A stretch of DNA of 64,000 bases from Dokdonella sp. (GTDB lineage Bacteria > Pseudomonadota > Gammaproteobacteria > Xanthomonadales > Rhodanobacteraceae): the NCBI GenBank assembly GCA_024707225.1, contig JANQAE010000003.1, positions 558,001-622,000 on the forward strand, written 5' to 3'. Below are positions 1 to 64,000 of this stretch, one piece after another. The translations under genes and the position numbers were made by a program. The stretch's first letter is position 1. Every line of letters begins with the position of its first letter. The notes beneath the pieces were generated by a model that worked only from the letters and a program-made list of their open reading frames with translations, did not search any database and was not told the DNA's origin.

Positions 1-20
1 GCTGACGCGTACCGGTGCGC

Positions 21-488
21 TCAGCGCAGCAGCACGACGCGCTCGCCCCGGATCGCGACGCGGTCACCGCGGCGCAGACCCGGATTGTCGTACTGCGTCA
101 CCACGGCGCTGCGGCCGTCATCGAGATCGACGTAGAAGCGCCAGGCATTGGCATCGCGCTCGTTGCTGTTGCGCTCGATCGCATTGCCGGCGAAACCGCC
201 GGCGACCGCGCCGCCGACCGTCGCCGCGCGGCGTCCGCGTCCATGTCCGACCGTATTGCCGAGCACGCCGCCGACGATCGCGCCGATCACCGCGCCGGCA
301 CCGCTGGTGCCGCGCTCGGCCGCGCTGACGCGTTCGATGTCCTGGATGTAGCCGCACGGCCCGCAGACGCGGGCGGATGCGCGATAACCGTCACGATCGT
401 AGTAGGCTGCGCGCGGCGGCGGCGCGGCGCATCCGGCGACGAACGCCGACAAGCCCAGAACCACCAGCATGGAAGGAAAACGTTTCAT
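21..488 (-). CDS. Glycine-zipper outer-membrane lipoprotein
   Basis: A 155-residue lipoprotein precursor. Translation is placed at the ATG at 488 because GAGGAGGAC lies just upstream; an in-frame start at 563 has no such site. The N-terminus is a short basic signal ending in FVAGC, a lipobox with the acylated Cys near residue 20. A glycine-rich hairpin follows (GAVIGAIVGGVLGNTVGHG, then GGAVAGGFAGNAIE), the pattern of the glycine-zipper 2TM family (SlyB/PcP-like). The C-terminal third (DDGRSAVVTQYDNPGLRRGD) is a small domain often seen with this family. By family it should be an outer-membrane lipoprotein affecting envelope integrity; no specific partner is visible. It diverges from the MgtE-type gene at 614 across a 125-base gap. 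Confidence 0.85.
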   Translation of the reverse strand: MKRFPSMLVVLGLSAFVAGCAAPPPRAAYYDRDGYRASARVCGPCGYIQDIERVSAAERGTSGAGAVIGAIVGGVLGNTVGHGRGRRAATVGGAVAGGFAGNAIERNSNERDANAWRFYVDLDDGRSAVVTQYDNPGLRRGDRVAIRGERVVLLR

Positions 489-613
489 GGTGTCCTCCTC
501 GAATCCCCGGGAATTAGCTCGGCCAGTGTGGGCGCGCCGAAATGAACGAGTCCCTAACTCCACACCGGTTCCGGCCGTGACCGCCGGTGGACGTTCGCGA
601 GGCGAGTACTGAC

Positions 614-1843
614 ATGGCCACCGTACCCGTTCCGCCGCCGCCCGCCGAAGAGGCGCCGGCCGGCGAGGACCTGCGCGATCTCGACGCCGCCGGTGCCGCC
701 GCCCGTCTGTCGGTGCAGGACGACGATGAGGTCGCAGCGGCGCTGCAGACGCTCGGCCCCCTGCTCGGACGCGCCGTGCTCGACCGCTTCGAACCCGAAC
801 GCCGCCTGCGCATCGCCGCCGCGGCCGAGCGCGCCGGGGCCGATCGCTGGCTGTCCGGCTCGGCCTGGCCGGAAGGCTCGGTCGGGCGTCTGATGGAGGA
901 CACGCCGGCCGTCTTTACGGCCGAAACGACGGTCGCCGAGGCCGTCGCGCGGCTGCGCACGCTGCCGGCGCGCAGCGGGATCACCTACGTCTTCGTCGTC
1001 GATGCGCAGCGGCATCTGATCGGCGTGGTCGCGTTCCGCGAACTGACGTTCGCCGATCCCGGCCAGCGGCTGCGCGAGGTCATGATTCCCGAACCGTTCG
1101 CGCTGTCGCCGACGACCGCGGTCATCGACGCGATGCGCGAGGTCGTGCGCCGCCACTACCCGGTCTATCCGGTGGCCGACGCCGAAGGCCGGCTGCTCGG
1201 CCTGGTCCGCGGCGCGCGCCTGTTCGAGGCGCAGGCCTGGGAGATCAGCGCGCAGGCCGGCTCGATGGTCGGCGTCGAGAAGGAAGAGCGCATCGCGACG
1301 CCGTGGACGCGCAGTTTCCGGTTCCGCAATCCGTGGCTGCAGGTCAATCTGCTGACCACCTTCATCACCGCCGCGGTGGTCGGCTCGTTCCAGGAGACGA
1401 TCGATCGCATCGTGCTGCTCGCGGTGTTCCTGCCGGTGCTTTCGGATCAATGCAACAACACCGGCTGCCAGGCGCTCGCGGTGACGCTGCGCGGCATGAC
1501 GTTCGGCGAGCTGAAGGCCGGCCGCGGCTGGATGCTGCTCGCCAAGGAAGCCTGGCTGGGCCTGCTCAACGGCGCGACGACCGGTCTGGTGGCCGCCGCG
1601 GCGATGTTCGGACTGGCCTACCACCAGGGCAATCCGCAAGCCGGCATCCTGGCCGCGATCACGTTCGCGGCGATGACCGGCAGCTGCGCGCTGGCCGGCC
1701 TGGTCGGAGCAGGCGTGCCTCAATTGCTCAAGCGTTTCGGCGCCGATCCGGCGACCGCCTCGAGCATCTTCCTGACCAAGGCCACCGACGTCGCCAGTCT
1801 CGGCGCGTTCCTCGGCCTCGCGGCCTGGCTGGTCGGACGCTGA
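614..1843 (+). CDS. mgtE: MgtE-type magnesium transporter
   Basis: A 409-residue inner-membrane divalent-cation transporter. A reduced N-terminal helical domain (residues about 1-95) is followed by a CBS pair (about 95-215; LMEDTPAVFTAETTV and VMIPEPFALSPTTAVIDA) that in MgtE senses cytosolic Mg. Five hydrophobic segments follow from about 245. The pore-lining loop reads DQCNNTGCQALAVTLRGM where many MgtE proteins have GGNAGxQ; the Asp of the selectivity region is present in TKATDVASLGAF. The protein is slightly shorter than the usual 450 residues, mainly in the N domain. The ATG at 614 is preferred over 587 because a purine-rich GAGGCGAG precedes it at normal spacing. No M-box riboswitch was recognised upstream. 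The neighbour at 1887 begins 43 bases downstream. Confidence 0.85.
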   Translation: MATVPVPPPPAEEAPAGEDLRDLDAAGAAARLSVQDDDEVAAALQTLGPLLGRAVLDRFEPERRLRIAAAAERAGADRWLSGSAWPEGSVGRLMEDTPAVFTAETTVAEAVARLRTLPARSGITYVFVVDAQRHLIGVVAFRELTFADPGQRLREVMIPEPFALSPTTAVIDAMREVVRRHYPVYPVADAEGRLLGLVRGARLFEAQAWEISAQAGSMVGVEKEERIATPWTRSFRFRNPWLQVNLLTTFITAAVVGSFQETIDRIVLLAVFLPVLSDQCNNTGCQALAVTLRGMTFGELKAGRGWMLLAKEAWLGLLNGATTGLVAAAAMFGLAYHQGNPQAGILAAITFAAMTGSCALAGLVGAGVPQLLKRFGADPATASSIFLTKATDVASLGAFLGLAAWLVGR

Positions 1844-1886
1844 GCGCGATATCCAAGACCCCGCCGGCGCCGCTACCCTGAGCGTC

Positions 1887-4324
1887 ATGGATACCGGCGT
1901 GTTCCAGTTCGGCGACTGCCTGCTCGATCGCGACGCGCGCGAACTGCGCCGCGGCGGCGAGCTGCTGGTGCTGCCGCCGAAGGTGTTCGACTGCCTGGTC
2001 TATCTGATCGCGCATCGCGATCGGGCGATCGGCCGCGACGAGCTGATCGCGGCGGTCTGGGGCCGCGCCGACGTCAGCGACACGCTGCTCGGCCAGACCG
2101 TGCTGAAGGCGCGCCGCGCCGTCGGCGACACCGGCAACGAGCAGAACGCGATACGTACGGTGCCGCGCTTCGGCTATCGCTGGGTCGCCGAGGTGCAGAG
2201 CGTGGCCGCAGCGCCGGCAGCCGCGCCGACGACGGCGGCGACCGCGCGCGATGCGTCGATGTCAGGATCGACGCAGACATCGGCACCGGCGCCGCGCTCG
2301 CCGCCGCCGGCCGATACGGCAGCGGCGCGGCGACGGTGGCCGTGGCCGGTCGCGGCGGCGGTCGTCGTGCTCGTGGCGGCCGGCCTGGCCCTGGTCCGGA
2401 CGCCACGCGGACCCGACGGACCGCCCCCTCAGATCGCGGCACCCGCGCGCGTCGAACCGGCGAGCGACCTGGTCGCGGTGCTGCCGGCTCAGACCGAGGC
2501 CGACCCCGACGGCGCCTGGCTGCGTCTCGGCCTGATGGACCTGGTCGCCAGCCGCCTGCGCAGTGCCGGCATGACCGTCGTGCCGAGCGACAACGTCGTC
2601 CATCTGGCACGCAGCGGGGCATGCCGGCCGGCGAGGCGGCGCTGGCGGTGCGCCAGGCCTCGGGCGCGGCGCGGCTGGTGCTGCCGCTGGTGCGGCGCTC
2701 CGGCGACGGCTGGACCGTCCGGCTGACGCTGGAGGACGCCGACGCGCCGCCGCTCGACATCGAGGCCCAGGCCGCCGACGCGGCAGCCGCGGGCCGCGAG
2801 GCGGCCGACCGGCTGCTCGGACGGCTCGGCCGTACCGCCGCGGGCGGCCCGGCCGAGCTGTCGGCGTCGGAGATCCTGCAGCGTGCCGAGGCGGCGCTGC
2901 TGACCGACGATCTGGATCAGGCGCGGCGCCTGCTCGAGTCGGCGCCGCCCGAGCTGCGCGACGCGCCGGTGCTGCGCCTGCGCCTGGCGCAGATCGATTT
3001 CCGGGCCGGTCGGCTGGTCGAGGCGACGCAGCGCCTGCTGCCGCTGCTCGCGCAGACGCCGGCCGAAGTCGATCCGGTGCTGCGCGCGCGCATCCTCAAT
3101 GCGATCGGCGCGGTCGCGGTGCGCCAGGACGAGCCGGGCCGGGCGCTGGCCGCCTACGACGAGGCGGTGCGGCTGCTCGAGATCCGCCGCGAACCGGCAG
3201 CACTCGGTCAGGCCTACACCGGCCGCGCGGCCGCGCTGGCCGAGTCGCGCCGCCTCGACGAGGCCTCGGCCGACTTCTCGCGCGCCCGGATCGCGCTGGA
3301 GCTGGCAGGCGATTCGCTCGCCCTCGCGCGCGTGGAGGCCAACGAAGGCGTCCTCGACAATCTGCGCAACCGCCACGCCGAGGCGCTGCCGATCCTCGAG
3401 CGTTCGGCCCAGCGCTTCGAGCGGTTCGGCGCGCTGAACGAGCTGTCGGCGGTGCTCAGCAACCAGATCGACGCCCTGCTCGCGCTGCTGCGGCCGACCG
3501 AGGCGCTCGCGATCAGCGACCGCTCCTGGAGCCTGCTCGGCCGGCTCGAGAACCCGCTGGCGCGCCGTTCGATGCGTCTGCAGCGCGCCCGGACACTGAC
3601 CGCGATCGGCCGTCTGACCGAGGCGCGTGCGCTGCTCGAGGGCATCCTGCGCGACCCGGACCTGCACCAGGAGGCCAGCATGCCGGGCCGTGCCCTGCTC
3701 GCCGCAGCCGTGCTCGATGCGGCCGAGGACAAGCTCGCCGACGCCGGCGCGACGGCGCAGCGAGCCGCGAGCGACGAAGCGCCGATCACCTACGATCGCG
3801 AGCGCGCCCAGGCCTGGCTGATCTGGACCCGGGCACTGCGGGCGGAGAAGCACGCAGCCGGCGCGGCGGCACAGGTCGACGCCTTCGGCGCCTGGGCGGC
3901 GCGCAGCGACAATCCGGCGGTCCGCGTGCTCGCGCAGCTGGCACAGGCCGAGCAGGCCGCCGAGCAGGCCGGAGACGAGGCGCGCACGCGTGCGATCTAC
4001 GACCAGGTGCTGATCGACGCCGACCGGCTCGGCGTGCCGATGCTGGTCGCCGAAGCGGTGACCGCGTACGGCGACTATCTGATCGGCCGTCACGACCTGG
4101 AGCGCGCCAGTGCCGTGGTCGGCCAGATCGCGCGCTGGGCCGACAGCGACTATGGCTGCGCGGTGCTGCTGGCCCGGCTGTACCGCGCGCTCGGCCAGCA
4201 CGACGCCTGGCAGGGCGCGCTCGCGCGGGCCCGCAGCCTCGGCGGCGAGCGCGTCCTTCCGGACGGGCTGAGCACGCCCCCGGGCTCCGGCATGGCCGAC
4301 ACCGGACCGAAATCGATTCACTGA
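1887..4324 (+). CDS. Membrane winged-helix/TPR regulator (CadC/ToxR-like), frame interrupted
   Basis: The N-terminal 103 residues are an OmpR/CadC-type winged-helix DNA-binding domain (PKVFDCLVYLIAHRDRAIGR, then AIRTVPRFGYRWVAEV). A Pro/Ala-rich linker leads to one membrane segment near residues 147-170 (WPWPVAAAVVVLVAAGLALV). The periplasmic part starts DLVAVLPAQTEAD and continues as a long helical repeat region of TPR type to the stop at 4324. As given, the frame breaks at GGGG 2616-2619: upstream is frame 3, downstream frame 2, and the second part (MPAGEAALAVRQASG onwards) has no start of its own. Adding one G (HLARSGGMPAGE) restores an 812-residue protein of normal architecture. Likely a membrane-bound one-component transcription regulator; signal and targets are unknown. 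The start ATG follows the mgtE stop by 43 bases. Confidence 0.8.
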
Positions 4325-4339
4325 AAAATCAATCGATTG

Positions 4340-4359
4340 CCGGTCCATTCGCGGACCGG
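4340..4359. terminator. Weak hairpin after the regulator gene
   Basis: CCGGTCC and GGACCGG form a 7-bp stem around ATTCGC, 15 bases after the stop of the winged-helix/TPR gene. No T-tract follows on either strand, so this is only a candidate transcript end. Confidence 0.3.
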
Positions 4360-4491
4360 GAACGGCGCGCGAATGAAGCGCGAATGCGCGCCGGCCGGCC
4401 GCGGGCGGACACTGACCCGCACCGTGGAAGCGCCGCCCTGACGCGTGCTCCCACCCTGCGAACCGATCGACTCTTGCCTACGGGGATCTGT

Positions 4492-6069
4492 ATGCGCACC
4501 ACGCTCCACGCCGGAATCGCCTTTGCCCTCGCCCTGCTCGCCGGCGGCGCACAGGCCGTATCGTTCACGGCCATCGACCTGCCGAGCGGCCAGGCCACCG
4601 GCCTGTCCCACAACGGCCGCATCGTCGGCGGCGTCGCCGGCAAGGCTGCCTGGCGCTGGACGCCGCAGCGCGGCGCGGTCGTGCTCGACGGCTTCTCCGA
4701 CGCCAACGGCATGAGCTCATGGGCGCAGCCGCTGGCCGGCTCGACAACCGACGGCAACGGCAACCGCGTCGCCGCGCTCGCCTACAGCAACCATGAATTC
4801 GTCGGTCCGACCGTGATCGGCGGCTTCCCGGGCGGCGGCCCCGGCTTCGACGGCCACCTCGCGACCGCGTACGACGTCTCCGACAACGGCATCGCGGTCG
4901 GTCTGGCCTACGACGCCGACAACAACCCGATCGCATTCCGCTGGAGCGCGGCCGAGGGCATGACGCGCCTGCCGGTCAACCGCCCGGCCAACTACTCGCG
5001 CGCCAACGGCATCAGCGCCGACGGCAGCACGATCTACGGCTGGAACGACCAGGACAACGGCGGCCGCACCGGCGTGATCTGGCAGGGCGGCCAGACGATC
5101 GATCTGACCTACCAGGGCGAGGGCGTCGGCGAGGCGCTGGCGTCCAACAGCGACGGCAGCGTGATCGTCGGCAGCGGCGCGTTCACCGAGAACGGCAGCG
5201 AGGCCTGGCGCTGGACCGCAGCCACCGGCGTGCAGCCGATCGGCTTCATCGGCGCGATGGGCGGCGCCTATGCGTTCGCGGTCAGCGAGGACGGCAACGT
5301 CGTCGTCGGTGCCAGCGGCTTCGGCTGGGATCGCAGCGCGGTGGTCTGGACGCCCGCGACCGGCATGGTCACGCTGGCCGACTACGCGACCGCGCAGGGC
5401 GTGACGATTCCCGCCGGCTGGACGCTGGCCACCGCGAGCGGCGTGTCGGCGGACGGCAAGACGATCGCCGGCTGGGGCCTCGGCAACGCCGGGATGGGCT
5501 CGTTCGTGATCGACCTGCACGCCTCCGAAGCGACCGAGGCCCTCGTCGAAGCGACCGGCACCGTCAACTGGAACGACCTCGGCAGCGGTCCGTTCGCGGG
5601 CCTGCCGGTCGGCAGCAAGGTCAGCATGTCGTTCCGCATCGCGGCGGCGGGCGCGCTCGAGATGGAGCCCGATCAGGCCACGAAGTATCCGGTCGTGCTC
5701 GACAGCTTCCGGCTCGAGGCCGGCGCGGCCAACGAAACGCTGGTCGCGAACGCGGCCGGCCCCGGCCTGATCCTCAGCAACGACTATCCGAAGTCCGACG
5801 GCATCCACCTGTTCTCGACGCCGACCGCGACGGCCGGCCAAGCGCTGGAGTTCGAGCTGTTCAATCCGGGCGGCGACCTGTTCGACTCGGACAGCCTGGC
5901 GCGGATCAACCGCACGTTCGGCCCGGAGTTCTTCGAGAAGATCGCCTGGTCGGTGCAGGCCGACGGCGGCGCGACCGGCATGTGGCTGGACCTGGAGTCG
6001 GTCACGATCAGCGACGTCGGCGCGTCCGACGCCTTGTTCGCCGACGGCTTCGACGACGCCGCACCCTGA
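4492..6069 (+). CDS. Secreted HAF-repeat protein with C-terminal FADGFD tag
   Basis: A 525-residue exported protein. The ATG at 4492 is chosen because a classical signal peptide follows immediately (MRTTLHAGIAFALALLAGGA, cleavage after AQA) and GGGGA lies upstream. Residues about 35-340 contain six HAF-type repeats, each built on a phrase like VSDNGIAVG or ISADGSTIYG followed by a W-containing strand (AFRWSAAEGM, AVVWTPATGM). These begin near 4594, 4870, 5008, 5140, 5275 and 5440, so a six-bladed beta-propeller is a reasonable inference. The rest (TVNWNDLGSGPFAG onward) looks like a beta-sandwich without a recognised catalytic motif. The extreme C-terminus reads LFADGFDDAAP, a tag also found in two other secreted proteins of this window. 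Function unknown; probably extracellular or surface-located. Confidence 0.75.
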   Translation: MRTTLHAGIAFALALLAGGAQAVSFTAIDLPSGQATGLSHNGRIVGGVAGKAAWRWTPQRGAVVLDGFSDANGMSSWAQPLAGSTTDGNGNRVAALAYSNHEFVGPTVIGGFPGGGPGFDGHLATAYDVSDNGIAVGLAYDADNNPIAFRWSAAEGMTRLPVNRPANYSRANGISADGSTIYGWNDQDNGGRTGVIWQGGQTIDLTYQGEGVGEALASNSDGSVIVGSGAFTENGSEAWRWTAATGVQPIGFIGAMGGAYAFAVSEDGNVVVGASGFGWDRSAVVWTPATGMVTLADYATAQGVTIPAGWTLATASGVSADGKTIAGWGLGNAGMGSFVIDLHASEATEALVEATGTVNWNDLGSGPFAGLPVGSKVSMSFRIAAAGALEMEPDQATKYPVVLDSFRLEAGAANETLVANAAGPGLILSNDYPKSDGIHLFSTPTATAGQALEFELFNPGGDLFDSDSLARINRTFGPEFFEKIAWSVQADGGATGMWLDLESVTISDVGASDALFADGFDDAAP

Positions 6070-6117
6070 GTGCGGCTGGCGCCGCACGCACGCGGCCGAG
6101 CCTGCAGCGATGACGCA

Positions 6118-6147
6118 CGACGGCGCCGCAGCGATGCGGCGCCGTCG
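6118..6147. terminator. Strong hairpin between HAF gene and tatD-type gene
   Basis: A perfect 13-bp inverted repeat, CGACGGCGCCGCA and TGCGGCGCCGTCG, with a GCGA tetraloop, starts 48 bases after the HAF-gene stop. There is no T-run, so it may act as a 3'-end stabiliser rather than a complete intrinsic terminator. Confidence 0.55.
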
Positions 6148-6200
6148 GCGCATCGGGGCCCGACTCGACGGCACGGTCCGCGCTTTGCTAGCGTCGTGGC

Positions 6201-6992
6201 ATGCGCCTGATCGACAGCCACAGCCACTTCGACGCGGCCGAGTTCGACGCCGACCGCGCCGCGGTGCTCGCCCGCGCGCAGGCCGCCGGCGTCGGCGAGC
6301 AGATCGTGCCGGCGATCGCCGCAGCGGGCTGGCCCGGCCTGCGCGCGCTGTGCGCGGCGACGCCGGGCCTGCATGCCGCCTATGGCCTGCATCCGATGTT
6401 CCTGGCCGAGCACCGGCCCGAGCACCTGGACCAGCTGGCCGCGTGGATCGGTCGCGAGCATCCGGTCGCGATCGGCGAATGCGGCCTGGACTTCTTCGTC
6501 GAGGGGCTCGATCGCGACGCGCAGCAGGGCTACTTCGAGGGACAGCTGGTCCTGGCGCGCGAGCACGACCTGCCGGTGATCGTGCACGCGCGGCGCGCGG
6601 TCGACGCGGTGATCGCAGCGCTGCGCCGCGTCGGCCGGCTGCGCGGCGTCGTGCACAGCTACGCCGGCAGCGAGGAACAGGCGGCCCAGCTGTGGAAGCT
6701 CGGCTTCCGGCTCGGCATCGGCGGACCGGTGACCTACCCGCGCGCGGCGCGGCTGCGCCGCGTCGTCGCGACGATGCCGATCGAACAGCTGCTGCTCGAA
6801 ACCGACGCGCCCGACCAGCCCGGCATCGGCCATCGCGGCGAACGCAACGAACCGGCGCATCTGGTCGAGGTGCTCGACGTCGTCGCCGCGCTGCGCGGCG
6901 TGCCGGCCGGCGAGATCGCGCAGGCGACGTCGGCCAACGCCGCGACGCTGTTCGGACTGACCACGCCGCCGAGCGCACGAGCGGCGGGCTGA
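6201..6992 (+). CDS. TatD-family metal-dependent hydrolase (YjjV-like)
   Basis: A 263-residue TIM-barrel hydrolase of the TatD superfamily, closest in pattern to E. coli YjjV. Metal ligands are visible in order: HSHFD near residue 7, Glu in GECGLDFF, His in VIVHARR, His in VVHSYAG and Asp in LLETDAPDQP. Family members are cytoplasmic 3'-5' exonucleases/DNases or related phosphoesterases; the substrate here cannot be told from sequence. The length is normal. It converges with tcdA, whose stop lies 9 bases away, leaving no room for separate terminators. Confidence 0.88.
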   Translation: MRLIDSHSHFDAAEFDADRAAVLARAQAAGVGEQIVPAIAAAGWPGLRALCAATPGLHAAYGLHPMFLAEHRPEHLDQLAAWIGREHPVAIGECGLDFFVEGLDRDAQQGYFEGQLVLAREHDLPVIVHARRAVDAVIAALRRVGRLRGVVHSYAGSEEQAAQLWKLGFRLGIGGPVTYPRAARLRRVVATMPIEQLLLETDAPDQPGIGHRGERNEPAHLVEVLDVVAALRGVPAGEIAQATSANAATLFGLTTPPSARAAG

Positions 6993-7001
6993 CTCGCCGC
7001 A

Positions 7002-7826
7002 TCAGTCGTCCGCGCCGCGCCGATCCTCGAGCAGGCGCGCGATCGCACGCGAGACCATCGCCATCGCGAACGCACAGGTCACGTGCGTGACCGCGCCGAG
7101 GCCGCTGCCGCAGTCGAGCTTGCCGGCATCGCCAGCGGCCGGGCGCACGCCGCAGACGCGGCCGTCGGCCTGCGGATACTGGACGTTCTCGAGCGAATAG
7201 ATCGCCTGCACGCCGAAATAGCGCTTGGTTCCGCGCGGAAACCGGAACTCCTCGCGCAGCTTCTTGCGGATCAGCGCGAGCAGGGCGTCCTGCTCGGTAC
7301 GCGACAGATCACGCACGCGGATCAGCGTCGGATCGGTGCGGCCGCCGGCCGATCCGCTGACGATCAGCGGCAGCTTGCGGCGCCGGCACCAGGCGATCGT
7401 CTCGACCTTGACGCGGAATGCATCGCAGCAGTCGAGCACGAGGTCGTGGCCGGCCGCCAGCAGCCGCTCGATCGAGCCGGGCGTCAGGAATTCCTCGACC
7501 GCGGTCGCCTCGATCGACGGGTTGATCGCGCGGGCGCGCTCGGCCATGACCGCGACCTTGCTGCGGCCGTACTGGCCGGCATAGGCGTGCAGCTGCCGGT
7601 TGGTATTGCTGACGCAGACGTCGTCGGCATCGATCAGCGTCAGCCGGCCGACGCCGCTGCGCGCCAGCGCCTCGACGGCCCACGATCCGACGCCGCCGAT
7701 GCCGATCACGCAGACCGAGCGGCCGGCCAGACGCGCCGCGCTGCCGGCGCCGTAGAGCCGGTCGACGCCGGCGAAGCGCGGATCGGCGACCGTGGACGGT
7801 GCGAGTTCGTCGAGCGAGGCGTTCAT
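7002..7826 (-). CDS. tcdA: tRNA threonylcarbamoyladenosine dehydratase
   Basis: A 274-residue E1-like (ThiF/MoeB fold) enzyme that cyclises t6A37 to ct6A in tRNAs decoding ANN codons. The nucleotide-binding motif GIGGVGSWAVEALARSGVG lies near residue 45, followed by LIDADDVCVSNTNRQ and HDLVLDCCDAF. The distal FPRGTKRYFGVQAIYS and GLGAVTHVTCAFA segments match CsdL/TcdA. The ATG at 7826 (MNASLDELAP) begins the conserved N-terminus; the frame is open further upstream without family similarity. Start and strand place it divergent from the small membrane protein at 7935. Confidence 0.92.
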   Translation of the reverse strand: MNASLDELAPSTVADPRFAGVDRLYGAGSAARLAGRSVCVIGIGGVGSWAVEALARSGVGRLTLIDADDVCVSNTNRQLHAYAGQYGRSKVAVMAERARAINPSIEATAVEEFLTPGSIERLLAAGHDLVLDCCDAFRVKVETIAWCRRRKLPLIVSGSAGGRTDPTLIRVRDLSRTEQDALLALIRKKLREEFRFPRGTKRYFGVQAIYSLENVQYPQADGRVCGVRPAAGDAGKLDCGSGLGAVTHVTCAFAMAMVSRAIARLLEDRRGADD

Positions 7827-7934
7827 GCGGGCGCGGAGCGTACACCGAAACGCCGGCGCCGGCCGCACGGCCGGCTCTTGCACGCGGCGCCGACCGGTCC
7901 CATCGTAGCGGCCTGTCCGTCCCGGGAGCCGCCG

Positions 7935-8138
7935 ATGCCCAATCCCCTGACCCGCCGTCTGCTGCTCTGGGCGCAGGATCTGCGCTTTCCGCGGCTGGCG
8001 ATGCTGACGATCGCGCTGTTCGTGGCCGACGTGCTGATTCCCGATTTCATCCCGTTCATCGACGAGATCCTGCTCGGCCTGGCCAGCCTGCTGCTGGCCA
8101 ATCTGCGTCGCCGCCCGCGCCTGCCGCAGGGCGGTTGA
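7935..8138 (+). CDS. Small two-helix membrane protein (DUF6116-like)
   Basis: A 67-residue protein with a hydrophobic centre: PRLAMLTIALFVADVLIPDF and IPFIDEILLGLASLLLANLR, ending in basic residues. The PDxIPFxDE signature resembles the short inner-membrane family DUF6116 of Xanthomonadales; the family name is from memory and not checked. The ATG at 7935 follows GGGAGCC. The stop is 3 bases from the next start, so it is almost certainly co-transcribed with the haem-motif protein at 8142. Function unknown. Confidence 0.65.
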   Translation: MPNPLTRRLLLWAQDLRFPRLAMLTIALFVADVLIPDFIPFIDEILLGLASLLLANLRRRPRLPQGG

Positions 8139-8141
8139 GCG

Positions 8142-8525
8142 ATGCGTTACCTGGCCTGTCTGGGCATCGGCCTGTTCGTCGGCCTGCTCTGCGCGCTGAT
8201 GGCGATCGGCCTGATGCGGCCGCGCGACACCTATCCGCGCGCGACGATGAACGTCATGAAGCACACGCTCGGCACGGCGCGCACCGCGGCGACCGGCGGA
8301 TGCGCCGGCAACGAGACGCGGCTGCGCCTGCTCGGCCTGCTCGCGGGCGATCTGGAACCGGCGTTCCGATCCGGCGCCGACGACGACCGCATCTTCGCGC
8401 GCTACGCCCAGAGCCTGCGCGCACGGATCGCCGAGGCGGCCGCAGCCGAGGCCTGTCCGGTGCAGGCGGCGGCGCTGACCGCGGTCGAGAACGCCTGCGA
8501 GGACTGCCACCGCGACTACCGCTGA
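8142..8525 (+). CDS. Membrane-anchored protein with C-terminal CxxCH haem motif (cytochrome c'-like)
   Basis: A 127-residue protein with an N-terminal hydrophobic anchor (YLACLGIGLFVGLLCALMA) followed by a helical periplasmic domain. The last ten residues contain CEDCH, a CxxCH covalent haem-binding site placed at the C-terminus as in class II (c') cytochromes. Two other Cys (TGGCAGNE and EACPVQ) could form a disulfide. Length and motif position fit a c'-type four-helix domain, but similarity outside the motif was not verified. It follows the small membrane protein by 3 bases. Redox partner unknown. Confidence 0.6.
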   Translation: MRYLACLGIGLFVGLLCALMAIGLMRPRDTYPRATMNVMKHTLGTARTAATGGCAGNETRLRLLGLLAGDLEPAFRSGADDDRIFARYAQSLRARIAEAAAAEACPVQAAALTAVENACEDCHRDYR

Positions 8526-8587
8526 ACGGCACGGCCGCGCCGCGCGCTGCGCAATGCCGGCGGCCCGGCGCCGACGCTCGGTCCCGG

Positions 8588-8890
8588 CTAGAGTCGGACG
8601 CGGCCGCGCAGTACGTCCCAGAACATGACCCAGTCGCCGGCCAGGCTGTAGAGCGGATGCTTGAACGTCGCCGGACGGTTCTTCTCGAACACGAAATGGC
8701 CGATCCAGGCGAAGCCGTAGCCGATCACCGGCACCAGCAGCAGCCAGGCCAGCCGCCCGCTCGCCAGCGCGAACGCGATCACCACGAGCACGAGCAGGCT
8801 GCCGACGACATGCAGGCGCCGGCAGACCGGATGGGCGTGTTCGGACAGATAGTACGGATAGAACTCGCGGAAGCTGGCGAAGCGGCGCAT
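8588..8890 (-). CDS. Mpo1-like (DUF962) membrane protein
   Basis: A 100-residue integral membrane protein. The ATG at 8890 has GAGGAG seven bases upstream. The opening FASFREFYPYYLSEHAHPVC is the DUF962/Mpo1 N-terminus, with conserved His residues (SEHAHP, CRRLHVVG, GHFVFEKNRPATFKHPLYSL) that in yeast Mpo1 ligate iron for 2-hydroxy fatty-acid alpha-oxidation. Two or three membrane helices are visible (GSLLVLVVIAFALASG, LAWLLLVPVIGYGFAWIGH). The bacterial role is unproven. It converges with the haem-motif gene, 62 bases apart. The 258 bases upstream, to the oxidoreductase stop at 9149, show no credible gene. Confidence 0.8.
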   Translation of the reverse strand: MRRFASFREFYPYYLSEHAHPVCRRLHVVGSLLVLVVIAFALASGRLAWLLLVPVIGYGFAWIGHFVFEKNRPATFKHPLYSLAGDWVMFWDVLRGRVRL

Positions 8891-9148
8891 GGCTGACTCC
8901 TCGACCCGCCACAGACGGTCGTCCGAGCATATCGGGATCGCCGCAGAGGCACTACCGGCTGGCATCGTGCCGACCGCCGGGCGTTCGTCGTCGACCGGTA
9001 CCGCGATGCCGCGACGCGAACTGCGCGACCGATCTGGCGCCTGCGCCACGATCACTCCAGTAGCGCGACCGCTGGCGCAGGCACACGCCACCGGTTGGAT
9101 CGTGGGCGCTGCTGGATCAGCCGCGAGGCTGCGCACCGCCGCGACGCG

Positions 9149-11233
<2,085 letters not shown>

Positions 11234-11443
11234 TCAAACGGCCGTGACGTCTTCTGCCTGCAGACCCTTCTGGCCCTGCACGACGCGGAAGCTCACGCGC
11301 TGGCCTTCCTGAAGGGTGCGGAATCCCGAGCCGCTGATCGCACGAAAATGCACGAACACATCGGGGCCGTTTTCGCGGCTGATGAAACCGAAACCTTTGC
11401 TTTCGTTGAACCACTTGACGGTGCCGAGCTGACGGTCCGACAT
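11234..11443 (-). CDS. CspA-family cold-shock protein
   Basis: A 69-residue single CSD protein: [18 protein letters not shown] includes RNP1 (KGFGFI), and DVFVHFRAI includes RNP2 (VFVHF). Binds single-stranded RNA/DNA and acts as an RNA chaperone in the cytoplasm. The ATG at 11443 matches the start of the paralogue at 51451, of identical length. About 350 bases upstream are AT-richer than the rest of the window and hold an inverted repeat shared with the paralogue (see 11682), suggesting a long regulated leader. A terminator follows. Confidence 0.93.
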
Positions 11444-11681
11444 GAAACTCTCCACGAATATCAGGTTGACTTGAATCGCATCCGATCGGGACGCTACCGA
11501 TACCGGAGCGCAAGGGACGGTGCGAGCCGAGCGCGTCACGACAGGCATCGCGCCTGTCGCATGCGCCCCGCTCCGATCCGTGCCCCGGCCTGTCCGATCG
11601 GCCGAGTCTACTCCAGAGTTTTTACGGAAGCGACGGTTTTTACTAGGGAAATCGATTGCAAGCCGGGGTCGATACGGCGCT

Positions 11682-11698
11682 TTGAAAACACTTTTCAA
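11682..11698 (-). repeat. Inverted repeat in cold-shock leader/upstream region (11444-11801)
   Basis: The 358 bases between the two minus-strand genes hold no credible gene. They contain a perfect 7-bp palindrome TTGAAAA-CAC-TTTTCAA 239 bases upstream of the cold-shock start. The core TGAAAA-N3-TTTTCA recurs about 200 bases upstream of the second cold-shock gene (51238). It could be an operator, a UP/-35 element, or an RNA hairpin in the leader. No firm -10/-35 pair could be assigned. Confidence 0.5.
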
Positions 11699-11801
11699 TT
11701 CCGGGATTTAGCGCGTATCAGCGGCTCGTTCGGAGGCACTGCGGTCGTCCTCGGCCGCAGTTATACCTTTCCATTTCTGTGCATCGCTTCGCACTCGCGC
11801 A

Positions 11802-12932
11802 TTACCAGTGCGGCGAGCCGGCATCGGGCGCTCGCATCCAGCCGGCCAAGTCGCCGGCCAGCGCCGCGAGGCCGCCGGGGTAGCGCGCCTCGAGCACGGC
11901 CTCGCTCGCGATCGGATCGCAGGGTTCGGCACGCTGCCGGGCGAGCAGCTCGCCGAGCGCGGCGCGGCCGGCCGCGTCGCGCATCAGCACCGCGACCAGG
12001 GCCAGCGCCTGCGCGTAGCGGCGCTCGGGCTCGCTGCGATAGAAAGCCGGACCGTCCAGCGCGAGCAGCTCGGTCAGCGTCGCGGCGGGGTCCTGCGGCG
12101 CCGCGGCGGCCAGCTGCGCGCGAACGTCGGAGAAATCGACGCGCCCGCCCTGGCCGGCGGCCTCGAAGCGCTCGAAGTAGCCGGCCAGTCCTTCGTTGAG
12201 CGTCGTCGGCAGATGGCCGACGCGCTCGTGCACCAGTGCGTGCACGATCTCGTGACGGAGCACGCGGAACGTCAGTGCCGCGTCGCCCTGCATCCGCACG
12301 TAGACGGTGCGCTCGCGCGCCGAATACGCGCCGGCCGAGCGCGCCAGCGCGGGTTCGCCGACGAAGCGCTCGTAGGCCTGCGCCGACGCGACGAAGACCA
12401 CGCGCAGCGCGAGGCGGTCGTCGTCGTCGGCCGCGAACACCTGGCGCAGCACGCGATCGATCGCGACGGCGTCGGCGACCGCCCGGGCGTGGACGTCGGC
12501 CGGCAGATTGACGTCATAGCCGCTCGCCTCGACGCTCACCGGCGGCAGTCCGCCCAGCGCGATGCGCCGATGCTCGCGGACCGCGCCGGTCGGCGCGCGA
12601 TCGGCGTAATGAACGATGCCGGAAGCGTCGACCCAGCGATGGATCGCCTGCGCCTCGCGCGACACGGTCTGGCCGGTGCGTGCAAGGCAGCGTGCCGGGT
12701 CGGCACGCAGCGCATCGGCATGGGCGGCCGGATCGGCGACCGCGCCGACCGGATCGGACGGCACCGCCGCGGCGATGCTGGCGACCGGCTCGGGCGTGGC
12801 GACCATTGGCATGCCCGACTCGGCCGATGCAGGCGTCGGGTCCGGCGCCGCACCGATCGCGGCCGGCGGCGAACCGCGCTCGCGGCAGGCCGCCGTCGCG
12901 ACCAGCAGACCGAGGACGAGTACGGCCTTCAC
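11802..12932 (-). CDS. Putative lipoprotein with DUF4124-like segment and HExxH metallopeptidase domain
   Basis: A 376-residue exported protein starting at GTG 12932 (VKAVLVLGLLVATAAC), a start that overlaps the upstream stop by 4 bases (GTGA). The signal ends in a Cys, so lipidation is possible although the lipobox is imperfect. After a low-complexity Pro/Ala/Glu stretch, RWVDASGIVHYADRAP near residue 115 looks like a DUF4124 element. The C-terminal half carries VLRHEIVHALVHERVGHLP followed by LNEGLAGYFERF: HExxH plus a downstream Glu, the gluzincin/peptidase-MA pattern. It is the last gene of an overlapping chain with a DUF2127-like protein and a YcaQ-type glycosylase. Substrate unknown. 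Confidence 0.7.
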   Translation of the reverse strand: MKAVLVLGLLVATAACRERGSPPAAIGAAPDPTPASAESGMPMVATPEPVASIAAAVPSDPVGAVADPAAHADALRADPARCLARTGQTVSREAQAIHRWVDASGIVHYADRAPTGAVREHRRIALGGLPPVSVEASGYDVNLPADVHARAVADAVAIDRVLRQVFAADDDDRLALRVVFVASAQAYERFVGEPALARSAGAYSARERTVYVRMQGDAALTFRVLRHEIVHALVHERVGHLPTTLNEGLAGYFERFEAAGQGGRVDFSDVRAQLAAAAPQDPAATLTELLALDGPAFYRSEPERRYAQALALVAVLMRDAAGRAALGELLARQRAEPCDPIASEAVLEARYPGGLAALAGDLAGWMRAPDAGSPHW

Positions 12933-13414
12933 GACGCGCTGCCGCTGCGGCGACGACGATGCAGCAGCCGCCACAGATACGCCACGATCGCCGCATTGAC
13001 GACCAGTACGGCACCGCGCAGCGCCGTGCGATGGCCGATCCATTCGTAGAGCTCCAGCGGAATCAGCGAGGCACTGACCGCGACCGTCAGCCACGCGCCC
13101 CAGCGGCGGCCGCGCCACAGCCCGATGCCTTCGGCGAGAAACACCAGCGCGTAGAGCGCCACCGATGCGGCGAGCGCATGCCAGTGGCCGCCGACCGCGG
13201 CCGGCAGCGCACCGAGCCATCCGGCCAGCACGTGATGACCGGCCGCGAACGGCGCCAGTCCGTGCGCGATGCGATGCAACGTCGACGGATCGTCGAGCGC
13301 CCACAGCGAGGCCGCGAGCAGCGTCAGTGTCGCGGCCTTCGCGAACTTGAACAGCGCGATGCCGCGCAGCGCGGCCGGCACCGCGGGTCTGACGCCGGTC
13401 TCGTGACCGCTCAT
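12929..13414 (-). CDS. DUF2127-like integral membrane protein
   Basis: A 161-residue protein with about four membrane segments (FKFAKAATLTLLAASLWAL, ALAASVALYALVFLAEGIG, WLTVAVSASLIPLELYEWIG, VLVVNAAIVAYLWRLL). The opening RGIALFKFAKA and the LEGIGLWRGRRWGAWLT-like stretch (AEGIGLWRGRRWGAWLT) are typical of DUF2127. Function unknown. Its start overlaps the upstream glycosylase stop (ATGA) and its stop overlaps the next start (GTGA), so all three are translated in series. Confidence 0.75.
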   Translation of the reverse strand: MSGHETGVRPAVPAALRGIALFKFAKAATLTLLAASLWALDDPSTLHRIAHGLAPFAAGHHVLAGWLGALPAAVGGHWHALAASVALYALVFLAEGIGLWRGRRWGAWLTVAVSASLIPLELYEWIGHRTALRGAVLVVNAAIVAYLWRLLHRRRRSGSAS

Positions 13415-14664
13415 CGCGCATCGTCCTTCAGGCGCGATCGCAGCAGGCGTGCCAGCTCGCGCGGCTCGCTGCGGCCGATCACGACGCGCGGCGTGCGGTG
13501 CCAGGCCGCGCAGCGCCGCAGCGCGGCGGACAGATCGGCCAGCAGCGCGTCGGACACGGTCACGCCGGGCTCCAGATGGATCGTCTTGACCTCGAAGGTC
13601 TCCTCACCGCGATGCGCCTTCGCGTCGAGCCGGCCGCACAGGCGGCCGCGGCGCAGGATCGGCAGCACGAAATAGCCATGGCGGCGCCGCTCGGCCGGCA
13701 CGTAGCACTCCAGCCGATAGTCGAAGCCGAACATGGCCTGGGCGCGCGCACGGTCCCAGACCACCGGATCGAACGGCGACAGCAGCGTGGTATGGCTCGC
13801 ACGCAGCGCACCGGCGAGCGCCTTCGCCAGTTCGTCGGCACGGTCGCGGTGCACGTAGCCGGGCGCGTCCCAGCCGCGCACCTCCACGCGCGACAGCGCG
13901 CCGCGCTCGACCGCGGCGTCCAGATCGGCGTCGCGGTGACGACGGCCGCTGCGGAAGTAGTCGGCGATCCAGCCGGCCTGCGCGATACCGAGCGCCCTGA
14001 CCGCGGTCTCGATCTGGCGCCGCTCGACCTCGACCGCCGGCAGCGGTGCGTCGTTCCAGTCCGGCAGCACGCGGCCGATCACGCGCTCGGGCAGGTCGTA
14101 GACGCGATGGAAGTTCTCGCGCCGCGCGATCATCAGGTCGCCGAGCGCGAATGCGGCCTCCAGCCAGCGCTTCTCGTCCTTCCAGCCCCACCAGGCGCTG
14201 GCGCGTCCGGACGTGCGCTCGAAGTCGGCGGCCTTGACGGCGCCGGTCGCGCGTACCTGATCGAGCAGGCGGCGCATCGGCTCGGCGTGATCGCGCGCGA
14301 TCCGCAGCGCGTGCTTCATCGACCAGTGGTGGCCGCGCAGCGCACGCGCGGCACGATGCAGCGCGTAGTCCGAGACCGGCGCGAAGCAGGCCTCGTGCGA
14401 CCAGCATTCGAAGATCGCGCCGTCGGCCAGGGCCGCGTCGAGCCATTCGGGACGGTAGTCGCCGAGCCGCGAGTACAGCACCAGATACGGACTGCGCGCG
14501 ACGACGTGGATCGTGTCGATCTGCAGCAGCGCCATCCGTTCGATCGCGGCGACCACGTCGGCCGCCACGGCGCGGCGCCGCGGCGCCGCGAGCAGGCACT
14601 GGGCCGACAGATGCAGCAGTCGCGCCTGTTGCGCGTCGAGGATCGGCACGTCGGGATGCGCCAT
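13411..14664 (-). CDS. ycaQ: YcaQ/AlkX-type DNA glycosylase (winged-helix family)
   Basis: A 417-residue protein of the HTH_42/AlkZ-like family, whose members remove bulky or interstrand-crosslinked bases from DNA. LLQIDTIHVVARSPYLVLYS near residue 50 contains the Q-hydrophobic-D motif reported for AlkX (YcaQ) rather than the QxQ of AlkZ. Further family signatures are WSHEACFAPV, FERTSGRASAWWGWKDEK and HTTLLSPFDPVVWDRARAQ, the last near residue 285. The length fits YcaQ. It heads a three-gene chain of 4-base overlaps with a membrane protein and a metallopeptidase, an odd partnership for a repair enzyme. Confidence 0.85.
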   Translation of the reverse strand: MAHPDVPILDAQQARLLHLSAQCLLAAPRRRAVAADVVAAIERMALLQIDTIHVVARSPYLVLYSRLGDYRPEWLDAALADGAIFECWSHEACFAPVSDYALHRAARALRGHHWSMKHALRIARDHAEPMRRLLDQVRATGAVKAADFERTSGRASAWWGWKDEKRWLEAAFALGDLMIARRENFHRVYDLPERVIGRVLPDWNDAPLPAVEVERRQIETAVRALGIAQAGWIADYFRSGRRHRDADLDAAVERGALSRVEVRGWDAPGYVHRDRADELAKALAGALRASHTTLLSPFDPVVWDRARAQAMFGFDYRLECYVPAERRRHGYFVLPILRRGRLCGRLDAKAHRGEETFEVKTIHLEPGVTVSDALLADLSAALRRCAAWHRTPRVVIGRSEPRELARLLRSRLKDDAR

Positions 14665-14819
14665 GTGAGCGGAACCAGCCGCGAAGATTCCGCCAGCGGC
14701 GCGACATTGACAAGCGCGGCGTCGCCGCCGTGCCCGCTGCGTCAGCTGCGAAGTCCGTCGCAGTCCGCATGGCGCCGGCCGTGGACGCTATCGCGGTCCT
14801 TCCCCGTTCCGCGCTCGCC

Positions 14820-16154
14820 ATGACCCGCCTGCTCGCCGCCGTTCTCGCACTCGCCGCCGCAGCTCCGGCCGCTGCGGCGACCTATCCGGTCGGACCCGGC
14901 CGACCGCATGCCTCGCTGCAGGCGCTGTTCGCGGCCGTCACGCTGCGGCCCGGCGACGTCGTCGAGGTCGACGGCGGCACCACCTATGCGGGCGGCGCCG
15001 TGCTGCGCCAGTCCGGCACCGCCGCGGCACCGATCGTCCTGCGCGGCCTGCGCGTCGACGGCCGGCGCCCGGTGCTGAGCGGCGGCGCCAACACGCTCGA
15101 GCTGCGCCTGTCCAACCACGTCGTCGTCGACGGATTCGAGATCACCGGCGGCAGCGCGCGCTGCCTGTTCGTCAACGCGGCCGAGATCGTGCTGCGCGAT
15201 CTGCTGGTCCGCGACTGCACCGGCCAGGGCATTCTGTCCAGCGACCAGGATTCGGGTTCGATCACGCTCGAGTACAGCGAGATCCGCAACGCCGGCGGCG
15301 GCGACAGCCGCCATGCGCTGTACATCCAGACCGACGAGGTCGCCCATCCCGGCGCGGTGTTCCGGATGCGCTACAACTACGTGCACGACGGCCTCGGCGG
15401 CAACCTGCTCAAGAGCCGCGCCGAGCGCAACGAGATCCACTACAACTGGTTCGAGAACGCCTACTACCACGAGATCGAGCTGATCGGCCCGGACCAGTAC
15501 ACGCAGCAGGCCGGCTGGAGCGTCGGCCTGGCACGCGAGGATTCGGAGGTGCTCGGCAACGTGATCGTCCATTCCGGATCGTTCGGCGCGATCATGCGCC
15601 TCGGCGGCGACGGCACCGGCGAGAGCCGCGGCCGCTACCGGATCGTCAACAACACGATCGTCGCGACCGGCACCGCGTCCACCTATACCGTGTTCCGCCT
15701 GTTCGACGGCCTCGAGTCGGTCGAGGCGCACAACAACGTCCTCCATCGCACGACATCCGGCACGCTGCGCGTCGAACGCGCGGTCGAAGCGGTCTGGAGC
15801 CAGGGCCGCCGCGTCGCCGGCACCAACAACTGGGTCGACCTCGGCGCGACCGAGCTGCCGTCCGAGTGGATCGACACGCGTCAGGGCGGCTCGCCCGGAT
15901 TCGTCTCGACCCAGAATTTCGACCTGCGTCCGGCCTCGGGCAGTCCGCTGAATCAGGCCGGCAATGCCGCACCGGTCAGCCCGGCGGCCTGGCCGTTCCC
16001 GGCGCCGACGCCGCTGCCGCTGTCGCTGCCGCCGATCCGGCAGGCGGCGCTGCCCGGCAGCGCGCTCGCGCGGCCGGCGGAGACGCCGCCGACGATCGGC
16101 GCGCTGACCGGCAGCCGGCCCGATCCGGTGTTCACGAGCGGGTTCGACGGTTGA
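14820..16154 (+). CDS. Secreted right-handed beta-helix protein with C-terminal FTSGFD tag
   Basis: A 444-residue exported protein. The ATG at 14820 is the one that yields a signal peptide directly (MTRLLAAVLALAAAAPAAAA). The mature part begins TYPVGPGRPHASLQALFAAV and runs through repeated short strands (VVVDGFEITGGS, LRDLLVRDCTGQG, LEYSEIRNAGGGD, LGNVIVHSGSFGA, RIVNNTIVATG), the pectate-lyase-like parallel beta-helix pattern. No pectate-lyase catalytic set was recognised. A Pro-rich region precedes the C-terminus DPVFTSGFDG, which resembles the LFADGFDD end of the HAF protein. Likely extracellular carbohydrate-binding or -degrading; substrate unknown. Confidence 0.78.
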   Translation: MTRLLAAVLALAAAAPAAAATYPVGPGRPHASLQALFAAVTLRPGDVVEVDGGTTYAGGAVLRQSGTAAAPIVLRGLRVDGRRPVLSGGANTLELRLSNHVVVDGFEITGGSARCLFVNAAEIVLRDLLVRDCTGQGILSSDQDSGSITLEYSEIRNAGGGDSRHALYIQTDEVAHPGAVFRMRYNYVHDGLGGNLLKSRAERNEIHYNWFENAYYHEIELIGPDQYTQQAGWSVGLAREDSEVLGNVIVHSGSFGAIMRLGGDGTGESRGRYRIVNNTIVATGTASTYTVFRLFDGLESVEAHNNVLHRTTSGTLRVERAVEAVWSQGRRVAGTNNWVDLGATELPSEWIDTRQGGSPGFVSTQNFDLRPASGSPLNQAGNAAPVSPAAWPFPAPTPLPLSLPPIRQAALPGSALARPAETPPTIGALTGSRPDPVFTSGFDG

Positions 16155-16199
16155 GCGATTCGGAGCGGCGATCGGTCCGGGCGACGCGACGCTGCCGCC

Positions 16200-16964
16200 T
16201 CAGGTGTCGGAGGTCTGCCGGTCGCGCGTCAGATACCAGCGCCGGCCCTGCCAGCCCGGGCCGGCGGCGCCGTCGTCGAGCGCGGCGAGCAGGCGCACGC
16301 CGGGTTCGGCGGCGAGACGCTCGTGCAGCAGCGACTCGGGCAGCACGTGCATCTCGAACACCGACCAGCGTCGCCACAGCAGACGGCGCAGCGGGTTGAG
16401 CCAGCGGTTGGGCAGCCGCGCGTAGAGGCGGCCGCGGCGCGAGCCGAGGTCGGGGCCGGCGACGAACTGGAACGCCGCCACACCGCCCGGCGCGAGCACG
16501 CGCATGAACTCGGCGACGTAGCCGGCCGCGAGCGCGGTCGGGATGTGCTGCAGCGTCATCGTCGAATAGACCAGATCGACGCTGCGATCGGCGATGCCCT
16601 CGAGCCGGGTCGAGGGATTCTCGCGGAACTGCACCTGCGGCAGGTCGGCATTGATGCGGCGGGCGGCCTCGATCATCGTCGGCGAGACGTCGACGCCGAC
16701 GACGCGCTCGAAATGTGCCGCGAGCGCGCGGCACAGCCGGCCCGCGCCGCAGCCGAAATCGAGCGCGGCGGCGTGGCGCACCGGCAGACCGTAGATCGCC
16801 AGACCGTGCAGCTGGGTCTCGATGTCGGTGCGGCCGGTCGCAAGGAATTCGGCCTCGTCCCAGCGCCGGCCGCGCTTGCCGGGCTGCGAGAGCACCGCCC
16901 AGAGCGGGTCGTCGCGGCCGAGCGAACTCCAGACCCGCTGCAGGCGGGCGAGATCATCGTTCAT
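16200..16964 (-). CDS. Class I SAM-dependent methyltransferase
   Basis: A 254-residue methyltransferase (two more residues if the ATG at 16970 is used). Motif I is ALDFGCGAGRLCRAL near residue 70, the acidic post-II residue is in VVGVDVSPTMIEAARR, and the YSTMTLQHIP segment follows. The second half (RWLNPLRRLLWRRWSVFEMH) looks like a substrate cap. Substrate unknown. The stop of pilU lies 10 bases upstream of the 16964 start, so it is probably co-transcribed with pilU. Confidence 0.82.
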   Translation of the reverse strand: MNDDLARLQRVWSSLGRDDPLWAVLSQPGKRGRRWDEAEFLATGRTDIETQLHGLAIYGLPVRHAAALDFGCGAGRLCRALAAHFERVVGVDVSPTMIEAARRINADLPQVQFRENPSTRLEGIADRSVDLVYSTMTLQHIPTALAAGYVAEFMRVLAPGGVAAFQFVAGPDLGSRRGRLYARLPNRWLNPLRRLLWRRWSVFEMHVLPESLLHERLAAEPGVRLLAALDDGAAGPGWQGRRWYLTRDRQTSDT

Positions 16965-16974
16965 CGGCAAGACG

Positions 16975-18102
16975 TCAGCTCTCGACCAGCTCGACGCCGT
17001 CCAGGCCCTGGCTCAGCGTGTGAGCGTCGCCACCCTGCGCGAGCTTGATCCTGAGCCGCACCTCGTTGGCCGAGTCGGCGTGGCGCAGCGCGTCCTCGTA
17101 GCTGATCTCGCCGGCCTGGTAGAGCTCGAACAGCGCCTGGTCGAAGGTGCGCATGCCGAGGTTGGTCGACTCCTTCATCACGTCCTTGAGCTTGTGGATC
17201 TCGCCCTGGCGGATGTAGTCCTGCACCAGCGGTGTGCCGATCAGCACCTCGATCGCCGCGCGCCGCGACTTGCCGTCGGGCGTCGGGATCAGCTGCTGGG
17301 CGACGACGCCCTTGAGGTTCAGCGACAGATCCATGAACAGCTGCTGGCGCCGGTCCTCGGAGAAGAAATGGATGATGCGGTCCATCGCCTGGTTGGCATT
17401 GTTCGCGTGCAGCGTGCACAGACACAGATGACCGGTCTCGGCGAAGTTGATCGCGTGCTCCATCGTCTCGCGCGTGCGCACCTCGCCGATCATGATGACG
17501 TCGGGCGCCTGGCGCAGCGTGTTCTTGAGCGCGTTCTCCCAGGAATCGGTGTCGATGCCGAGCTCGCGCTGCGTGATGATGCAGCCCTCGTGCTTGTGCA
17601 CGTACTCGATCGGGTCCTCGATCGTGATGATGTGGCCGGTCGAGTTCTGGTTGCGATAGCCGATCATCGCGGCCAGCGAGGTCGACTTGCCGGTGCCGGT
17701 CGCGCCGACGAAGATCACGATGCCGCGCTTGGTCATCGCCAGCGTCTTGATGATCGGCGGCAGGCCGAGCTCCTCGACCGACGGGATGCGCGTCTCGATC
17801 CGGCGCAGCACCATGCCCACGCAGTTGCGCTGGTAGAAGCACGAGACGCGGAAGCGGCCGACGCCGGTCACCGCGATCGCGAACTGGCACTCGTGCGTCT
17901 TCTCGAACTCCTCGCGCTGCGAGGGCGTCATCACGTTCAGCACCATGTCGCGCGACTGCTGCGGCGTCAGCACGTTCTGCGTGATCGGCGCGATGCGGCC
18001 CTGCACCTTCATCGACGGCGCGATGCCGGCCGTGATGAACAGGTCCGACGCCTTCTTATGCGCCATCAGCTTCAGAAACGAGGTGAAATCGACGCTGCTC
18101 AT
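16975..18102 (-). CDS. pilU: Type IV pilus retraction ATPase PilU
   Basis: A 375-residue secretion-type ATPase. It begins MSSVDFTSFLKLMAHKKASD, with GGGAG seven bases upstream. Walker A is GATGTGKSTS, the Asp box and Walker B are in HIITIEDPIEYVH and PDVIMIGEVRTRETM, and the His box is in TGHLCLCTLHANNANQ. The C-terminal GMRTFDQALFELYQAGEISY and HADSANEVRLRIK are diagnostic of PilU rather than PilT. PilU assists PilT in pilus retraction at the cytoplasmic base of the machine. Unusually, pilT is not next to it: upstream is an unrelated membrane gene 34 bases away and downstream a methyltransferase. Confidence 0.93.
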   Translation of the reverse strand: MSSVDFTSFLKLMAHKKASDLFITAGIAPSMKVQGRIAPITQNVLTPQQSRDMVLNVMTPSQREEFEKTHECQFAIAVTGVGRFRVSCFYQRNCVGMVLRRIETRIPSVEELGLPPIIKTLAMTKRGIVIFVGATGTGKSTSLAAMIGYRNQNSTGHIITIEDPIEYVHKHEGCIITQRELGIDTDSWENALKNTLRQAPDVIMIGEVRTRETMEHAINFAETGHLCLCTLHANNANQAMDRIIHFFSEDRRQQLFMDLSLNLKGVVAQQLIPTPDGKSRRAAIEVLIGTPLVQDYIRQGEIHKLKDVMKESTNLGMRTFDQALFELYQAGEISYEDALRHADSANEVRLRIKLAQGGDAHTLSQGLDGVELVES

Positions 18103-18136
18103 GGAACGCTCCCCGCTCGGCCGGGCCGGCAAGCGC

Positions 18137-19549
18137 TCATCTTACACCGCCGCTTTCACCGGCCGTCCGCGACGGATTCGGCGAATCGCCGAACAGCAGG
18201 GCCAGCCAGAGCACGGTCGCCGGCACCAGATGCATGACCAGGCGATGCGCGGCGGTCTCGCTCTGTGCCCAGCTCGAAGCCGGCGTCAGGCAGAACAGGA
18301 ACAGCAGGAACACCCAGCCGGTCGCCAGGAACAGGCCGACCAGGCGTGCGCGCGGATCCTCGCGCAGGCGCCACCAGCGGCACGCCACGATCAGGACCAG
18401 CGCGAGCATCAGCAGATGCCAGTTGTCGGCGCCGAACGAAGCGACGACGATCGCCAGGCCCTCCGGCCGCCAGGCCAGGATCGGGCCTTCGGTCTGGCCC
18501 GGGTTCGGAATCAGCGCGGTGCCGGCGAGCCAGCCGTTGATCGCATCGCCGGCCAGGAGTACCGCCAGCACCAGCGCGGCGGCCAGCACGCCGCCGGCCA
18601 GCAGCATGCCGCGGCGCAGGCGCGGGCTGCAGCGCGCATAGGCCATCAGGCCGGCCAGCAGCGCCAGCCAGACCAGGCCCTCGCGCTTGAGCAGCGGCAG
18701 GCACAGCGCCAGGCCGATCGCGAGCACGAGCAGCCCGCGCGAGCGCGGCTCGCGCAGCCAGCACAGCCAGGCGCCGAGCGCGAACACGACCGCGGTCGCG
18801 ACCCACAGATCCAGATAGCCGGCCAGCGCGACGTGCGAGTCGAGCAGCGGCATCGACGCCAGCGCATACGCAGCCACGGCGGCGACGGCCGGCGCGATCT
18901 CCAGCCGGCGCGCGAGCGCATAGACGCCGACCAGCAAGGCGACCAGCAGCGCGAACCACGGCAGCAGCAGCAGCGGCTCTTCCCAAGCGCCGCGCGCCTG
19001 CGCGAGCAGCAGCTGCAGCCAGGCCGACAGCTCCGGGTAGTTCCAGCCGACCATCGTGCGCGTGCCCTCGCCGGCCAGCCAGTCGGCCGGCGCGACATAG
19101 GGCTCGAACCGGCCCGACAGGAACCAGGCCTTGGGCTTGATCAACCAGGTCGCCCAGGCGTCCCACGGGAACGCCGGCCGCAGCCAGATCTCGCGCGCGA
19201 GCGGCCACAGGTGCAGCACGGCCAGGATCCACGCGGCCCACCAGGCGATGCGGGCGCCGCGCGAGCGCGCCGGCGCGGGCACCGGCCGTGCACTCGCACG
19301 CCGCGACCAGGCCAGGCCCCACGCGGCGAGGGCGATCAGCGCTGCCGCGATCGGCACGCGCAGCGGCAGGCGATCGGTCCGGTCGGGCATCAGCAACCCG
19401 GCCAGCACCGCGCAGGCGACCATGCCGACGAACAGCCCGAGACCGGCGACGAGTCCCCAGGCCGTGCGGTCGCGCGGCCAGCCGATCGCGGCGGCGACCA
19501 GTCCGGTGCCGAGCAGCACGATCACGATGGCGACCAGCCCGTAGCTCAT
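18137..19549 (-). CDS. Polytopic membrane protein, putative GT-C-like glycosyltransferase (module copy 2)
   Basis: A 470-residue protein with ten or more hydrophobic segments. The first large loop contains FPWDAWATWLIKPKAWFLSG, followed by PYVAPADWLAGEGTRTM, and later DSHVALAGYLDLW and LALCLPLLKREGLVWLALL. The layout (many helices, acidic motif in the first loop) is that of GT-C lipid-linked sugar transferases, but no named family was confirmed. It is clearly a paralogue of the protein at 21604, which has FPWDAWAAWQVKSKAWFLAD and DAHVALAGYADLW at the same places. The start overlaps the upstream stop at 19546 (ATGA). pilU follows 34 bases downstream. Confidence 0.7.
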   Translation of the reverse strand: MSYGLVAIVIVLLGTGLVAAAIGWPRDRTAWGLVAGLGLFVGMVACAVLAGLLMPDRTDRLPLRVPIAAALIALAAWGLAWSRRASARPVPAPARSRGARIAWWAAWILAVLHLWPLAREIWLRPAFPWDAWATWLIKPKAWFLSGRFEPYVAPADWLAGEGTRTMVGWNYPELSAWLQLLLAQARGAWEEPLLLLPWFALLVALLVGVYALARRLEIAPAVAAVAAYALASMPLLDSHVALAGYLDLWVATAVVFALGAWLCWLREPRSRGLLVLAIGLALCLPLLKREGLVWLALLAGLMAYARCSPRLRRGMLLAGGVLAAALVLAVLLAGDAINGWLAGTALIPNPGQTEGPILAWRPEGLAIVVASFGADNWHLLMLALVLIVACRWWRLREDPRARLVGLFLATGWVFLLFLFCLTPASSWAQSETAAHRLVMHLVPATVLWLALLFGDSPNPSRTAGESGGVR

Positions 19550-20754
19550 CGGCCGCCCCTGCCTTCGATGGCGTCGACGCGAAATACCTGCAGCGGGCCG
19601 GCATCGATCAGCGAGCGCGCCTCGAAGCGCAGGCGGCCGATGAACAGCTCGCGTGTCGGCGGATGGAAGTTCACGTCGTCACGCCCATACAGCACGAGGA
19701 TCGCGCCGGCCGCGAAATCGCGATCGCCGGCGGCGCGGATCGGCCCGTACAGCGCGGTGTTCATCGGCTGCAGGTGATAGGTCAGGCGCAGCGCCTCGTA
19801 GACCGACGGCGCGTCGACGAGGACGCGCGTCGCCGCGTCCTGCGGCAGCAGCGCGCGCTTGACGCGGTCGGACGCCGCCTGCAGGTCGCCGTCGACGACC
19901 AGGCGCGATCGCAGCGGCCAGCCCTTGCCGCCGTAGACGGCCTCGGTGGTCGCCAGGCGTCCGCTCAGCTGCCACAGCCAGTTCGCGTCGAGCACCAGCC
20001 AGCCGGCGACCGTCGCGGCCGCGAGCAGCGTGCCGATGCGGCGCCAGCGGCGGCCGAACCAGACCAGACCCCACAGGCCGGACAGGACCACCGCCGCGCT
20101 GACGACCAGCAGCAGCGACGGGCGCCGCGGTGCGTTCGGGCCGGCCTCGCGATCGACCGAGCTGACCGCGAACAGTCCCCAGGGCCGCTGCGCGAACCAG
20201 TCGGTGCGCAGCGCCGACAGCGCGCCTTCGACCGACGGCGACCACAGCTGCGCGCTGCGCAGCCGGAACGGTTCGAAGCGCTGGCTGGCCGGCACCAGCT
20301 GCGGCGTCGGGAACTGCGCGAAGCCGATCTCGACGATCGAGCCGTGCCAGTCGGCCAGATCGCTCAACGTGAAGCTGCCCTCGCCGCCGCTCGGACGCGG
20401 CAGCGTGATCACGTGCACCTCGTCGGGCTCGTCGGCGCGCCGGAACAGCAGCGAGAGCTCGAGCACCTCGGGAAAGCGCTCGAAGCGGTAGCGCAGAATC
20501 GGATAGTCGGCCGCCTCGACCGGCAGCAGGCTCATCGCCTGGACCGCGGAACGGTCCTGGCCGACGCCGCTGATCTGCAGGGCGTCCTCGTCCGGCGCGC
20601 CGGCGCCGCGGACGACGCGGAATCCCGCCCCCGGCAGCTCGAGCCGGTCCTCCGGTGCGATCGGCATGCCGACGCGCACGCCGGCGGCGAGCCCGATCAG
20701 CACCAGCACGCTGGCCAGCAGGCAGACCGCGTACAGCACGCGCCGCACGATCAT
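19546..20754 (-). CDS. Membrane protein of unknown function (module copy 2 partner)
   Basis: A 402-residue protein with an N-terminal membrane segment (LYAVCLLASVLVLIGLAAGV), a periplasmic region of about 200 residues rich in beta-type sequence, two helices (LLLVVSAAVVLSGLWGLVW; IGTLLAAATVAGWLVLDANW) and a C-terminal soluble domain. It is paralogous to the gene at 23048: FAQFPTPQLVPASQRFEPF here, FAEFPTPQVMPPDAGFAPF there, each followed by LWSPS. No known domain recognised. The start overlaps the ferritin-like gene's stop and the stop overlaps the GT-C-like start (both ATGA), so expression is coupled on both sides. By context it probably acts with the GT-C-like protein in envelope glycan or lipid handling. 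Confidence 0.65.
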   Translation of the reverse strand: MIVRRVLYAVCLLASVLVLIGLAAGVRVGMPIAPEDRLELPGAGFRVVRGAGAPDEDALQISGVGQDRSAVQAMSLLPVEAADYPILRYRFERFPEVLELSLLFRRADEPDEVHVITLPRPSGGEGSFTLSDLADWHGSIVEIGFAQFPTPQLVPASQRFEPFRLRSAQLWSPSVEGALSALRTDWFAQRPWGLFAVSSVDREAGPNAPRRPSLLLVVSAAVVLSGLWGLVWFGRRWRRIGTLLAAATVAGWLVLDANWLWQLSGRLATTEAVYGGKGWPLRSRLVVDGDLQAASDRVKRALLPQDAATRVLVDAPSVYEALRLTYHLQPMNTALYGPIRAAGDRDFAAGAILVLYGRDDVNFHPPTRELFIGRLRFEARSLIDAGPLQVFRVDAIEGRGGR

Positions 20755-21551
20755 GCGGCGCGCGCTCCGAGCTCGGCCAGTTCCTGCGCCGAGAAGCCGG
20801 CCTGCAGACGGGCATCGGTATTGAACGGACCGCGCAGCCCGCCGGGCAGGTGGCGCTCGATCAGCGCGCGGAACGTGTCGCCGGGCTCGCAGCCGGCACG
20901 GGCGCAGCACCAGGCGAACCAGCGCGATCCGGCCGCCACGTGCGCGACCTCTTCGCGCAGGATCGTCTCGAGGATCGCCACGGTCTGGCGGTCGCCGACC
21001 GACCGCAGGCGCTCGATCATGCCCGGCGTCACGTCGAGCCCGCGCGCCTCGAGCACGCGCGGCACCAGCGCCATGCGCTCCAGGCACGAACCGGCCGTGA
21101 GTCTGGCCATCTCCCACAGGCCGTCGTGGGCGTCGAAGTCGCCGTAGCGATGGCCGAGCTCGGCCAGCCGCGCCGCCAGCAACCCGAAATGACGCGCCTC
21201 GTCGACCGCCACGCCGATCCAGTCGGCGTAGAAGGCCGCCGGCATGTCGCGGTAGCGGTACACCGCGTCCCAGGCCAGGTTGATCGCGTTGAATTCGATG
21301 TGCGCGACCGCGTGCACCAGTGCGGCACGGCCGGCCGGCGTGCCGAGCCCGCGCTGCGCGAGCTCGCGCGGCGGCACCAGACGCGGCCGCTCGGGGCGCC
21401 CCGGCGTCGGAACCGGCATCGGCGGCGCCGCGGAGGCCGGCCCGAACGCGCCGTCGCGGTGCAGCGCCGCGACGCGCAGCGTCGCGGCCCGCTTACGGTC
21501 GGGGTCGCTCAGCATCAGGCATTCGAACGCGGCGGCGTGCAGGTCGGACAT
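20751..21551 (-). CDS. Ferritin-like DUF455 protein
   Basis: A 266-residue helical protein with the DUF455 ferritin-like iron-ligand pattern: HIEFNAINLAWDAVYRY, VAVDEARHFGLLAARL and ILREEVAHVAAGSRWFAWCC supply Glu and His in paired helices. Members are predicted diiron proteins of unknown reaction, sometimes linked to tRNA hydroxylase-like enzymes. The ATG at 21551 (MSDLHAAAFE) is taken as start, although no clear ribosome site precedes it. In the sequence as given the frame is open upstream into the membrane gene, so a fused product is formally possible. It sits between the two copies of the membrane module and overlaps the second copy's first gene by ATGA. Confidence 0.78.
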   Translation of the reverse strand: MSDLHAAAFECLMLSDPDRKRAATLRVAALHRDGAFGPASAAPPMPVPTPGRPERPRLVPPRELAQRGLGTPAGRAALVHAVAHIEFNAINLAWDAVYRYRDMPAAFYADWIGVAVDEARHFGLLAARLAELGHRYGDFDAHDGLWEMARLTAGSCLERMALVPRVLEARGLDVTPGMIERLRSVGDRQTVAILETILREEVAHVAAGSRWFAWCCARAGCEPGDTFRALIERHLPGGLRGPFNTDARLQAGFSAQELAELGARAA

Positions 21552-21603
21552 CGAGGGAATCGGGCAACCGCCGCGACGACGGGAACGCCCGATTCTGCCG
21601 GTT

Positions 21604-23051
21604 TCAGCGCGGCCGGAAAACCCTGGCCGCGGCCGCCCCTCCGATGGCGCTGCCGCCGCGTCGGCGCCCAGCGCTGCGGCCAGCGCGAAAGCGGCCGGCA
21701 CGATCTGCATGAACAGCCGGTTCGCGCTGGTGTAGTCGACCGCCCAGGACGAGGCGTCGGTGAAGAAGAACAGCACGAACAGCAGCGACAGGCAGACGCC
21801 GAGCACGCGTGCCGCCCAGGCCGCGGCCGAGTCCGCACCAATCCGGCGCCAGCGCCATGCGATCAGCACCGGCAGCAGGTACCAGAGCAGGTGCCAGTTG
21901 GGCAGATGGAACAGCGCGGCGACCACGGCCTCGCCGACCGGCCGCCAGTACAGATCGAGCGTGCCGACCGCCCCCAGCTCGATACGGCCCCAGCCGAGCC
22001 GCAGTTCGCCGAGGCCCGGCAGCGGCACGGCCCAGCCGCCGACCGCCAGCAGCACGACCAGCGCGATCGCCAGGATCGCCAGCCCCCAACGCGTGCGGAC
22101 CGCAACGCAGCACCAGGCCGATACCGCGATCAGCACGCCGGCCCAGACCGCGCCCTCGAGCTTGATCAGCGGCAGGCACAGCGCCGCCGCCAGCGCCAGC
22201 AGAGCGTGCGCCCGATCGCGCGTGCGCGCCCAGTGCAGGCCGGCGAACACCGCCAGGCCGAACATCGCCATCAGCCACAGATCGGCATAGCCGGCCAGCG
22301 CGACGTGAGCGTCCACCAGCGGCAGCGACAGCAGGCCCCAGAGCAGCGCGACCGCCAGCCACAGCGGCACGCCGAGCCCGCGCCACTGGCCGTACGCCGC
22401 CAGCGCCAGCGCAGCCAGCGCGCCGGACCAGGCGAGATTGACGGCCGGCTCGATCCAGCCGCCGGCCGCGCTGGCGTACCACAGTTGCAGCCAGGTCAGG
22501 AAATCGGGGTAGCGCCACGACGGCAGCGTGCGGACGTTCGGATCGGTCGCGAGCAGCCAGTCGGCCGGCGCGACGAACGGCAATGCGCGATCGGCCAGGA
22601 ACCAGGCCTTGGACTTGACCTGCCAGGCGGCCCAGGCATCCCACGGGAACGTCGGCCGCAGCAGCGCCTCACCGGCCAGCATCCAGACGCGCCAGACCAT
22701 CGCGAGCACCATCAGCGCGACCAGCGCCCACAGCCAGCGCGGCAGCGGCGCCGCTGCGACCGGCGCGAGGCCGCGGTCGCCCGGCCAGCGCCGGCGCAAC
22801 ACCAGCGCCAGCGCACTCGCAACGATCGCGATGCCGGCGAGCCACGGCGCGACCCGCTCGAACGTGTGGTCGACCGCCTCGCCGACCACGAACGGCGCGA
22901 GCGCGGCGACCAGCACCAGACCGAGCAGATGGCCGTAGCCGAGCAGCACGGCGAGCGCCGCGCCGGTCCGCGGCGGGCGCAGCCACGCGGCGACCAGCGC
23001 CGCGCCGGCCCAGACCGGCAGCAGCCAGGCGCCCAGATAGGCCGGGCTCAT
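21604..23051 (-). CDS. Polytopic membrane protein, putative GT-C-like glycosyltransferase (module copy 1), frame lesion near the end
   Basis: Begins MSPAYLGAWLLPVWAG at 23051, overlapping the stop of the upstream partner (ATGA). Ten or more membrane segments; signature FPWDAWAAWQVKSKAWFLAD, PFVAPADWLLATDPN, DAHVALAGYADLW and ASSWAVDYTSANRLFMQIV, each with a counterpart in the 18137 gene. As given, the frame does not close: it continues through GRPRPGFSGRAETGRIGRS into the ferritin-like gene. Adding one G to the coding-strand GGGG (plus 21636-21639) shifts to a frame ending ARVFRPR and a TGA at 21604, for 482 residues, close to the 470 of its paralogue. I prefer that reading to a real fusion, but it is not proven. 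Confidence 0.65.
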
Positions 23052-24307
23052 CGCAGCCCCCGATAGCGCACGACCAGCAGCCGGTCGCGCGCGAGCAGCT
23101 GCTCGCCCGGCAGGGCGACGTCGCCGGCCGCGACGACGCCGCGCGCGGCGTCGAACTGCCACTGCGGCATGTTGAAGAACACCAGCACGCTGCCGGGCTT
23201 GAGCACCTCGCCCTGCAGCATCGGCGGGCGCTCCGGATCGAGACCGTCGGCGAACAGCGGCAGGCGGGCCTGGATCGCGGGCGCCGCTTCCATCGCCTGC
23301 GACAGCGCGAACGCATTGCGCGGCAGCAGATGCCAGATCAGCCGGTACAGCGGATAGCCGCTGCGCGCGTGGATCAGGATTGGCACGTCCGGTTCGTTGC
23401 GCAGCAGCCAGGCGACCTGCTGGGCGACCTCGACCAGATCGCGGTCGGGCACGGCCGCGGTGCGCTGCGCGAGATCGAGTTCGCCGTAGACGGCCCGGGC
23501 GGCGGCCGAGCGCCAGCGCAGGCCGCCGGCCCAGACCGCATCGAGCAGCAGCCAGCCGGCCGCGAGCGTCACCGCCAGCACCGGCAGCAGCCGCCGCGCT
23601 GGCCAGCGCAACGCGAGCACCCACCACACGGCGGCCAGCGCCGCGAGCACGGCGATCGTCACCGTCGGCGGCCATTGTCCAAAATGCGCGCCGTCGCGGC
23701 CGAGCGCATGGACCGAGCGCGTCGTCCACGGCCACGGGTCGAACCAGGCGCTGCCGAGCGCCGCCAGGCTGCCGCGCCACGACGGCGACCACAGCTCGGC
23801 GCCGACCAGCGCGAACGGCGCGAAGCCGGCATCGGGCGGCATCACCTGCGGCGTCGGAAACTCGGCGAACCCGATCTCCTCGATCGTGCCGTGCCATTCC
23901 GGGATCGCGCCGAGATCGAAACTGCCGGTGCCGCCAGCGGGCCACGGCAGCTCGACGACGTGCAGCTGATCGGGCGCGTCGGCGCGCCGGAACGCGAACG
24001 ACACGGCCAGCGTCGGCGGCAGCCCGTCGAAGCGATAGCGCAGCAACGGATGCGCCGCGGCCTCGAACGGCGCGGTCGCCAGCGACTGCACCGCGGTCGC
24101 ATCGGCGCCTGGGCCTTCAACGCGCAGCCGGCCCTGATCCTCGAGGGCGGCACCCGATACGTTCAGAAAGGCCGCGCCGTCCCAGGTCAGCCGCTGCCCG
24201 GGCTGCCAGGGGCTGTGCCAGGCCAGACCGGCGGCGAACGCGAGCACGATCGCGGCGCTGATCGCGGCCAGCGCCGCGCACAGGCCGATACGCAACCGCG
24301 GCTTCAT
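23048..24307 (-). CDS. Membrane protein of unknown function (module copy 1 partner)
   Basis: A 419-residue paralogue of the 19546 protein. N-terminal membrane segment (LRIGLCAALAAISAAIVLAF), periplasmic region containing HPLLRYRFDGLPPTLAVSF and WHGTIEEIGFAEFPTPQ, two helices (TVTIAVLAALAAVWWVLAL; LLPVLAVTLAAGWLLLDAVW) and a C-terminal domain (PDVPILIHARSGYPLYRLIW). The first gene of a run in which every junction down to 18137 is a 4-base overlap except the one with the lesion. Starts at ATG 24307 (MKPRLRIG); 24325 is possible. The 211 bases upstream, to the purF stop, must hold the promoter; none could be assigned. Function unknown. Confidence 0.65.
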   Translation of the reverse strand: MKPRLRIGLCAALAAISAAIVLAFAAGLAWHSPWQPGQRLTWDGAAFLNVSGAALEDQGRLRVEGPGADATAVQSLATAPFEAAAHPLLRYRFDGLPPTLAVSFAFRRADAPDQLHVVELPWPAGGTGSFDLGAIPEWHGTIEEIGFAEFPTPQVMPPDAGFAPFALVGAELWSPSWRGSLAALGSAWFDPWPWTTRSVHALGRDGAHFGQWPPTVTIAVLAALAAVWWVLALRWPARRLLPVLAVTLAAGWLLLDAVWAGGLRWRSAAARAVYGELDLAQRTAAVPDRDLVEVAQQVAWLLRNEPDVPILIHARSGYPLYRLIWHLLPRNAFALSQAMEAAPAIQARLPLFADGLDPERPPMLQGEVLKPGSVLVFFNMPQWQFDAARGVVAAGDVALPGEQLLARDRLLVVRYRGLR

Positions 24308-24479
24308 CGCACGCGCGTACGGCAAACGATATCGGTCAAGGCGCGCCCCCGCGAAGACTGCTGCGCGTCAGTGTGCCGCGCGCGCCGCCCGATGACCACC
24401 CTGCGGGCACACCAGTTGCCGCGGCGGCCTGCGCGGCCCCGTCCGCAGGCGAGCGCGCCGACCGCGGAAGAACGCACGG

Positions 24480-24505
24480 CGCCGGGCGGCAGCGGCCGTC
24501 CGGCG
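24480..24505 (-). terminator. Hairpin after purF
   Basis: CGCCGG-G-CGG and CCG-T-CCGGCG form a stem of about ten pairs with a six-base loop, 14 bases beyond the purF stop. No T-run follows on the minus strand, so termination is only a possibility. Confidence 0.35.
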
Positions 24506-24518
24506 TCTCGAGGCTGCG

Positions 24519-25997
24519 TCAGCCGACCTGGCGGCGCTGCGCCTTGGCCTCGTCGGACCGGCCCAGCTCGAGCTCGCGCAGATAGGTCGGCTCGACCCCG
24601 GTGATGTACTGGCCGGTGAAGCACGAGGCGTCGAACTGCGCGAGCTCCTCGTTGCCGTCGATCACGGCCGCGATCAGATCGTCCAGGTCCTGATAGATCA
24701 GCCAGTCGGTGCCGAGAATCTCCTGGATCTCCGCCTCGCTGCGTCCGTGCGCGACCAGTTCGGCGGCCGCCGGCATGTCGATGCCGTAGATGTTCGGATA
24801 GCGCACCGGCGGCGCCGCCGACGCGAAATACACCTTGCGCGCACCGGCCTCGCGCGCCATCTGGATGATCTGCTTGGAGGTGGTGCCGCGCACGATCGAG
24901 TCGTCGACCAGCAGCACGGCCTTCTTGCGGAACTCCAGGGGGATCGGATTGAGCTTGCGACGCACCGATTTCACGCGCTCGCCCTGCCCCGGCATGATGA
25001 ACGTGCGGCCGATGTAGCGGTTCTTGACGAAGCCCTCGCGCATCGGCACGCCGAGCGCCTGCGCCAGCGACGAGGCCGCCGTGCGCGAAGTGTCGGGGAT
25101 CGGGATCACCGCCTCGATGTCGTGGTCGGGGCGCAGCCGGCGGATCTTCGCGGCCAGCCGCTCGCCCATGCGCAGGCGTGCCTTGTAGACCGACACGTCC
25201 TCCATCATCGAGTCGGGCCGCGCCATGTAGACGTACTCGAAGATGCACGGCGCGTGCACCGCGGTCTCGGCGCACTGGCGCGCGTGCAGCTGGCCGTCCA
25301 GCGTGATCAGCACGGCCTCGCCGGGCTCCACGTCGCGCAGCAGGCGGAAGCCGAGGATGTCGAACGCGACCGACTCGGACGCGACCGCGTACTCCTTGCC
25401 GTCCGGCGTGTCGCGCTCGCCGAGCACCAGCGGACGGATGCCGTGGCGGTCGCGGAACGCGACGATGCCGCAGCCAAGCAGCAGCGTCGCGACCGCATAG
25501 CCGCCGACGCAGCGGCGGTGCACGCCGGCGACGGCCTTGAAGATGTTGTCGGGCGAGAGCGTCAGGCGGTCCTGGATCTGCAGCTCGTGCGCGAACACGT
25601 TCAGCAGGATCTCCGAGTCCGAATCGGTGTTGATGTGGCGCCGATCGTCCTCGTATACCTCGCGGCGCAGCGTGTCGGTGTTGATCAGGTTGCCGTTGTG
25701 CGCGAGCGCGATGCCGTACGGGGAATTGACGTACAGCGGCTGCGCCTCGGTGGAGCCCTCGGCGCCGGCGGTCGGATAGCGGCAGTGGCCGATGCCGACA
25801 TGGCCGCGCAGACCGAGCATGTGCTCGCGGTCGAACACGTCGCGGACCAGGCCCGGCCCCTTGTGCAGCCGCAGCCGCGAGCCGTCCAGCGTCGCGATGC
25901 CGGCGGCGTCCTGTCCGCGATGCTGGAGGACGGTCAGCCCGTCATAGAGCGAGGCCGCCACTTCCGACTTGCCTACGATGCCGATGATTCCGCACAT
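24519..25997 (-). CDS. purF: Amidophosphoribosyltransferase
   Basis: A 492-residue enzyme for the first step of de novo purine synthesis (PRPP plus glutamine to phosphoribosylamine). After Met removal the nucleophile Cys leads [20 protein letters not shown]. The Ntn glutaminase domain ([26 protein letters not shown]) covers about 1-240. The C-terminal phosphoribosyltransferase domain has the PRPP motif [17 protein letters not shown] near 360. Length and motifs are normal; no propeptide. It ends the queA-tgt-folC-dedD-cvpA-purF row, 56 bases after cvpA. Confidence 0.96.
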
Positions 25998-26053
25998 GGG
26001 TCTATCTCATTGAAAAATATTGGTTTTGCCAACCATGGCGGACGCAGCAGGAT

Positions 26054-26626
26054 CTAGGGCTGCGGCTCGGGCGGCCTGGGCGCCGCATCCGTGCGCGGTG
26101 CCACCGGCAGATCCGCGACCGGCGCTGCCAGCGCCGCCGCCGGCGCCAGATACCCTGCCACATGAGCCGGCAGCCGGTCCGTCACCCAGCCCGCAGCCTG
26201 CCGGAACGAGGGCAGCAGCTGCGAGGTGCTCCACCATGGATCGCGCGTGAACGGCGTGAAACCGAGCAGCAGCACCACCAGCACGACCAGCGCGACGCCG
26301 CGCGCCAGTCCGAACACCATGCCGAGCAGCCGGTCGGTACCGGACAGCCCGCTGCCGTCGACCAGCTTGCGCAGCACGAAACCCACCAGCGCACCACCGA
26401 TCAGCACGACGACGAAACACAGCGCATAGGCCAGCAGCACGCGCGCCGAGGGCACCGATATGCTGTCGAAAAACCGCTCCGCAAGCACCGGCCCGAACAT
26501 CCAGGCCAGCCAGAACGCGAGCGCCCAGCATGCCAGCGCGAACACCTCGGCGACGAAGCCGCGCCAGAACCCGATCAGCACCGACAAGGCCAGCACCGCC
26601 AGTATCGTGTAGTCGGCCCAGTTCAT
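26054..26626 (-). CDS. cvpA: CvpA family membrane protein
   Basis: A 190-residue inner-membrane protein with four helices, starting MNWADYTILAVLALSVLIGF and including GLSGTDRLLGMVFGLARGVA. The C-terminal 40 residues are Pro/Ala rich and soluble. CvpA is linked to colicin V export and envelope homeostasis in E. coli; its mechanism is not settled. Position between dedD and purF is the conserved gammaproteobacterial arrangement. Confidence 0.92.
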   Translation of the reverse strand: MNWADYTILAVLALSVLIGFWRGFVAEVFALACWALAFWLAWMFGPVLAERFFDSISVPSARVLLAYALCFVVVLIGGALVGFVLRKLVDGSGLSGTDRLLGMVFGLARGVALVVLVVLLLGFTPFTRDPWWSTSQLLPSFRQAAGWVTDRLPAHVAGYLAPAAALAAPVADLPVAPRTDAAPRPPEPQP

Positions 26627-26723
26627 GCCGTCGCTCGCCGTCGCGCGGAAGCCCGGTCGTCGTTCGGTTCGCCGAGTCCGGCGCCCGGCGGGCACCCGCC
26701 GCCGGGCCGGCCCGTCGCGCCGG

Positions 26724-27641
26724 TCACGGCTGCGTGACGACCAGCCCGTCGAGCTTGAGCTTCTCCTTGATGCGATCGCGCAGGCGCGTCGCGCCGTCGC
26801 GGCCGGCCTCGGGGCCGGCACGGACGCGCCACAGCGTCTGGCCGTTGCTCGAGGTCTGATCGACGAACGCCGCGAACTGCGCACCGCGCAGACGCTCGCG
26901 CAGCTTGTCGGCCTCCTCGCGCGTCTTGAACGCGCCGAGCTGAACGGCCCAGCCGCCGGCACGGGCCGGCGCGACCGCCGTGGCCGGCGCGTCGGCGACG
27001 GCATCGGTGCTCGACTCGACGACCTTGCTCGGCGCCTTGACGCCGGTGCCGGCGATCCGCAGCCGGGCCGCCTCGGCGGCCGCGCGGTCGGCATACGGCC
27101 CGACGCGTACGCGCGTGGTCTGCTTGCCCTGGAACGCGCTCGGCTCGGCAAACGCGACGAAGCCGCCGCGCTTGAGTCCGGCGACCAGGTCGTCGGCGTT
27201 CTTGGCGTTGCCGTAGTCGCCCAGATGCACGAAGTAGCGGCCGTTCGCGGCGATGCCGGCGGCCGCCGCAGGGCTGGCCGGAGCAGTCCGGTCGGGCGTC
27301 GCCGCTGCCGGGGCGGCCGGTGCAGGCGCAGGCGCAGTCGAGGCGGTCGGCGCCGCCGGCGGCTCGGCACGCGGCGGGATGTCGACGGTCGCGAGCGTAT
27401 CGCCAGGCGCTGCGGGCGCCGGCTCGGCGGATGGCGTGGCCGGCGACGGGGTCGGCGCGGCCGGCTCGACCGGCAGCACGCGCGTCTGGAACTCGCGATC
27501 GGGAGCCGGCGGAATCTGCAGGCTGACGGTTTCCGATTCCTGCTTGGGGCCGGACCCGGACAGGAACATCGGCACGAAGATGATCGCCAGGGCGATCAGC
27601 ACGGCGGCGCCGAGCAGGCGCTGTTTCAGCGAAATGTCCAT
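26724..27641 (-). CDS. dedD: DedD-like SPOR-domain protein with two SPOR repeats
   Basis: A 305-residue bitopic protein: short cytoplasmic N-terminus, one membrane helix (LLGAAVLIALAIIFVPMFLS), a Pro/Ala-rich periplasmic linker of about 90 residues, then peptidoglycan-binding SPOR domains. Two SPOR units are visible, YFVHLGDYGNAKNADDLVAG near 145 and WAVQLGAFKTREEADKLRER near 232, where E. coli DedD has one. SPOR domains bind denuded glycan strands at the division septum, so a role in cell constriction is expected. Lies 82 bases... upstream of cvpA's start at 26626 by 97 bases and 65 bases after folC. Confidence 0.9.
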   Translation of the reverse strand: MDISLKQRLLGAAVLIALAIIFVPMFLSGSGPKQESETVSLQIPPAPDREFQTRVLPVEPAAPTPSPATPSAEPAPAAPGDTLATVDIPPRAEPPAAPTASTAPAPAPAAPAAATPDRTAPASPAAAAGIAANGRYFVHLGDYGNAKNADDLVAGLKRGGFVAFAEPSAFQGKQTTRVRVGPYADRAAAEAARLRIAGTGVKAPSKVVESSTDAVADAPATAVAPARAGGWAVQLGAFKTREEADKLRERLRGAQFAAFVDQTSSNGQTLWRVRAGPEAGRDGATRLRDRIKEKLKLDGLVVTQP

Positions 27642-27650
27642 CGACTCTCA

Positions 27651-31274
<3,624 letters not shown>

Positions 31275-31877
31275 CTACAGCCAGCCCTTCTGCCGCGCCA
31301 ACCGGTAGGCTTCGATGCGATTGGTCACGCCGAGCTTGCCGATCGCCTCGGACAGATAGTTGCGGACGGTGCCCTGCGACAGGTTGAGCTGGCGTGCGAT
31401 GTCGCCGGCCGATGCGCCCTCGCCGGCCAGACGCAGCACCTGGCGCTCGCGATCGTTCAGCGGATCGGCATCCGACCAGGCCTCCAAGGCCAGTTGCGGA
31501 TCGATCGCGCGGCCGCCGCGATGGACCTTGCGCAGCGCCTCGGCGAGGTGCTCGGCCGGCGCGTCCTTGAGCAGATAGCCGCAGACGCCGGCGTCGAGCG
31601 CGCGGCGCAGGAAGCCGGGCCGCGCGAACGTCGTGACGATGACGACCCTGATCGGCAGTTCGTGGCGCTGGATGCGCTGCGCGAGCTCCAGACCGGTCAG
31701 GCCCGGCATCTCGATGTCGGTGACCAGCACGTCTGGACGCAGCCGCTGCAGCTCGCGCCAGGCGCTCTCGCCGTCGACGACGCCGCCGAGTACCTCGATG
31801 TCGGACTCGAGCTTGAGCAGGGCCGACAGCGCGCCGAGCACCATCGTCTGGTCTTCGGCCAGCAGGACTCGGATCAT
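31275..31877 (-). CDS. NarL/FixJ-type response regulator (DesR-like)
   Basis: A 200-residue regulator. The receiver domain opens MIRVLLAEDQTMVLGALSAL; the phosphoacceptor Asp is in VLVTDIEMPGLTG and the switch Lys in YLLKDAPAEHL. The C-terminal LuxR-type helix-turn-helix (LNDRERQVLRLAGEGASAGD, NLSQGTVRNYLSEAI) binds DNA. ATG 31877 is chosen because it begins the receiver fold. It lies 76 bases after the histidine kinase gene, its evident partner, and closes an operon with an ABC-2 exporter. Confidence 0.92.
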   Translation of the reverse strand: MIRVLLAEDQTMVLGALSALLKLESDIEVLGGVVDGESAWRELQRLRPDVLVTDIEMPGLTGLELAQRIQRHELPIRVVIVTTFARPGFLRRALDAGVCGYLLKDAPAEHLAEALRKVHRGGRAIDPQLALEAWSDADPLNDRERQVLRLAGEGASAGDIARQLNLSQGTVRNYLSEAIGKLGVTNRIEAYRLARQKGWL

Positions 31878-31953
31878 CGCGATGCGGGGATGCGGCCGGA
31901 CATGCCGCGACAGTAGCAAAATCGCCGCGCGGCCGTCCGCCGCGGCGCGCGTC

Positions 31954-33174
31954 TCAGCGCGGCGCGATCGTCATGCCGCCGCGCGCGCCGGCCGCCTCGA
32001 CGCGATCGGGCAGCGGCAGCTCGATCTCCACCTCGGTGCCCTTGCCGGGCTTCGAATCGATGCGCAGGCGGCCCCCGAGCGCCTCGATGCGCTCGCGCAT
32101 GCCGTGCAGGCCGTTGCCGGGCACCAGGGCGCCGCCGCGTCCGTCGTCGACGATGCGCAGCAGCGCAGCGCCCGCGCGCGCGTCGAGCGTGACCGCGGCC
32201 GAGCTCGCGCGCGCATGGCGCTGGATGTTGGTCACCGCCTCGCGCAGGCCGAGCGCGAGCGCGGTCTCGACGTCGGCCGGAATCTCCAGCTCGCCGAGTG
32301 CGTAGCGGAAAGCCACGCCGTCCGATTCGAGCAGCAGCTTGGCCGAGGCCAGTTCGGCGGCGAGGCCGGCGGCCCGGATGCCGGTGACCGCGCGCCGCAC
32401 CTGCGAGAGCGCATCGCGCGCCACGCGCATGACCTCGTCGATCTCGCGGCGCGCCGCGACCACGTCGCGATCGATCAGCTTGCCGGCGAGCTCGGATTTC
32501 AGCGCGACCAGCGACAGCGTGTGGCCGAGCAGATCGTGCAGGTCGCGGCCGATCCGCTCGCGCTCGGCCAGCGCGGCCAGCCGGCGCACCTCGTCGTGCG
32601 AGAGCTTGAGCTCGGCGCGCTTGCGCGTGTTCTCGAGCAGGAAGTGATTGCTGAAGAACGCCGCGATGCTGATCACCAGCGTGATCGCGAACACGAAGAC
32701 CGGATAGCGCAGCGACAGCACCTGCAGCAGGAACGCCGCCAGCAGCGCCACCGTCCAGGCCAGCTTGACCGCCAGGCGCAGGTTGAACGTCGCGACGATC
32801 GCGACCGCGTAGATCAGATAGGTGTTCGCGAAAGGATTGAACGGCAGCAGCCCGTAGCCGAGGCCGGCGATGCCGAGCATGCAGGCGATCTCGCCGGACA
32901 GGCGGCGCATGCGATAGCAGCCGAAGTACAGTGGCAGGAACACCGCGATGCTCAGCACGGTCGCGCCCAGCTGAGGCGCCGGCATGCCGGTCCAGACCTT
33001 CGCGCTGCCGCCGTCGTAGTCGAACAGCGCCGGCACGAACAGGAACACCAGATAGCCGAGCATGTAGACCGGCGCCCAGCCGAGGCCGAGCTCGTCGGGC
33101 ACGAGCCGCCGGCGGATCTGCAGCAGGCGGGCGTACAGCGTTCGCATCGTCGGTGAGGCCGCAAGTGCGTTCAT
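31954..33174 (-). CDS. Membrane sensor histidine kinase, HisKA_3 type (DesK-like)
   Basis: A 406-residue kinase with five or six membrane helices in residues about 30-175 and no periplasmic domain, as in DesK. The dimerisation/phosphoacceptor box is ERERIGRDLHDLLGHTLSLV, with the His near residue 215. The ATP-binding domain shows LREAVTNIQRHARA, VDDGRGG and GNGLHGMRERIEALGGRL. Its start overlaps the upstream amidohydrolase stop (ATGA). By analogy with DesKR it may sense membrane state and control the adjacent ABC exporter; that is inference. Confidence 0.92.
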   Translation of the reverse strand: MNALAASPTMRTLYARLLQIRRRLVPDELGLGWAPVYMLGYLVFLFVPALFDYDGGSAKVWTGMPAPQLGATVLSIAVFLPLYFGCYRMRRLSGEIACMLGIAGLGYGLLPFNPFANTYLIYAVAIVATFNLRLAVKLAWTVALLAAFLLQVLSLRYPVFVFAITLVISIAAFFSNHFLLENTRKRAELKLSHDEVRRLAALAERERIGRDLHDLLGHTLSLVALKSELAGKLIDRDVVAARREIDEVMRVARDALSQVRRAVTGIRAAGLAAELASAKLLLESDGVAFRYALGELEIPADVETALALGLREAVTNIQRHARASSAAVTLDARAGAALLRIVDDGRGGALVPGNGLHGMRERIEALGGRLRIDSKPGKGTEVEIELPLPDRVEAAGARGGMTIAPR

Positions 33175-35023
33175 TTCAACTCTACCTCATCGATCATCAG
33201 TGCATACGGACCGAGCGGCGCGCCCGCCGCAAAGCCGATGCCGCGCACGCGCGCCAGGTCGGCACCGGCGAATTCGGCCAGCGGCAGGCGCACGGTCGAC
33301 CATTGCGCTCCGGCGACGAACGCGCGCATCGCCGGCATGCCCTGCACGGACGGACCCGACAGCAGCATGACCTGGTACTCGCGCCCGTCGCCGCGCGCCT
33401 GGAACACCAGTTCGCGGCGTGCGGACAGGTCGACCGGCGCCATCGGCTCGGCGCCCGGCAGGAAGACCACGCCGGCCCACGGAAACGCGGCGCCCGCGGC
33501 GATCTCGCCGTCGATCGCCAGCGCACCGGCGCTGCCGGCGGCACCCGGCTCGATCCGGCGATGCGCGGCGGTCGAGCGGCCGCCGATCATCTGGTCGGTC
33601 GTGCCGTGCCAGCCCGAACCCGGTTGCGAGTCGACCGTCTCGTCGAACACGCCGATCCGCTCCAGAGCGGAGGCGTCGGCGCCACGCGCCGGCGCCGCGT
33701 CGGCCGCAGACGTGCGCTCGATCGCATGGCCGTTCTTCCAGATCGCGGCGATCGCGCGCGTCGCGGTGATCTCGCGCGTCGGATCGCCGTCGACCAGGAC
33801 CAGGTCCGCACGCAGGCCCGGCGCGATCCGGCCGCGATCGGCCAGGCCCAGGCGCTCGGCCGGCCGCGCGGTCGCGGCCGCGAGCGCCTCGGCCGGACTC
33901 AGGCCGGCACGCGTCAGCAGCTCGAGCTCGCCATGCAGGCTCGCGCCGTGCGCGGTGCCCGGATTGCCGGCATCGGTGCCGGCCAGGATCGTCACGCCGG
34001 CCGCGTGCAGCCGCCGCACGTTGTCGAGCGCCAGACGCCGATGAACGGCCGAGCGTGCGGTCGCAGGGAACCGCGCGCCGAGGCTCGCGACCTGCTCGGC
34101 GTCGAGCCGGTCGCGCACGCGGGCATCGGTCAGCAGCGACGCGCCGTCGCCGGCCCCCGCTCCGGCGCGGTCACCGACAGCGTCGGCACGACGAATGGCT
34201 TGGCCGCCGCGGCCGCCGCGAGAAACGCCTCGTCGACCGGCTCGTCGACGAAGACATGGGCCAGACCGTCGACGCCGGACCGCACGGCATGCAGCGCATC
34301 GGCGCGCCGCGACACGTGCGCGAACACCTGCCGACCGCGCGCATGCGCCGCGCCGATCGCAGCGGCGATCTGCGGCGGCGTCAGCGTCGGCCAACGCGTC
34401 GCCTCGCTGTAGACCGACAGATCCTCGACGATCAGCTTGACGAAGTCGGCGCCCTCGTCGATCCGCGCACCGACGAACGCGGCGACGTCGGTGTCCGGCC
34501 CGACCGTCGGCACCGCCATGCCGTACTGCGTGCCGTGCCCACCCGGCACGGTCACCGCGAATCCGGCGGCCCACAGGTCGGCCTGGTCGGTCGGCGCGAG
34601 CGCGGCGCGCTCGCGCGCGAGCTGCGGCAGGCGTGCGGCGTCGCCGTGCAGGTCGATTTCGACCGTGACCCCGAACGCCAGTGCCTGGCGCCGCGCCGAT
34701 CCGAAACTGTGCGCATGCGCATCGATCAGGCCCGGCAGCAGCGTGCGGCCGCTGGCCTCGACGACCGGCAGGCCGTCGGGAATCGGCAGGTCGGCGCCGA
34801 CCGCCTCGATGCGTCCGGAACGGACGATCACGCTGGCGCGCTCGATCACGCGATCGCCGTCGAAGACGCGCGCGTCGCGGATCACGAACGCGTCGGACAC
34901 CTCGGCGGCCGGCTCGGGCACCGTGGCCGGCTCGCTCGAGCGTGTGCGCCGGTCGAACGCGAACGCGGCGGCCAGCGCGATCGCGATCGCCGCGATCCAG
35001 AGCAGATCCGGTAGACGTTTCAT
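33171..35023 (-). CDS. Exported amidohydrolase fused to CIA30-like domain, frame lesion
   Basis: Begins MKRLPDLLWIAAIAIALAAA at 35023 (GGAGC upstream), so membrane-anchored or secreted. Residues about 40-430 are an amidohydrolase-family TIM barrel: GRTLLPGLIDAHAHSFG with the HxH metal pair, HVSRRADALHAV, AHVFVDEP and TILAGTDAGNPGT with the metal Asp, then GELELLTRAGLSPAEALAAA. The last 160 residues (VFDETVDSQPGSGWHG to LMIDEVELK) resemble CIA30/NDUFAF1 beta-sandwich domains. The frame breaks at the coding-strand GGGGG (plus 34154-34158); a sixth G restores PERGAGAGDGAS and 617 residues. The gene lies between ABC-2 permease and histidine kinase genes and overlaps the latter. Substrate unknown. 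Confidence 0.8.
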
Positions 35024-35045
35024 CGAAGAGCTCCGTGTGCTGCGA

Positions 35046-35807
35046 TCAGGCCGACAGGCGGCGGCGCGCCAGCGCGAAGAACGCGACCGTCAGCACCGCC
35101 AGCACCAGCACGTGCACGGCCAGGCTGCCGCCGTCGTCGCGACCGACCACCTTCAGCGCGATCTGCCCGAGGTGGTAGGCCGGCCAGATCGGCGCGAGCT
35201 GTGCGAATGCGCCCGGCAGCAGCGCCAGCGGCAGCCACAGTCCGGACAGGAACGCCATCGGCAGATAGACGATGTTGACGACCGCGGGCGATGCCTGGCC
35301 GCTGACGACGGTCCCGATCAGCAGGCCCATCGCGCAGAACGGCAGGGTGCCGAGCACGTTGACCAGCCACAGCAGCGCCCATTGCGACGGCGCCAGCCGC
35401 ACGCCGGCGAGCGTGTACGCGAGCGCGGCCAGCAGCAGCGAGATGATCGACGCGAACGCCATCGCCATGACCATCTTGGCGACCAGCAGCGCGCCCGGCG
35501 GCACCGGCAGCGCCCGCTTGTAGGTCAGCAGCCCCTGCTCGCGCTCGATCGCAATGTTGACGCCGAAGCCGAACAGGGCCGAGCCGACGATGCCGAACAC
35601 GCCGTAGGTCGCCAGCAGATAGCGCGCCGCCTCGGCACCGCCGCGGCCGCCGCCGAGCAGCACGCCGAACAGCACGTAGAACAGCGGCGGGAACAGCAGC
35701 GTCGGCAATACGTAGGACGGCGTGCGCAGCAGGCGCAGGAACTCGTACTTGGCCTCGAGCAGGTACGGCCGCAGCATGAAGCGCGGCGCGGCGACGACGG
35801 CGGCCAT
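35046..35807 (-). CDS. ABC-2 type transporter permease
   Basis: A 253-residue inner-membrane protein with six helices in the ABC-2 arrangement (LPTLLFPPLFYVLFGVLL, YGVFGIVGSALFGFGVNIA, FASIISLLLAALAYTLAG, LLWLVNVLGTLPFCAMGLLI, VNIVYLPMAFLSGLWLPLAL, LAVHVLVLAVLTVAFFALA). An EREQGLLTYKRALPVPP loop near 95 is the usual ABC-2 coupling region. The ATG at 35807 makes TGATG with the ATPase stop; a GTG at 35810 is also possible. Pairs with the ATPase at 35807-36703 to export an unknown substrate. Confidence 0.9.
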   Translation of the reverse strand: MAAVVAAPRFMLRPYLLEAKYEFLRLLRTPSYVLPTLLFPPLFYVLFGVLLGGGRGGAEAARYLLATYGVFGIVGSALFGFGVNIAIEREQGLLTYKRALPVPPGALLVAKMVMAMAFASIISLLLAALAYTLAGVRLAPSQWALLWLVNVLGTLPFCAMGLLIGTVVSGQASPAVVNIVYLPMAFLSGLWLPLALLPGAFAQLAPIWPAYHLGQIALKVVGRDDGGSLAVHVLVLAVLTVAFFALARRRLSA

Positions 35808-36703
35808 CACGCGGCCTCCCGGGTCAGCTCGACGAAGGCCTCGGCCAGGCCGGCGCGCTCGATCTCCAGGTCGCTCAGCGACGGATCCTCGCTCAGCAGC
35901 CGCCGCACGAGGGCCTCGGCGGTCGGCGCGACGATCTCGAGCCGGCCGCCGGCCTCCACGACGCTGACCACGTCCGGCCAGGTCGCGATCGCGTCGGGCG
36001 CCAGGCGCGACCGGCAGCGCACACGGCGGCGCGAGACGTGCGCACGAATCTCCTCGACGCTGCCATCGGCGATGATGCGGCCGCCGCGCAGCACCGCGAC
36101 GCGGTCGGCCAGCGCCTCGGCCTCCTCCAGATAGTGCGTCGTCAGCAGCACCGCACAGCCGGCGGCGACCTGCTCACGGATCGCCGTCCAGAGCGCCAGG
36201 CGCGCCTCGATGTCCAAGCCGGTCGTCGGCTCGTCGAGCACGAGCAGGTCGGGCCGGCCGCACAGCGCCAGCGCGAACTGCACGCGGCGCTGCTGTCCGC
36301 CCGACAAGGCGCCGTAGCGGCGGCCGAGCAGTCCGTCGAGCCCGGCCAGCGCCACGCAGTCGGCGACGCTGCGCGGCTCCGGATAGTAGCTGCGCGTCAG
36401 TTCGAGCAGCTCGCCGACGCGCAGCGTGTCCGACAGGCCGGCGCTCTGCAGCATCAGGCCGACCCGGCGCCGCGGCGCGAGCTGCCGCGGATCGCCGCCC
36501 ATCAGGTCGACGCTGCCGGTGTCTGGACGCAGCAGGCCGAGCAGCAGGCCGATCGCGGTGCTCTTGCCGGCGCCGTTCGGCCCGAGCAGGGCCAGCACCT
36601 GTCCTGCCGGCAGGCTCAGATCGACGCGGTCGAGCGCGAGCGTGCCTCCGTATCGTTTGCTGACGCCGCGAAGCCGCGCGCGGGAATGCGAGATGTCGGT
36701 CAT
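35807..36703 (-). CDS. ABC transporter ATP-binding protein
   Basis: A 298-residue ATPase. Walker A GPNGAGKSTAIGLLLGLL near residue 40, signature LSGGQQRRVQFALALCG near 130, Walker B DLLVLDEPTTGLD and the switch His in LLTTHYLEEAEAL. The C-terminal 70 residues form the accessory domain common to DrrA-like ABC-2 exporters. ATG 36703 (MTDISHSRA) is taken as start. First gene of a presumed five-gene operon: ATPase, permease, amidohydrolase, kinase, regulator; promoter expected in 36704-36930, which it shares divergently with the aminotransferase. Confidence 0.92.
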   Translation of the reverse strand: MTDISHSRARLRGVSKRYGGTLALDRVDLSLPAGQVLALLGPNGAGKSTAIGLLLGLLRPDTGSVDLMGGDPRQLAPRRRVGLMLQSAGLSDTLRVGELLELTRSYYPEPRSVADCVALAGLDGLLGRRYGALSGGQQRRVQFALALCGRPDLLVLDEPTTGLDIEARLALWTAIREQVAAGCAVLLTTHYLEEAEALADRVAVLRGGRIIADGSVEEIRAHVSRRRVRCRSRLAPDAIATWPDVVSVVEAGGRLEIVAPTAEALVRRLLSEDPSLSDLEIERAGLAEAFVELTREAA

Positions 36704-36933
36704 GGCCTGTGCCCGGGTCCGAGGGAGTGAGCACAGCCTAGGCATCGCGCGCGGCCCGCATCAGTCGCGCCGGTCAACCGCCGCGGATGACGGCTGTCAT
36801 GTCCGGGGGTACCGCCCCCGACGCCCCTGTGATACCCTTGTCGGATTAATTTTTTCCTTTTCAGTCAACGACTAAGCGCAAGCGCAACGACGATGGGGTC
36901 AGCGCGGCGCCGGTTCGTTCTCGGAGTCAAGCT

Positions 36934-38439
36934 ATGAACGGGTTGATCAGCAAGCTGCGCGAGATGCGCCAGGCGGGCGGAACGCTGCGGACCACCGGCC
37001 TCGCCGATGACCTCGTCGAGACCTTCGCCGCGAGCCATCCGGAACTGGCCGAGGCGATCGAGGCGGCCCATGCGGCCTATCGCGAGCTGGCCGCTTCGAT
37101 GCCCGACTTCCTCGCGCTCGACGAGAACGAGCAGATCCACCGGGTCCAGGCCGGCTTCGTCAATTTCTATCCGGACGACGCGATCAACCCGTACGTCGCG
37201 CTGGCCGCGCGCGGGCCGTGGCTGATCACGCTCAAAGGCGCCGTCGTGCACGACTCGGGCGGCTACGGCATGCTCGGCTTCGGCCATGCGCCGGCGCCGG
37301 TGCTGGCGGCCCTGGCCGGCCGGCAGGTCATGGCCAACGTGATGACGCCGAGCCTGAGCCAGCTGCGCTTCGTCGAGGCGCTGCGCCGCGAGATCGGCCA
37401 CCGCCGCGGCGGCTCGCCGTACGCGCGCTTCTTCTGCCTCAATTCCGGCTCCGAGGCGATGACGCTGGCGAGCCGCATCGCCGACATCAATGCCAAGCGC
37501 ATGACCGACCCGGGCGCGCGCCACGCCGGCCGCGCGATCAAGCGCCTCGCGGTCAAGGGCTCGTTCCACGGCCGCACCGAAGGCCCGGCCGCGTTCTCCG
37601 ACTCCAGCCGCAAGGCCTACGTCGAGCATCTGGCCAGCTACCGGCACGAGGACAGCCTGATCACGGTCGAGCCCTACGACGTGGCGCAGCTGCGCCAGGT
37701 CTTCGCCGATGCCGATCGCAACGGCTGGTTCATCCAGGCGATGTTCCTGGAGCCGGTCATGGGCGAGGGCGACCCGGGACGTGCGGTGACGCGCGAGTTC
37801 TATCTGGCCGCACGCGAGCTGACGCGCGCGCACGGCGCGCTGCTGCTGGTCGACTCGATCCAGGCCGGCCTGCGCGCGCACGGTGTGCTGTCGTTCGTCG
37901 ACTACCCCGGCTTCGAGGACGTCGACGCACCGGATCTGGAGACCTATTCCAAGGCGCTCAACGCAGGCCAGTATCCGCTGTCGGTGCTCGCGGCCGCGCC
38001 GGCCGCCGCGGAGCTGTACCGCAAGGGCGTCTACGGCAACACGATGACGACCAATCCGCGTGCGCTCGACGTCGCCTGCGCGGTGCTCGACCAGCTCACG
38101 CCCGAGGTGCGCGCGAACATCCGCGCGCGCGGCGAGGAGTTCCTCGCCAAGCTCGAACGCCTGCGCGCCGAGCTGCCCGACTGCATCACCAAGGTGCAGG
38201 GCACCGGTCTGCTGTTCTCGTGCGAGCTGGCGCCGTCGTTCAAGTGCTACGGCACCGGCAGCACCGAGGAATGGCTGCGCGAGCACGGCTTCGGCGTCAT
38301 CCACGGCGGCGCCAACTCGCTGCGCTTCACGCCGCCGTTCACGATCACCGGCGCCGAGGTCGATCTGCTGATCGACGGCCTGCGCCGCTCGCTCGTCGAA
38401 GGCCCGCGCCAGCGCGCCGACGCCAAGGCCGCGGCCTGA
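36934..38439 (+). CDS. Class III PLP-dependent aminotransferase
   Basis: A 501-residue fold-type I enzyme with an N-terminal extension of about 80 residues (HRVQAGFVNFYPDDAINPYV) preceding the usual core. PLP site features: FFCLNSGSEAMTLASRIADI, KGSFHGRTEGPAAF, LLLVDSIQAGLRAHGVLSF and the presumed Schiff-base Lys in LETYSKALNAGQYPLS. GNTMTTNPRALDVACAVL contains the phosphate-binding Thr. Donor and acceptor cannot be read from sequence; ornithine/4-aminobutyrate/lysine-type activities are possible. Stands alone, ended by a strong hairpin at 38451. Confidence 0.88.
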   Translation: MNGLISKLREMRQAGGTLRTTGLADDLVETFAASHPELAEAIEAAHAAYRELAASMPDFLALDENEQIHRVQAGFVNFYPDDAINPYVALAARGPWLITLKGAVVHDSGGYGMLGFGHAPAPVLAALAGRQVMANVMTPSLSQLRFVEALRREIGHRRGGSPYARFFCLNSGSEAMTLASRIADINAKRMTDPGARHAGRAIKRLAVKGSFHGRTEGPAAFSDSSRKAYVEHLASYRHEDSLITVEPYDVAQLRQVFADADRNGWFIQAMFLEPVMGEGDPGRAVTREFYLAARELTRAHGALLLVDSIQAGLRAHGVLSFVDYPGFEDVDAPDLETYSKALNAGQYPLSVLAAAPAAAELYRKGVYGNTMTTNPRALDVACAVLDQLTPEVRANIRARGEEFLAKLERLRAELPDCITKVQGTGLLFSCELAPSFKCYGTGSTEEWLREHGFGVIHGGANSLRFTPPFTITGAEVDLLIDGLRRSLVEGPRQRADAKAAA

Positions 38440-38450
38440 TCGTCCCGCAC

Positions 38451-38480
38451 GCATTGCCGATCGCACGCGATCGGCAATGC
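38451..38480. terminator. Bidirectional hairpin between convergent genes
   Basis: A perfect 13-bp stem, GCATTGCCGATCG and CGATCGGCAATGC, around a CACG tetraloop fills most of the 51-base gap between the convergent aminotransferase and iminopeptidase genes. No T-run on either side; the position argues for a shared transcript end. Confidence 0.65.
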
Positions 38481-38490
38481 CGCAGCCGTA

Positions 38491-39590
<1,100 letters not shown>

Positions 39591-39624
39591 ACTGCTGCGG
39601 CATGAAACGCGATTGTATCAGGGC

Positions 39625-39981
39625 TCAGCGTCGAAGTATCTGCAGCACTTCCTCCAGCTCCATCCGCACCTGGCGGATGATCTGGTTGGACATGTTCGCT
39701 TCGGTACGCGCCTGCTGGCCTTCGAGGCGCTGGCGCGCGCCGGTGATCGTGAAGCCCTGATCGTAGAGCAGCGAGCGGATCTGCCGGATCATCAGCACGT
39801 CGTGCCGCTGGTAGTAGCGGCGGTTGCCGCGCCGCTTGACCGGCTTGAGGCTCGAGAACTCCTGTTCCCAATAGCGCAGCACATGCGGTTTCACGCCGCA
39901 CAGCTCGCTGACTTCACCGATCGTGAAATACCGTTTGGCCGGTATGACCGGCTGTTCGCTATTGCCGCTCTGGTCGAGCAT
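39625..39981 (-). CDS. MerR-family transcriptional regulator
   Basis: A 118-residue regulator. The helix-turn-helix and wing ([20 protein letters not shown], then [20 protein letters not shown]) are typical of the short MerR-like proteins found after ihfA in gammaproteobacteria; a coiled dimerisation helix follows and there is no metal-binding Cys set. Its start lies inside ihfA: the coding regions overlap by 23 bases. Targets unknown; the conserved position suggests it belongs to the pheST-ihfA transcript. Confidence 0.9.
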
Positions 39982-40261
39982 ACGCTTCCACTCGGACCTT
40001 CAGCTTCTGCCCGGGACGGAAGGTGACGACGCGGCGGGCGGAAATCGGAATCTCCTCGCCGGTCTTCGGGTTTCGCCCTGGCCGCTGGTTCTTCAAACGC
40101 AGATCGAAATTGCCGAAGCTCGACAGCTTGACCTGCTCCCCCTGCTCGAGCGCATCGCGAACGACTTCGAAGAACGCGTCGACGAACTCTTTGGCTTCGC
40201 GCTTGTTGAGACCGACGTCGGTGAACAGACGCTCGGCCATTTCCGCCTTAGTCAAGGCCAT
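39959..40261 (-). CDS. ihfA: Integration host factor subunit alpha
   Basis: A 100-residue nucleoid protein that bends DNA as an IhfA/IhfB heterodimer. [20 protein letters not shown] at the N-terminus and [20 protein letters not shown] with [18 protein letters not shown] forming the beta-arm; Pro of the arm tip is in KNQRPGRNP. Starts at ATG 40261, one base after the pheT stop, as in the classical pheST-ihfA operon, and overlaps the merR-type gene downstream. Confidence 0.96.
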
Positions 40262-40262
40262 C

Positions 40263-42638
40263 CTACCCTCGCAACGTAGCATTGCAACCGCGTTCCAGGG
40301 CGGCGACTGCACGCGTGACACAGAGGTCGGCGTCCTGGTCCGTCAGAGTGCGGTAACGGTCCTGCAAAATCAAGCCCATAGCCAGGCTTTTCATCCCGGT
40401 TCCGAGATTGTGACCGACGTAACGGTCGAACAGGACGAGCTCGTTCAGCTCGGCACCGACGGCCTCGCGCACGACCGCGTGGACCTGCGCCCAGGTCACC
40501 GATTCGGGCACGAGGACCGCGATGTCGCGACGCAGTGACGGGTAGCGCGAGAGCTCCTCGGCCGACGGCACCGCGCGCGGCGCGACGCCGTCCAGATCGA
40601 GCTCGAACACGTAGACGTCGGCGTCCAGATCGAGCCGCTTCTGCAGCTGCGGATGCAGGGCGCCGAGATGGCCGACCAAGGTGCCGGCGCGCTCGACGGT
40701 CGCCGAGCGGCCCGGATGCAGCCAGGCCGGGCCGCCGGCGCGGAACGTGAAGGCAGCGGCTTCGGCTCCGGCCAGCGCGAACAACGATTCGACGTCGCCC
40801 TTGAGGTCGAAGTAGTCGAGCGGGCGCGCCGCCTCGCCCCACTGCTCGACGAATGCCGTGCCGTCGGCGACGGCGGCGATCCGCGCGGTCTCGCGCGGCC
40901 GCTCGGCGGCGACGTGATAGGCACGGCCGATCTCGAACAGGCGTACGCGCGTCTGCTGGCGGCTGCGGTTGCCGGCCAGCGCCGCGACCAGTCCCGGCAG
41001 CAGGCTGGTGCGCATGACCGACAGGTCCGCCGACAGCGGGTTGGCCAGCGCGAGCGCATCGCCGTCCAGCCCCCACTCGGCGAGCCGTTCGCGGCCGACG
41101 AAGGCATAGGTGATCGCTTCCAGATAGCCGCGTGCGGCCATCTGCTCGCGCATTGCGCGCAGCGCGAGCCGGTCCTCGCGCAGCGTCGGGCCGGCCAGCT
41201 GGCCGCCCGGCGCGCGGTCGGGAATGCGGTCGTAGCCGTGGATGCGCGCGACTTCCTCGATCAGGTCTTCCTCGATCGCGAGGTCGAAGCGGTGGCTCGG
41301 CGGCGTCGCGATCCAGCCCTCATCGTCGGCCTGGACCTGCAGGCCGAGCGCCGAGAGGATGCGCGTCACCTCGGCATCCGGCACCTCGATGCCGAGCACG
41401 CGCGCGATGCGCGCGCGGCGCAGCCGCACCGGCCGGCGCTGCGGCAGATCGGCCGCCGAGGCCGCCTCGAGGATTTCGCCCGGCGTACCGCCGGCGACCT
41501 CGACGATCAACCGCGTCGCGCGTTCGAGCGCGCGACGCGGCAGTTCCGGATCGACGCCGCGCTCGAAACGGTGCGCCGCGTCGGTGTGCAGGCCCAGCCG
41601 GCGCGCGCGACCGGCCAACGCGGCCGGCGCGAAATGCGCCGCCTCGAGGAACACGCTGCGCGTCGCGTCGTGGACGCGCGTGTCCCAGCCACCCATCAGG
41701 CCGGCCAGGGCGACCGGACGGTCGGCGTCGGTGATCAGCAGGAACGACTCGTCGAGCGTCACCTCGCGCTCGTCGAGCAGGCGCAGCGTCTCGCCGCCGC
41801 GCGCGCGGCGGACGCCGATCGGACCGGTGAGCGTATCGGCATCGAACGCGTGCAACGGCTGGCCGAGCTCGAGCATGACGTAGTTGGTCACGTCGACCAG
41901 CAGGCTGATCGGCCGCAGGCCGCAGCGGCGCAGCCGCTCGCGCAGCCACAGCGGCGATGCCGCGCCCGGGTCGATGCCCTCGATGTAGCGTCCGCAGTAG
42001 CGCGGACAGTCGGCCGGCGCGTCGAGCCGGAGCTCGATCTGCCGCGGCGACTGCGCCGCGACCGGCGCCACGTCCAGCGGCGCCAGCGGCAGCGCGAACG
42101 CGGCGGCGACGTCGCGCGCGACGCCCTCGACCGAGAGGCAGTCGGCGCGGTTCGGCGTCAGGCCGAGGTCGAAGACCGTGTCGGGCAGGCCCAGATAACC
42201 GGCCAGCGCGCGCCCGACCGGCGCATCGGCCGGCAGCTCGAGCAGACCCGAGGCGTCGGCGTCGAGGCCCAGCTCCTTGGCCGAGCACAGCATGCCGAAC
42301 GACTCGACGCCGCGCAGCTTGGCCGGCTTGATCGTCAGCTCGCCGACGCGCGCGCCGACCGTCGCCAGCGGCGCCTTCAGGCCCGGCCGCGCGTTCGGCG
42401 CGCCGCAGACGATCTGCAGCCGCTCGCCGCCGGCGTCGACCTCGCAGACCTGCAGCCGGTCGGCCTCCGGATGCTTGGCGCAGGCCACGATCTGCGCGAC
42501 GACGATGCCGTCGAGATCGCCGCCGATCGCCTCGGCGCTCTCGACCTCGTGACCGATCATGTCGAAGCGCTCGATCAGCTGCTCACGGCCGACGCTCGGT
42601 GCCACGCGCTCGCGCAGCCAGTTCTCGGAGATCTTCAT
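40263..42638 (-). CDS. pheT: Phenylalanine--tRNA ligase beta subunit
   Basis: A 791-residue subunit of the (alpha-beta)2 enzyme. Domains in order: N-terminal strand [19 protein letters not shown]-like tRNA-binding fold ([20 protein letters not shown] near 50), B3/4 editing domain, B5 ([19 protein letters not shown] near 405), catalytic-like core ([14 protein letters not shown]) and the FDX-ACB anticodon domain ([16 protein letters not shown]) at the C-terminus. The ATG at 42638 begins the conserved N-terminus. Separated from pheS by an unusually long 144-base gap with several hairpins. Confidence 0.96.
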
Positions 42639-42711
42639 GGTGCCCTGACACTCGCAGTCGTCGGAACGGTGCACTCCGGCTCCATCCCGACCGATACCTG
42701 TTGAGCGGAGC

Positions 42712-42782
42712 GGCGGCCTCAGCCGCCGGTCCGTGCGATCCGTCCGTGGAATCGCACCCGCCGGCCGTCTCGCGACGGCCGG
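42712..42782 (-). promoter_or_regulatory. Cluster of hairpins in the pheS-pheT gap
   Basis: Three stems in one gap: GGCGGC/GCCGCC (42712-42727, loop CTCA), GTGCGAT/ATCGCAC (42733-42757, longer loop) and CCGGCCGTC/GACGGCCGG (42761-42782, loop TCGC), the last touching the pheS stop codon. No T-runs. Could be RNA processing/stability elements or a site uncoupling pheT from pheS expression. Confidence 0.4.
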
Positions 42783-43778
42783 TCAGGCGAACTGACGCAG
42801 AAAACGCACATCGTTCTCGAAGAACGCGCGCAGATCGGTGACGCCGTAGCGCAGCATCGCCAGGCGCTCCACCCCCATGCCGAACGCGAATCCGGTGTAG
42901 CGCTCCGGGTCGATGCCGCAGTTGCGCAGCACCTGCGGATGCACCATGCCGCAGCCGAGCACCTCGAGCCAGCGCGAGTTGCCGTCCGGCAGCTCCCAGC
43001 GGATCACCACGTCCGCCCCCGGCTCGACGAACGGGAAGAACGTCGGCTTGAACATCATGCGGAAATCGCGGCCGAAGAACGCGCGCAGGAACTCGCGCAG
43101 CGTGCCCTTCAGGTCGGCCATCGTCGAGGTCTCGTCGATCAGCAGGCCCTCGACCTGGTGGAACATCGGCGAGTGGGTCTGATCCGAATCGCTGCGATAG
43201 ACCTTGCCCGGCGCGATGATGCGGACCGGCGGCGTGCGCCCGTGCGCGGCGCGGATCTGCACCGGCGAGGTATGCGTGCGCAGCAGACGCCCGTCCGGAA
43301 ACCAGAACGTGTCGTGCATCGTGCGCGCCGGATGGTCCGGCGGGAAGTTCAGCGCACCGAAGTTGTACCAGTCGTCCTCGATCTCCGGACCATCGGCGAC
43401 GTCGTAGCCGAGCCGCGCGAAGATCTCGACGATGCGGTCGAGCGCACGCGTCAGCGGATGCACGCTGCCGCGCTCGGCACGCCGGCCCGGCAGCGTCACG
43501 TCGACGCTCTCGGACGCGAGGCGCAGGTCCAGCGCCGCCTGGTCGAGCGCGGCGCGGCGCTCGGCGATCGCCGCGAGCAGCGATTCCTTGGCCAGATTGA
43601 TGCGCTCGCCGGCGGCCTTGCGCACGTCGGGCTGCAGCTTGCCGAGCGCCTTGAGCTGCTCGGTGACGAAGCCGGACTTGCCCAGCACGGCGACGCGCTC
43701 GGCGTCGAGCGCCTCCAGCGTGGCTGCGCGCTTGATGGCCGCGAGCGCCTGCTCGACGCGGCTGCTCAGTTCATCCAT
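42783..43778 (-). CDS. pheS: Phenylalanine--tRNA ligase alpha subunit
   Basis: A 331-residue class II catalytic subunit. The N-terminal coiled coil ([20 protein letters not shown]) is followed by motif 1 around [14 protein letters not shown], motif 2 in [19 protein letters not shown] and motif 3 in [18 protein letters not shown]. The Phe-pocket segment [16 protein letters not shown] is intact. ATG 43778 is supported by the conserved N-terminus. Lies 273 bases after rplT, separated by a hairpin that may terminate or attenuate transcription. Confidence 0.96.
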
Positions 43779-43972
43779 TCGGTGACCTCGAATCGGTTCA
43801 TCGCAATTGCAGGCCGTCGGACGGCACTCCGCCGCCCCGGCGCCCCCGGGCGCGGCTACCTCGCGCCCTCCGTACCGCAGCGGCAGCCGCTGCCGCCGGC
43901 GACCGCTCGCGATCCGTCCGCGGATCGCGCCACCGGACCGTCGCATCGACGATCCGATGGCCCGGAAACGAA

Positions 43973-44003
43973 ATGGGGAGCGAGGCTGGCGCCTGCTCCC
44001 CAT
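43973..44003 (-). terminator. Terminator or attenuator between rplT and pheS
   Basis: ATGGGGAGC and GCTCCCCAT form a perfect 9-bp stem (13-base loop) on the minus strand, followed by TTTCGTTTCC. It lies 49 bases past the rplT stop. E. coli has an attenuator in this gap with a Phe-rich leader peptide; no such leader was found here, so simple partial termination is more likely. Confidence 0.55.
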
Positions 44004-44051
44004 CATCGCCGGACGTCGCGACGCGGAGCGAACTCCGCGCCGGCGCCGGAT

Positions 44052-44411
44052 TTACGCGGACAGCGCGGCCTTGGCCTTTTCCGCCAGGGCGCCGAACGCC
44101 TGGATGTCGTGCACCGCGATGTCGGCGAGCACCTTGCGGTCGACCGTGATCTCGGCCTTCTTGAGGCCGTTCATCAGCCGGCTGTAGGACAGACCGAACT
44201 GGCGCGCACCGGCATTGATGCGGACGATCCACAGCGCGCGGAACTGACGCTTGCGCTGCTTGCGGCCGATGTAGGCGTACTGGTGGGCCTTGGTCACCGC
44301 CTGCTTGGCGACGCGGTAGACCTTGCGACGGGCGTTGTAATAGCCCTTCGCCTTGGACAGCAGCTTCTTGTGCCGACGGTGGGCGGTGACGCCACGCTTG
44401 ACTCGTGCCAT
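44052..44411 (-). CDS. rplT: 50S ribosomal protein L20
   Basis: A 119-residue rRNA-binding protein needed early in 50S assembly. [20 protein letters not shown] opens the basic N-terminal extension; [20 protein letters not shown] is the conserved globular core. It follows rpmI by 13 bases. In E. coli L20 represses rpmI-rplT translation through an mRNA pseudoknot; whether that occurs here was not determined. Confidence 0.97.
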
Positions 44412-44424
44412 GGGTCAGTCCTCC

Positions 44425-44622
44425 TTACGCGTACGGCAGCATGCGAGCGACGCGGCCGGCATCCTCGGCACGAACGTGGTTCGGGCCGCGCAGGTTGCGC
44501 TTACGCTTGGTCGACTTCTTGGTGAGGATGTGGCTCTTGAACGCGTGTCCGCACTTGAACTTGCCGGACGCGGTCTTGCGGAACCGCTTGGCAGCGGCCC
44601 GATTGGTCTTGATCTTGGGCAT
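44425..44622 (-). CDS. rpmI: 50S ribosomal protein L35
   Basis: A 65-residue basic ribosomal protein: [20 protein letters not shown], then [20 protein letters not shown] and the terminal RMLPYA typical of L35. The ATG at 44622 follows AGGAGC. Sits between infC (113 bases away) and rplT. Confidence 0.97.
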
Positions 44623-44735
44623 GGCCCAGCTCCTTAGGTTGTGTTCTTTGACTGGCCCGAGCGGCGGCGTCTGCCGCACTTTCCGTCCTGCTCGAATCCG
44701 GCTTGTGGGCCCTGACGGGCCGGTTCCTGTGAGGC

Positions 44736-45266
44736 TTACTGCGGTTGCTTCTTCTTCGGCGCGATCATCATGACCATCAGACGGCCTTCCATGCGCGGAA
44801 ACTGCTCGATCACGGCCTCCTCGGCAATGTCCGCTGTAATCTTGTCGACCATCGCCCTGCCCAGCTCCTGGTGAGCCATCTCACGGCCGCGGAAGCGGAT
44901 CGTGATCTTGACCTTGTCGCCTTCCTCGAGGAAGCGGCGCAGATTGCGCAGCTTGATCGCGTAGTCGCCGACGTCGGTCGTGGGCCGGAACTTCAACTCC
45001 TTGATTTCGACCTGCTTCTGCTTCTTCTTGGCCGCATGGGCCTTCTTCTGCATCTCGAACTTGAACTTGCCGAAGTCCATGATGCGGCACACGGGCGGAT
45101 CGCCGTTGGGCTGGATCTCGACCAGATCCAGTCCGGCTTCCTGCGCCATGCTCAACGCTTCGTCGCGCGACAGGATGCCGACCTGCTCACCCTCGGCGCC
45201 GATGACACGAACCCGCGGAACCCGGATTTCGAGATTCTTGCGGTTCGACTTGTTTTCCGTGGCGAT
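44736..45266 (-). CDS. infC: Translation initiation factor IF-3, ATC start
   Basis: A 176-residue factor that keeps 30S subunits free and proofreads start codons. The conserved protein runs [60 protein letters not shown], and in the C-domain [18 protein letters not shown]. The nearest ATG (45155) would delete the N-terminal 37 residues. In frame, a TGA at 45270-45272 limits the extension, and the only sensible start is ATC at 45266, preceded by GGAGG at 8-base spacing. infC genes typically use AUU or a related weak codon for autoregulation by IF-3, so ATC fits. 44 bases after thrS. Confidence 0.93.
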
Positions 45267-45310
45267 ACGTCAATCCTCCGAAGGAGAAAACACAACCCGG
45301 GCGCGGCGGA

Positions 45311-47215
45311 TCAGAGCCCGCCGCTCTCGGACTTCAGCCGCTCGGCGAAGGCCTGGATCGACATCGCGCCCAAGTCCTCGCCTGTGCGAGCACGCACGGA
45401 AAGCGCGCCGGCCTCCCTCTCGCGGTCTCCCGCGACGAGCAGGTAGGGCACTTTGTTAAGCGTGTGTTCGCGGATTTTATAGCCGATCTTCTCGTTGCGC
45501 AAATCGGCCTGGACCCGGAAACCCTGGTCGGCCAGATGTTTGGCCGTCGCGGCGACGTAATCGGCCTGGGCGTCGGTGATGTTCATCACGACCGCCTGAA
45601 CCGGGGCCAGCCAGGCCGGGAACGCGCCGGCATGGTGCTCGATCAGGATGCCGATGAAGCGCTCCATCGAGCCGACGATGGCCCGGTGCAGCATGACCGG
45701 CGTGTGGCGGGCCGAGTCCTCGCCGACGTATTCGGCGCCGAGCCGGCCCGGCATCGAGAAATCGACCTGCATCGTGCCGACCTGCCAGGCGCGGCCGATC
45801 GAGTCCTTCATGTGGTACTCGATCTTCGGGCCGTAGAAGGCGCCCTCGCCGGGCAGCTCCTGCCATTGGACGCCGCAGGCGCGCAGCGCGGCGCGCAGCG
45901 TGTCCTCGGCCCGGTCCCAGACCGCGTCCGAGCCGATCCGCGATTCGGGCCGCAGCGCGATCTTCAGCGCGATCTCCTCGAAGCCGAAATGCGCATAGAC
46001 CGCCATCGCCTGGCGGTGGAACGCGACGACCTCGCCCTCGATCTGCTCGTCGGTGCAGAAGATGTGGCCGTCGTCCTGCACGAAGCCGCGCACGCGCATC
46101 AGACCGTGCAGTGCGCCGGACGGCTCGTTGCGCGTGCACGAGCCGAACTCGCCGTAGCGGATCGGCAGGTCGCGATAGCTGTGCAGGCCGTGGTTGTACA
46201 CCTGTACGTGGCCGGGGCAGTTCATCGGCTTGAGCGCGTAGTCGCGGTTCTCCGACGCCGTGACGAACATGTTGTCGCGGTAGTTGTCCCAGTGCCCGGT
46301 CTTCTCCCACAGCGACTTGTCGAGGATCTGCGGGCAGCGGATCTCCTGATAGCCCGCGTCGCGGTAGACCTGGCGCATGTACTGCTCGACGACCTGCCAG
46401 ATCGCCCAGCCCTTGGCGTGCCAGAACACCAGGCCCGGCGCCTCGTCCTGCATGTGGAACAGGTCCAGCTGCTTGCCGAGGCGGCGGTGGTCGCGCTTCT
46501 CGGCCTCCTCGATGCGCTGGATGTAGGCGTCGAGCTGCTTCTTGTCGGCCCAGGCCGTGCCGTAGACGCGCTGCAGCTGCTCGTTCTTGGCGTCGCCGCG
46601 CCAGTAGGCGCCGGAGATGCGCGTGAGCTTGAAGGCCTTCAGGAAACGCGTATTGGGCACGTGCGGACCGCGGCACATGTCCACGTATTCCTCGTGGTAG
46701 TACAGGCCCATCGCCTTCTCGTCGGGCATGTCCTCGATCAGGCGCAGCTTGTAGTCCTCGCCGCGCGCCTTGAACACGTCGATCACCTCGGCCCGCGGCG
46801 TCATCTTCTTGACGACGTCGTAGTCCTTGTCGATCAGCTCGCGCATGCGCTGCTCGATCGCGGCCAGATCCTCTGGCGTGAACGGCCGCTCGAACCAGAT
46901 GTCGTAGTAGAAGCCGTCCTCGATGACCGGACCGATCACCATCTTCGCGCTTGGGTAGAGCTGCTTGACGGCGTGGCCGACCAGATGCGCGCAGGAGTGG
47001 CGGATGATCTCCACGCCCTCCGGATCCTTCGGCGTGATGATGCGCAGCGAGGCGTCGTGATCGATACGATCGGAAGCGTCGACGAGACGGCCGTCGACGG
47101 CGCCGGCGACCGTGGCCTTGGCCAGGCCGGCGCCGATCGAGGCGGCGACGTCGGCCACGCTGACGGGATGCTCGTATTCGCGACGGCTGCCGTCGGGAAG
47201 CGTGATGGAGATCAT
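45311..47215 (-). CDS. thrS: Threonine--tRNA ligase
   Basis: A 634-residue class II synthetase. TGS domain at the N-terminus ([20 protein letters not shown]), second additional/editing domain with the zinc-like HxxxH ([20 protein letters not shown]) and [13 protein letters not shown], then the catalytic core ([45 protein letters not shown]-type segment [14 protein letters not shown]) with zinc ligands Cys and His, and an anticodon domain ending LKSESGGL. Start ATG 47215. First gene of the thrS-infC-rpmI-rplT block. The 538 bases upstream contain no gene on this strand. Confidence 0.96.
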
Positions 47216-47753
47216 GATCGGGGTCCGGATGGAGAGCGGATTCGGCACAGGCCGATCGCTCGACGAAGCCGCGCCGCCGCAGCGTCGGGATTCGCGTTCG
47301 AAAAGGAGGCGCCGGAGGTTCGGCAGGCACGGCCGTCGGCGACGGCAGCGCCTCGGGCGCGGCGACGAATCAGCGGAGGGCGGTTCGCGTGGACATGTCG
47401 CACACTCGGCCGGCGATCGCTCGCGGGCCACCTTTGGCCGGATGAAAAAGCGGGCGCGCAGGATACCCCACGGCGACCGGGCGCTCAATCGGCGCGGGCG
47501 ATCGCGGACAAAGGCACACCGTACCGATCCGGCGCGGCACGGCGGCTGCAGAAGCCATACACGCGGGCCCGGCTTCTCCTGCGCCGCCGCGCGCAGGCCC
47601 GGCGGCGACCGCCCCTCCCCGCTCGCGCATCGGGTGACCGAGCACATCGCGGCGATCGCGACCGCTCCGCCGGCGTTTCCCAGCCGTCATCTTTTTGCTC
47701 TATGCTGCCAGCCCAGCAATCTCACTCCCGGTTTTCCCGAGACGGAGGCGTGC
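47216..47753. other. Intergenic region between thrS and HNH nuclease gene
   Basis: 538 bases between divergent genes. No reading frame with a plausible start, composition or family similarity was found in it. It must contain the thrS-operon promoter (minus) and the HNH-gene promoter (plus). No T-box and no operator resembling the anticodon arm of tRNA-Thr was recognised. The last 60 bases before 47754 are AT-richer, which fits a promoter for the HNH gene. Confidence 0.5.
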
Positions 47754-48347
47754 ATGCTGGAAGCGGTTCGAACGGTCGGCGACATCCACGGCACACGCGT
47801 GCTCTCGCTGGATGCGTCCGGGCGCATCATGGACTGGATCTCCTGGCAGGATGCCGTCTGTCTCTACGTCCGCGAGGCGGTCGCCTGGACGCTCGGCGAG
47901 CCCTGCCTGACGATCCGCGGCGGCATCAATCGGCGCGACGGCGAACAGAGCCGCATCGCGCTGCATCCGATCGTCGCCAGCACCGGCCACGCGCGCGGCC
48001 ATGCGCTCGATCCCGCGCCGGCGCTGACCAATACCGCCCTGTTCGCGCGCGACCGCATGCTGTGCCTTTACTGCGGCAGGCATTTCCACCGCGGCGACCT
48101 GACGCGCGACCACGTCCTGCCGCTGTCCAAGGGCGGGCGCGACATCTGGGAGAACGTGGTCACCGCGTGCCTGCACTGCAACGTCCGCAAGGGCAGCCGC
48201 ACGCCGCAGCAGGCCGACATGCCGCTGCTCGCGGTGCCGTACCGGCCGAGCTGGGTCGAGCACCTGATCCTGTCCAATCGCAACATCCTGGCCGACCAGA
48301 TGGAGTTTCTGGTCAACCATCTGCCGCGCGACCGCCGGCCGGCCTGA
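47754..48347 (+). CDS. HNH endonuclease
   Basis: A 197-residue protein with the HNH/zinc-finger nuclease fold in its second half: CLYCGRHF, then TRDHVLPLSKGGRDIWENVV and CLHCNVRKG give two CxxC pairs around DHxxP and an Asn, the McrA-like pattern. The first 95 residues (VLSLDASGRIMDWISWQDAV) match the conserved N-terminal part of the YheA-like/Xanthomonadales HNH proteins found singly on chromosomes. ATG 47754 has GGAGG eight bases upstream. Biological role unknown; no toxin-antitoxin or phage context. Confidence 0.85.
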   Translation: MLEAVRTVGDIHGTRVLSLDASGRIMDWISWQDAVCLYVREAVAWTLGEPCLTIRGGINRRDGEQSRIALHPIVASTGHARGHALDPAPALTNTALFARDRMLCLYCGRHFHRGDLTRDHVLPLSKGGRDIWENVVTACLHCNVRKGSRTPQQADMPLLAVPYRPSWVEHLILSNRNILADQMEFLVNHLPRDRRPA

Positions 48348-48349
48348 AC

Positions 48350-48715
48350 TCAGCCGCGCAACAGCAGCGGCCAGAGCAGGCTGAGCGCGAGGACCGCCGC
48401 GACGCCGGCGACCAGACCGATGACGCGCAGCGGCGCCGTACGCAATACGCGCCACAGCGTGTCGGCCTCGCCGGCCGCGCGCGCGGCCGCATGCTCGGCG
48501 CGGACCCGCGCGCCGCGCTCGGCCTGGTACGCCGCCATCAGGCGCCGCGCCTCCGGCAGGCGGGCGCGGTCGGCGATCCAGATCGCGCCGGCCGAGATGC
48601 CCCAGCGGCTCGGACGCGTCTCGTAGTAGTCGATCGCATGGTGCTCGAGCAGCGCCCTGACCTCGTCGGCTTCCTCGTCGGTGACGTGGCGCAGGTTCAG
48701 CAGCTGGGCCGACAC
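48350..48715 (-). CDS. Small tail-anchored protein (DUF6164-like)
   Basis: A 121-residue protein. The N-terminal 60 residues (LLNLRHVTDEEADEVRALLE, HAIDYYETRPSRWGISAGAI) form a compact domain related in style to signal-transducing DUF2007 folds; a charged helix follows and one membrane helix ends the protein (VIGLVAGVAAVLALSLLWPL). The name DUF6164 is from memory. It lies 1 base from the MgtC-type gene on the same strand and converges with the HNH gene. Confidence 0.65.
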   Translation of the reverse strand: MSAQLLNLRHVTDEEADEVRALLEHHAIDYYETRPSRWGISAGAIWIADRARLPEARRLMAAYQAERGARVRAEHAAARAAGEADTLWRVLRTAPLRVIGLVAGVAAVLALSLLWPLLLRG

Positions 48716-48716
48716 G

Positions 48717-49199
48717 TCAGTCCTTCTCCCAGCGCCGCATCACGCGCGGCATCACCGCGAAGATCGTCAGCGCCAGCAGCGTGCACAGGATCGCCGAGGC
48801 CTCGTGGCCGAGACCGGCCGTCATGCCGATCGCCGAGGTCATCCAGATGCCGGCCGCCGTGGTCAGGCCCTTGACGCGCTCCTCGCTGTCGGCCTTGAGG
48901 ATCGTGCCGGCGCCGAGAAAGCCGATGCCCGAGACGATGCCCTGGATCACGCGCGTCAGTTCGGCCGGCTGCACGCCGGCCTGCAGCGGAATCAGCACGA
49001 AGATCGCCGAGCCGAGCGAGACCAGCATGTGCGTCTTGACGCCGGCGGCCTTGCCCTTCTGCTCGCGCTCGAAGCCGAGCAGTCCGCCCAGCACTGCCGC
49101 GATCGTCAGGCGCACGCACACGCGCGTGATCTCGGTCAGATCAGGCAGGTCCGAGAACTCCGACGCGATCGTGCCGCCGATCTGTTGCCATGCACTCAT
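48717..49199 (-). CDS. MgtC/SapB-family membrane protein
   Basis: A 160-residue inner-membrane protein with four or five helices. Conserved LTIAAVLGGLLGFEREQKGK, AAGVKTHMLVSLGSAIFVLI and GIVSGIGFLGAGTILKADS are the MgtC core with its acidic residues. MgtC members modulate F1Fo ATPase, Mg or envelope stress; short versions lacking the C-terminal ACT-like domain, such as this one, are less understood. The start ATG 49199 leaves a divergent promoter region of 120 bases with the pseudouridine synthase. Confidence 0.88.
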   Translation of the reverse strand: MSAWQQIGGTIASEFSDLPDLTEITRVCVRLTIAAVLGGLLGFEREQKGKAAGVKTHMLVSLGSAIFVLIPLQAGVQPAELTRVIQGIVSGIGFLGAGTILKADSEERVKGLTTAAGIWMTSAIGMTAGLGHEASAILCTLLALTIFAVMPRVMRRWEKD

Positions 49200-49319
49200 T
49201 GCCCGCCTCCACGCCGATGGGTGATGTCGGCCGCCGCCAGCCGCGCGCCGAACCGCCGGCATCTTCCGCAGCGGTCGCTGAAGCGACACGGACCGACGCG
49301 CAGGATACCCTGCGCGCGG

Positions 49320-50216
49320 ATGACCGCACCGCCCGTTCCCGCTCCGCGACGCAGCCGCCCGATCCGCGAAGGCGTGGTCGCCAGCACGCTGCACCTGCCG
49401 CCCGGCGACTGGGCCAGCGTGCTGGACTGCCTCTGTGCGCATTTTCCGGCCGTGGGCCGCGAGCGCTGGCAGGCACGCATGCAGCGCGGCCTCGTTCTCG
49501 ACGCGGCCGGCGAGCCGATCGAGGCCGCTCGTGCGTACCGGCCCGGCCTGCGCGTGCACTACTTCCGCGAAGTCGAGGCCGAGGTCCCGGTCGCCGCCGC
49601 CGAGACGATCGTCCATGCCGACGCCCGGCTCGTCGTGGTCGACAAGCCGCCGGGCCTGCCGGTCGTGCCGGCCGGCGGCCACGTCCGCGAAACCCTGCTG
49701 GCGCGCCTGATCCGGCGCCTCGGCAATCCTGACCTGGTGCCGCTGCACCGGATCGACCGCGCGACCTGCGGCCTGGTGATGTTCTCGGCCGAGCCGGCCA
49801 GCCGCGCGCGCTATCAGGCGCTGTTCGCGGCGCGGGCGATCGGCAAGCAGTACGAGGCGCTGGCGCCGCCGCTGCCGGGCCTGGCATTCCCGCTGGTGCG
49901 GCGCTCGCGCATCGTCGCCGGCGAGCCGTTTCCGCGCATGCGCGAGGCGCCGGGCGAGGCCAATGCCGAGACGCGGATCGACGTGGTCGCGCGCGGCGCG
50001 GACCGCTGGCGCTACCGGCTCGAGCCGGTCACCGGCCGCAAGCACCAGTTGCGCGTGCAGATGGCGGCGCTCGGCGCACCGATCGTCGGCGACGAGTTGT
50101 ACGGCGATGCCGCCGCGCCGGCACGCCTGCGCCTGCTCGCCTGCGCACTGGCATTCGACGATCCGCTCGACGGCAGACCGCGGCGATTCGCCAGCACGCT
50201 GCGCCTGGACGACTGA
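49320..50216 (+). CDS. RluA-family pseudouridine synthase
   Basis: A 298-residue RNA modification enzyme. The catalytic motif II is LVPLHRIDRATCGLVMFSAE (Asp in HRID), preceded by LVVVDKPPGLPVVPAGGHVR; motif III is RYRLEPVTGRKHQLRVQMAA and the terminal GDELYG completes the fold. An S4-like region is not evident; the N-terminus resembles TruC/RluC-type truncated forms. Target U position unknown (23S rRNA or tRNA). Confidence 0.9.
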   Translation: MTAPPVPAPRRSRPIREGVVASTLHLPPGDWASVLDCLCAHFPAVGRERWQARMQRGLVLDAAGEPIEAARAYRPGLRVHYFREVEAEVPVAAAETIVHADARLVVVDKPPGLPVVPAGGHVRETLLARLIRRLGNPDLVPLHRIDRATCGLVMFSAEPASRARYQALFAARAIGKQYEALAPPLPGLAFPLVRRSRIVAGEPFPRMREAPGEANAETRIDVVARGADRWRYRLEPVTGRKHQLRVQMAALGAPIVGDELYGDAAAPARLRLLACALAFDDPLDGRPRRFASTLRLDD

Positions 50217-50362
50217 CGACGACCGGCCCGATCCGCCGCCGGAGCGCTGGCGCCGGCCGCTCGCCACGCGACATCGGGACGGCGATGGGCCGCGGCCGGC
50301 CGGCTACCGGCACATCTCCGGAACGCCTAGACTGCGCCGCGATCGGGGCCGAGGGGAAGAGG

Positions 50363-51184
50363 ATGTCGCTGACGAGAACGATGCTGTGGCTGGGAGTGGG
50401 CCTCGCCGCCGGCGCAGCGGACGCGCAGGAACGCGTGTTCGCCGACGGCTTCGAGCCGGTCACGGCGATGCGCATGAGCGATCTGGCGCTGCGTGACCCG
50501 CACGTCTACGTCAACGCGATCTTCAGCTGCGTCGACGTCACCGACACGCCGCTGCTCGGCTTCTCGCTGAACGGCTCGATCCGCGCGCGAATCCAGACCG
50601 ACGAGGACGGCGACGGCTGGCTCGATGCGAACTTCCTGCAGCTGTACCGACCGCTGACGGTCGGCGGCAGCGGCCCGGTCGATGTCACCGGCGGCGCCTG
50701 TACCGCACCGATGGTCACGACCACCTGCCTGCGCGATCCGGCGCTGGCGCCGCAGCCGCGCGCGTATACGACCGCCACGACCGGCACCTGCCTGGCACCG
50801 GCGCCCGGCTCGGTGCGCCCGTACACGCCGGCGGTCGCCGCAGTCGACGCGCCGTGCCTGCGCAGCGACACGCAGGAGATGATGCTCGACCTCGGCGGCA
50901 TCGCGATCCCGGCACGCGCCTCCACGTTCGCCGGCCGCTTCAGCGGCACGCCGGCCCTGCCGGCCGACGGCCTGCTGTCGGCCTTCGTCCGCGAGGCCGA
51001 TGCCGACGCGCTGCTGCTGCCGGCCGATCTGCCGCTGATCGGCGGCCAGCCGCTGTCGGCGCTGTTGCCGGGCGGCACCGGCAACTGCGCCGGCCACGAC
51101 GATCGCGACGTCCTGGACGGCGAGTCCGGCTGGTGGTTTCACCTGAACTACGCCGCGGCCGTGGTGCCGTGGTCGGAACCCTGA
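50363..51184 (+). CDS. Secreted protein with N-terminal FADGFE motif
   Basis: A 273-residue exported protein. ATG 50363 follows GAGGGGAAGAGG and opens a signal peptide (SLTRTMLWLGVGLAAGAADA). Immediately after cleavage comes RVFADGFEPV, the same motif that ends two other secreted proteins of this window but here at the mature N-terminus. The rest has six or more Cys (FSCVDVTD, GGACTAPMV, TTCLRDPA, GTCLAP, APCLRSD, NCAGHDD), suggesting disulfides, and no known fold recognised; TDEDGDGWLDANF looks like a Ca-binding DxDxDG loop. Location periplasmic or extracellular. Confidence 0.7.
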   Translation: MSLTRTMLWLGVGLAAGAADAQERVFADGFEPVTAMRMSDLALRDPHVYVNAIFSCVDVTDTPLLGFSLNGSIRARIQTDEDGDGWLDANFLQLYRPLTVGGSGPVDVTGGACTAPMVTTTCLRDPALAPQPRAYTTATTGTCLAPAPGSVRPYTPAVAAVDAPCLRSDTQEMMLDLGGIAIPARASTFAGRFSGTPALPADGLLSAFVREADADALLLPADLPLIGGQPLSALLPGGTGNCAGHDDRDVLDGESGWWFHLNYAAAVVPWSEP

Positions 51185-51237
51185 ACGGGGGTCCGGAACG
51201 CAGCGCCGGAAGCCGGTAGTGCACCGCAACGACTACC

Positions 51238-51252
51238 TGAAAAAAATTTTCA
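51238..51252 (+). repeat. Inverted repeat upstream of second cold-shock gene
   Basis: TGAAAA-AAA-TTTTCA, sharing sequence and 3-base spacer with the repeat at 11682-11698 upstream of the other cold-shock gene, at a similar distance (about 200 bases) from the start codon. The 266 bases from 51185 to 51450 are markedly AT-richer than surroundings and hold no gene; a possible TTCAAG-17-TAAGAA promoter (51249-51277) overlaps the repeat's right arm. Confidence 0.45.
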
Positions 51253-51450
51253 AGTGCTATTCGCTTTTCGTTAAGAAACACGGTAGAGTGACTCTTACTG
51301 TGTTTGCTTGGGTCACGGTGAATCGTGGCCTGATGCGGTCGATTCATTTCAACCGCTCCATCCTTCGTTTCGCTACTCCCTGCAACTCAGTCCTGATTCG
51401 GGTGTTCCGTTTTCAGGGTTACCACCACCGCCGTTGCAGGAGTTATAAAG

Positions 51451-51660
51451 ATGTCTGAACGTCAGACCGGTACCGTCAAGTGGTTCAACGACGCCAAGGG
51501 CTTCGGTTTCATCACGCCCGAGAGTGGTCCTGACCTGTTCGTGCACTTCCGCGCCATCCTGGGGACAGGCTTCAAGTCGTTGCAGGAAGGCCAGCGCGTC
51601 AGCTTCATCGCCGTGCAGGGTCAGAAGGGCATGCAGGCCGACCAGGTCCAGCCGCTCTAA
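51451..51660 (+). CDS. CspA-family cold-shock protein
   Basis: A 69-residue CSD protein: [20 protein letters not shown] with RNP1, [20 protein letters not shown] with RNP2. Differs from the 11234 paralogue at a minority of positions, mainly in the loops. A long AT-rich leader and a GGAG site (GCAGGAG) precede it and a strong terminator follows, both typical of cold-induced csp genes. RNA chaperone. Confidence 0.94.
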
Positions 51661-51683
51661 GCGACACAATCGAGCGTCACCTA

Positions 51684-51713
51684 CGCCGGGAGGCTCGCAC
51701 TCCCGGCGTTTTT
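51684..51713 (+). terminator. Intrinsic terminator of second cold-shock gene
   Basis: CGCCGGGAG pairs with CTCCCGGCG (9 bp, 7-base loop), followed by TTTTT. It separates the cold-shock gene from the RRM gene 21 bases further on, though readthrough is possible because no other promoter is evident. Confidence 0.9.
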
Positions 51714-51733
51714 ATTTCTGGAGGAACCAATCG

Positions 51734-51985
51734 ATGCTGACACTCACCGTTCGCGGGCTCTCGCGCACGTCCACCGAGAAGGAGGTCACCGATCTGTTCT
51801 CCGTCCACGGCAAGGTTCGCGGCCTGCGCCTCGCGCGCGACGTCTTCAGTGGCGAATGCAAAGGCTACGCGGAGATCGAAATGGAGGGCCACGAGGCCCG
51901 CAATGCGATTTCCGCGCTCAACGGCGCGTTCACGCCCGGCGGCGCGCTGCGCGTGGAGCTGAAGTCCGAGAAGCGCCGCCGCTGA
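51734..51985 (+). CDS. RRM-type RNA-binding protein
   Basis: An 83-residue single RNA-recognition motif. RNP2 is LTVRGL near the start and RNP1 is CKGYAEIEM near residue 48, with the ALNGAFTPGGALRVEL end strand. Small bacterial RRM proteins of this type bind mRNA and are often cold-regulated. GGAGGAAC precedes the ATG at 51734. It lies 74 bases after the second cold-shock gene, so joint cold regulation is plausible. Confidence 0.88.
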   Translation: MLTLTVRGLSRTSTEKEVTDLFSVHGKVRGLRLARDVFSGECKGYAEIEMEGHEARNAISALNGAFTPGGALRVELKSEKRRR

Positions 51986-52050
51986 CCGTCGCCCGTCACG
52001 CCGGGATCCGGACCGGCCGCCCGGACCCGACCCCACGCACGCCCCGCCCG

Positions 52051-52509
52051 ATGACCGCCCCGCCCGCTCCGCCTTCGTCCGCGATCGCCGCGCCGCTGTG
52101 GCGGCGCCTGGCGGCGCTCGGCTACGACCTGATGCCGCTGCTCGCGCTGTGGATGCTGACTGCCGGCCTGGTGCTGCTGGCGTTCCACGGCGAGGTCGAC
52201 GTCGCGCATCAGCCGCCGCTCTACCACTTCAGCCTGCAGGCCGCGCTGCTGGCGGTCACCGCGGGCTATTTCGTGCTGTCGTGGACGCGCGGCGGCCAGA
52301 CCATCGGCATGCGCGCCTGGCGCATCCGCCTCGTCGACGCGGACGGCCGCTCGCCCGATGCGCGCCGCGCGCTGCTGCGCTTCGCGGTCGCGCTGCCGGC
52401 GCTCGCGATCGCCGGCGCCGGCTTCCTGTGGTGCCTGGTCGACCGCGACAGGCGCGCCTGGCACGACCTGGCCGCCGGCACGCGCCTGGTCGGCGTGCCC
52501 AAGACCTGA
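52051..52509 (+). CDS. RDD-family membrane protein
   Basis: A 152-residue inner-membrane protein with three or four helices. RRLAALGYDLMPLLALWMLT holds the Arg and Asp positions of the RDD domain; GGQTIGMRAWRIRLVDADGR and RRAWHDLAAGTRLV are the other conserved segments. Function of RDD proteins is mostly unknown (some are cation antiporters). Converges with lptG, 24 bases apart. Confidence 0.9.
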   Translation: MTAPPAPPSSAIAAPLWRRLAALGYDLMPLLALWMLTAGLVLLAFHGEVDVAHQPPLYHFSLQAALLAVTAGYFVLSWTRGGQTIGMRAWRIRLVDADGRSPDARRALLRFAVALPALAIAGAGFLWCLVDRDRRAWHDLAAGTRLVGVPKT

Positions 52510-52533
52510 GCGCCGCGCGGGCGCCCCGCGCCG

Positions 52534-53637
52534 TCAGCCGAATCGTCGGAAGTAGGCCGATACCGCCGCGATCAGGATGGCCGGCGGCAGCAGGTTCGCC
52601 AGCACCGGATGGAACCCGTAGACGGTGCCCATGCTGACGATCGCGCTCTGCAGGAAGTAGAAGCCGATCGCCAGCACCATACCGATGAACAGCCGCTTGG
52701 CCAGACCGCCGCTGCGCAGCGCGCCGAACGCGAACGGCATCGCGCAGAACGCCAGCACCAGCACGCTGAGCGGGTAGAAGACGCGCTTCCAGTAGGCCTC
52801 GCGGTAGCGCGAGGCCTGTTGCCCGTTGCGTTCGAGCGTGCGCACCGTGCGGCCGAGATCGCGCGTGGACATGTAGTCGGTGCGGACGATGCTGAGCGAG
52901 AGCAGCCGCGCGTCCAGGCGCGAATCCCAGTCCATCTGCGGCGACACCGTGGTGTCGGCGTGATCGGTCGAGAACGCGGTGCGGCGCGCCTCGTGCAGCT
53001 GCCAGCGCCCGCCGGCATGCGTCGCGCGCGCGGCGAGCATCAGCGTGGCGAGCCGCCCCTCGGCGTCGAACTCGAACACGCGCACGCCGAACAGCTCCAG
53101 CGTGGTGCCGGTCGGCGTGTCGAGCGTACGCGCACGGCGCGCGCTGACGACCTTGTCGCCGTCGCGCGCCCACAGGCTGCCGCCCTTGGCCAGCGTGACG
53201 TCGTTGGACTTGGCGGCCAGTTGCAGCGCCTGCGCACGCTGGTCGCCCCACGGCGCCAGCGTCTCGCCGATCGCGGTCACGGCGACCGTCAGCGCCAGCA
53301 GCGCCAGCGCCACCGAGGCACAGATGCGCAGCTTGGACAGACCGGCCGCGCGCAGCGCGGTCAGCTCGCCGCTGCCGGCCAGTGCGCCGAGTCCCAGCAG
53401 GCCGCCGATCAGCGCCGCATAGCCGAACATCTCGTAGAGCCGGCGCGGCACCGTCAGCAGGATGTAGGTCACGGCCTTGCCGAGCCCGTAGTCGTTCTTG
53501 CCGACGTCGCCGAGCTCCCCGATCAGCGACATGAACGCGTCGATGCCGACCAGGACCAGCCAGGTCAGCGCGACCGAGCCGAGCACCGCCTGCGCGACCA
53601 GGCGGTCGGTCTGGCGCAACCACGCGCGCGCGCTCAT
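52534..53637 (-). CDS. lptG: LPS export ABC transporter permease LptG
   Basis: A 367-residue permease of the LptB2FG complex that extracts LPS from the inner membrane. Six helices, three at each end (LTWLVLVGIDAFMSLIGELG; LAIGFYFLQSAIVSMGTVYG), around a periplasmic beta-jellyroll (SLWARDGDKVVSARRARTLD). Start ATG 53637 overlaps lptF by ATGA, as usual. LptG rather than LptF from its position and the GLAKRLFIGMVLAIGFYFLQ segment. Confidence 0.93.
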   Translation of the reverse strand: MSARAWLRQTDRLVAQAVLGSVALTWLVLVGIDAFMSLIGELGDVGKNDYGLGKAVTYILLTVPRRLYEMFGYAALIGGLLGLGALAGSGELTALRAAGLSKLRICASVALALLALTVAVTAIGETLAPWGDQRAQALQLAAKSNDVTLAKGGSLWARDGDKVVSARRARTLDTPTGTTLELFGVRVFEFDAEGRLATLMLAARATHAGGRWQLHEARRTAFSTDHADTTVSPQMDWDSRLDARLLSLSIVRTDYMSTRDLGRTVRTLERNGQQASRYREAYWKRVFYPLSVLVLAFCAMPFAFGALRSGGLAKRLFIGMVLAIGFYFLQSAIVSMGTVYGFHPVLANLLPPAILIAAVSAYFRRFG

Positions 53638-54752
53638 GTCGCGCTCCGCGCGGTGCGCGGCCGGCGCAGCTGCTGGCCGCGCCACAGCAGCCACATCGCG
53701 ATCGCGGCGACCGCCAGGTAGATCCACCAGAACCCCACCGCCGGCGCCAGCTTGCCGGAGGTCATCCAGGCGCGGCCGAGCACGATCGCATTGGCGTAGA
53801 TGAAGTAGCACAGGATCGCGATCAGCAGCCGCGCATAGCGCGGCTCGCGCGGATTGGAGCGCGCCAGCGGCAGCGCGAGCAGGGTCAGCACCAGCGCCGA
53901 CAGCGGCGAGGCCAGCCGCCAGTGCAGCTCGGCGCGCTGGACCAGGTCGTCGCTGCGCCACAGCTCGACGGTCGGCGCCGAGCGCTTGACGCGGTCGCCG
54001 CCGCCGTCGGACGCGGCGCCGCTCGGCAGCTTGACGTCGTTGCGCTGGAAGCGCATCAGGCGGAAGTCGTCGACGCCGATCCGGCCCTCGACGCGAAAAC
54101 CGTCCATCAGCGCGAGATAGCGGCCCTCGCCGTCGGCGTCGTGATACATGTAGCCGCTCGGCGCGGTGATCACGTCGATGCGGCGCGAGCCGTCTTCCTC
54201 GTCGCCGCGCTCGGTCGTCACGAACAACCGCTCGAAGTGCTGGCCGTCGTCGGACATCGCGCCGACGTAGATCACGCCGTCGCTGCCCGGCAGCGAGACG
54301 AACTTGCCGGGCTCCAGGCCGGCCACGATCATCGAGCGGTTGGCGTCGTCGAGCAGGCGGTCGGCCAGCCGCACCGACGCCGGCGCCAGCCAGAACGAGA
54401 CCAGGCCGAGCGCCAGCATCGTCGGGCCGGCCAGCCACAGCAGCGGCCGGATCAGGCCGCGCGCGTCCAGTCCCGACGCGGCCAGCACGGCCATCTCGCT
54501 GTCGCGCCAGAGCCGCCCGTAGGCCATCAGCACGCCGAGGAAGATCGCCAGCGGCAGCAGCACGGTCAGCCCGTCGACCGTGCGCAGGCCGATCAGCGCG
54601 AACAGCAGGTCGGCCGGCGCGCGGCCGCGCGCGATCCGGTTCAGCAGATCGGCCACCGTGCTGCCGACCGTGATCAGCAGCAGGATGACCGTCACGGCGG
54701 CGAAGCTCTGGGCCAGCTCGCGCAGCAGGTAGCGGTCGATGATTCGCAGCAT
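53634..54752 (-). CDS. lptF: LPS export ABC transporter permease LptF
   Basis: A 372-residue permease, partner of LptG. Starts MLRIIDRYLLRELAQSFAAV; three N-terminal helices, a periplasmic domain (GKFVSLPGSDGVIYVGAMSD, GYMYHDADGEGRYLALMDGF), three C-terminal helices (ALVLTLLALPLARSNPREPR). ATG 54752 begins the conserved sequence; 54875 is upstream without similarity. Divergent from pepA with 146 bases between, the usual lptFG/pepA layout. Confidence 0.93.
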   Translation of the reverse strand: MLRIIDRYLLRELAQSFAAVTVILLLITVGSTVADLLNRIARGRAPADLLFALIGLRTVDGLTVLLPLAIFLGVLMAYGRLWRDSEMAVLAASGLDARGLIRPLLWLAGPTMLALGLVSFWLAPASVRLADRLLDDANRSMIVAGLEPGKFVSLPGSDGVIYVGAMSDDGQHFERLFVTTERGDEEDGSRRIDVITAPSGYMYHDADGEGRYLALMDGFRVEGRIGVDDFRLMRFQRNDVKLPSGAASDGGGDRVKRSAPTVELWRSDDLVQRAELHWRLASPLSALVLTLLALPLARSNPREPRYARLLIAILCYFIYANAIVLGRAWMTSGKLAPAVGFWWIYLAVAAIAMWLLWRGQQLRRPRTARSAT

Positions 54753-54898
54753 GCGGTAGAGCGGGTGGCGGCCGGGTTGCGAGGATAGGGGGTGCGGCCG
54801 GCAGCCTGTTAAACTGCCGGGCTGTGCCGCATCCGGTCGCGCAGTGTACCTGCCCGGCCCGCGCGAGCGATTCAAATCCTGTTGCCCTGGTGCCCGTG

Positions 54899-56392
54899 AT
54901 GACCCTGCAGTTCAGCCTGACCCGCCAATCCCCGGAAACCGCCGAGACGCCCTGCGTGGTCGCCGGCCTCTACGAAGACCGCGTGCTGACCAGCGCAGCG
55001 GCGCGGCTCGACGAGCGTTCGGGCGGCGCGATCAAGCGGCTGATCGAGAGCGGCGACGTGACCGGGCGGGCCGGCAGCACGACGCTGCTGTTCGGACTGG
55101 ACGGCGTCGCCGCACCGCGCGTGCTGCTGGTCGGCCTCGGCGAGCAGAAGAAGCTCGATGCGGCCGTGTTCCACCGCGCCGCCCACGAGTCGGCGCGCGC
55201 GTTGAAGGGCCTGCCGATCGCCGGCGCGGTCTCGACACTGGCCGAGGTCGACGTGCCGGGCCGCGACCTGGCCTGGAAGCTGCGCACGCTGGCGCTGGCC
55301 GCCGATCATCAGGCCTATCGCTACACGGCCACGTTCAAGCCCAAGGACAAGCCGAAGACGCCGCAGTTCGAGTCGCTCGCCGTGGCCGTGGCAGCCGAGA
55401 CCGAGGCCTGTCGCAAGGCGCTGGCCGAGGCGGTCGCGATCGCCAAGGGCGTGCACTTCGCGCGCGAGCTCGGCAACCTGCCGCCGAACATCTGCAACCC
55501 GGCCTACCTGGCCGATCAGGCCAGGTCGATCGCCGACAACCGCGCCGGCGTCAGCCTCGAGGTGCTCGAGCGCGAGGACATGCGCCAGCTCGGCATGGGC
55601 TCGCTGCTCGGCGTCGCGCAAGGCTCGGCCAATCCGCCCAAGCTGATCGTGCTGCAGTGGCGCGGCGCCGGCGCCGGCGACAAGCCGTACGCCTTGGTCG
55701 GCAAGGGCATCACGTTCGACAGCGGCGGCATCTCGATCAAGCCGGGCGCCGGCATGGAGGAGATGAAGTTCGACATGGGCGGCGCGGCCGGCGTGCTCGG
55801 CGCGTTCGTCGCCGCGGTCGAGCTGAAGCTGCCGCTGAACCTGGTCTGCATCGTGCCGGCCGTCGAGAACATGCCCGACGGCGCCGCGTACCGGCCCGGC
55901 GACATCCTGACCAGCATGTCCGGCCTGACGATCGAAGTACTCAACACCGACGCCGAGGGCCGCCTGATCCTGTGCGACGCGCTGACCTACGCGCAGCGTT
56001 TCGATCCGCAGGTCACGATCGATGCGGCGACGCTGACCGGCGCCTGCGTGGTCGCGCTCGGCAAGCACGCCTCGGGCCTGATGACCCGCGACGACGAGCT
56101 CGCCGAGCAGCTGCTCGCGGCCGGCCAGGCCACGCACGATCGCGCCTGGCGCCTGCCGCTGTGGGACGACTACCAGGGCCAGCTCGACTCGGGCTTCGCC
56201 GACGTCGCCAACATCGGCGGCAAGTACGCCGGCGCGATCACCGCCGGCTGCTTCCTCGCGCGCTTCACCAACGGCTTCCGCTGGGCGCATCTGGACGTCG
56301 CCGGCACCGCCTGGGACGAGGGCCGCAAGGGCCTGGCGACCGGCCGTCCGGTGCCGCTGCTCGTGCAGTACCTGCTTGACCGCTGCGCGTGA
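54899..56392 (+). CDS. pepA: Leucyl aminopeptidase (M17)
   Basis: A 497-residue hexameric cytosolic metallopeptidase, also a DNA-binding protein in E. coli (XerC accessory). The catalytic domain shows YALVGKGITFDSGGISIKPG with the first metal Lys and Asp, MKFDMGGAAGVLGAF, and the signature NTDAEGRLILCDALTYAQ. Arg and second Lys of the active site are present in EGRL and SIKPG. The ATG at 54899 is chosen over upstream in-frame starts because it begins the family N-terminus (MTLQFSLTRQ). Confidence 0.95.
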   Translation: MTLQFSLTRQSPETAETPCVVAGLYEDRVLTSAAARLDERSGGAIKRLIESGDVTGRAGSTTLLFGLDGVAAPRVLLVGLGEQKKLDAAVFHRAAHESARALKGLPIAGAVSTLAEVDVPGRDLAWKLRTLALAADHQAYRYTATFKPKDKPKTPQFESLAVAVAAETEACRKALAEAVAIAKGVHFARELGNLPPNICNPAYLADQARSIADNRAGVSLEVLEREDMRQLGMGSLLGVAQGSANPPKLIVLQWRGAGAGDKPYALVGKGITFDSGGISIKPGAGMEEMKFDMGGAAGVLGAFVAAVELKLPLNLVCIVPAVENMPDGAAYRPGDILTSMSGLTIEVLNTDAEGRLILCDALTYAQRFDPQVTIDAATLTGACVVALGKHASGLMTRDDELAEQLLAAGQATHDRAWRLPLWDDYQGQLDSGFADVANIGGKYAGAITAGCFLARFTNGFRWAHLDVAGTAWDEGRKGLATGRPVPLLVQYLLDRCA

Positions 56393-56850
56393 ACGTCCCC
56401 GCGCCCATCGATCCGCTGCAGAAACGCAAGGCGCGCGTGATCTCGACGGTGTTCGGGATCAGCCTGGTGTTCGGCGCGCTGCTCGTCGTCAGCTACCCGC
56501 AGCTGGCCGATCCGTCGGCCACGCAGGCGATCGCCGCCGACCTGCGCGTGAATCCGCTGAACTTCGCCTATCAGATCGCGACCCTCGTGCTGTGCTTCTG
56601 GTGGCTCAACCTCGACTCGCGCCAGCTCGAGATCCGCCGTCCGTGGTGGCTCAACCTCGGCGTGGTGCTGCTGACGACGGTGTTCGTCGCCTATTACCTC
56701 TACATGACGCGGCAACCGGGTCAGCGCGCCGGCGCATTGCTGGCCTTCCTCGGCGTGATCGCCGGCACGCTCTTCTCGGCGGCGGTCGGCATGACGCTGG
56801 CGCTGATGTTCGGGGTCGGGCCGGACACCGCGTCCGCGCCGGCGATCTGA
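56389..56850 (+). CDS. Membrane protein of unknown function
   Basis: A 153-residue protein with four hydrophobic segments (VFGISLVFGALLVVSYPQLA; NFAYQIATLVLCFWWLNLD; LNLGVVLLTTVFVAYYLYMT; AGALLAFLGVIAGTLFSAAV). Start is a GTG overlapping the pepA stop (GTGA), so translation is coupled. It sits in the otherwise conserved pepA-holC-valS row. No family recognised. Confidence 0.75.
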   Translation: MNVPAPIDPLQKRKARVISTVFGISLVFGALLVVSYPQLADPSATQAIAADLRVNPLNFAYQIATLVLCFWWLNLDSRQLEIRRPWWLNLGVVLLTTVFVAYYLYMTRQPGQRAGALLAFLGVIAGTLFSAAVGMTLALMFGVGPDTASAPAI

Positions 56851-56860
56851 GCGCCGCATC

Positions 56861-57283
56861 GTGGCCCGCGCCGACTTCTACCTGATCGACAAGCCGCGCT
56901 TTCGCGAGGACCCGCTGCTGCTGGTCTGCGAGCTGGCGCGACGCGCGTTCGCGAGCGGCCAGCCGACCGCGATCCTGGTGCGCTCGCTCGACCAGGCCGA
57001 GGAACTGGACGCCAAGCTCTGGGAGTTCGACGAATCGGCCTTCATCCCGCACCAGATCGCCGGCGACGACGACGATGCGGTGACGCCGGTGCTGATCGTG
57101 CCGCCCGGCGTCGACGCGGCCGAGCGGCCGCTGCTGATCAATCTGCGCGATGCCTGCGCGACCGGACGCTTCGAGCGCGTGCTCGAGGTCGTCGCGGCCG
57201 ACCCGGCCGAGCGCGACGGCTCGCGACGGCGCTGGAGCGAATACAAGCAGCGCGGGCTGGACCTCAAAAAGAACGACATGTGA
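56861..57283 (+). CDS. holC: DNA polymerase III chi subunit
   Basis: A 140-residue clamp-loader accessory protein linking the psi subunit to [23 protein letters not shown], then [20 protein letters not shown] and [19 protein letters not shown] are HolC features; [19 protein letters not shown] ends the protein. Starts at GTG 56861. Its last codons overlap the region just before valS, the conserved holC-valS arrangement. Confidence 0.93.
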
Positions 57284-57288
57284 CCGCC

Positions 57289-60200
57289 ATGGAAAAAAGT
57301 TTCGAACCCGGCCAGATCGAGCCGAAGTGGTATGCGCAGTGGGAAGCCCAGGGCCGTTTCGCGCCGTCCGGCGACGGCGATCCGTACTGCATCCTGCTGC
57401 CGCCGCCGAACGTCACCGGCACGCTGCACATGGGCCATGCGTTCCAGCAGACGATCATGGACGCGCTGATCCGCTACCACCGCATGCGCGGCTATCGCAC
57501 GCTGTGGCAGGGCGGCACCGACCACGCCGGCATCGCGACGCAGAAGATCGTCGAGAACCAGCTCGCCGCGGCCGGCCAGTCACGGCACGACCTCGGCCGC
57601 GGTGCGTTCATCGAGCGCGTCTGGCAGTGGAAGGAGCAGTCCGGCTCGACGATCACGCATCAGATGCGCCGGCTCGGCGCCTCGGTGGACTGGTCGCGCG
57701 AGCGCTTCACGATGGACGAGGGCCTGTCGGCCGCGGTGCGCCGCGTGTTCGTGCAGTGGTACCGCGACGGCCTGCTCTATCGCGGCCGCCGCCTCGTCAA
57801 CTGGGATCCGGTGCTGCAGACCGCGGTGTCGGACCTGGAGGTCAACAGCGAGGAGCGCGAAGGCTCGCTGTGGTCGATCCGCTACCCGGCCGCCGACGGC
57901 GGCGAGGGCATCGTGGTCGCGACGACGCGGCCCGAGACGATGCTCGGCGACGTCGCCGTCGCGGTGCATCCGGAAGACGAGCGCTATGCGCATCTGATCG
58001 GCAAGACATTGCGGCTGCCGCTGACCGGCCGCGAGATTCCGGTGATCGCCGACGACTACGTCGAGCGCGAGTTCGGCACCGGCGCGGTCAAGATCACGCC
58101 GGCGCATGATTTCAACGACTACAAGATCTGGGAGCGTCATCGCCACGAGCTGCAAAACCAGCCCAAGGGTGGCGTTATCACGATCCTCACGTTGGACGGA
58201 AAGATCAAAAGCAAGCCCTCTGACGATTTCGAGTTCAACAACGTCGAAGGTCCTACCCTCGCCAAGCGTGCCATCTATGGCAAATCGGTTTCCGAACTGA
58301 TTCCGACCCAATATCACGGACTGACCGCTTCACAAGCGCGCAAGGCGGTCGTCACCGATCTCGACGCGCAGGGCCTGCTGGTCGAGACGAAAAAGCACAA
58401 ACTGCAGGTGCCGATCAGCCAGCGCACCGACGCGGTCATCGAGCCGATGCTGACCGATCAATGGTTCCTCGATCTGACCAGCCAGACCCGGGTCGACGGC
58501 AAACCCGGCCCGGGCGGTCGTGCTGCGATCACCGAGCCGGCGCTCGAGGCCGTGCGCAGCGGCGCGATCCGCTTCGTGCCCGACAACTGGTCGAGCACGT
58601 ACAACCAGTGGCTCGAGAACATCCAGGACTGGTGCGTCAGCCGCCAGCTGTGGTGGGGCCACCAGATCCCGGCCTGGTACGACGAGGCCGGCAACGTCTT
58701 CGTCGGCGAGGACGAGGCCGATGCGATCAAGCACGGCACGACCGCGCCGGTCGGCACGCTGCAGCAGGACCAGGATGTGCTCGACACCTGGTTCTCCTCG
58801 GCGCTGTGGCCGTTCTCGACGATGGGCTGGCCGTCGGAGACGCCGATCATGGAGAACGGCCGCGTCGTCGCCGACTGGTCGCGCGACCAGGCCTTCCTGC
58901 CGAGCGCGGTGCTGGTCACCGGTTTCGACATCATCTTCTTCTGGGTCGCACGCATGGTCATGGCGACCCAGTACTTCACCGGCAAGGTCCCGTTCCGCGA
59001 GGTCTACATCAATGCCATCGTGCGCGACGCCGAAGGCCAGAAGATGTCCAAGTCCAAGGGCAATACGATCGACCCGCTGGACCTGATCGACGGCATCGAC
59101 CTCGAGTCGCTGGTCGCCAAGTCGACCGCCTCGCTGCTGATCCCGCAGGTGCGCGAGAAGGTCGCCAAGCGGATCCGCAAGGATTACCCCGATGGCATCA
59201 GCGCGGTCGGCGCCGACGCGGTGCGCTTCACGTTCGCGGCGCTGGCCACCTACGGCCGCACGATCAACTTCGACCTCAAGCGCGCCGAGGGCTACAAGAA
59301 CTTCTGCAACAAGCTCTGGAACGCGGCGTGGTACGTTCTCGACAAGATCAAGACACCGGCATCGCGCGAGGAAGCCAAGTCTCGAGGAGACATCATCCTT
59401 CCGCAGACCGTACTCGAACGCCCTGCCGCGTGGCCTCGTACCGCCGAAGAAAAGTCTCTGCTTTCACGGCTGCATGCGACTCTGGCTGAAGTCGAGGCGA
59501 ACTTTTCCATCTATCGATTCGACCTCATAGCGCAATCGCTTTACGAGTTCGTCTGGAACGAGTTCTGCGATTGGTTCATCGAGTTCACGAAGCCCCATTT
59601 GAATGAGAAAGTAGTCGACGATTTTGTCGGCGAGGCCGATACGACAGAGACGAACATCGATACGATCGAGACGATCGATTCGGTCCGATACACCGGCGCG
59701 CTCGTGCTGGAAGCGATCTTGCGCGCGCTGCATCCGATCATGCCCTTCATTACCGAAGAAATCTGGCAACAAGTCGCACCTAAAATCGGTATCGAGGGCG
59801 ACTTCATTTCGTCCAGGCCTTATCCGAGAGCGAGCGATTTCGCAGTGGACGCTGTAGCGAGCTCTGAGGTCGAGTGGCTGAAGTCGGTGCTTACGCAAAT
59901 CCGCCGCATCCGCAGCGAGATGAACATCGCACCCGGCAAGCCGATCCCGCTGCTGTTCGCCGGCGGCAACGCGACCGACCGCGCGCGCACCGAGCGCTTC
60001 GCCGCACAGATCAAGTTCCTCGCGCGGACCGGGTCGCAGCGCTGGCTCGATGCCGGCGAGGACGAACCGGCCGCCGCGGCCGCGATCGTCGGCGAGCTGC
60101 GCGTGCTGATCCCGCTGGCCGGCCTGATCGACCTGAGCGCCGAGCGCGCGCGCCTGGCGCGCGAGATCAAGCGCGTCGAGGGCGAGATCGCCAAGTGCAC

Positions 60201-60336
60201 CGGCAAGCTCGGCAACGATACCTTCGTCGCCAACGCGCCGGCGGCCGTGGTCGAACAGGAACGCCAGCGCCTGGCCGACTTCACGACGACGCTGGACGGC
60301 CTGCGCGAACAGGCCAGCCGATTGGACGGCATCTGA
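57289..60336 (+). CDS. valS: Valine--tRNA ligase
   Basis: A 1015-residue class I synthetase. HIGH-type motif [18 protein letters not shown] near 45, editing domain ([20 protein letters not shown]), KMSKS motif in [20 protein letters not shown] near 585, anticodon domain and a C-terminal coiled coil ([39 protein letters not shown]). The ATG at 57289 ([20 protein letters not shown]) matches the family N-terminus; a GTG at 57280 overlaps holC. Base composition is uneven: about 58135-58345 and 59350-59900 are much poorer in GC and use other codons than the rest, pointing to recombination with foreign alleles. All catalytic motifs are intact. Confidence 0.95.
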
Positions 60337-60604
60337 GGCGGCCTCTCTTCTGCACCGCGCCGCTGATCGCGAGTGGCGCGGTGCGTACCTGAACCAGCTG
60401 TACGGCTCGGGCCGCGTTCCGGCCGATTCCCGGTCCGGTCCGCGTGGCCGCTGCGCCGCCCTGGCCGGATCGTGATCGGGTTCGCAGTCCGCGGCGGCGT
60501 TTGCCATGTCTCATGGGCCCGGCGCGACAATGGCGACGGGTACACGAACGGACGCGATCGCGCGGACTGGCGAGCATCCGCCCCCTCCCATCAGGCTCTC
60601 TCGA

Positions 60605-61417
60605 ATGATCGATCTGCACTGCCACCTCCTGCCCGGCATCGACGACGGCGCGACCGATCTGGACGCGTCGATCGCGATGGCGAGGATCGCCAGTGCCGAC
60701 GGCATCCGGGTGGCGGCGTGCACGCCCCACGACTATCCGGGCCTGTACGACAACGGTGCGGCGCAGATCCGGGCGGCGGTCGCGAGGCTGCAGTCGGCGC
60801 TGTCCGACGAGGGCATCCCGCTCACCCTGCTCGCCGGAGCCGATGTGCACCTGCGGCCCGGACTGATCGGCCTGGTTCGGGATGGAAGCGTGGCGACGCT
60901 GGCCGGTTCGCGCTACCTGCTGCTCGAACCGCCGCATCACGTCGCCCCGCCCCGCTTCGAGGACACCCTGGCCGCACTGATGGCGGCCGGCATCGTACCG
61001 GTCATCACCCATCCGGAGCGGCTGAGCTGGGTCGAGTACCACTATGCGACCTTCGTGAACGCCGCCGGCCGCGGCGTCTGGCTGCAGGTCACGGCCGGCG
61101 CGTTGACGGGCCGGTTCGGGCAACGTGCGCGCTACTGGGCCGAGCGCTTCGTCGGCGAGGGCCACGTCCACCTGCTGGCGACCGACGCGCACGACGCGAA
61201 ACGCCGCCCGCCGCTGCTCGCCGAGGCGCGCGATGCGGCGGCGGCCCTGGTCGGCGCGGAGGAGGCCGGGCATCTGGTGCGGACGCGGCCCCAGGGCATC
61301 GTCGACGACGTCCCGCCCGATGCGCTGCCGCCGTCAGCCGCGACCGGCTCGCGCGCGCCCGGACGCTTCCGGCGGCGGCAGCGCATCGGTGCGCCGGGCG
61401 CGGAAACGTGGTCATGA
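60605..61417 (+). CDS. CpsB/CapC-type tyrosine phosphatase (PHP domain)
   Basis: A 270-residue metal-dependent phosphatase of the PHP superfamily: MIDLHCHLLPGIDDGATDLD with the HxH pair, ACTPHDYP, LAGADVHLRPGL, VITHPERL and LLATDAHDAKRRPPLL supply the metal ligands. CpsB-like enzymes dephosphorylate BY-kinases of capsule/EPS machines; the kinase at 62290 is the likely substrate. The ATG at 60605 begins the domain; 60506 is a longer alternative. Its stop overlaps the next start (ATGA). The tail beyond residue 230 is low-complexity. The 268 bases between valS and this gene show no gene. Confidence 0.87.
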   Translation: MIDLHCHLLPGIDDGATDLDASIAMARIASADGIRVAACTPHDYPGLYDNGAAQIRAAVARLQSALSDEGIPLTLLAGADVHLRPGLIGLVRDGSVATLAGSRYLLLEPPHHVAPPRFEDTLAALMAAGIVPVITHPERLSWVEYHYATFVNAAGRGVWLQVTAGALTGRFGQRARYWAERFVGEGHVHLLATDAHDAKRRPPLLAEARDAAAALVGAEEAGHLVRTRPQGIVDDVPPDALPPSAATGSRAPGRFRRRQRIGAPGAETWS

Positions 61418-62125
61418 GCGCCGGCCGGCCCCGCTGGCGCAGCTGGCTGCTGACGGTCGCGACATCGCTCGTGCTCGTGCTGGCCGGGTGCGCATCGCCC
61501 AGCCCGAGCCGCCCCGCTCAGGCGGTGCTGCCGCCGCCGGATTCGACGACGTCCTCGGGCGCCTACGAAGGCGAGACCGATTACCGCATCGGCGCGCAGG
61601 ATTTGCTCGAGATCAGCGTATTCGGCGTCAGCGACCTCGATCGGACCGTGCGCGTCAATTCCAATGGACAGATATCGCTGCCGCTGCTCGGCAGCGTCGC
61701 CGCCGGCGGCAAGACCATTCCCGAGCTCGAGAGGGAGCTGGCGAAGCGTTACGCGGCCGGCTATCTGCAGAATCCACAAGTGAGCATCTTCGTCAAGGAA
61801 TTCACCAGTCAGCGCGTCACGCTGGAAGGCGCGGTCAACAAGCCGGGCATCTATCCGCTGACCGGCAGGACGACCCTGCTGCAGGCGATCGCGATGGCGC
61901 AGGGCCTGCACGATCTGGCCGATCCGCAGGGCATCGTCGTCTTCCGGCAGATCGACGGCCAACGTAAGGCCGCCGCCTTCGATATTGCCGCGGTGCCGCG
62001 GCGCCGCTCCCGATCCGTCGATTTATGGAGACGACATCATCGTGGTGGAACGGTCCGGCAGCCGGTCGGCCCTGCGCGAATTCCTGAGGAGCGTGCCCGC
62101 GTTCGCGCTCTTCCTCGCCATTTGA
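61414..62125 (+). CDS. Polysaccharide export lipoprotein (Wza/GumB-like), frame lesion
   Basis: Starts MSAGRPRWRSWLLTVATSLV with lipobox LVLAGC near residue 26. The Poly_export domain (YRIGAQDLLEISVFGVSDLD, then NGQISLPLLGSVAAGGKTI) and one SLBB domain (RVTLEGAVNKPGIYPLTGRT) follow: an outer-membrane exopolysaccharide export protein. It is short, as in GumB. The frame breaks at 61996: given frame reads DIAAVPRRRSRSVDLW, but removing one C (or adding two bases) gives AVRGAAPDPSIYGDDIIVVE and ends SVPAFALFLAI with TGA 62125, for 236 residues. The restored end is the normal one for the family. Coupled to the phosphatase by ATGA. Confidence 0.82.
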
Positions 62126-62289
62126 GGGGGGATCCGCAGACGCCGGCGGGTGAGTGCGGCGCAATCGCAACCGGACCGATGACGCGGTCGGCGACTATGG
62201 CAAGCGGCCGCGCACAATCGTGCGGCGCGACGATGGACGGCACGGACGGTTCTCGGCAATCTGCCGGTCGCGCAACTTCAGGATGATCG

Positions 62290-64000
62290 ATGTCCGACGA
62301 CAAGCTCCCGACCCAATCCCACGATGCAGGCGACGGCCGGCCCCCGGTACGCGCAGGGTCCGGACCGATCGCGGCGCGCGGCCCCGCTGCGCTGGCGCCG
62401 TCCGCATCGGATAGGGACGGCGGCGGCGAGTCGACGATCGACCTGCGCGCCTACTGGGCCCTGCTGGTCAAGCGGCGCTGGCTAGTGCTCAGCGTGCTCG
62501 CCGGCGTCGTCGCGCTGGCCCTGCTGATCACGCTGTTGACCTCGCCCCGATATCGGGCCACGGCGAGCCTCCAGATCGACCGCGATTCGGTCCAGGCGAT
62601 GAAGGTGGAGGGCATCAACAACCTCGAAGGCGCCTCGACTCCGGACTTCCTGCAGACCCAGTACGAGCTGCTCAAGAGCCGCGCACTGGCCGAGCGCGTG
62701 GCCGACCAGCTGCACCTGGACGGCGCGCAGGTCGAACGCCTGCGGGCGACCGGCTGGTGGCGCCGTTTGACGGCCGTTCTGCAGCCGCGCACCGAAACCG
62801 ACGCTTCCGATCCGCCCGATGCCCCGGAGCCGGCCGACCCTGCCGCCACGCTGGCCGGCGCGGTCGACCTGATACGCCACGGTCTGACGGTCGAGCCGAT
62901 CCGCAACTCGCGTCTGGTCCGCGTGCACTTCGACAGCATCTCGCCGGCGTTCTCGGCACGGGCGGCCAATGCGATCGCCGAAGGCTTCATCGCCTCGGCG
63001 ATCGAACGCCGGTTCGACGCGTCTTCCTATGCCACGCGCTATCTCGAGGAACAGCTCAAGCTGTCCAAGGCACGGCTGGAGGAATCGGAACGCGCGCTGG
63101 TCGCGTTCGCGCTCAAGGAAAACATCGTCGTGACCGGCGAGTCCGGACAGTCGCTCGAAGGCCAGAATCTCGGCGCGCTCAATGCGGCCCTGGCGGCGGC
63201 CCAGGATCAGCGCATCCTTGCGCAGTCCGCCTGGAACCAGGTTCAAGGCGGAGGCGCCCTGCCGGCCGGAGCGATCGCCAACTCGATCCTCAACACGCTG
63301 CAGCAGCAGCGCGCGCAGCTGCAGGCGCAATACCAGCAGCAATTGCAGGTGTTCAAGCCGGACTATCCGTCGATGCTGCAACTGAAGAGCCAGATGAGCG
63401 AGCTCGACCGCCAGATCGATGCCGAACGGGCCGGCATCCGAGCCTCGCTCAAGGCCGAGTACGATGCCGCCCAGGCGCGCGAGAACATGATGATCGCGCA
63501 GCTCGACGCGCTGCGGACCAGGGCGCTGGACGTCGACAATCGCTCGATCGACTACAACATCCTGCGGCGCGAGGTCGACACCAACCGCCAGCTCTACGAC
63601 GGCCTGCTGCAGCGCTACAAGGAAATCGGCGTCGCCGGCGGCATCGGCAGCAACAACATCTCGATCGTCGACCGCGCGCACGTACCGACCGTCCGCTACC
63701 GCCCCAACCTCGTCTTCAATCTCGGCGTGGGTCTGCTGCTGGGTCTGCTGTGCGGCGTCGCGGCGGCGACCGTGGCCGAATTCCTCGACGATACGATCAA
63801 GACGCCCGAAGACCTGGAACAGCACCTGCACCTGGCGGTACTGGGCATCATCCCGCGGCTGCGCCGCGAGTCGGTCAAGAGCGCACTGGCCGATCCGCGC
63901 TCGGCGTTCTCGGAAAGCTATCGCTCGGCGCGCACCGCCCTGCAGTTCTCGACGGAGAACGGAGCGCCGAAGGTGCTGCTGGTGACCAGCGCCAGCGTCG
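62290..64000 (+). CDS. Wzc/GumC-type polysaccharide co-polymerase and tyrosine kinase, partial
   Basis: 570 codons to the window edge. N-terminal Wzz domain (IDLRAYWALLVKRRWLVLSV, first membrane helix near 62), a long periplasmic coiled coil (LEEQLKLSKARLEESERALV; LQQQRAQLQAQYQQQLQVF), the GNVR segment (YNILRREVDTNRQLYDGLLQ) and second helix (VFNLGVGLLLGLLCGVAAAT). After that AFSESYRSARTALQFS and PKVLLVTSAS begin a BY-kinase domain that is cut off before Walker A. Controls chain length and export of the polysaccharide; likely partner of the export lipoprotein and dephosphorylated by the upstream phosphatase. Confidence 0.9.
   Translation, partial: MSDDKLPTQSHDAGDGRPPVRAGSGPIAARGPAALAPSASDRDGGGESTIDLRAYWALLVKRRWLVLSVLAGVVALALLITLLTSPRYRATASLQIDRDSVQAMKVEGINNLEGASTPDFLQTQYELLKSRALAERVADQLHLDGAQVERLRATGWWRRLTAVLQPRTETDASDPPDAPEPADPAATLAGAVDLIRHGLTVEPIRNSRLVRVHFDSISPAFSARAANAIAEGFIASAIERRFDASSYATRYLEEQLKLSKARLEESERALVAFALKENIVVTGESGQSLEGQNLGALNAALAAAQDQRILAQSAWNQVQGGGALPAGAIANSILNTLQQQRAQLQAQYQQQLQVFKPDYPSMLQLKSQMSELDRQIDAERAGIRASLKAEYDAAQARENMMIAQLDALRTRALDVDNRSIDYNILRREVDTNRQLYDGLLQRYKEIGVAGGIGSNNISIVDRAHVPTVRYRPNLVFNLGVGLLLGLLCGVAAATVAEFLDDTIKTPEDLEQHLHLAVLGIIPRLRRESVKSALADPRSAFSESYRSARTALQFSTENGAPKVLLVTSASV

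Follow-up and report, generated by a model that had tools for sequence, protein, structure and literature searches.

Two pairs of adjacent genes, A1-B1 and A2-B2, are present in a 64,000-nucleotide stretch of DNA from Dokdonella sp. (hereafter the window), and each pair probably encodes one two-subunit membrane glycosyltransferase that would transfer a lipid-carried sugar to a molecule of the cell envelope. This reading draws on sequence comparison and on predicted structures. Paralogy, pairing with natural B-A fusions, co-occurrence with DUF2304 and clustering in relatives are observed and the folds are predicted, whereas catalysis, donor, acceptor, the flippase and the roles of A and GT4 are inferred. 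The two pairs and an intervening DUF455 gene form a block of five minus-strand genes between purF and pilU, in the order given below.

24519-25997, minus strand: purF, context gene upstream of A1, presumed by recognition
23048..24307, minus strand: A1, 419 aa, copy 1; without a Pfam or NCBIfam family
21654..23051, minus strand: family-like part of B1, 466 aa, predicted GT-C-type polytopic protein, copy 1
20751..21551, minus strand: DUF455 (PF04305) gene, between the two pairs; Pfam match 1e-96
19546..20754, minus strand: A2, 402 aa, copy 2
18137..19549, minus strand: B2, 470 aa, protein of predicted GT-C fold, copy 2
16975-18132: pilU, context gene bounding the five-gene block, presumed by recognition

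Organisation and age of the paired genes

The two copies are paralogous in both members, as the initial annotation had recognised, with A1 and A2 sharing 41% identity over 333 columns (E 4e-71) and B1 and B2 sharing 39% over 470 columns (E 1e-59). The 4-base ATGA overlap described for nearly every junction is seen at three of the four, namely A1/B1, DUF455/A2 and A2/B2. The boundary first drawn for B1 at 21604 was misplaced, since the TGA at this position lies in a different frame; the B1 reading frame is stop-free and enters the DUF455 gene, running from 23051 down to 20751 (766 codons). In the relative G005, B1 is closed by a TGA 38 codons ahead of the DUF455 start and in the same frame.

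The view of the locus as a tandem duplicated two-gene module holds in so far as there are two paralogous pairs, but not in the sense of a recent local duplication. In the A tree as in the B tree, the window copies each form a sister pair with the corresponding G005 copy (support 100/100), and in the B tree B2 falls inside a ten-row set (support 95/98) from which B1 is excluded. A recent tandem duplication is thus ruled out by the B tree, and by this phylogeny the two pairs are the product of an old, diverged duplication or acquisition. The A tree shows the same sister pairs as the B tree and does not resolve its deep nodes. According to the B tree, the two copy types also stand in the window in the reverse order to that in G034, L062 and L071, the upstream copy of L071 being a fragment.

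The constancy of the pair was assessed by a neighbourhood survey, with counts obtained by tblastn; all-against-all blastp clustering served as a lead only, antisense frames of high-GC DNA interfering. In 78 of 80 loci the two genes share a strand and are no more than 0.5 kb apart. The exceptions are L076, where A is 3.9 kb away on the opposite strand, and L127, where A is unseen and the contig ends. Moreover, a single B-A polypeptide is encoded in three cases (G052, G042 and L108). The pair is present in 23 of 60 relatives.

The GT2-DUF2304-GT4 cassette

The initial annotation missed the usual counterpart of the pair, a GT2-DUF2304-GT4 operon which the A-B genes face. In the window genome (G000) this cassette lies at G000:C3, on a contig other than that of the A-B pairs and unlinked to them. 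By tblastn, GT4 is found near B in 66, DUF2304 in 60 and GT2 in 58 of the 80 loci. Where at least 3.5 kb was available on both sides, all three were found in 42 of 50 loci, and at least one was missing in the other eight. In 17 of 22 loci from relatives, a single retrieved stretch contains all five genes, which is not so in the window genome.

DUF2304 co-occurs with the pair among the 60 relatives: matches over the cut-off were obtained in 21 of the 23 relatives with the pair and in none of the 37 without it (Fisher 3e-14 by genome, 4e-9 by genus). One relative without the pair (G031) gave a DUF2304 match below the cut-off, and G044 has the pair with no DUF2304 match. Among the strong class-level genomes, three of seven (G204, G382, G384) gave no DUF2304 match, and DUF2304 exceeds the cut-off in 9 of the 362 other genomes of the class, none of these nine having a strong pair, which indicates that DUF2304 also serves other systems. 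A PF10066 match was obtained in the C. glutamicum control genome, and we take the mycobacterial protein Rv3632 to be a DUF2304 protein.

The window genome has one DUF2304 cassette against two A-B pairs. Its DUF2304 gene (PF10066, 6.2e-23; G000:C3:706625-706933) directly follows GT2. The best NCBIfam match of this GT2 is PpgS (1.2e-22, far below the cut-off of that model), with AglJ (3e-15) also below cut-off, and its matches in the PDB include DPMS (7e-5) and ArnC (2e-4). By homology only, the protein is predicted to be of the polyprenyl-phosphate sugar synthase type. An ABC-2 permease beside the cassette was matched in 2 of 106 loci (L131 and L197), from genomes G000 and G005 only, and an ABC-2 transporter is therefore not proposed as the flippase; weaker matches to an ABC-2 ATPase occur beside the cassette in seven other loci.

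Predicted structures, possible acceptors and proposed mechanism

Neither A nor B is covered by a Pfam or NCBIfam model. At E<=0.01, none of 77 B proteins matches Pfam, including PMT_2 (PF13231); in a Pfam scan of 71 A proteins each matched family occurred in at most one, and the window copies of A and B are without an NCBIfam match near any cut-off. A2 and B2 were modelled with AlphaFold2 as separate chains, and the folds of A1 and B1 are assigned from these paralogues.

The model of B2 (pLDDT 89.0, pTM 0.91) bears out the earlier suggestion of a GT-C-like polytopic protein, in that structure comparison predicts a GT-C fold. The best Foldseek match of B was weak (E 0.1), whereas the closest PDB match of the B2 model by structural alignment is ArnT (5ezm; Z 18.3, 288 aligned, 4.2 A), a second ArnT match following at Z 18.2. 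By title, 24 of the 27 best matches (Z 9.1-18.3) are GT-C enzymes or complexes holding one, and the remaining three are translocon-complex chains, two of them titled as containing oligosaccharyltransferase (OST). Below this GT-C block, Z falls to 5.4 (WaaL) and then to 4.4. Profile alignment also supports distant kinship of B with PMT_2-type proteins of relatives (score 51.4, E 1.3e-5, probability 80%), the reversed profile scoring 27.1 and 20 block shuffles at most 29.1; the PMT_2-type profile was built from frames spanning the matches in 20 of 30 loci retained after a length and hydrophobicity filter. Four residues of B2 (D130, D247, K288 and R436) are invariant in all 77 rows. D130 lies seven residues past the model helix 97-123, the first core helix, and hence in the first loop after it, where an acidic residue presumably marks the catalytic position of GT-C enzymes; D130 is the likely catalytic residue.

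The A2 model (pLDDT 91.5) comprises, in order, an anchor helix, a CBM-like beta-sandwich, two transmembrane helices and a C-terminal alpha/beta domain, and A1 would by homology have the same architecture. The soluble domain predicted outside the membrane agrees with the periplasmic domain first attributed to this partner. Residues 35-175 of A2 match CBM86 (6sgf; Z 10.1, 124 aligned, 2.7 A) as well as numerous further CBMs at Z 7.6-8.7, and are predicted to form a CBM-like sandwich and putative sugar binder. Non-CBM sandwiches match at up to Z 9.7, and values near 8 can reflect a common arrangement, so that the fold alone is no proof of sugar binding by A. The fold search gave hardly any coverage of the C-terminal domain (approximately residues 289-396).

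The prominence of ArnT (GT83) among the matches of B, and the presence of ArnC among the solved relatives of GT2, raise the possibility of an ArnT-like modification of lipid A or the LPS core, in which a polyprenyl-phosphate sugar would be passed to lipid A or the inner core with A as a structural subunit. This appears unlikely: a lipid A transferase has no obvious need of the CBM-like domain of A, sugar-nucleotide-type genes follow the fused B-A gene in Haliea, and the OST complexes in rows 3-6 match B at Z 16.5-17.5, hardly below ArnT. Compared with ArnT, B has three helices ahead of the ArnT-matching region, which starts at residue 96, and its model shows no soluble domain at the C-terminus. 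Strong matches of B to Pmt4, PglB, AglB and OST complexes could likewise suggest periplasmic protein glycosylation, with B acting in the manner of PMT or PglB and A binding the acceptor protein. GT-C folds occur across acceptor types, hence do not discriminate between them, and both the CBM-like sandwich predicted for A and the surrounding glycosyltransferase and sugar-nucleotide genes point to glycans, making a protein acceptor distinctly improbable.

A two-subunit enzyme acting on an envelope glycan is the preferred reading, and the role in envelope glycan transfer first guessed from topology fits the cassette neighbours. GT2 and its DUF2304 membrane partner would make the donor on the cytoplasmic side, as GacI/GacJ and WpsA/WpsB do, GT4 would probably add a second sugar to the lipid-linked sugar, and a putative flippase would turn the donor over. 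At the periplasmic face B, as the catalytic GT-C core with D130 of B2 as its likely catalytic residue, would take a sugar or short oligosaccharide from the polyprenyl-monophosphate donor, while A, which has two domains outside the cytoplasm, one of them CBM-like, would probably present the acceptor glycan to its partner. As two diverged pairs accompany one cassette, the same donor may serve for decorating two different acceptors or two positions. We give an about even chance to a fuller proposal, in which catalytic core and glycan-recognising module are separate proteins of families without curated models, fused as B-A in a few lineages, and in which A, B, GT4, DUF2304 and GT2 would form a five-gene system for the decoration of a yet-undescribed surface glycan, occurring in purple sulfur bacteria, Competibacteraceae, Rhodanobacteraceae and other gammaproteobacteria.

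Related systems and the intervening DUF455 gene

The initial annotation knew of no described pathway of this composition, which, in the literature covered, holds for the A-type subunit and not for the remainder. In the literature passages drawn on here, a GT2 synthase, a DUF2304-type partner and a GT-C protein are shared with GacI/GacJ/GacK/GacL of the group A carbohydrate and WpsA/WpsB/WpsG/WpsJ of the lactococcal cell-wall polysaccharide, and in lactococci further cytoplasmic glycosyltransferases extend the lipid-linked sugar (PMC8327497, PMC10821137, PMC8035078). Here, in contrast, the GT-C protein has a separate CBM-like partner, the additional glycosyltransferase is a GT4 and the host is Gram-negative. 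PpgS/Rv3632/Rv3779, which places galactosamine on mycobacterial arabinogalactan, likewise shares a GT2, a small membrane helper and a polytopic transferase; the passages on this system describe its flippase as not known and mention no counterpart of A (PMC9671496, PMC3485146). GT136 (Citrobacter ORF12) and the Emb/AftD arabinosyltransferases resemble the present system, in the excerpts available, in combining a GT-C protein that uses a polyprenyl-phosphate donor with a CBM, which in ORF12 binds the acceptor glycan; their donor synthesis starts from PRPP (PMC11127046). Their CBM resides in the GT-C polypeptide, whereas in most loci of the present system the sandwich belongs to a protein of its own, and fusion was seen only in G042, G052 and L108. 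According to the same source, as excerpted, GtrA/GtrB/GtrC O-antigen glucosylation is likewise organised around a donor synthase, a flippase and a periplasmic GT-C protein (PMC11127046); the present system differs from it in its DUF2304 partner, GT4 and additional A. A separate A-type subunit of a GT-C enzyme was not found in the open-licence literature on GT-C, CBM and three-component systems.

The proposal would turn an orphan A-B pair into a testable glycosylation system whose missing parts are named, and lie on another contig in the window genome. In the passages used, DUF2304/GacJ-type donor machinery has been characterised for the walls of Gram-positive bacteria and actinobacteria, and for some Gram-negative genomes only GacJ-GacI fusions are noted (PMC10821137). 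If true, the proposal would tie this machinery to a defined transferase in Gram-negatives and provide a natural GT-C enzyme with its glycan-binding domain as a separate subunit. According to the excerpts, phage adsorption can be governed by such glycan decorations (PMC9671496, PMC10821137); the genes may therefore serve as markers of serotype-like variation among environmental and wastewater bacteria.

The position of the DUF455 gene between the two pairs had raised the question of whether it is a fixed partner of A-B. DUF455 is, we assume, a ferritin-like family, and the Pfam Ferritin model matched the window protein at E 0.16 only. The gene is found near B in 29 of 80 A-B loci, and neither it nor purF is visible in 49 of the 80, some of which are cut by contig ends. 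In relatives the DUF455 gene normally comes after purF. Of the 30 DUF455 loci returned, 14 are from genomes that have the pair and 16 from genomes that lack it; purF is no more than 1.5 kb away in 13 and 15 of them, respectively. DUF455 occurs in 55 of 60 relatives and the pair in 23 of them, and these counts rule DUF455 out as a fixed partner. A functional unit with A-B, for example one in which the DUF455 protein makes an oxidised or hydroxylated lipid sugar, could draw on the ATGA overlap with A2, the frame continuous with B1 and the 29 neighbouring loci, and is highly improbable given the pair-less purF linkage, the wide presence of DUF455 and the 49 A-B loci with neither gene in view. DUF455 looks like a bystander, a neighbour of purF with or without the pair.

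A conserved gene pair and its proposed donor cassette

The gene pair of A and B and the GT2-DUF2304-GT4 putative donor operon (the cassette) form a real, conserved system. The initial annotation was correct in its GT-C-like part, but wrongly included the DUF455 gene (PF04305) between the two window pairs and missed the cassette. Relatives of B were sought in one genome per species (84,980 species), giving 152 loci, of which the best 80 were kept. In 78 of these best 80, A lies within 0.5 kb of B on the same strand; the exceptions are L076, where A is on the opposite strand, 3.9 kb from B, and L127, a locus that begins at a contig end. A comes before B at 74 of the 80 loci and after it at four. 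In genomes G052 and G042 and at locus L108 (Haliea), B and A are one open frame of 853-868 aa, which speaks strongly for the two proteins acting together. At loci L110 and L123 B precedes A and the cassette was not found in the flanks searched, and the donor may be made elsewhere in these genomes; the neighbours at L110 are presumably radA/alr/dnaB-like. Two of the 80 loci (L098, L114) are assigned to Synechococcaceae and Phycisphaerales MAGs, outside the gammaproteobacteria, and are probably misbinned contigs.

Among the same best 80 of 152 loci, GT4 is present in 66, DUF2304 in 60 and GT2 in 58. GT4 adjoins the pair, with DUF2304 and GT2 after it; at 61 of the 66 loci it faces the pair from the other strand. 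Several loci without a cassette gene are contig ends; in the well-covered set (3.5 kb or more on each side, n=50) all three cassette genes are found at 42 loci, including 25 of the 32 without purF or DUF455. All five genes occur in 17 of 22 loci from relatives, a set that shares some genomes with the 80 scan loci and is not independent of them. The cassette of the window genome stands apart from the pair, as it does in G005, G045 and G039:

Contig G000:C3, about 705906-708188: cassette GT2, DUF2304 and GT4 of the window genome
Loci L131, 7215-8779, and L197, 10521-12052: genes we take to encode an ABC ATPase and an ABC-2 permease, directly upstream of the cassette in the window genome and G005

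The ATPase and permease are possibly a local exporter; no match to the permease was found in the other 104 loci searched.

DUF2304 co-occurs with the pair. Among 60 relatives, DUF2304 exceeds the cut-off in 21 of 23 pair-bearing genomes versus none of 37 without the pair, one of which (G031) has a match under the cut-off; the two pair-bearing exceptions are G044 and G006, and in the latter the pair lies where a contig ends. By Fisher's test, p is 3e-14 when genomes are counted and 4e-9 when genera are counted (10/11 versus 0/33), in neither case with full correction for shared ancestry. Across the class, in a sample of 369 genomes, the link is weaker, with DUF2304 in 4 of 7 strong-pair genomes versus 9 of 362 others (p 3e-5), the weak B matches of G168 and G355 being placed among the others.

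Variation around the pair was also observed. In Chromatiales, the cassette is upstream of A at L101, L109 and L129 and split around the pair at L115; the same five genes have been repeatedly rearranged at these four loci. At L077, L106 and L128, genes upstream of A-B code for a GT2-like protein and for a methyltransferase that has a GT2-like tail, and at L106 also for an NAD-dependent epimerase. At L108 (5417-8118), the fused gene is followed by genes for dehydrogenase-like, NeuD-type acetyltransferase-like and PseC-type aminotransferase-like proteins, all matched under NCBIfam cut-offs, which possibly hint at an amino-sugar glycan.

Predicted folds of A and B and a proposed glycosylation scheme

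Neither family has a Pfam model. The B2 structure model, built from a 77-row alignment (pLDDT 89, pTM 0.91), bears out the GT-C-like nature proposed for the polytopic protein: its best match is ArnT (Z 18.3), followed by oligosaccharyltransferases, PMTs, AftA/AftB, ALG9 and PimE, and Z drops from 9.1 to 5.4 after row 27 of the match list. Foldseek alone gave weak E-values for B (best AftB, E 0.1, probability 0.99). Aligned as profiles, B and PMT_2-type proteins score 51.4, while the controls reach 29.1 at most; in this alignment an Asp and a Lys of the PMT_2-type proteins stand opposite D247 and K288 of B2. D130, after the first core helix of the model, is invariant in the 77 rows; this is the catalytic position of GT-C enzymes, and D130 is the putative catalytic residue of B. 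At its C-terminus the model has no soluble domain.

In the A2 model (71 rows, pLDDT 91.5), a single anchor helix precedes a beta-sandwich (37-171), which is followed by two further helices and, at the C-terminus, an alpha/beta domain. Matches to the sandwich include CBM86 (Z 10.1) and many other CBMs, but also non-CBM sandwiches up to Z 9.7. In the sequence, helices two and three are joined by a loop rich in arginine, suggesting an extracytoplasmic location for the two soluble domains of A.

In the window genome, the GT2 has matches to the polyprenyl-phosphate sugar synthases PpgS, AglJ, DPMS and ArnC. As described in PMC8327497, PMC10821137 and PMC8035078, GacI or WpsA, with a small DUF2304-type partner (GacJ or WpsB), makes GlcNAc-P-C55, which can be extended by further cytoplasmic transferases and is flipped by a flippase before a GT-C enzyme joins the sugar to a wall polysaccharide. 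A similar scheme, with PpgS, Rv3632 and Rv3779, is outlined for arabinogalactan in PMC9671496 and PMC3485146. A-B with GT2, DUF2304 and GT4 would follow this scheme of donor synthesis, flipping and GT-C transfer, with a single departure in the placing of the sandwich domain. In some GT-C enzymes (GT136, EmbA/B/C, AftD) the CBM lies within the same chain, according to PMC11127046, whereas here the sandwich is on A; the beta-rich domain of GT136 is on the same side of the GT-C part as is A in the B-A fusions, after B. The system is a variation on a known scheme, with A and B, two unnamed families, at its centre.

The window locus and the history of its two copies

In the window, part of a 4.37 Mb genome, A1, B1, the DUF455 gene, A2 and B2 lie on the minus strand between genes that we take to be purF and pilU, and the ATGA overlaps reported for nearly every junction hold at three of the four internal ones. 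The TGA at 21604, where B1 had been taken to end, belongs to another frame, and B1's own frame is stop-free:

Window 20751-23051, minus strand: B1 frame without a stop, running on through DUF455 (766 codons)

In the relative G005, B1 is closed by a TGA that lies 38 codons ahead of DUF455 and in frame with it. The continuous frame in the window may be a natural fusion, a stop loss or a sequence error.

DUF455 can be dismissed as a member of the system, being present in 55 of 60 relatives (the pair in 23 of 60) and near purF regardless of the pair. Among the 30 DUF455 loci listed, purF is no more than 1.5 kb away at 13 of the 14 in pair-bearing genomes and at 15 of the 16 in genomes that lack the pair; DUF455 is therefore purF's neighbour, and A-B pairs stand around or after it.

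A1 and A2 share 41% identity over 333 columns and B1 and B2 39% over 470, a likeness far beyond chance. By the trees, the window pairs are old paralogues and did not arise by a recent tandem duplication. In a tree of 42 B proteins, B1 and B2 of the window are each sister to their G005 counterpart (100/100 for both). B2 groups with the upstream copies from G034, L062 and L071, of which the L071 one is a fragment, in a set of ten rows (95/98); B1 falls outside this set, in a wider clade of 17 rows whose support (90/99) is narrowly under the mark. Since the upstream copies in these three are of the B2 type, the two types stand in opposite orders in different lineages. In the A tree, A1 and A2 are likewise each joined to their G005 counterpart at 100/100, with deep nodes unresolved. 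A single B match is found in eight of the nine other genomes of the same genus; those in which the stretch is complete show the gene order purF, DUF455, A, B.
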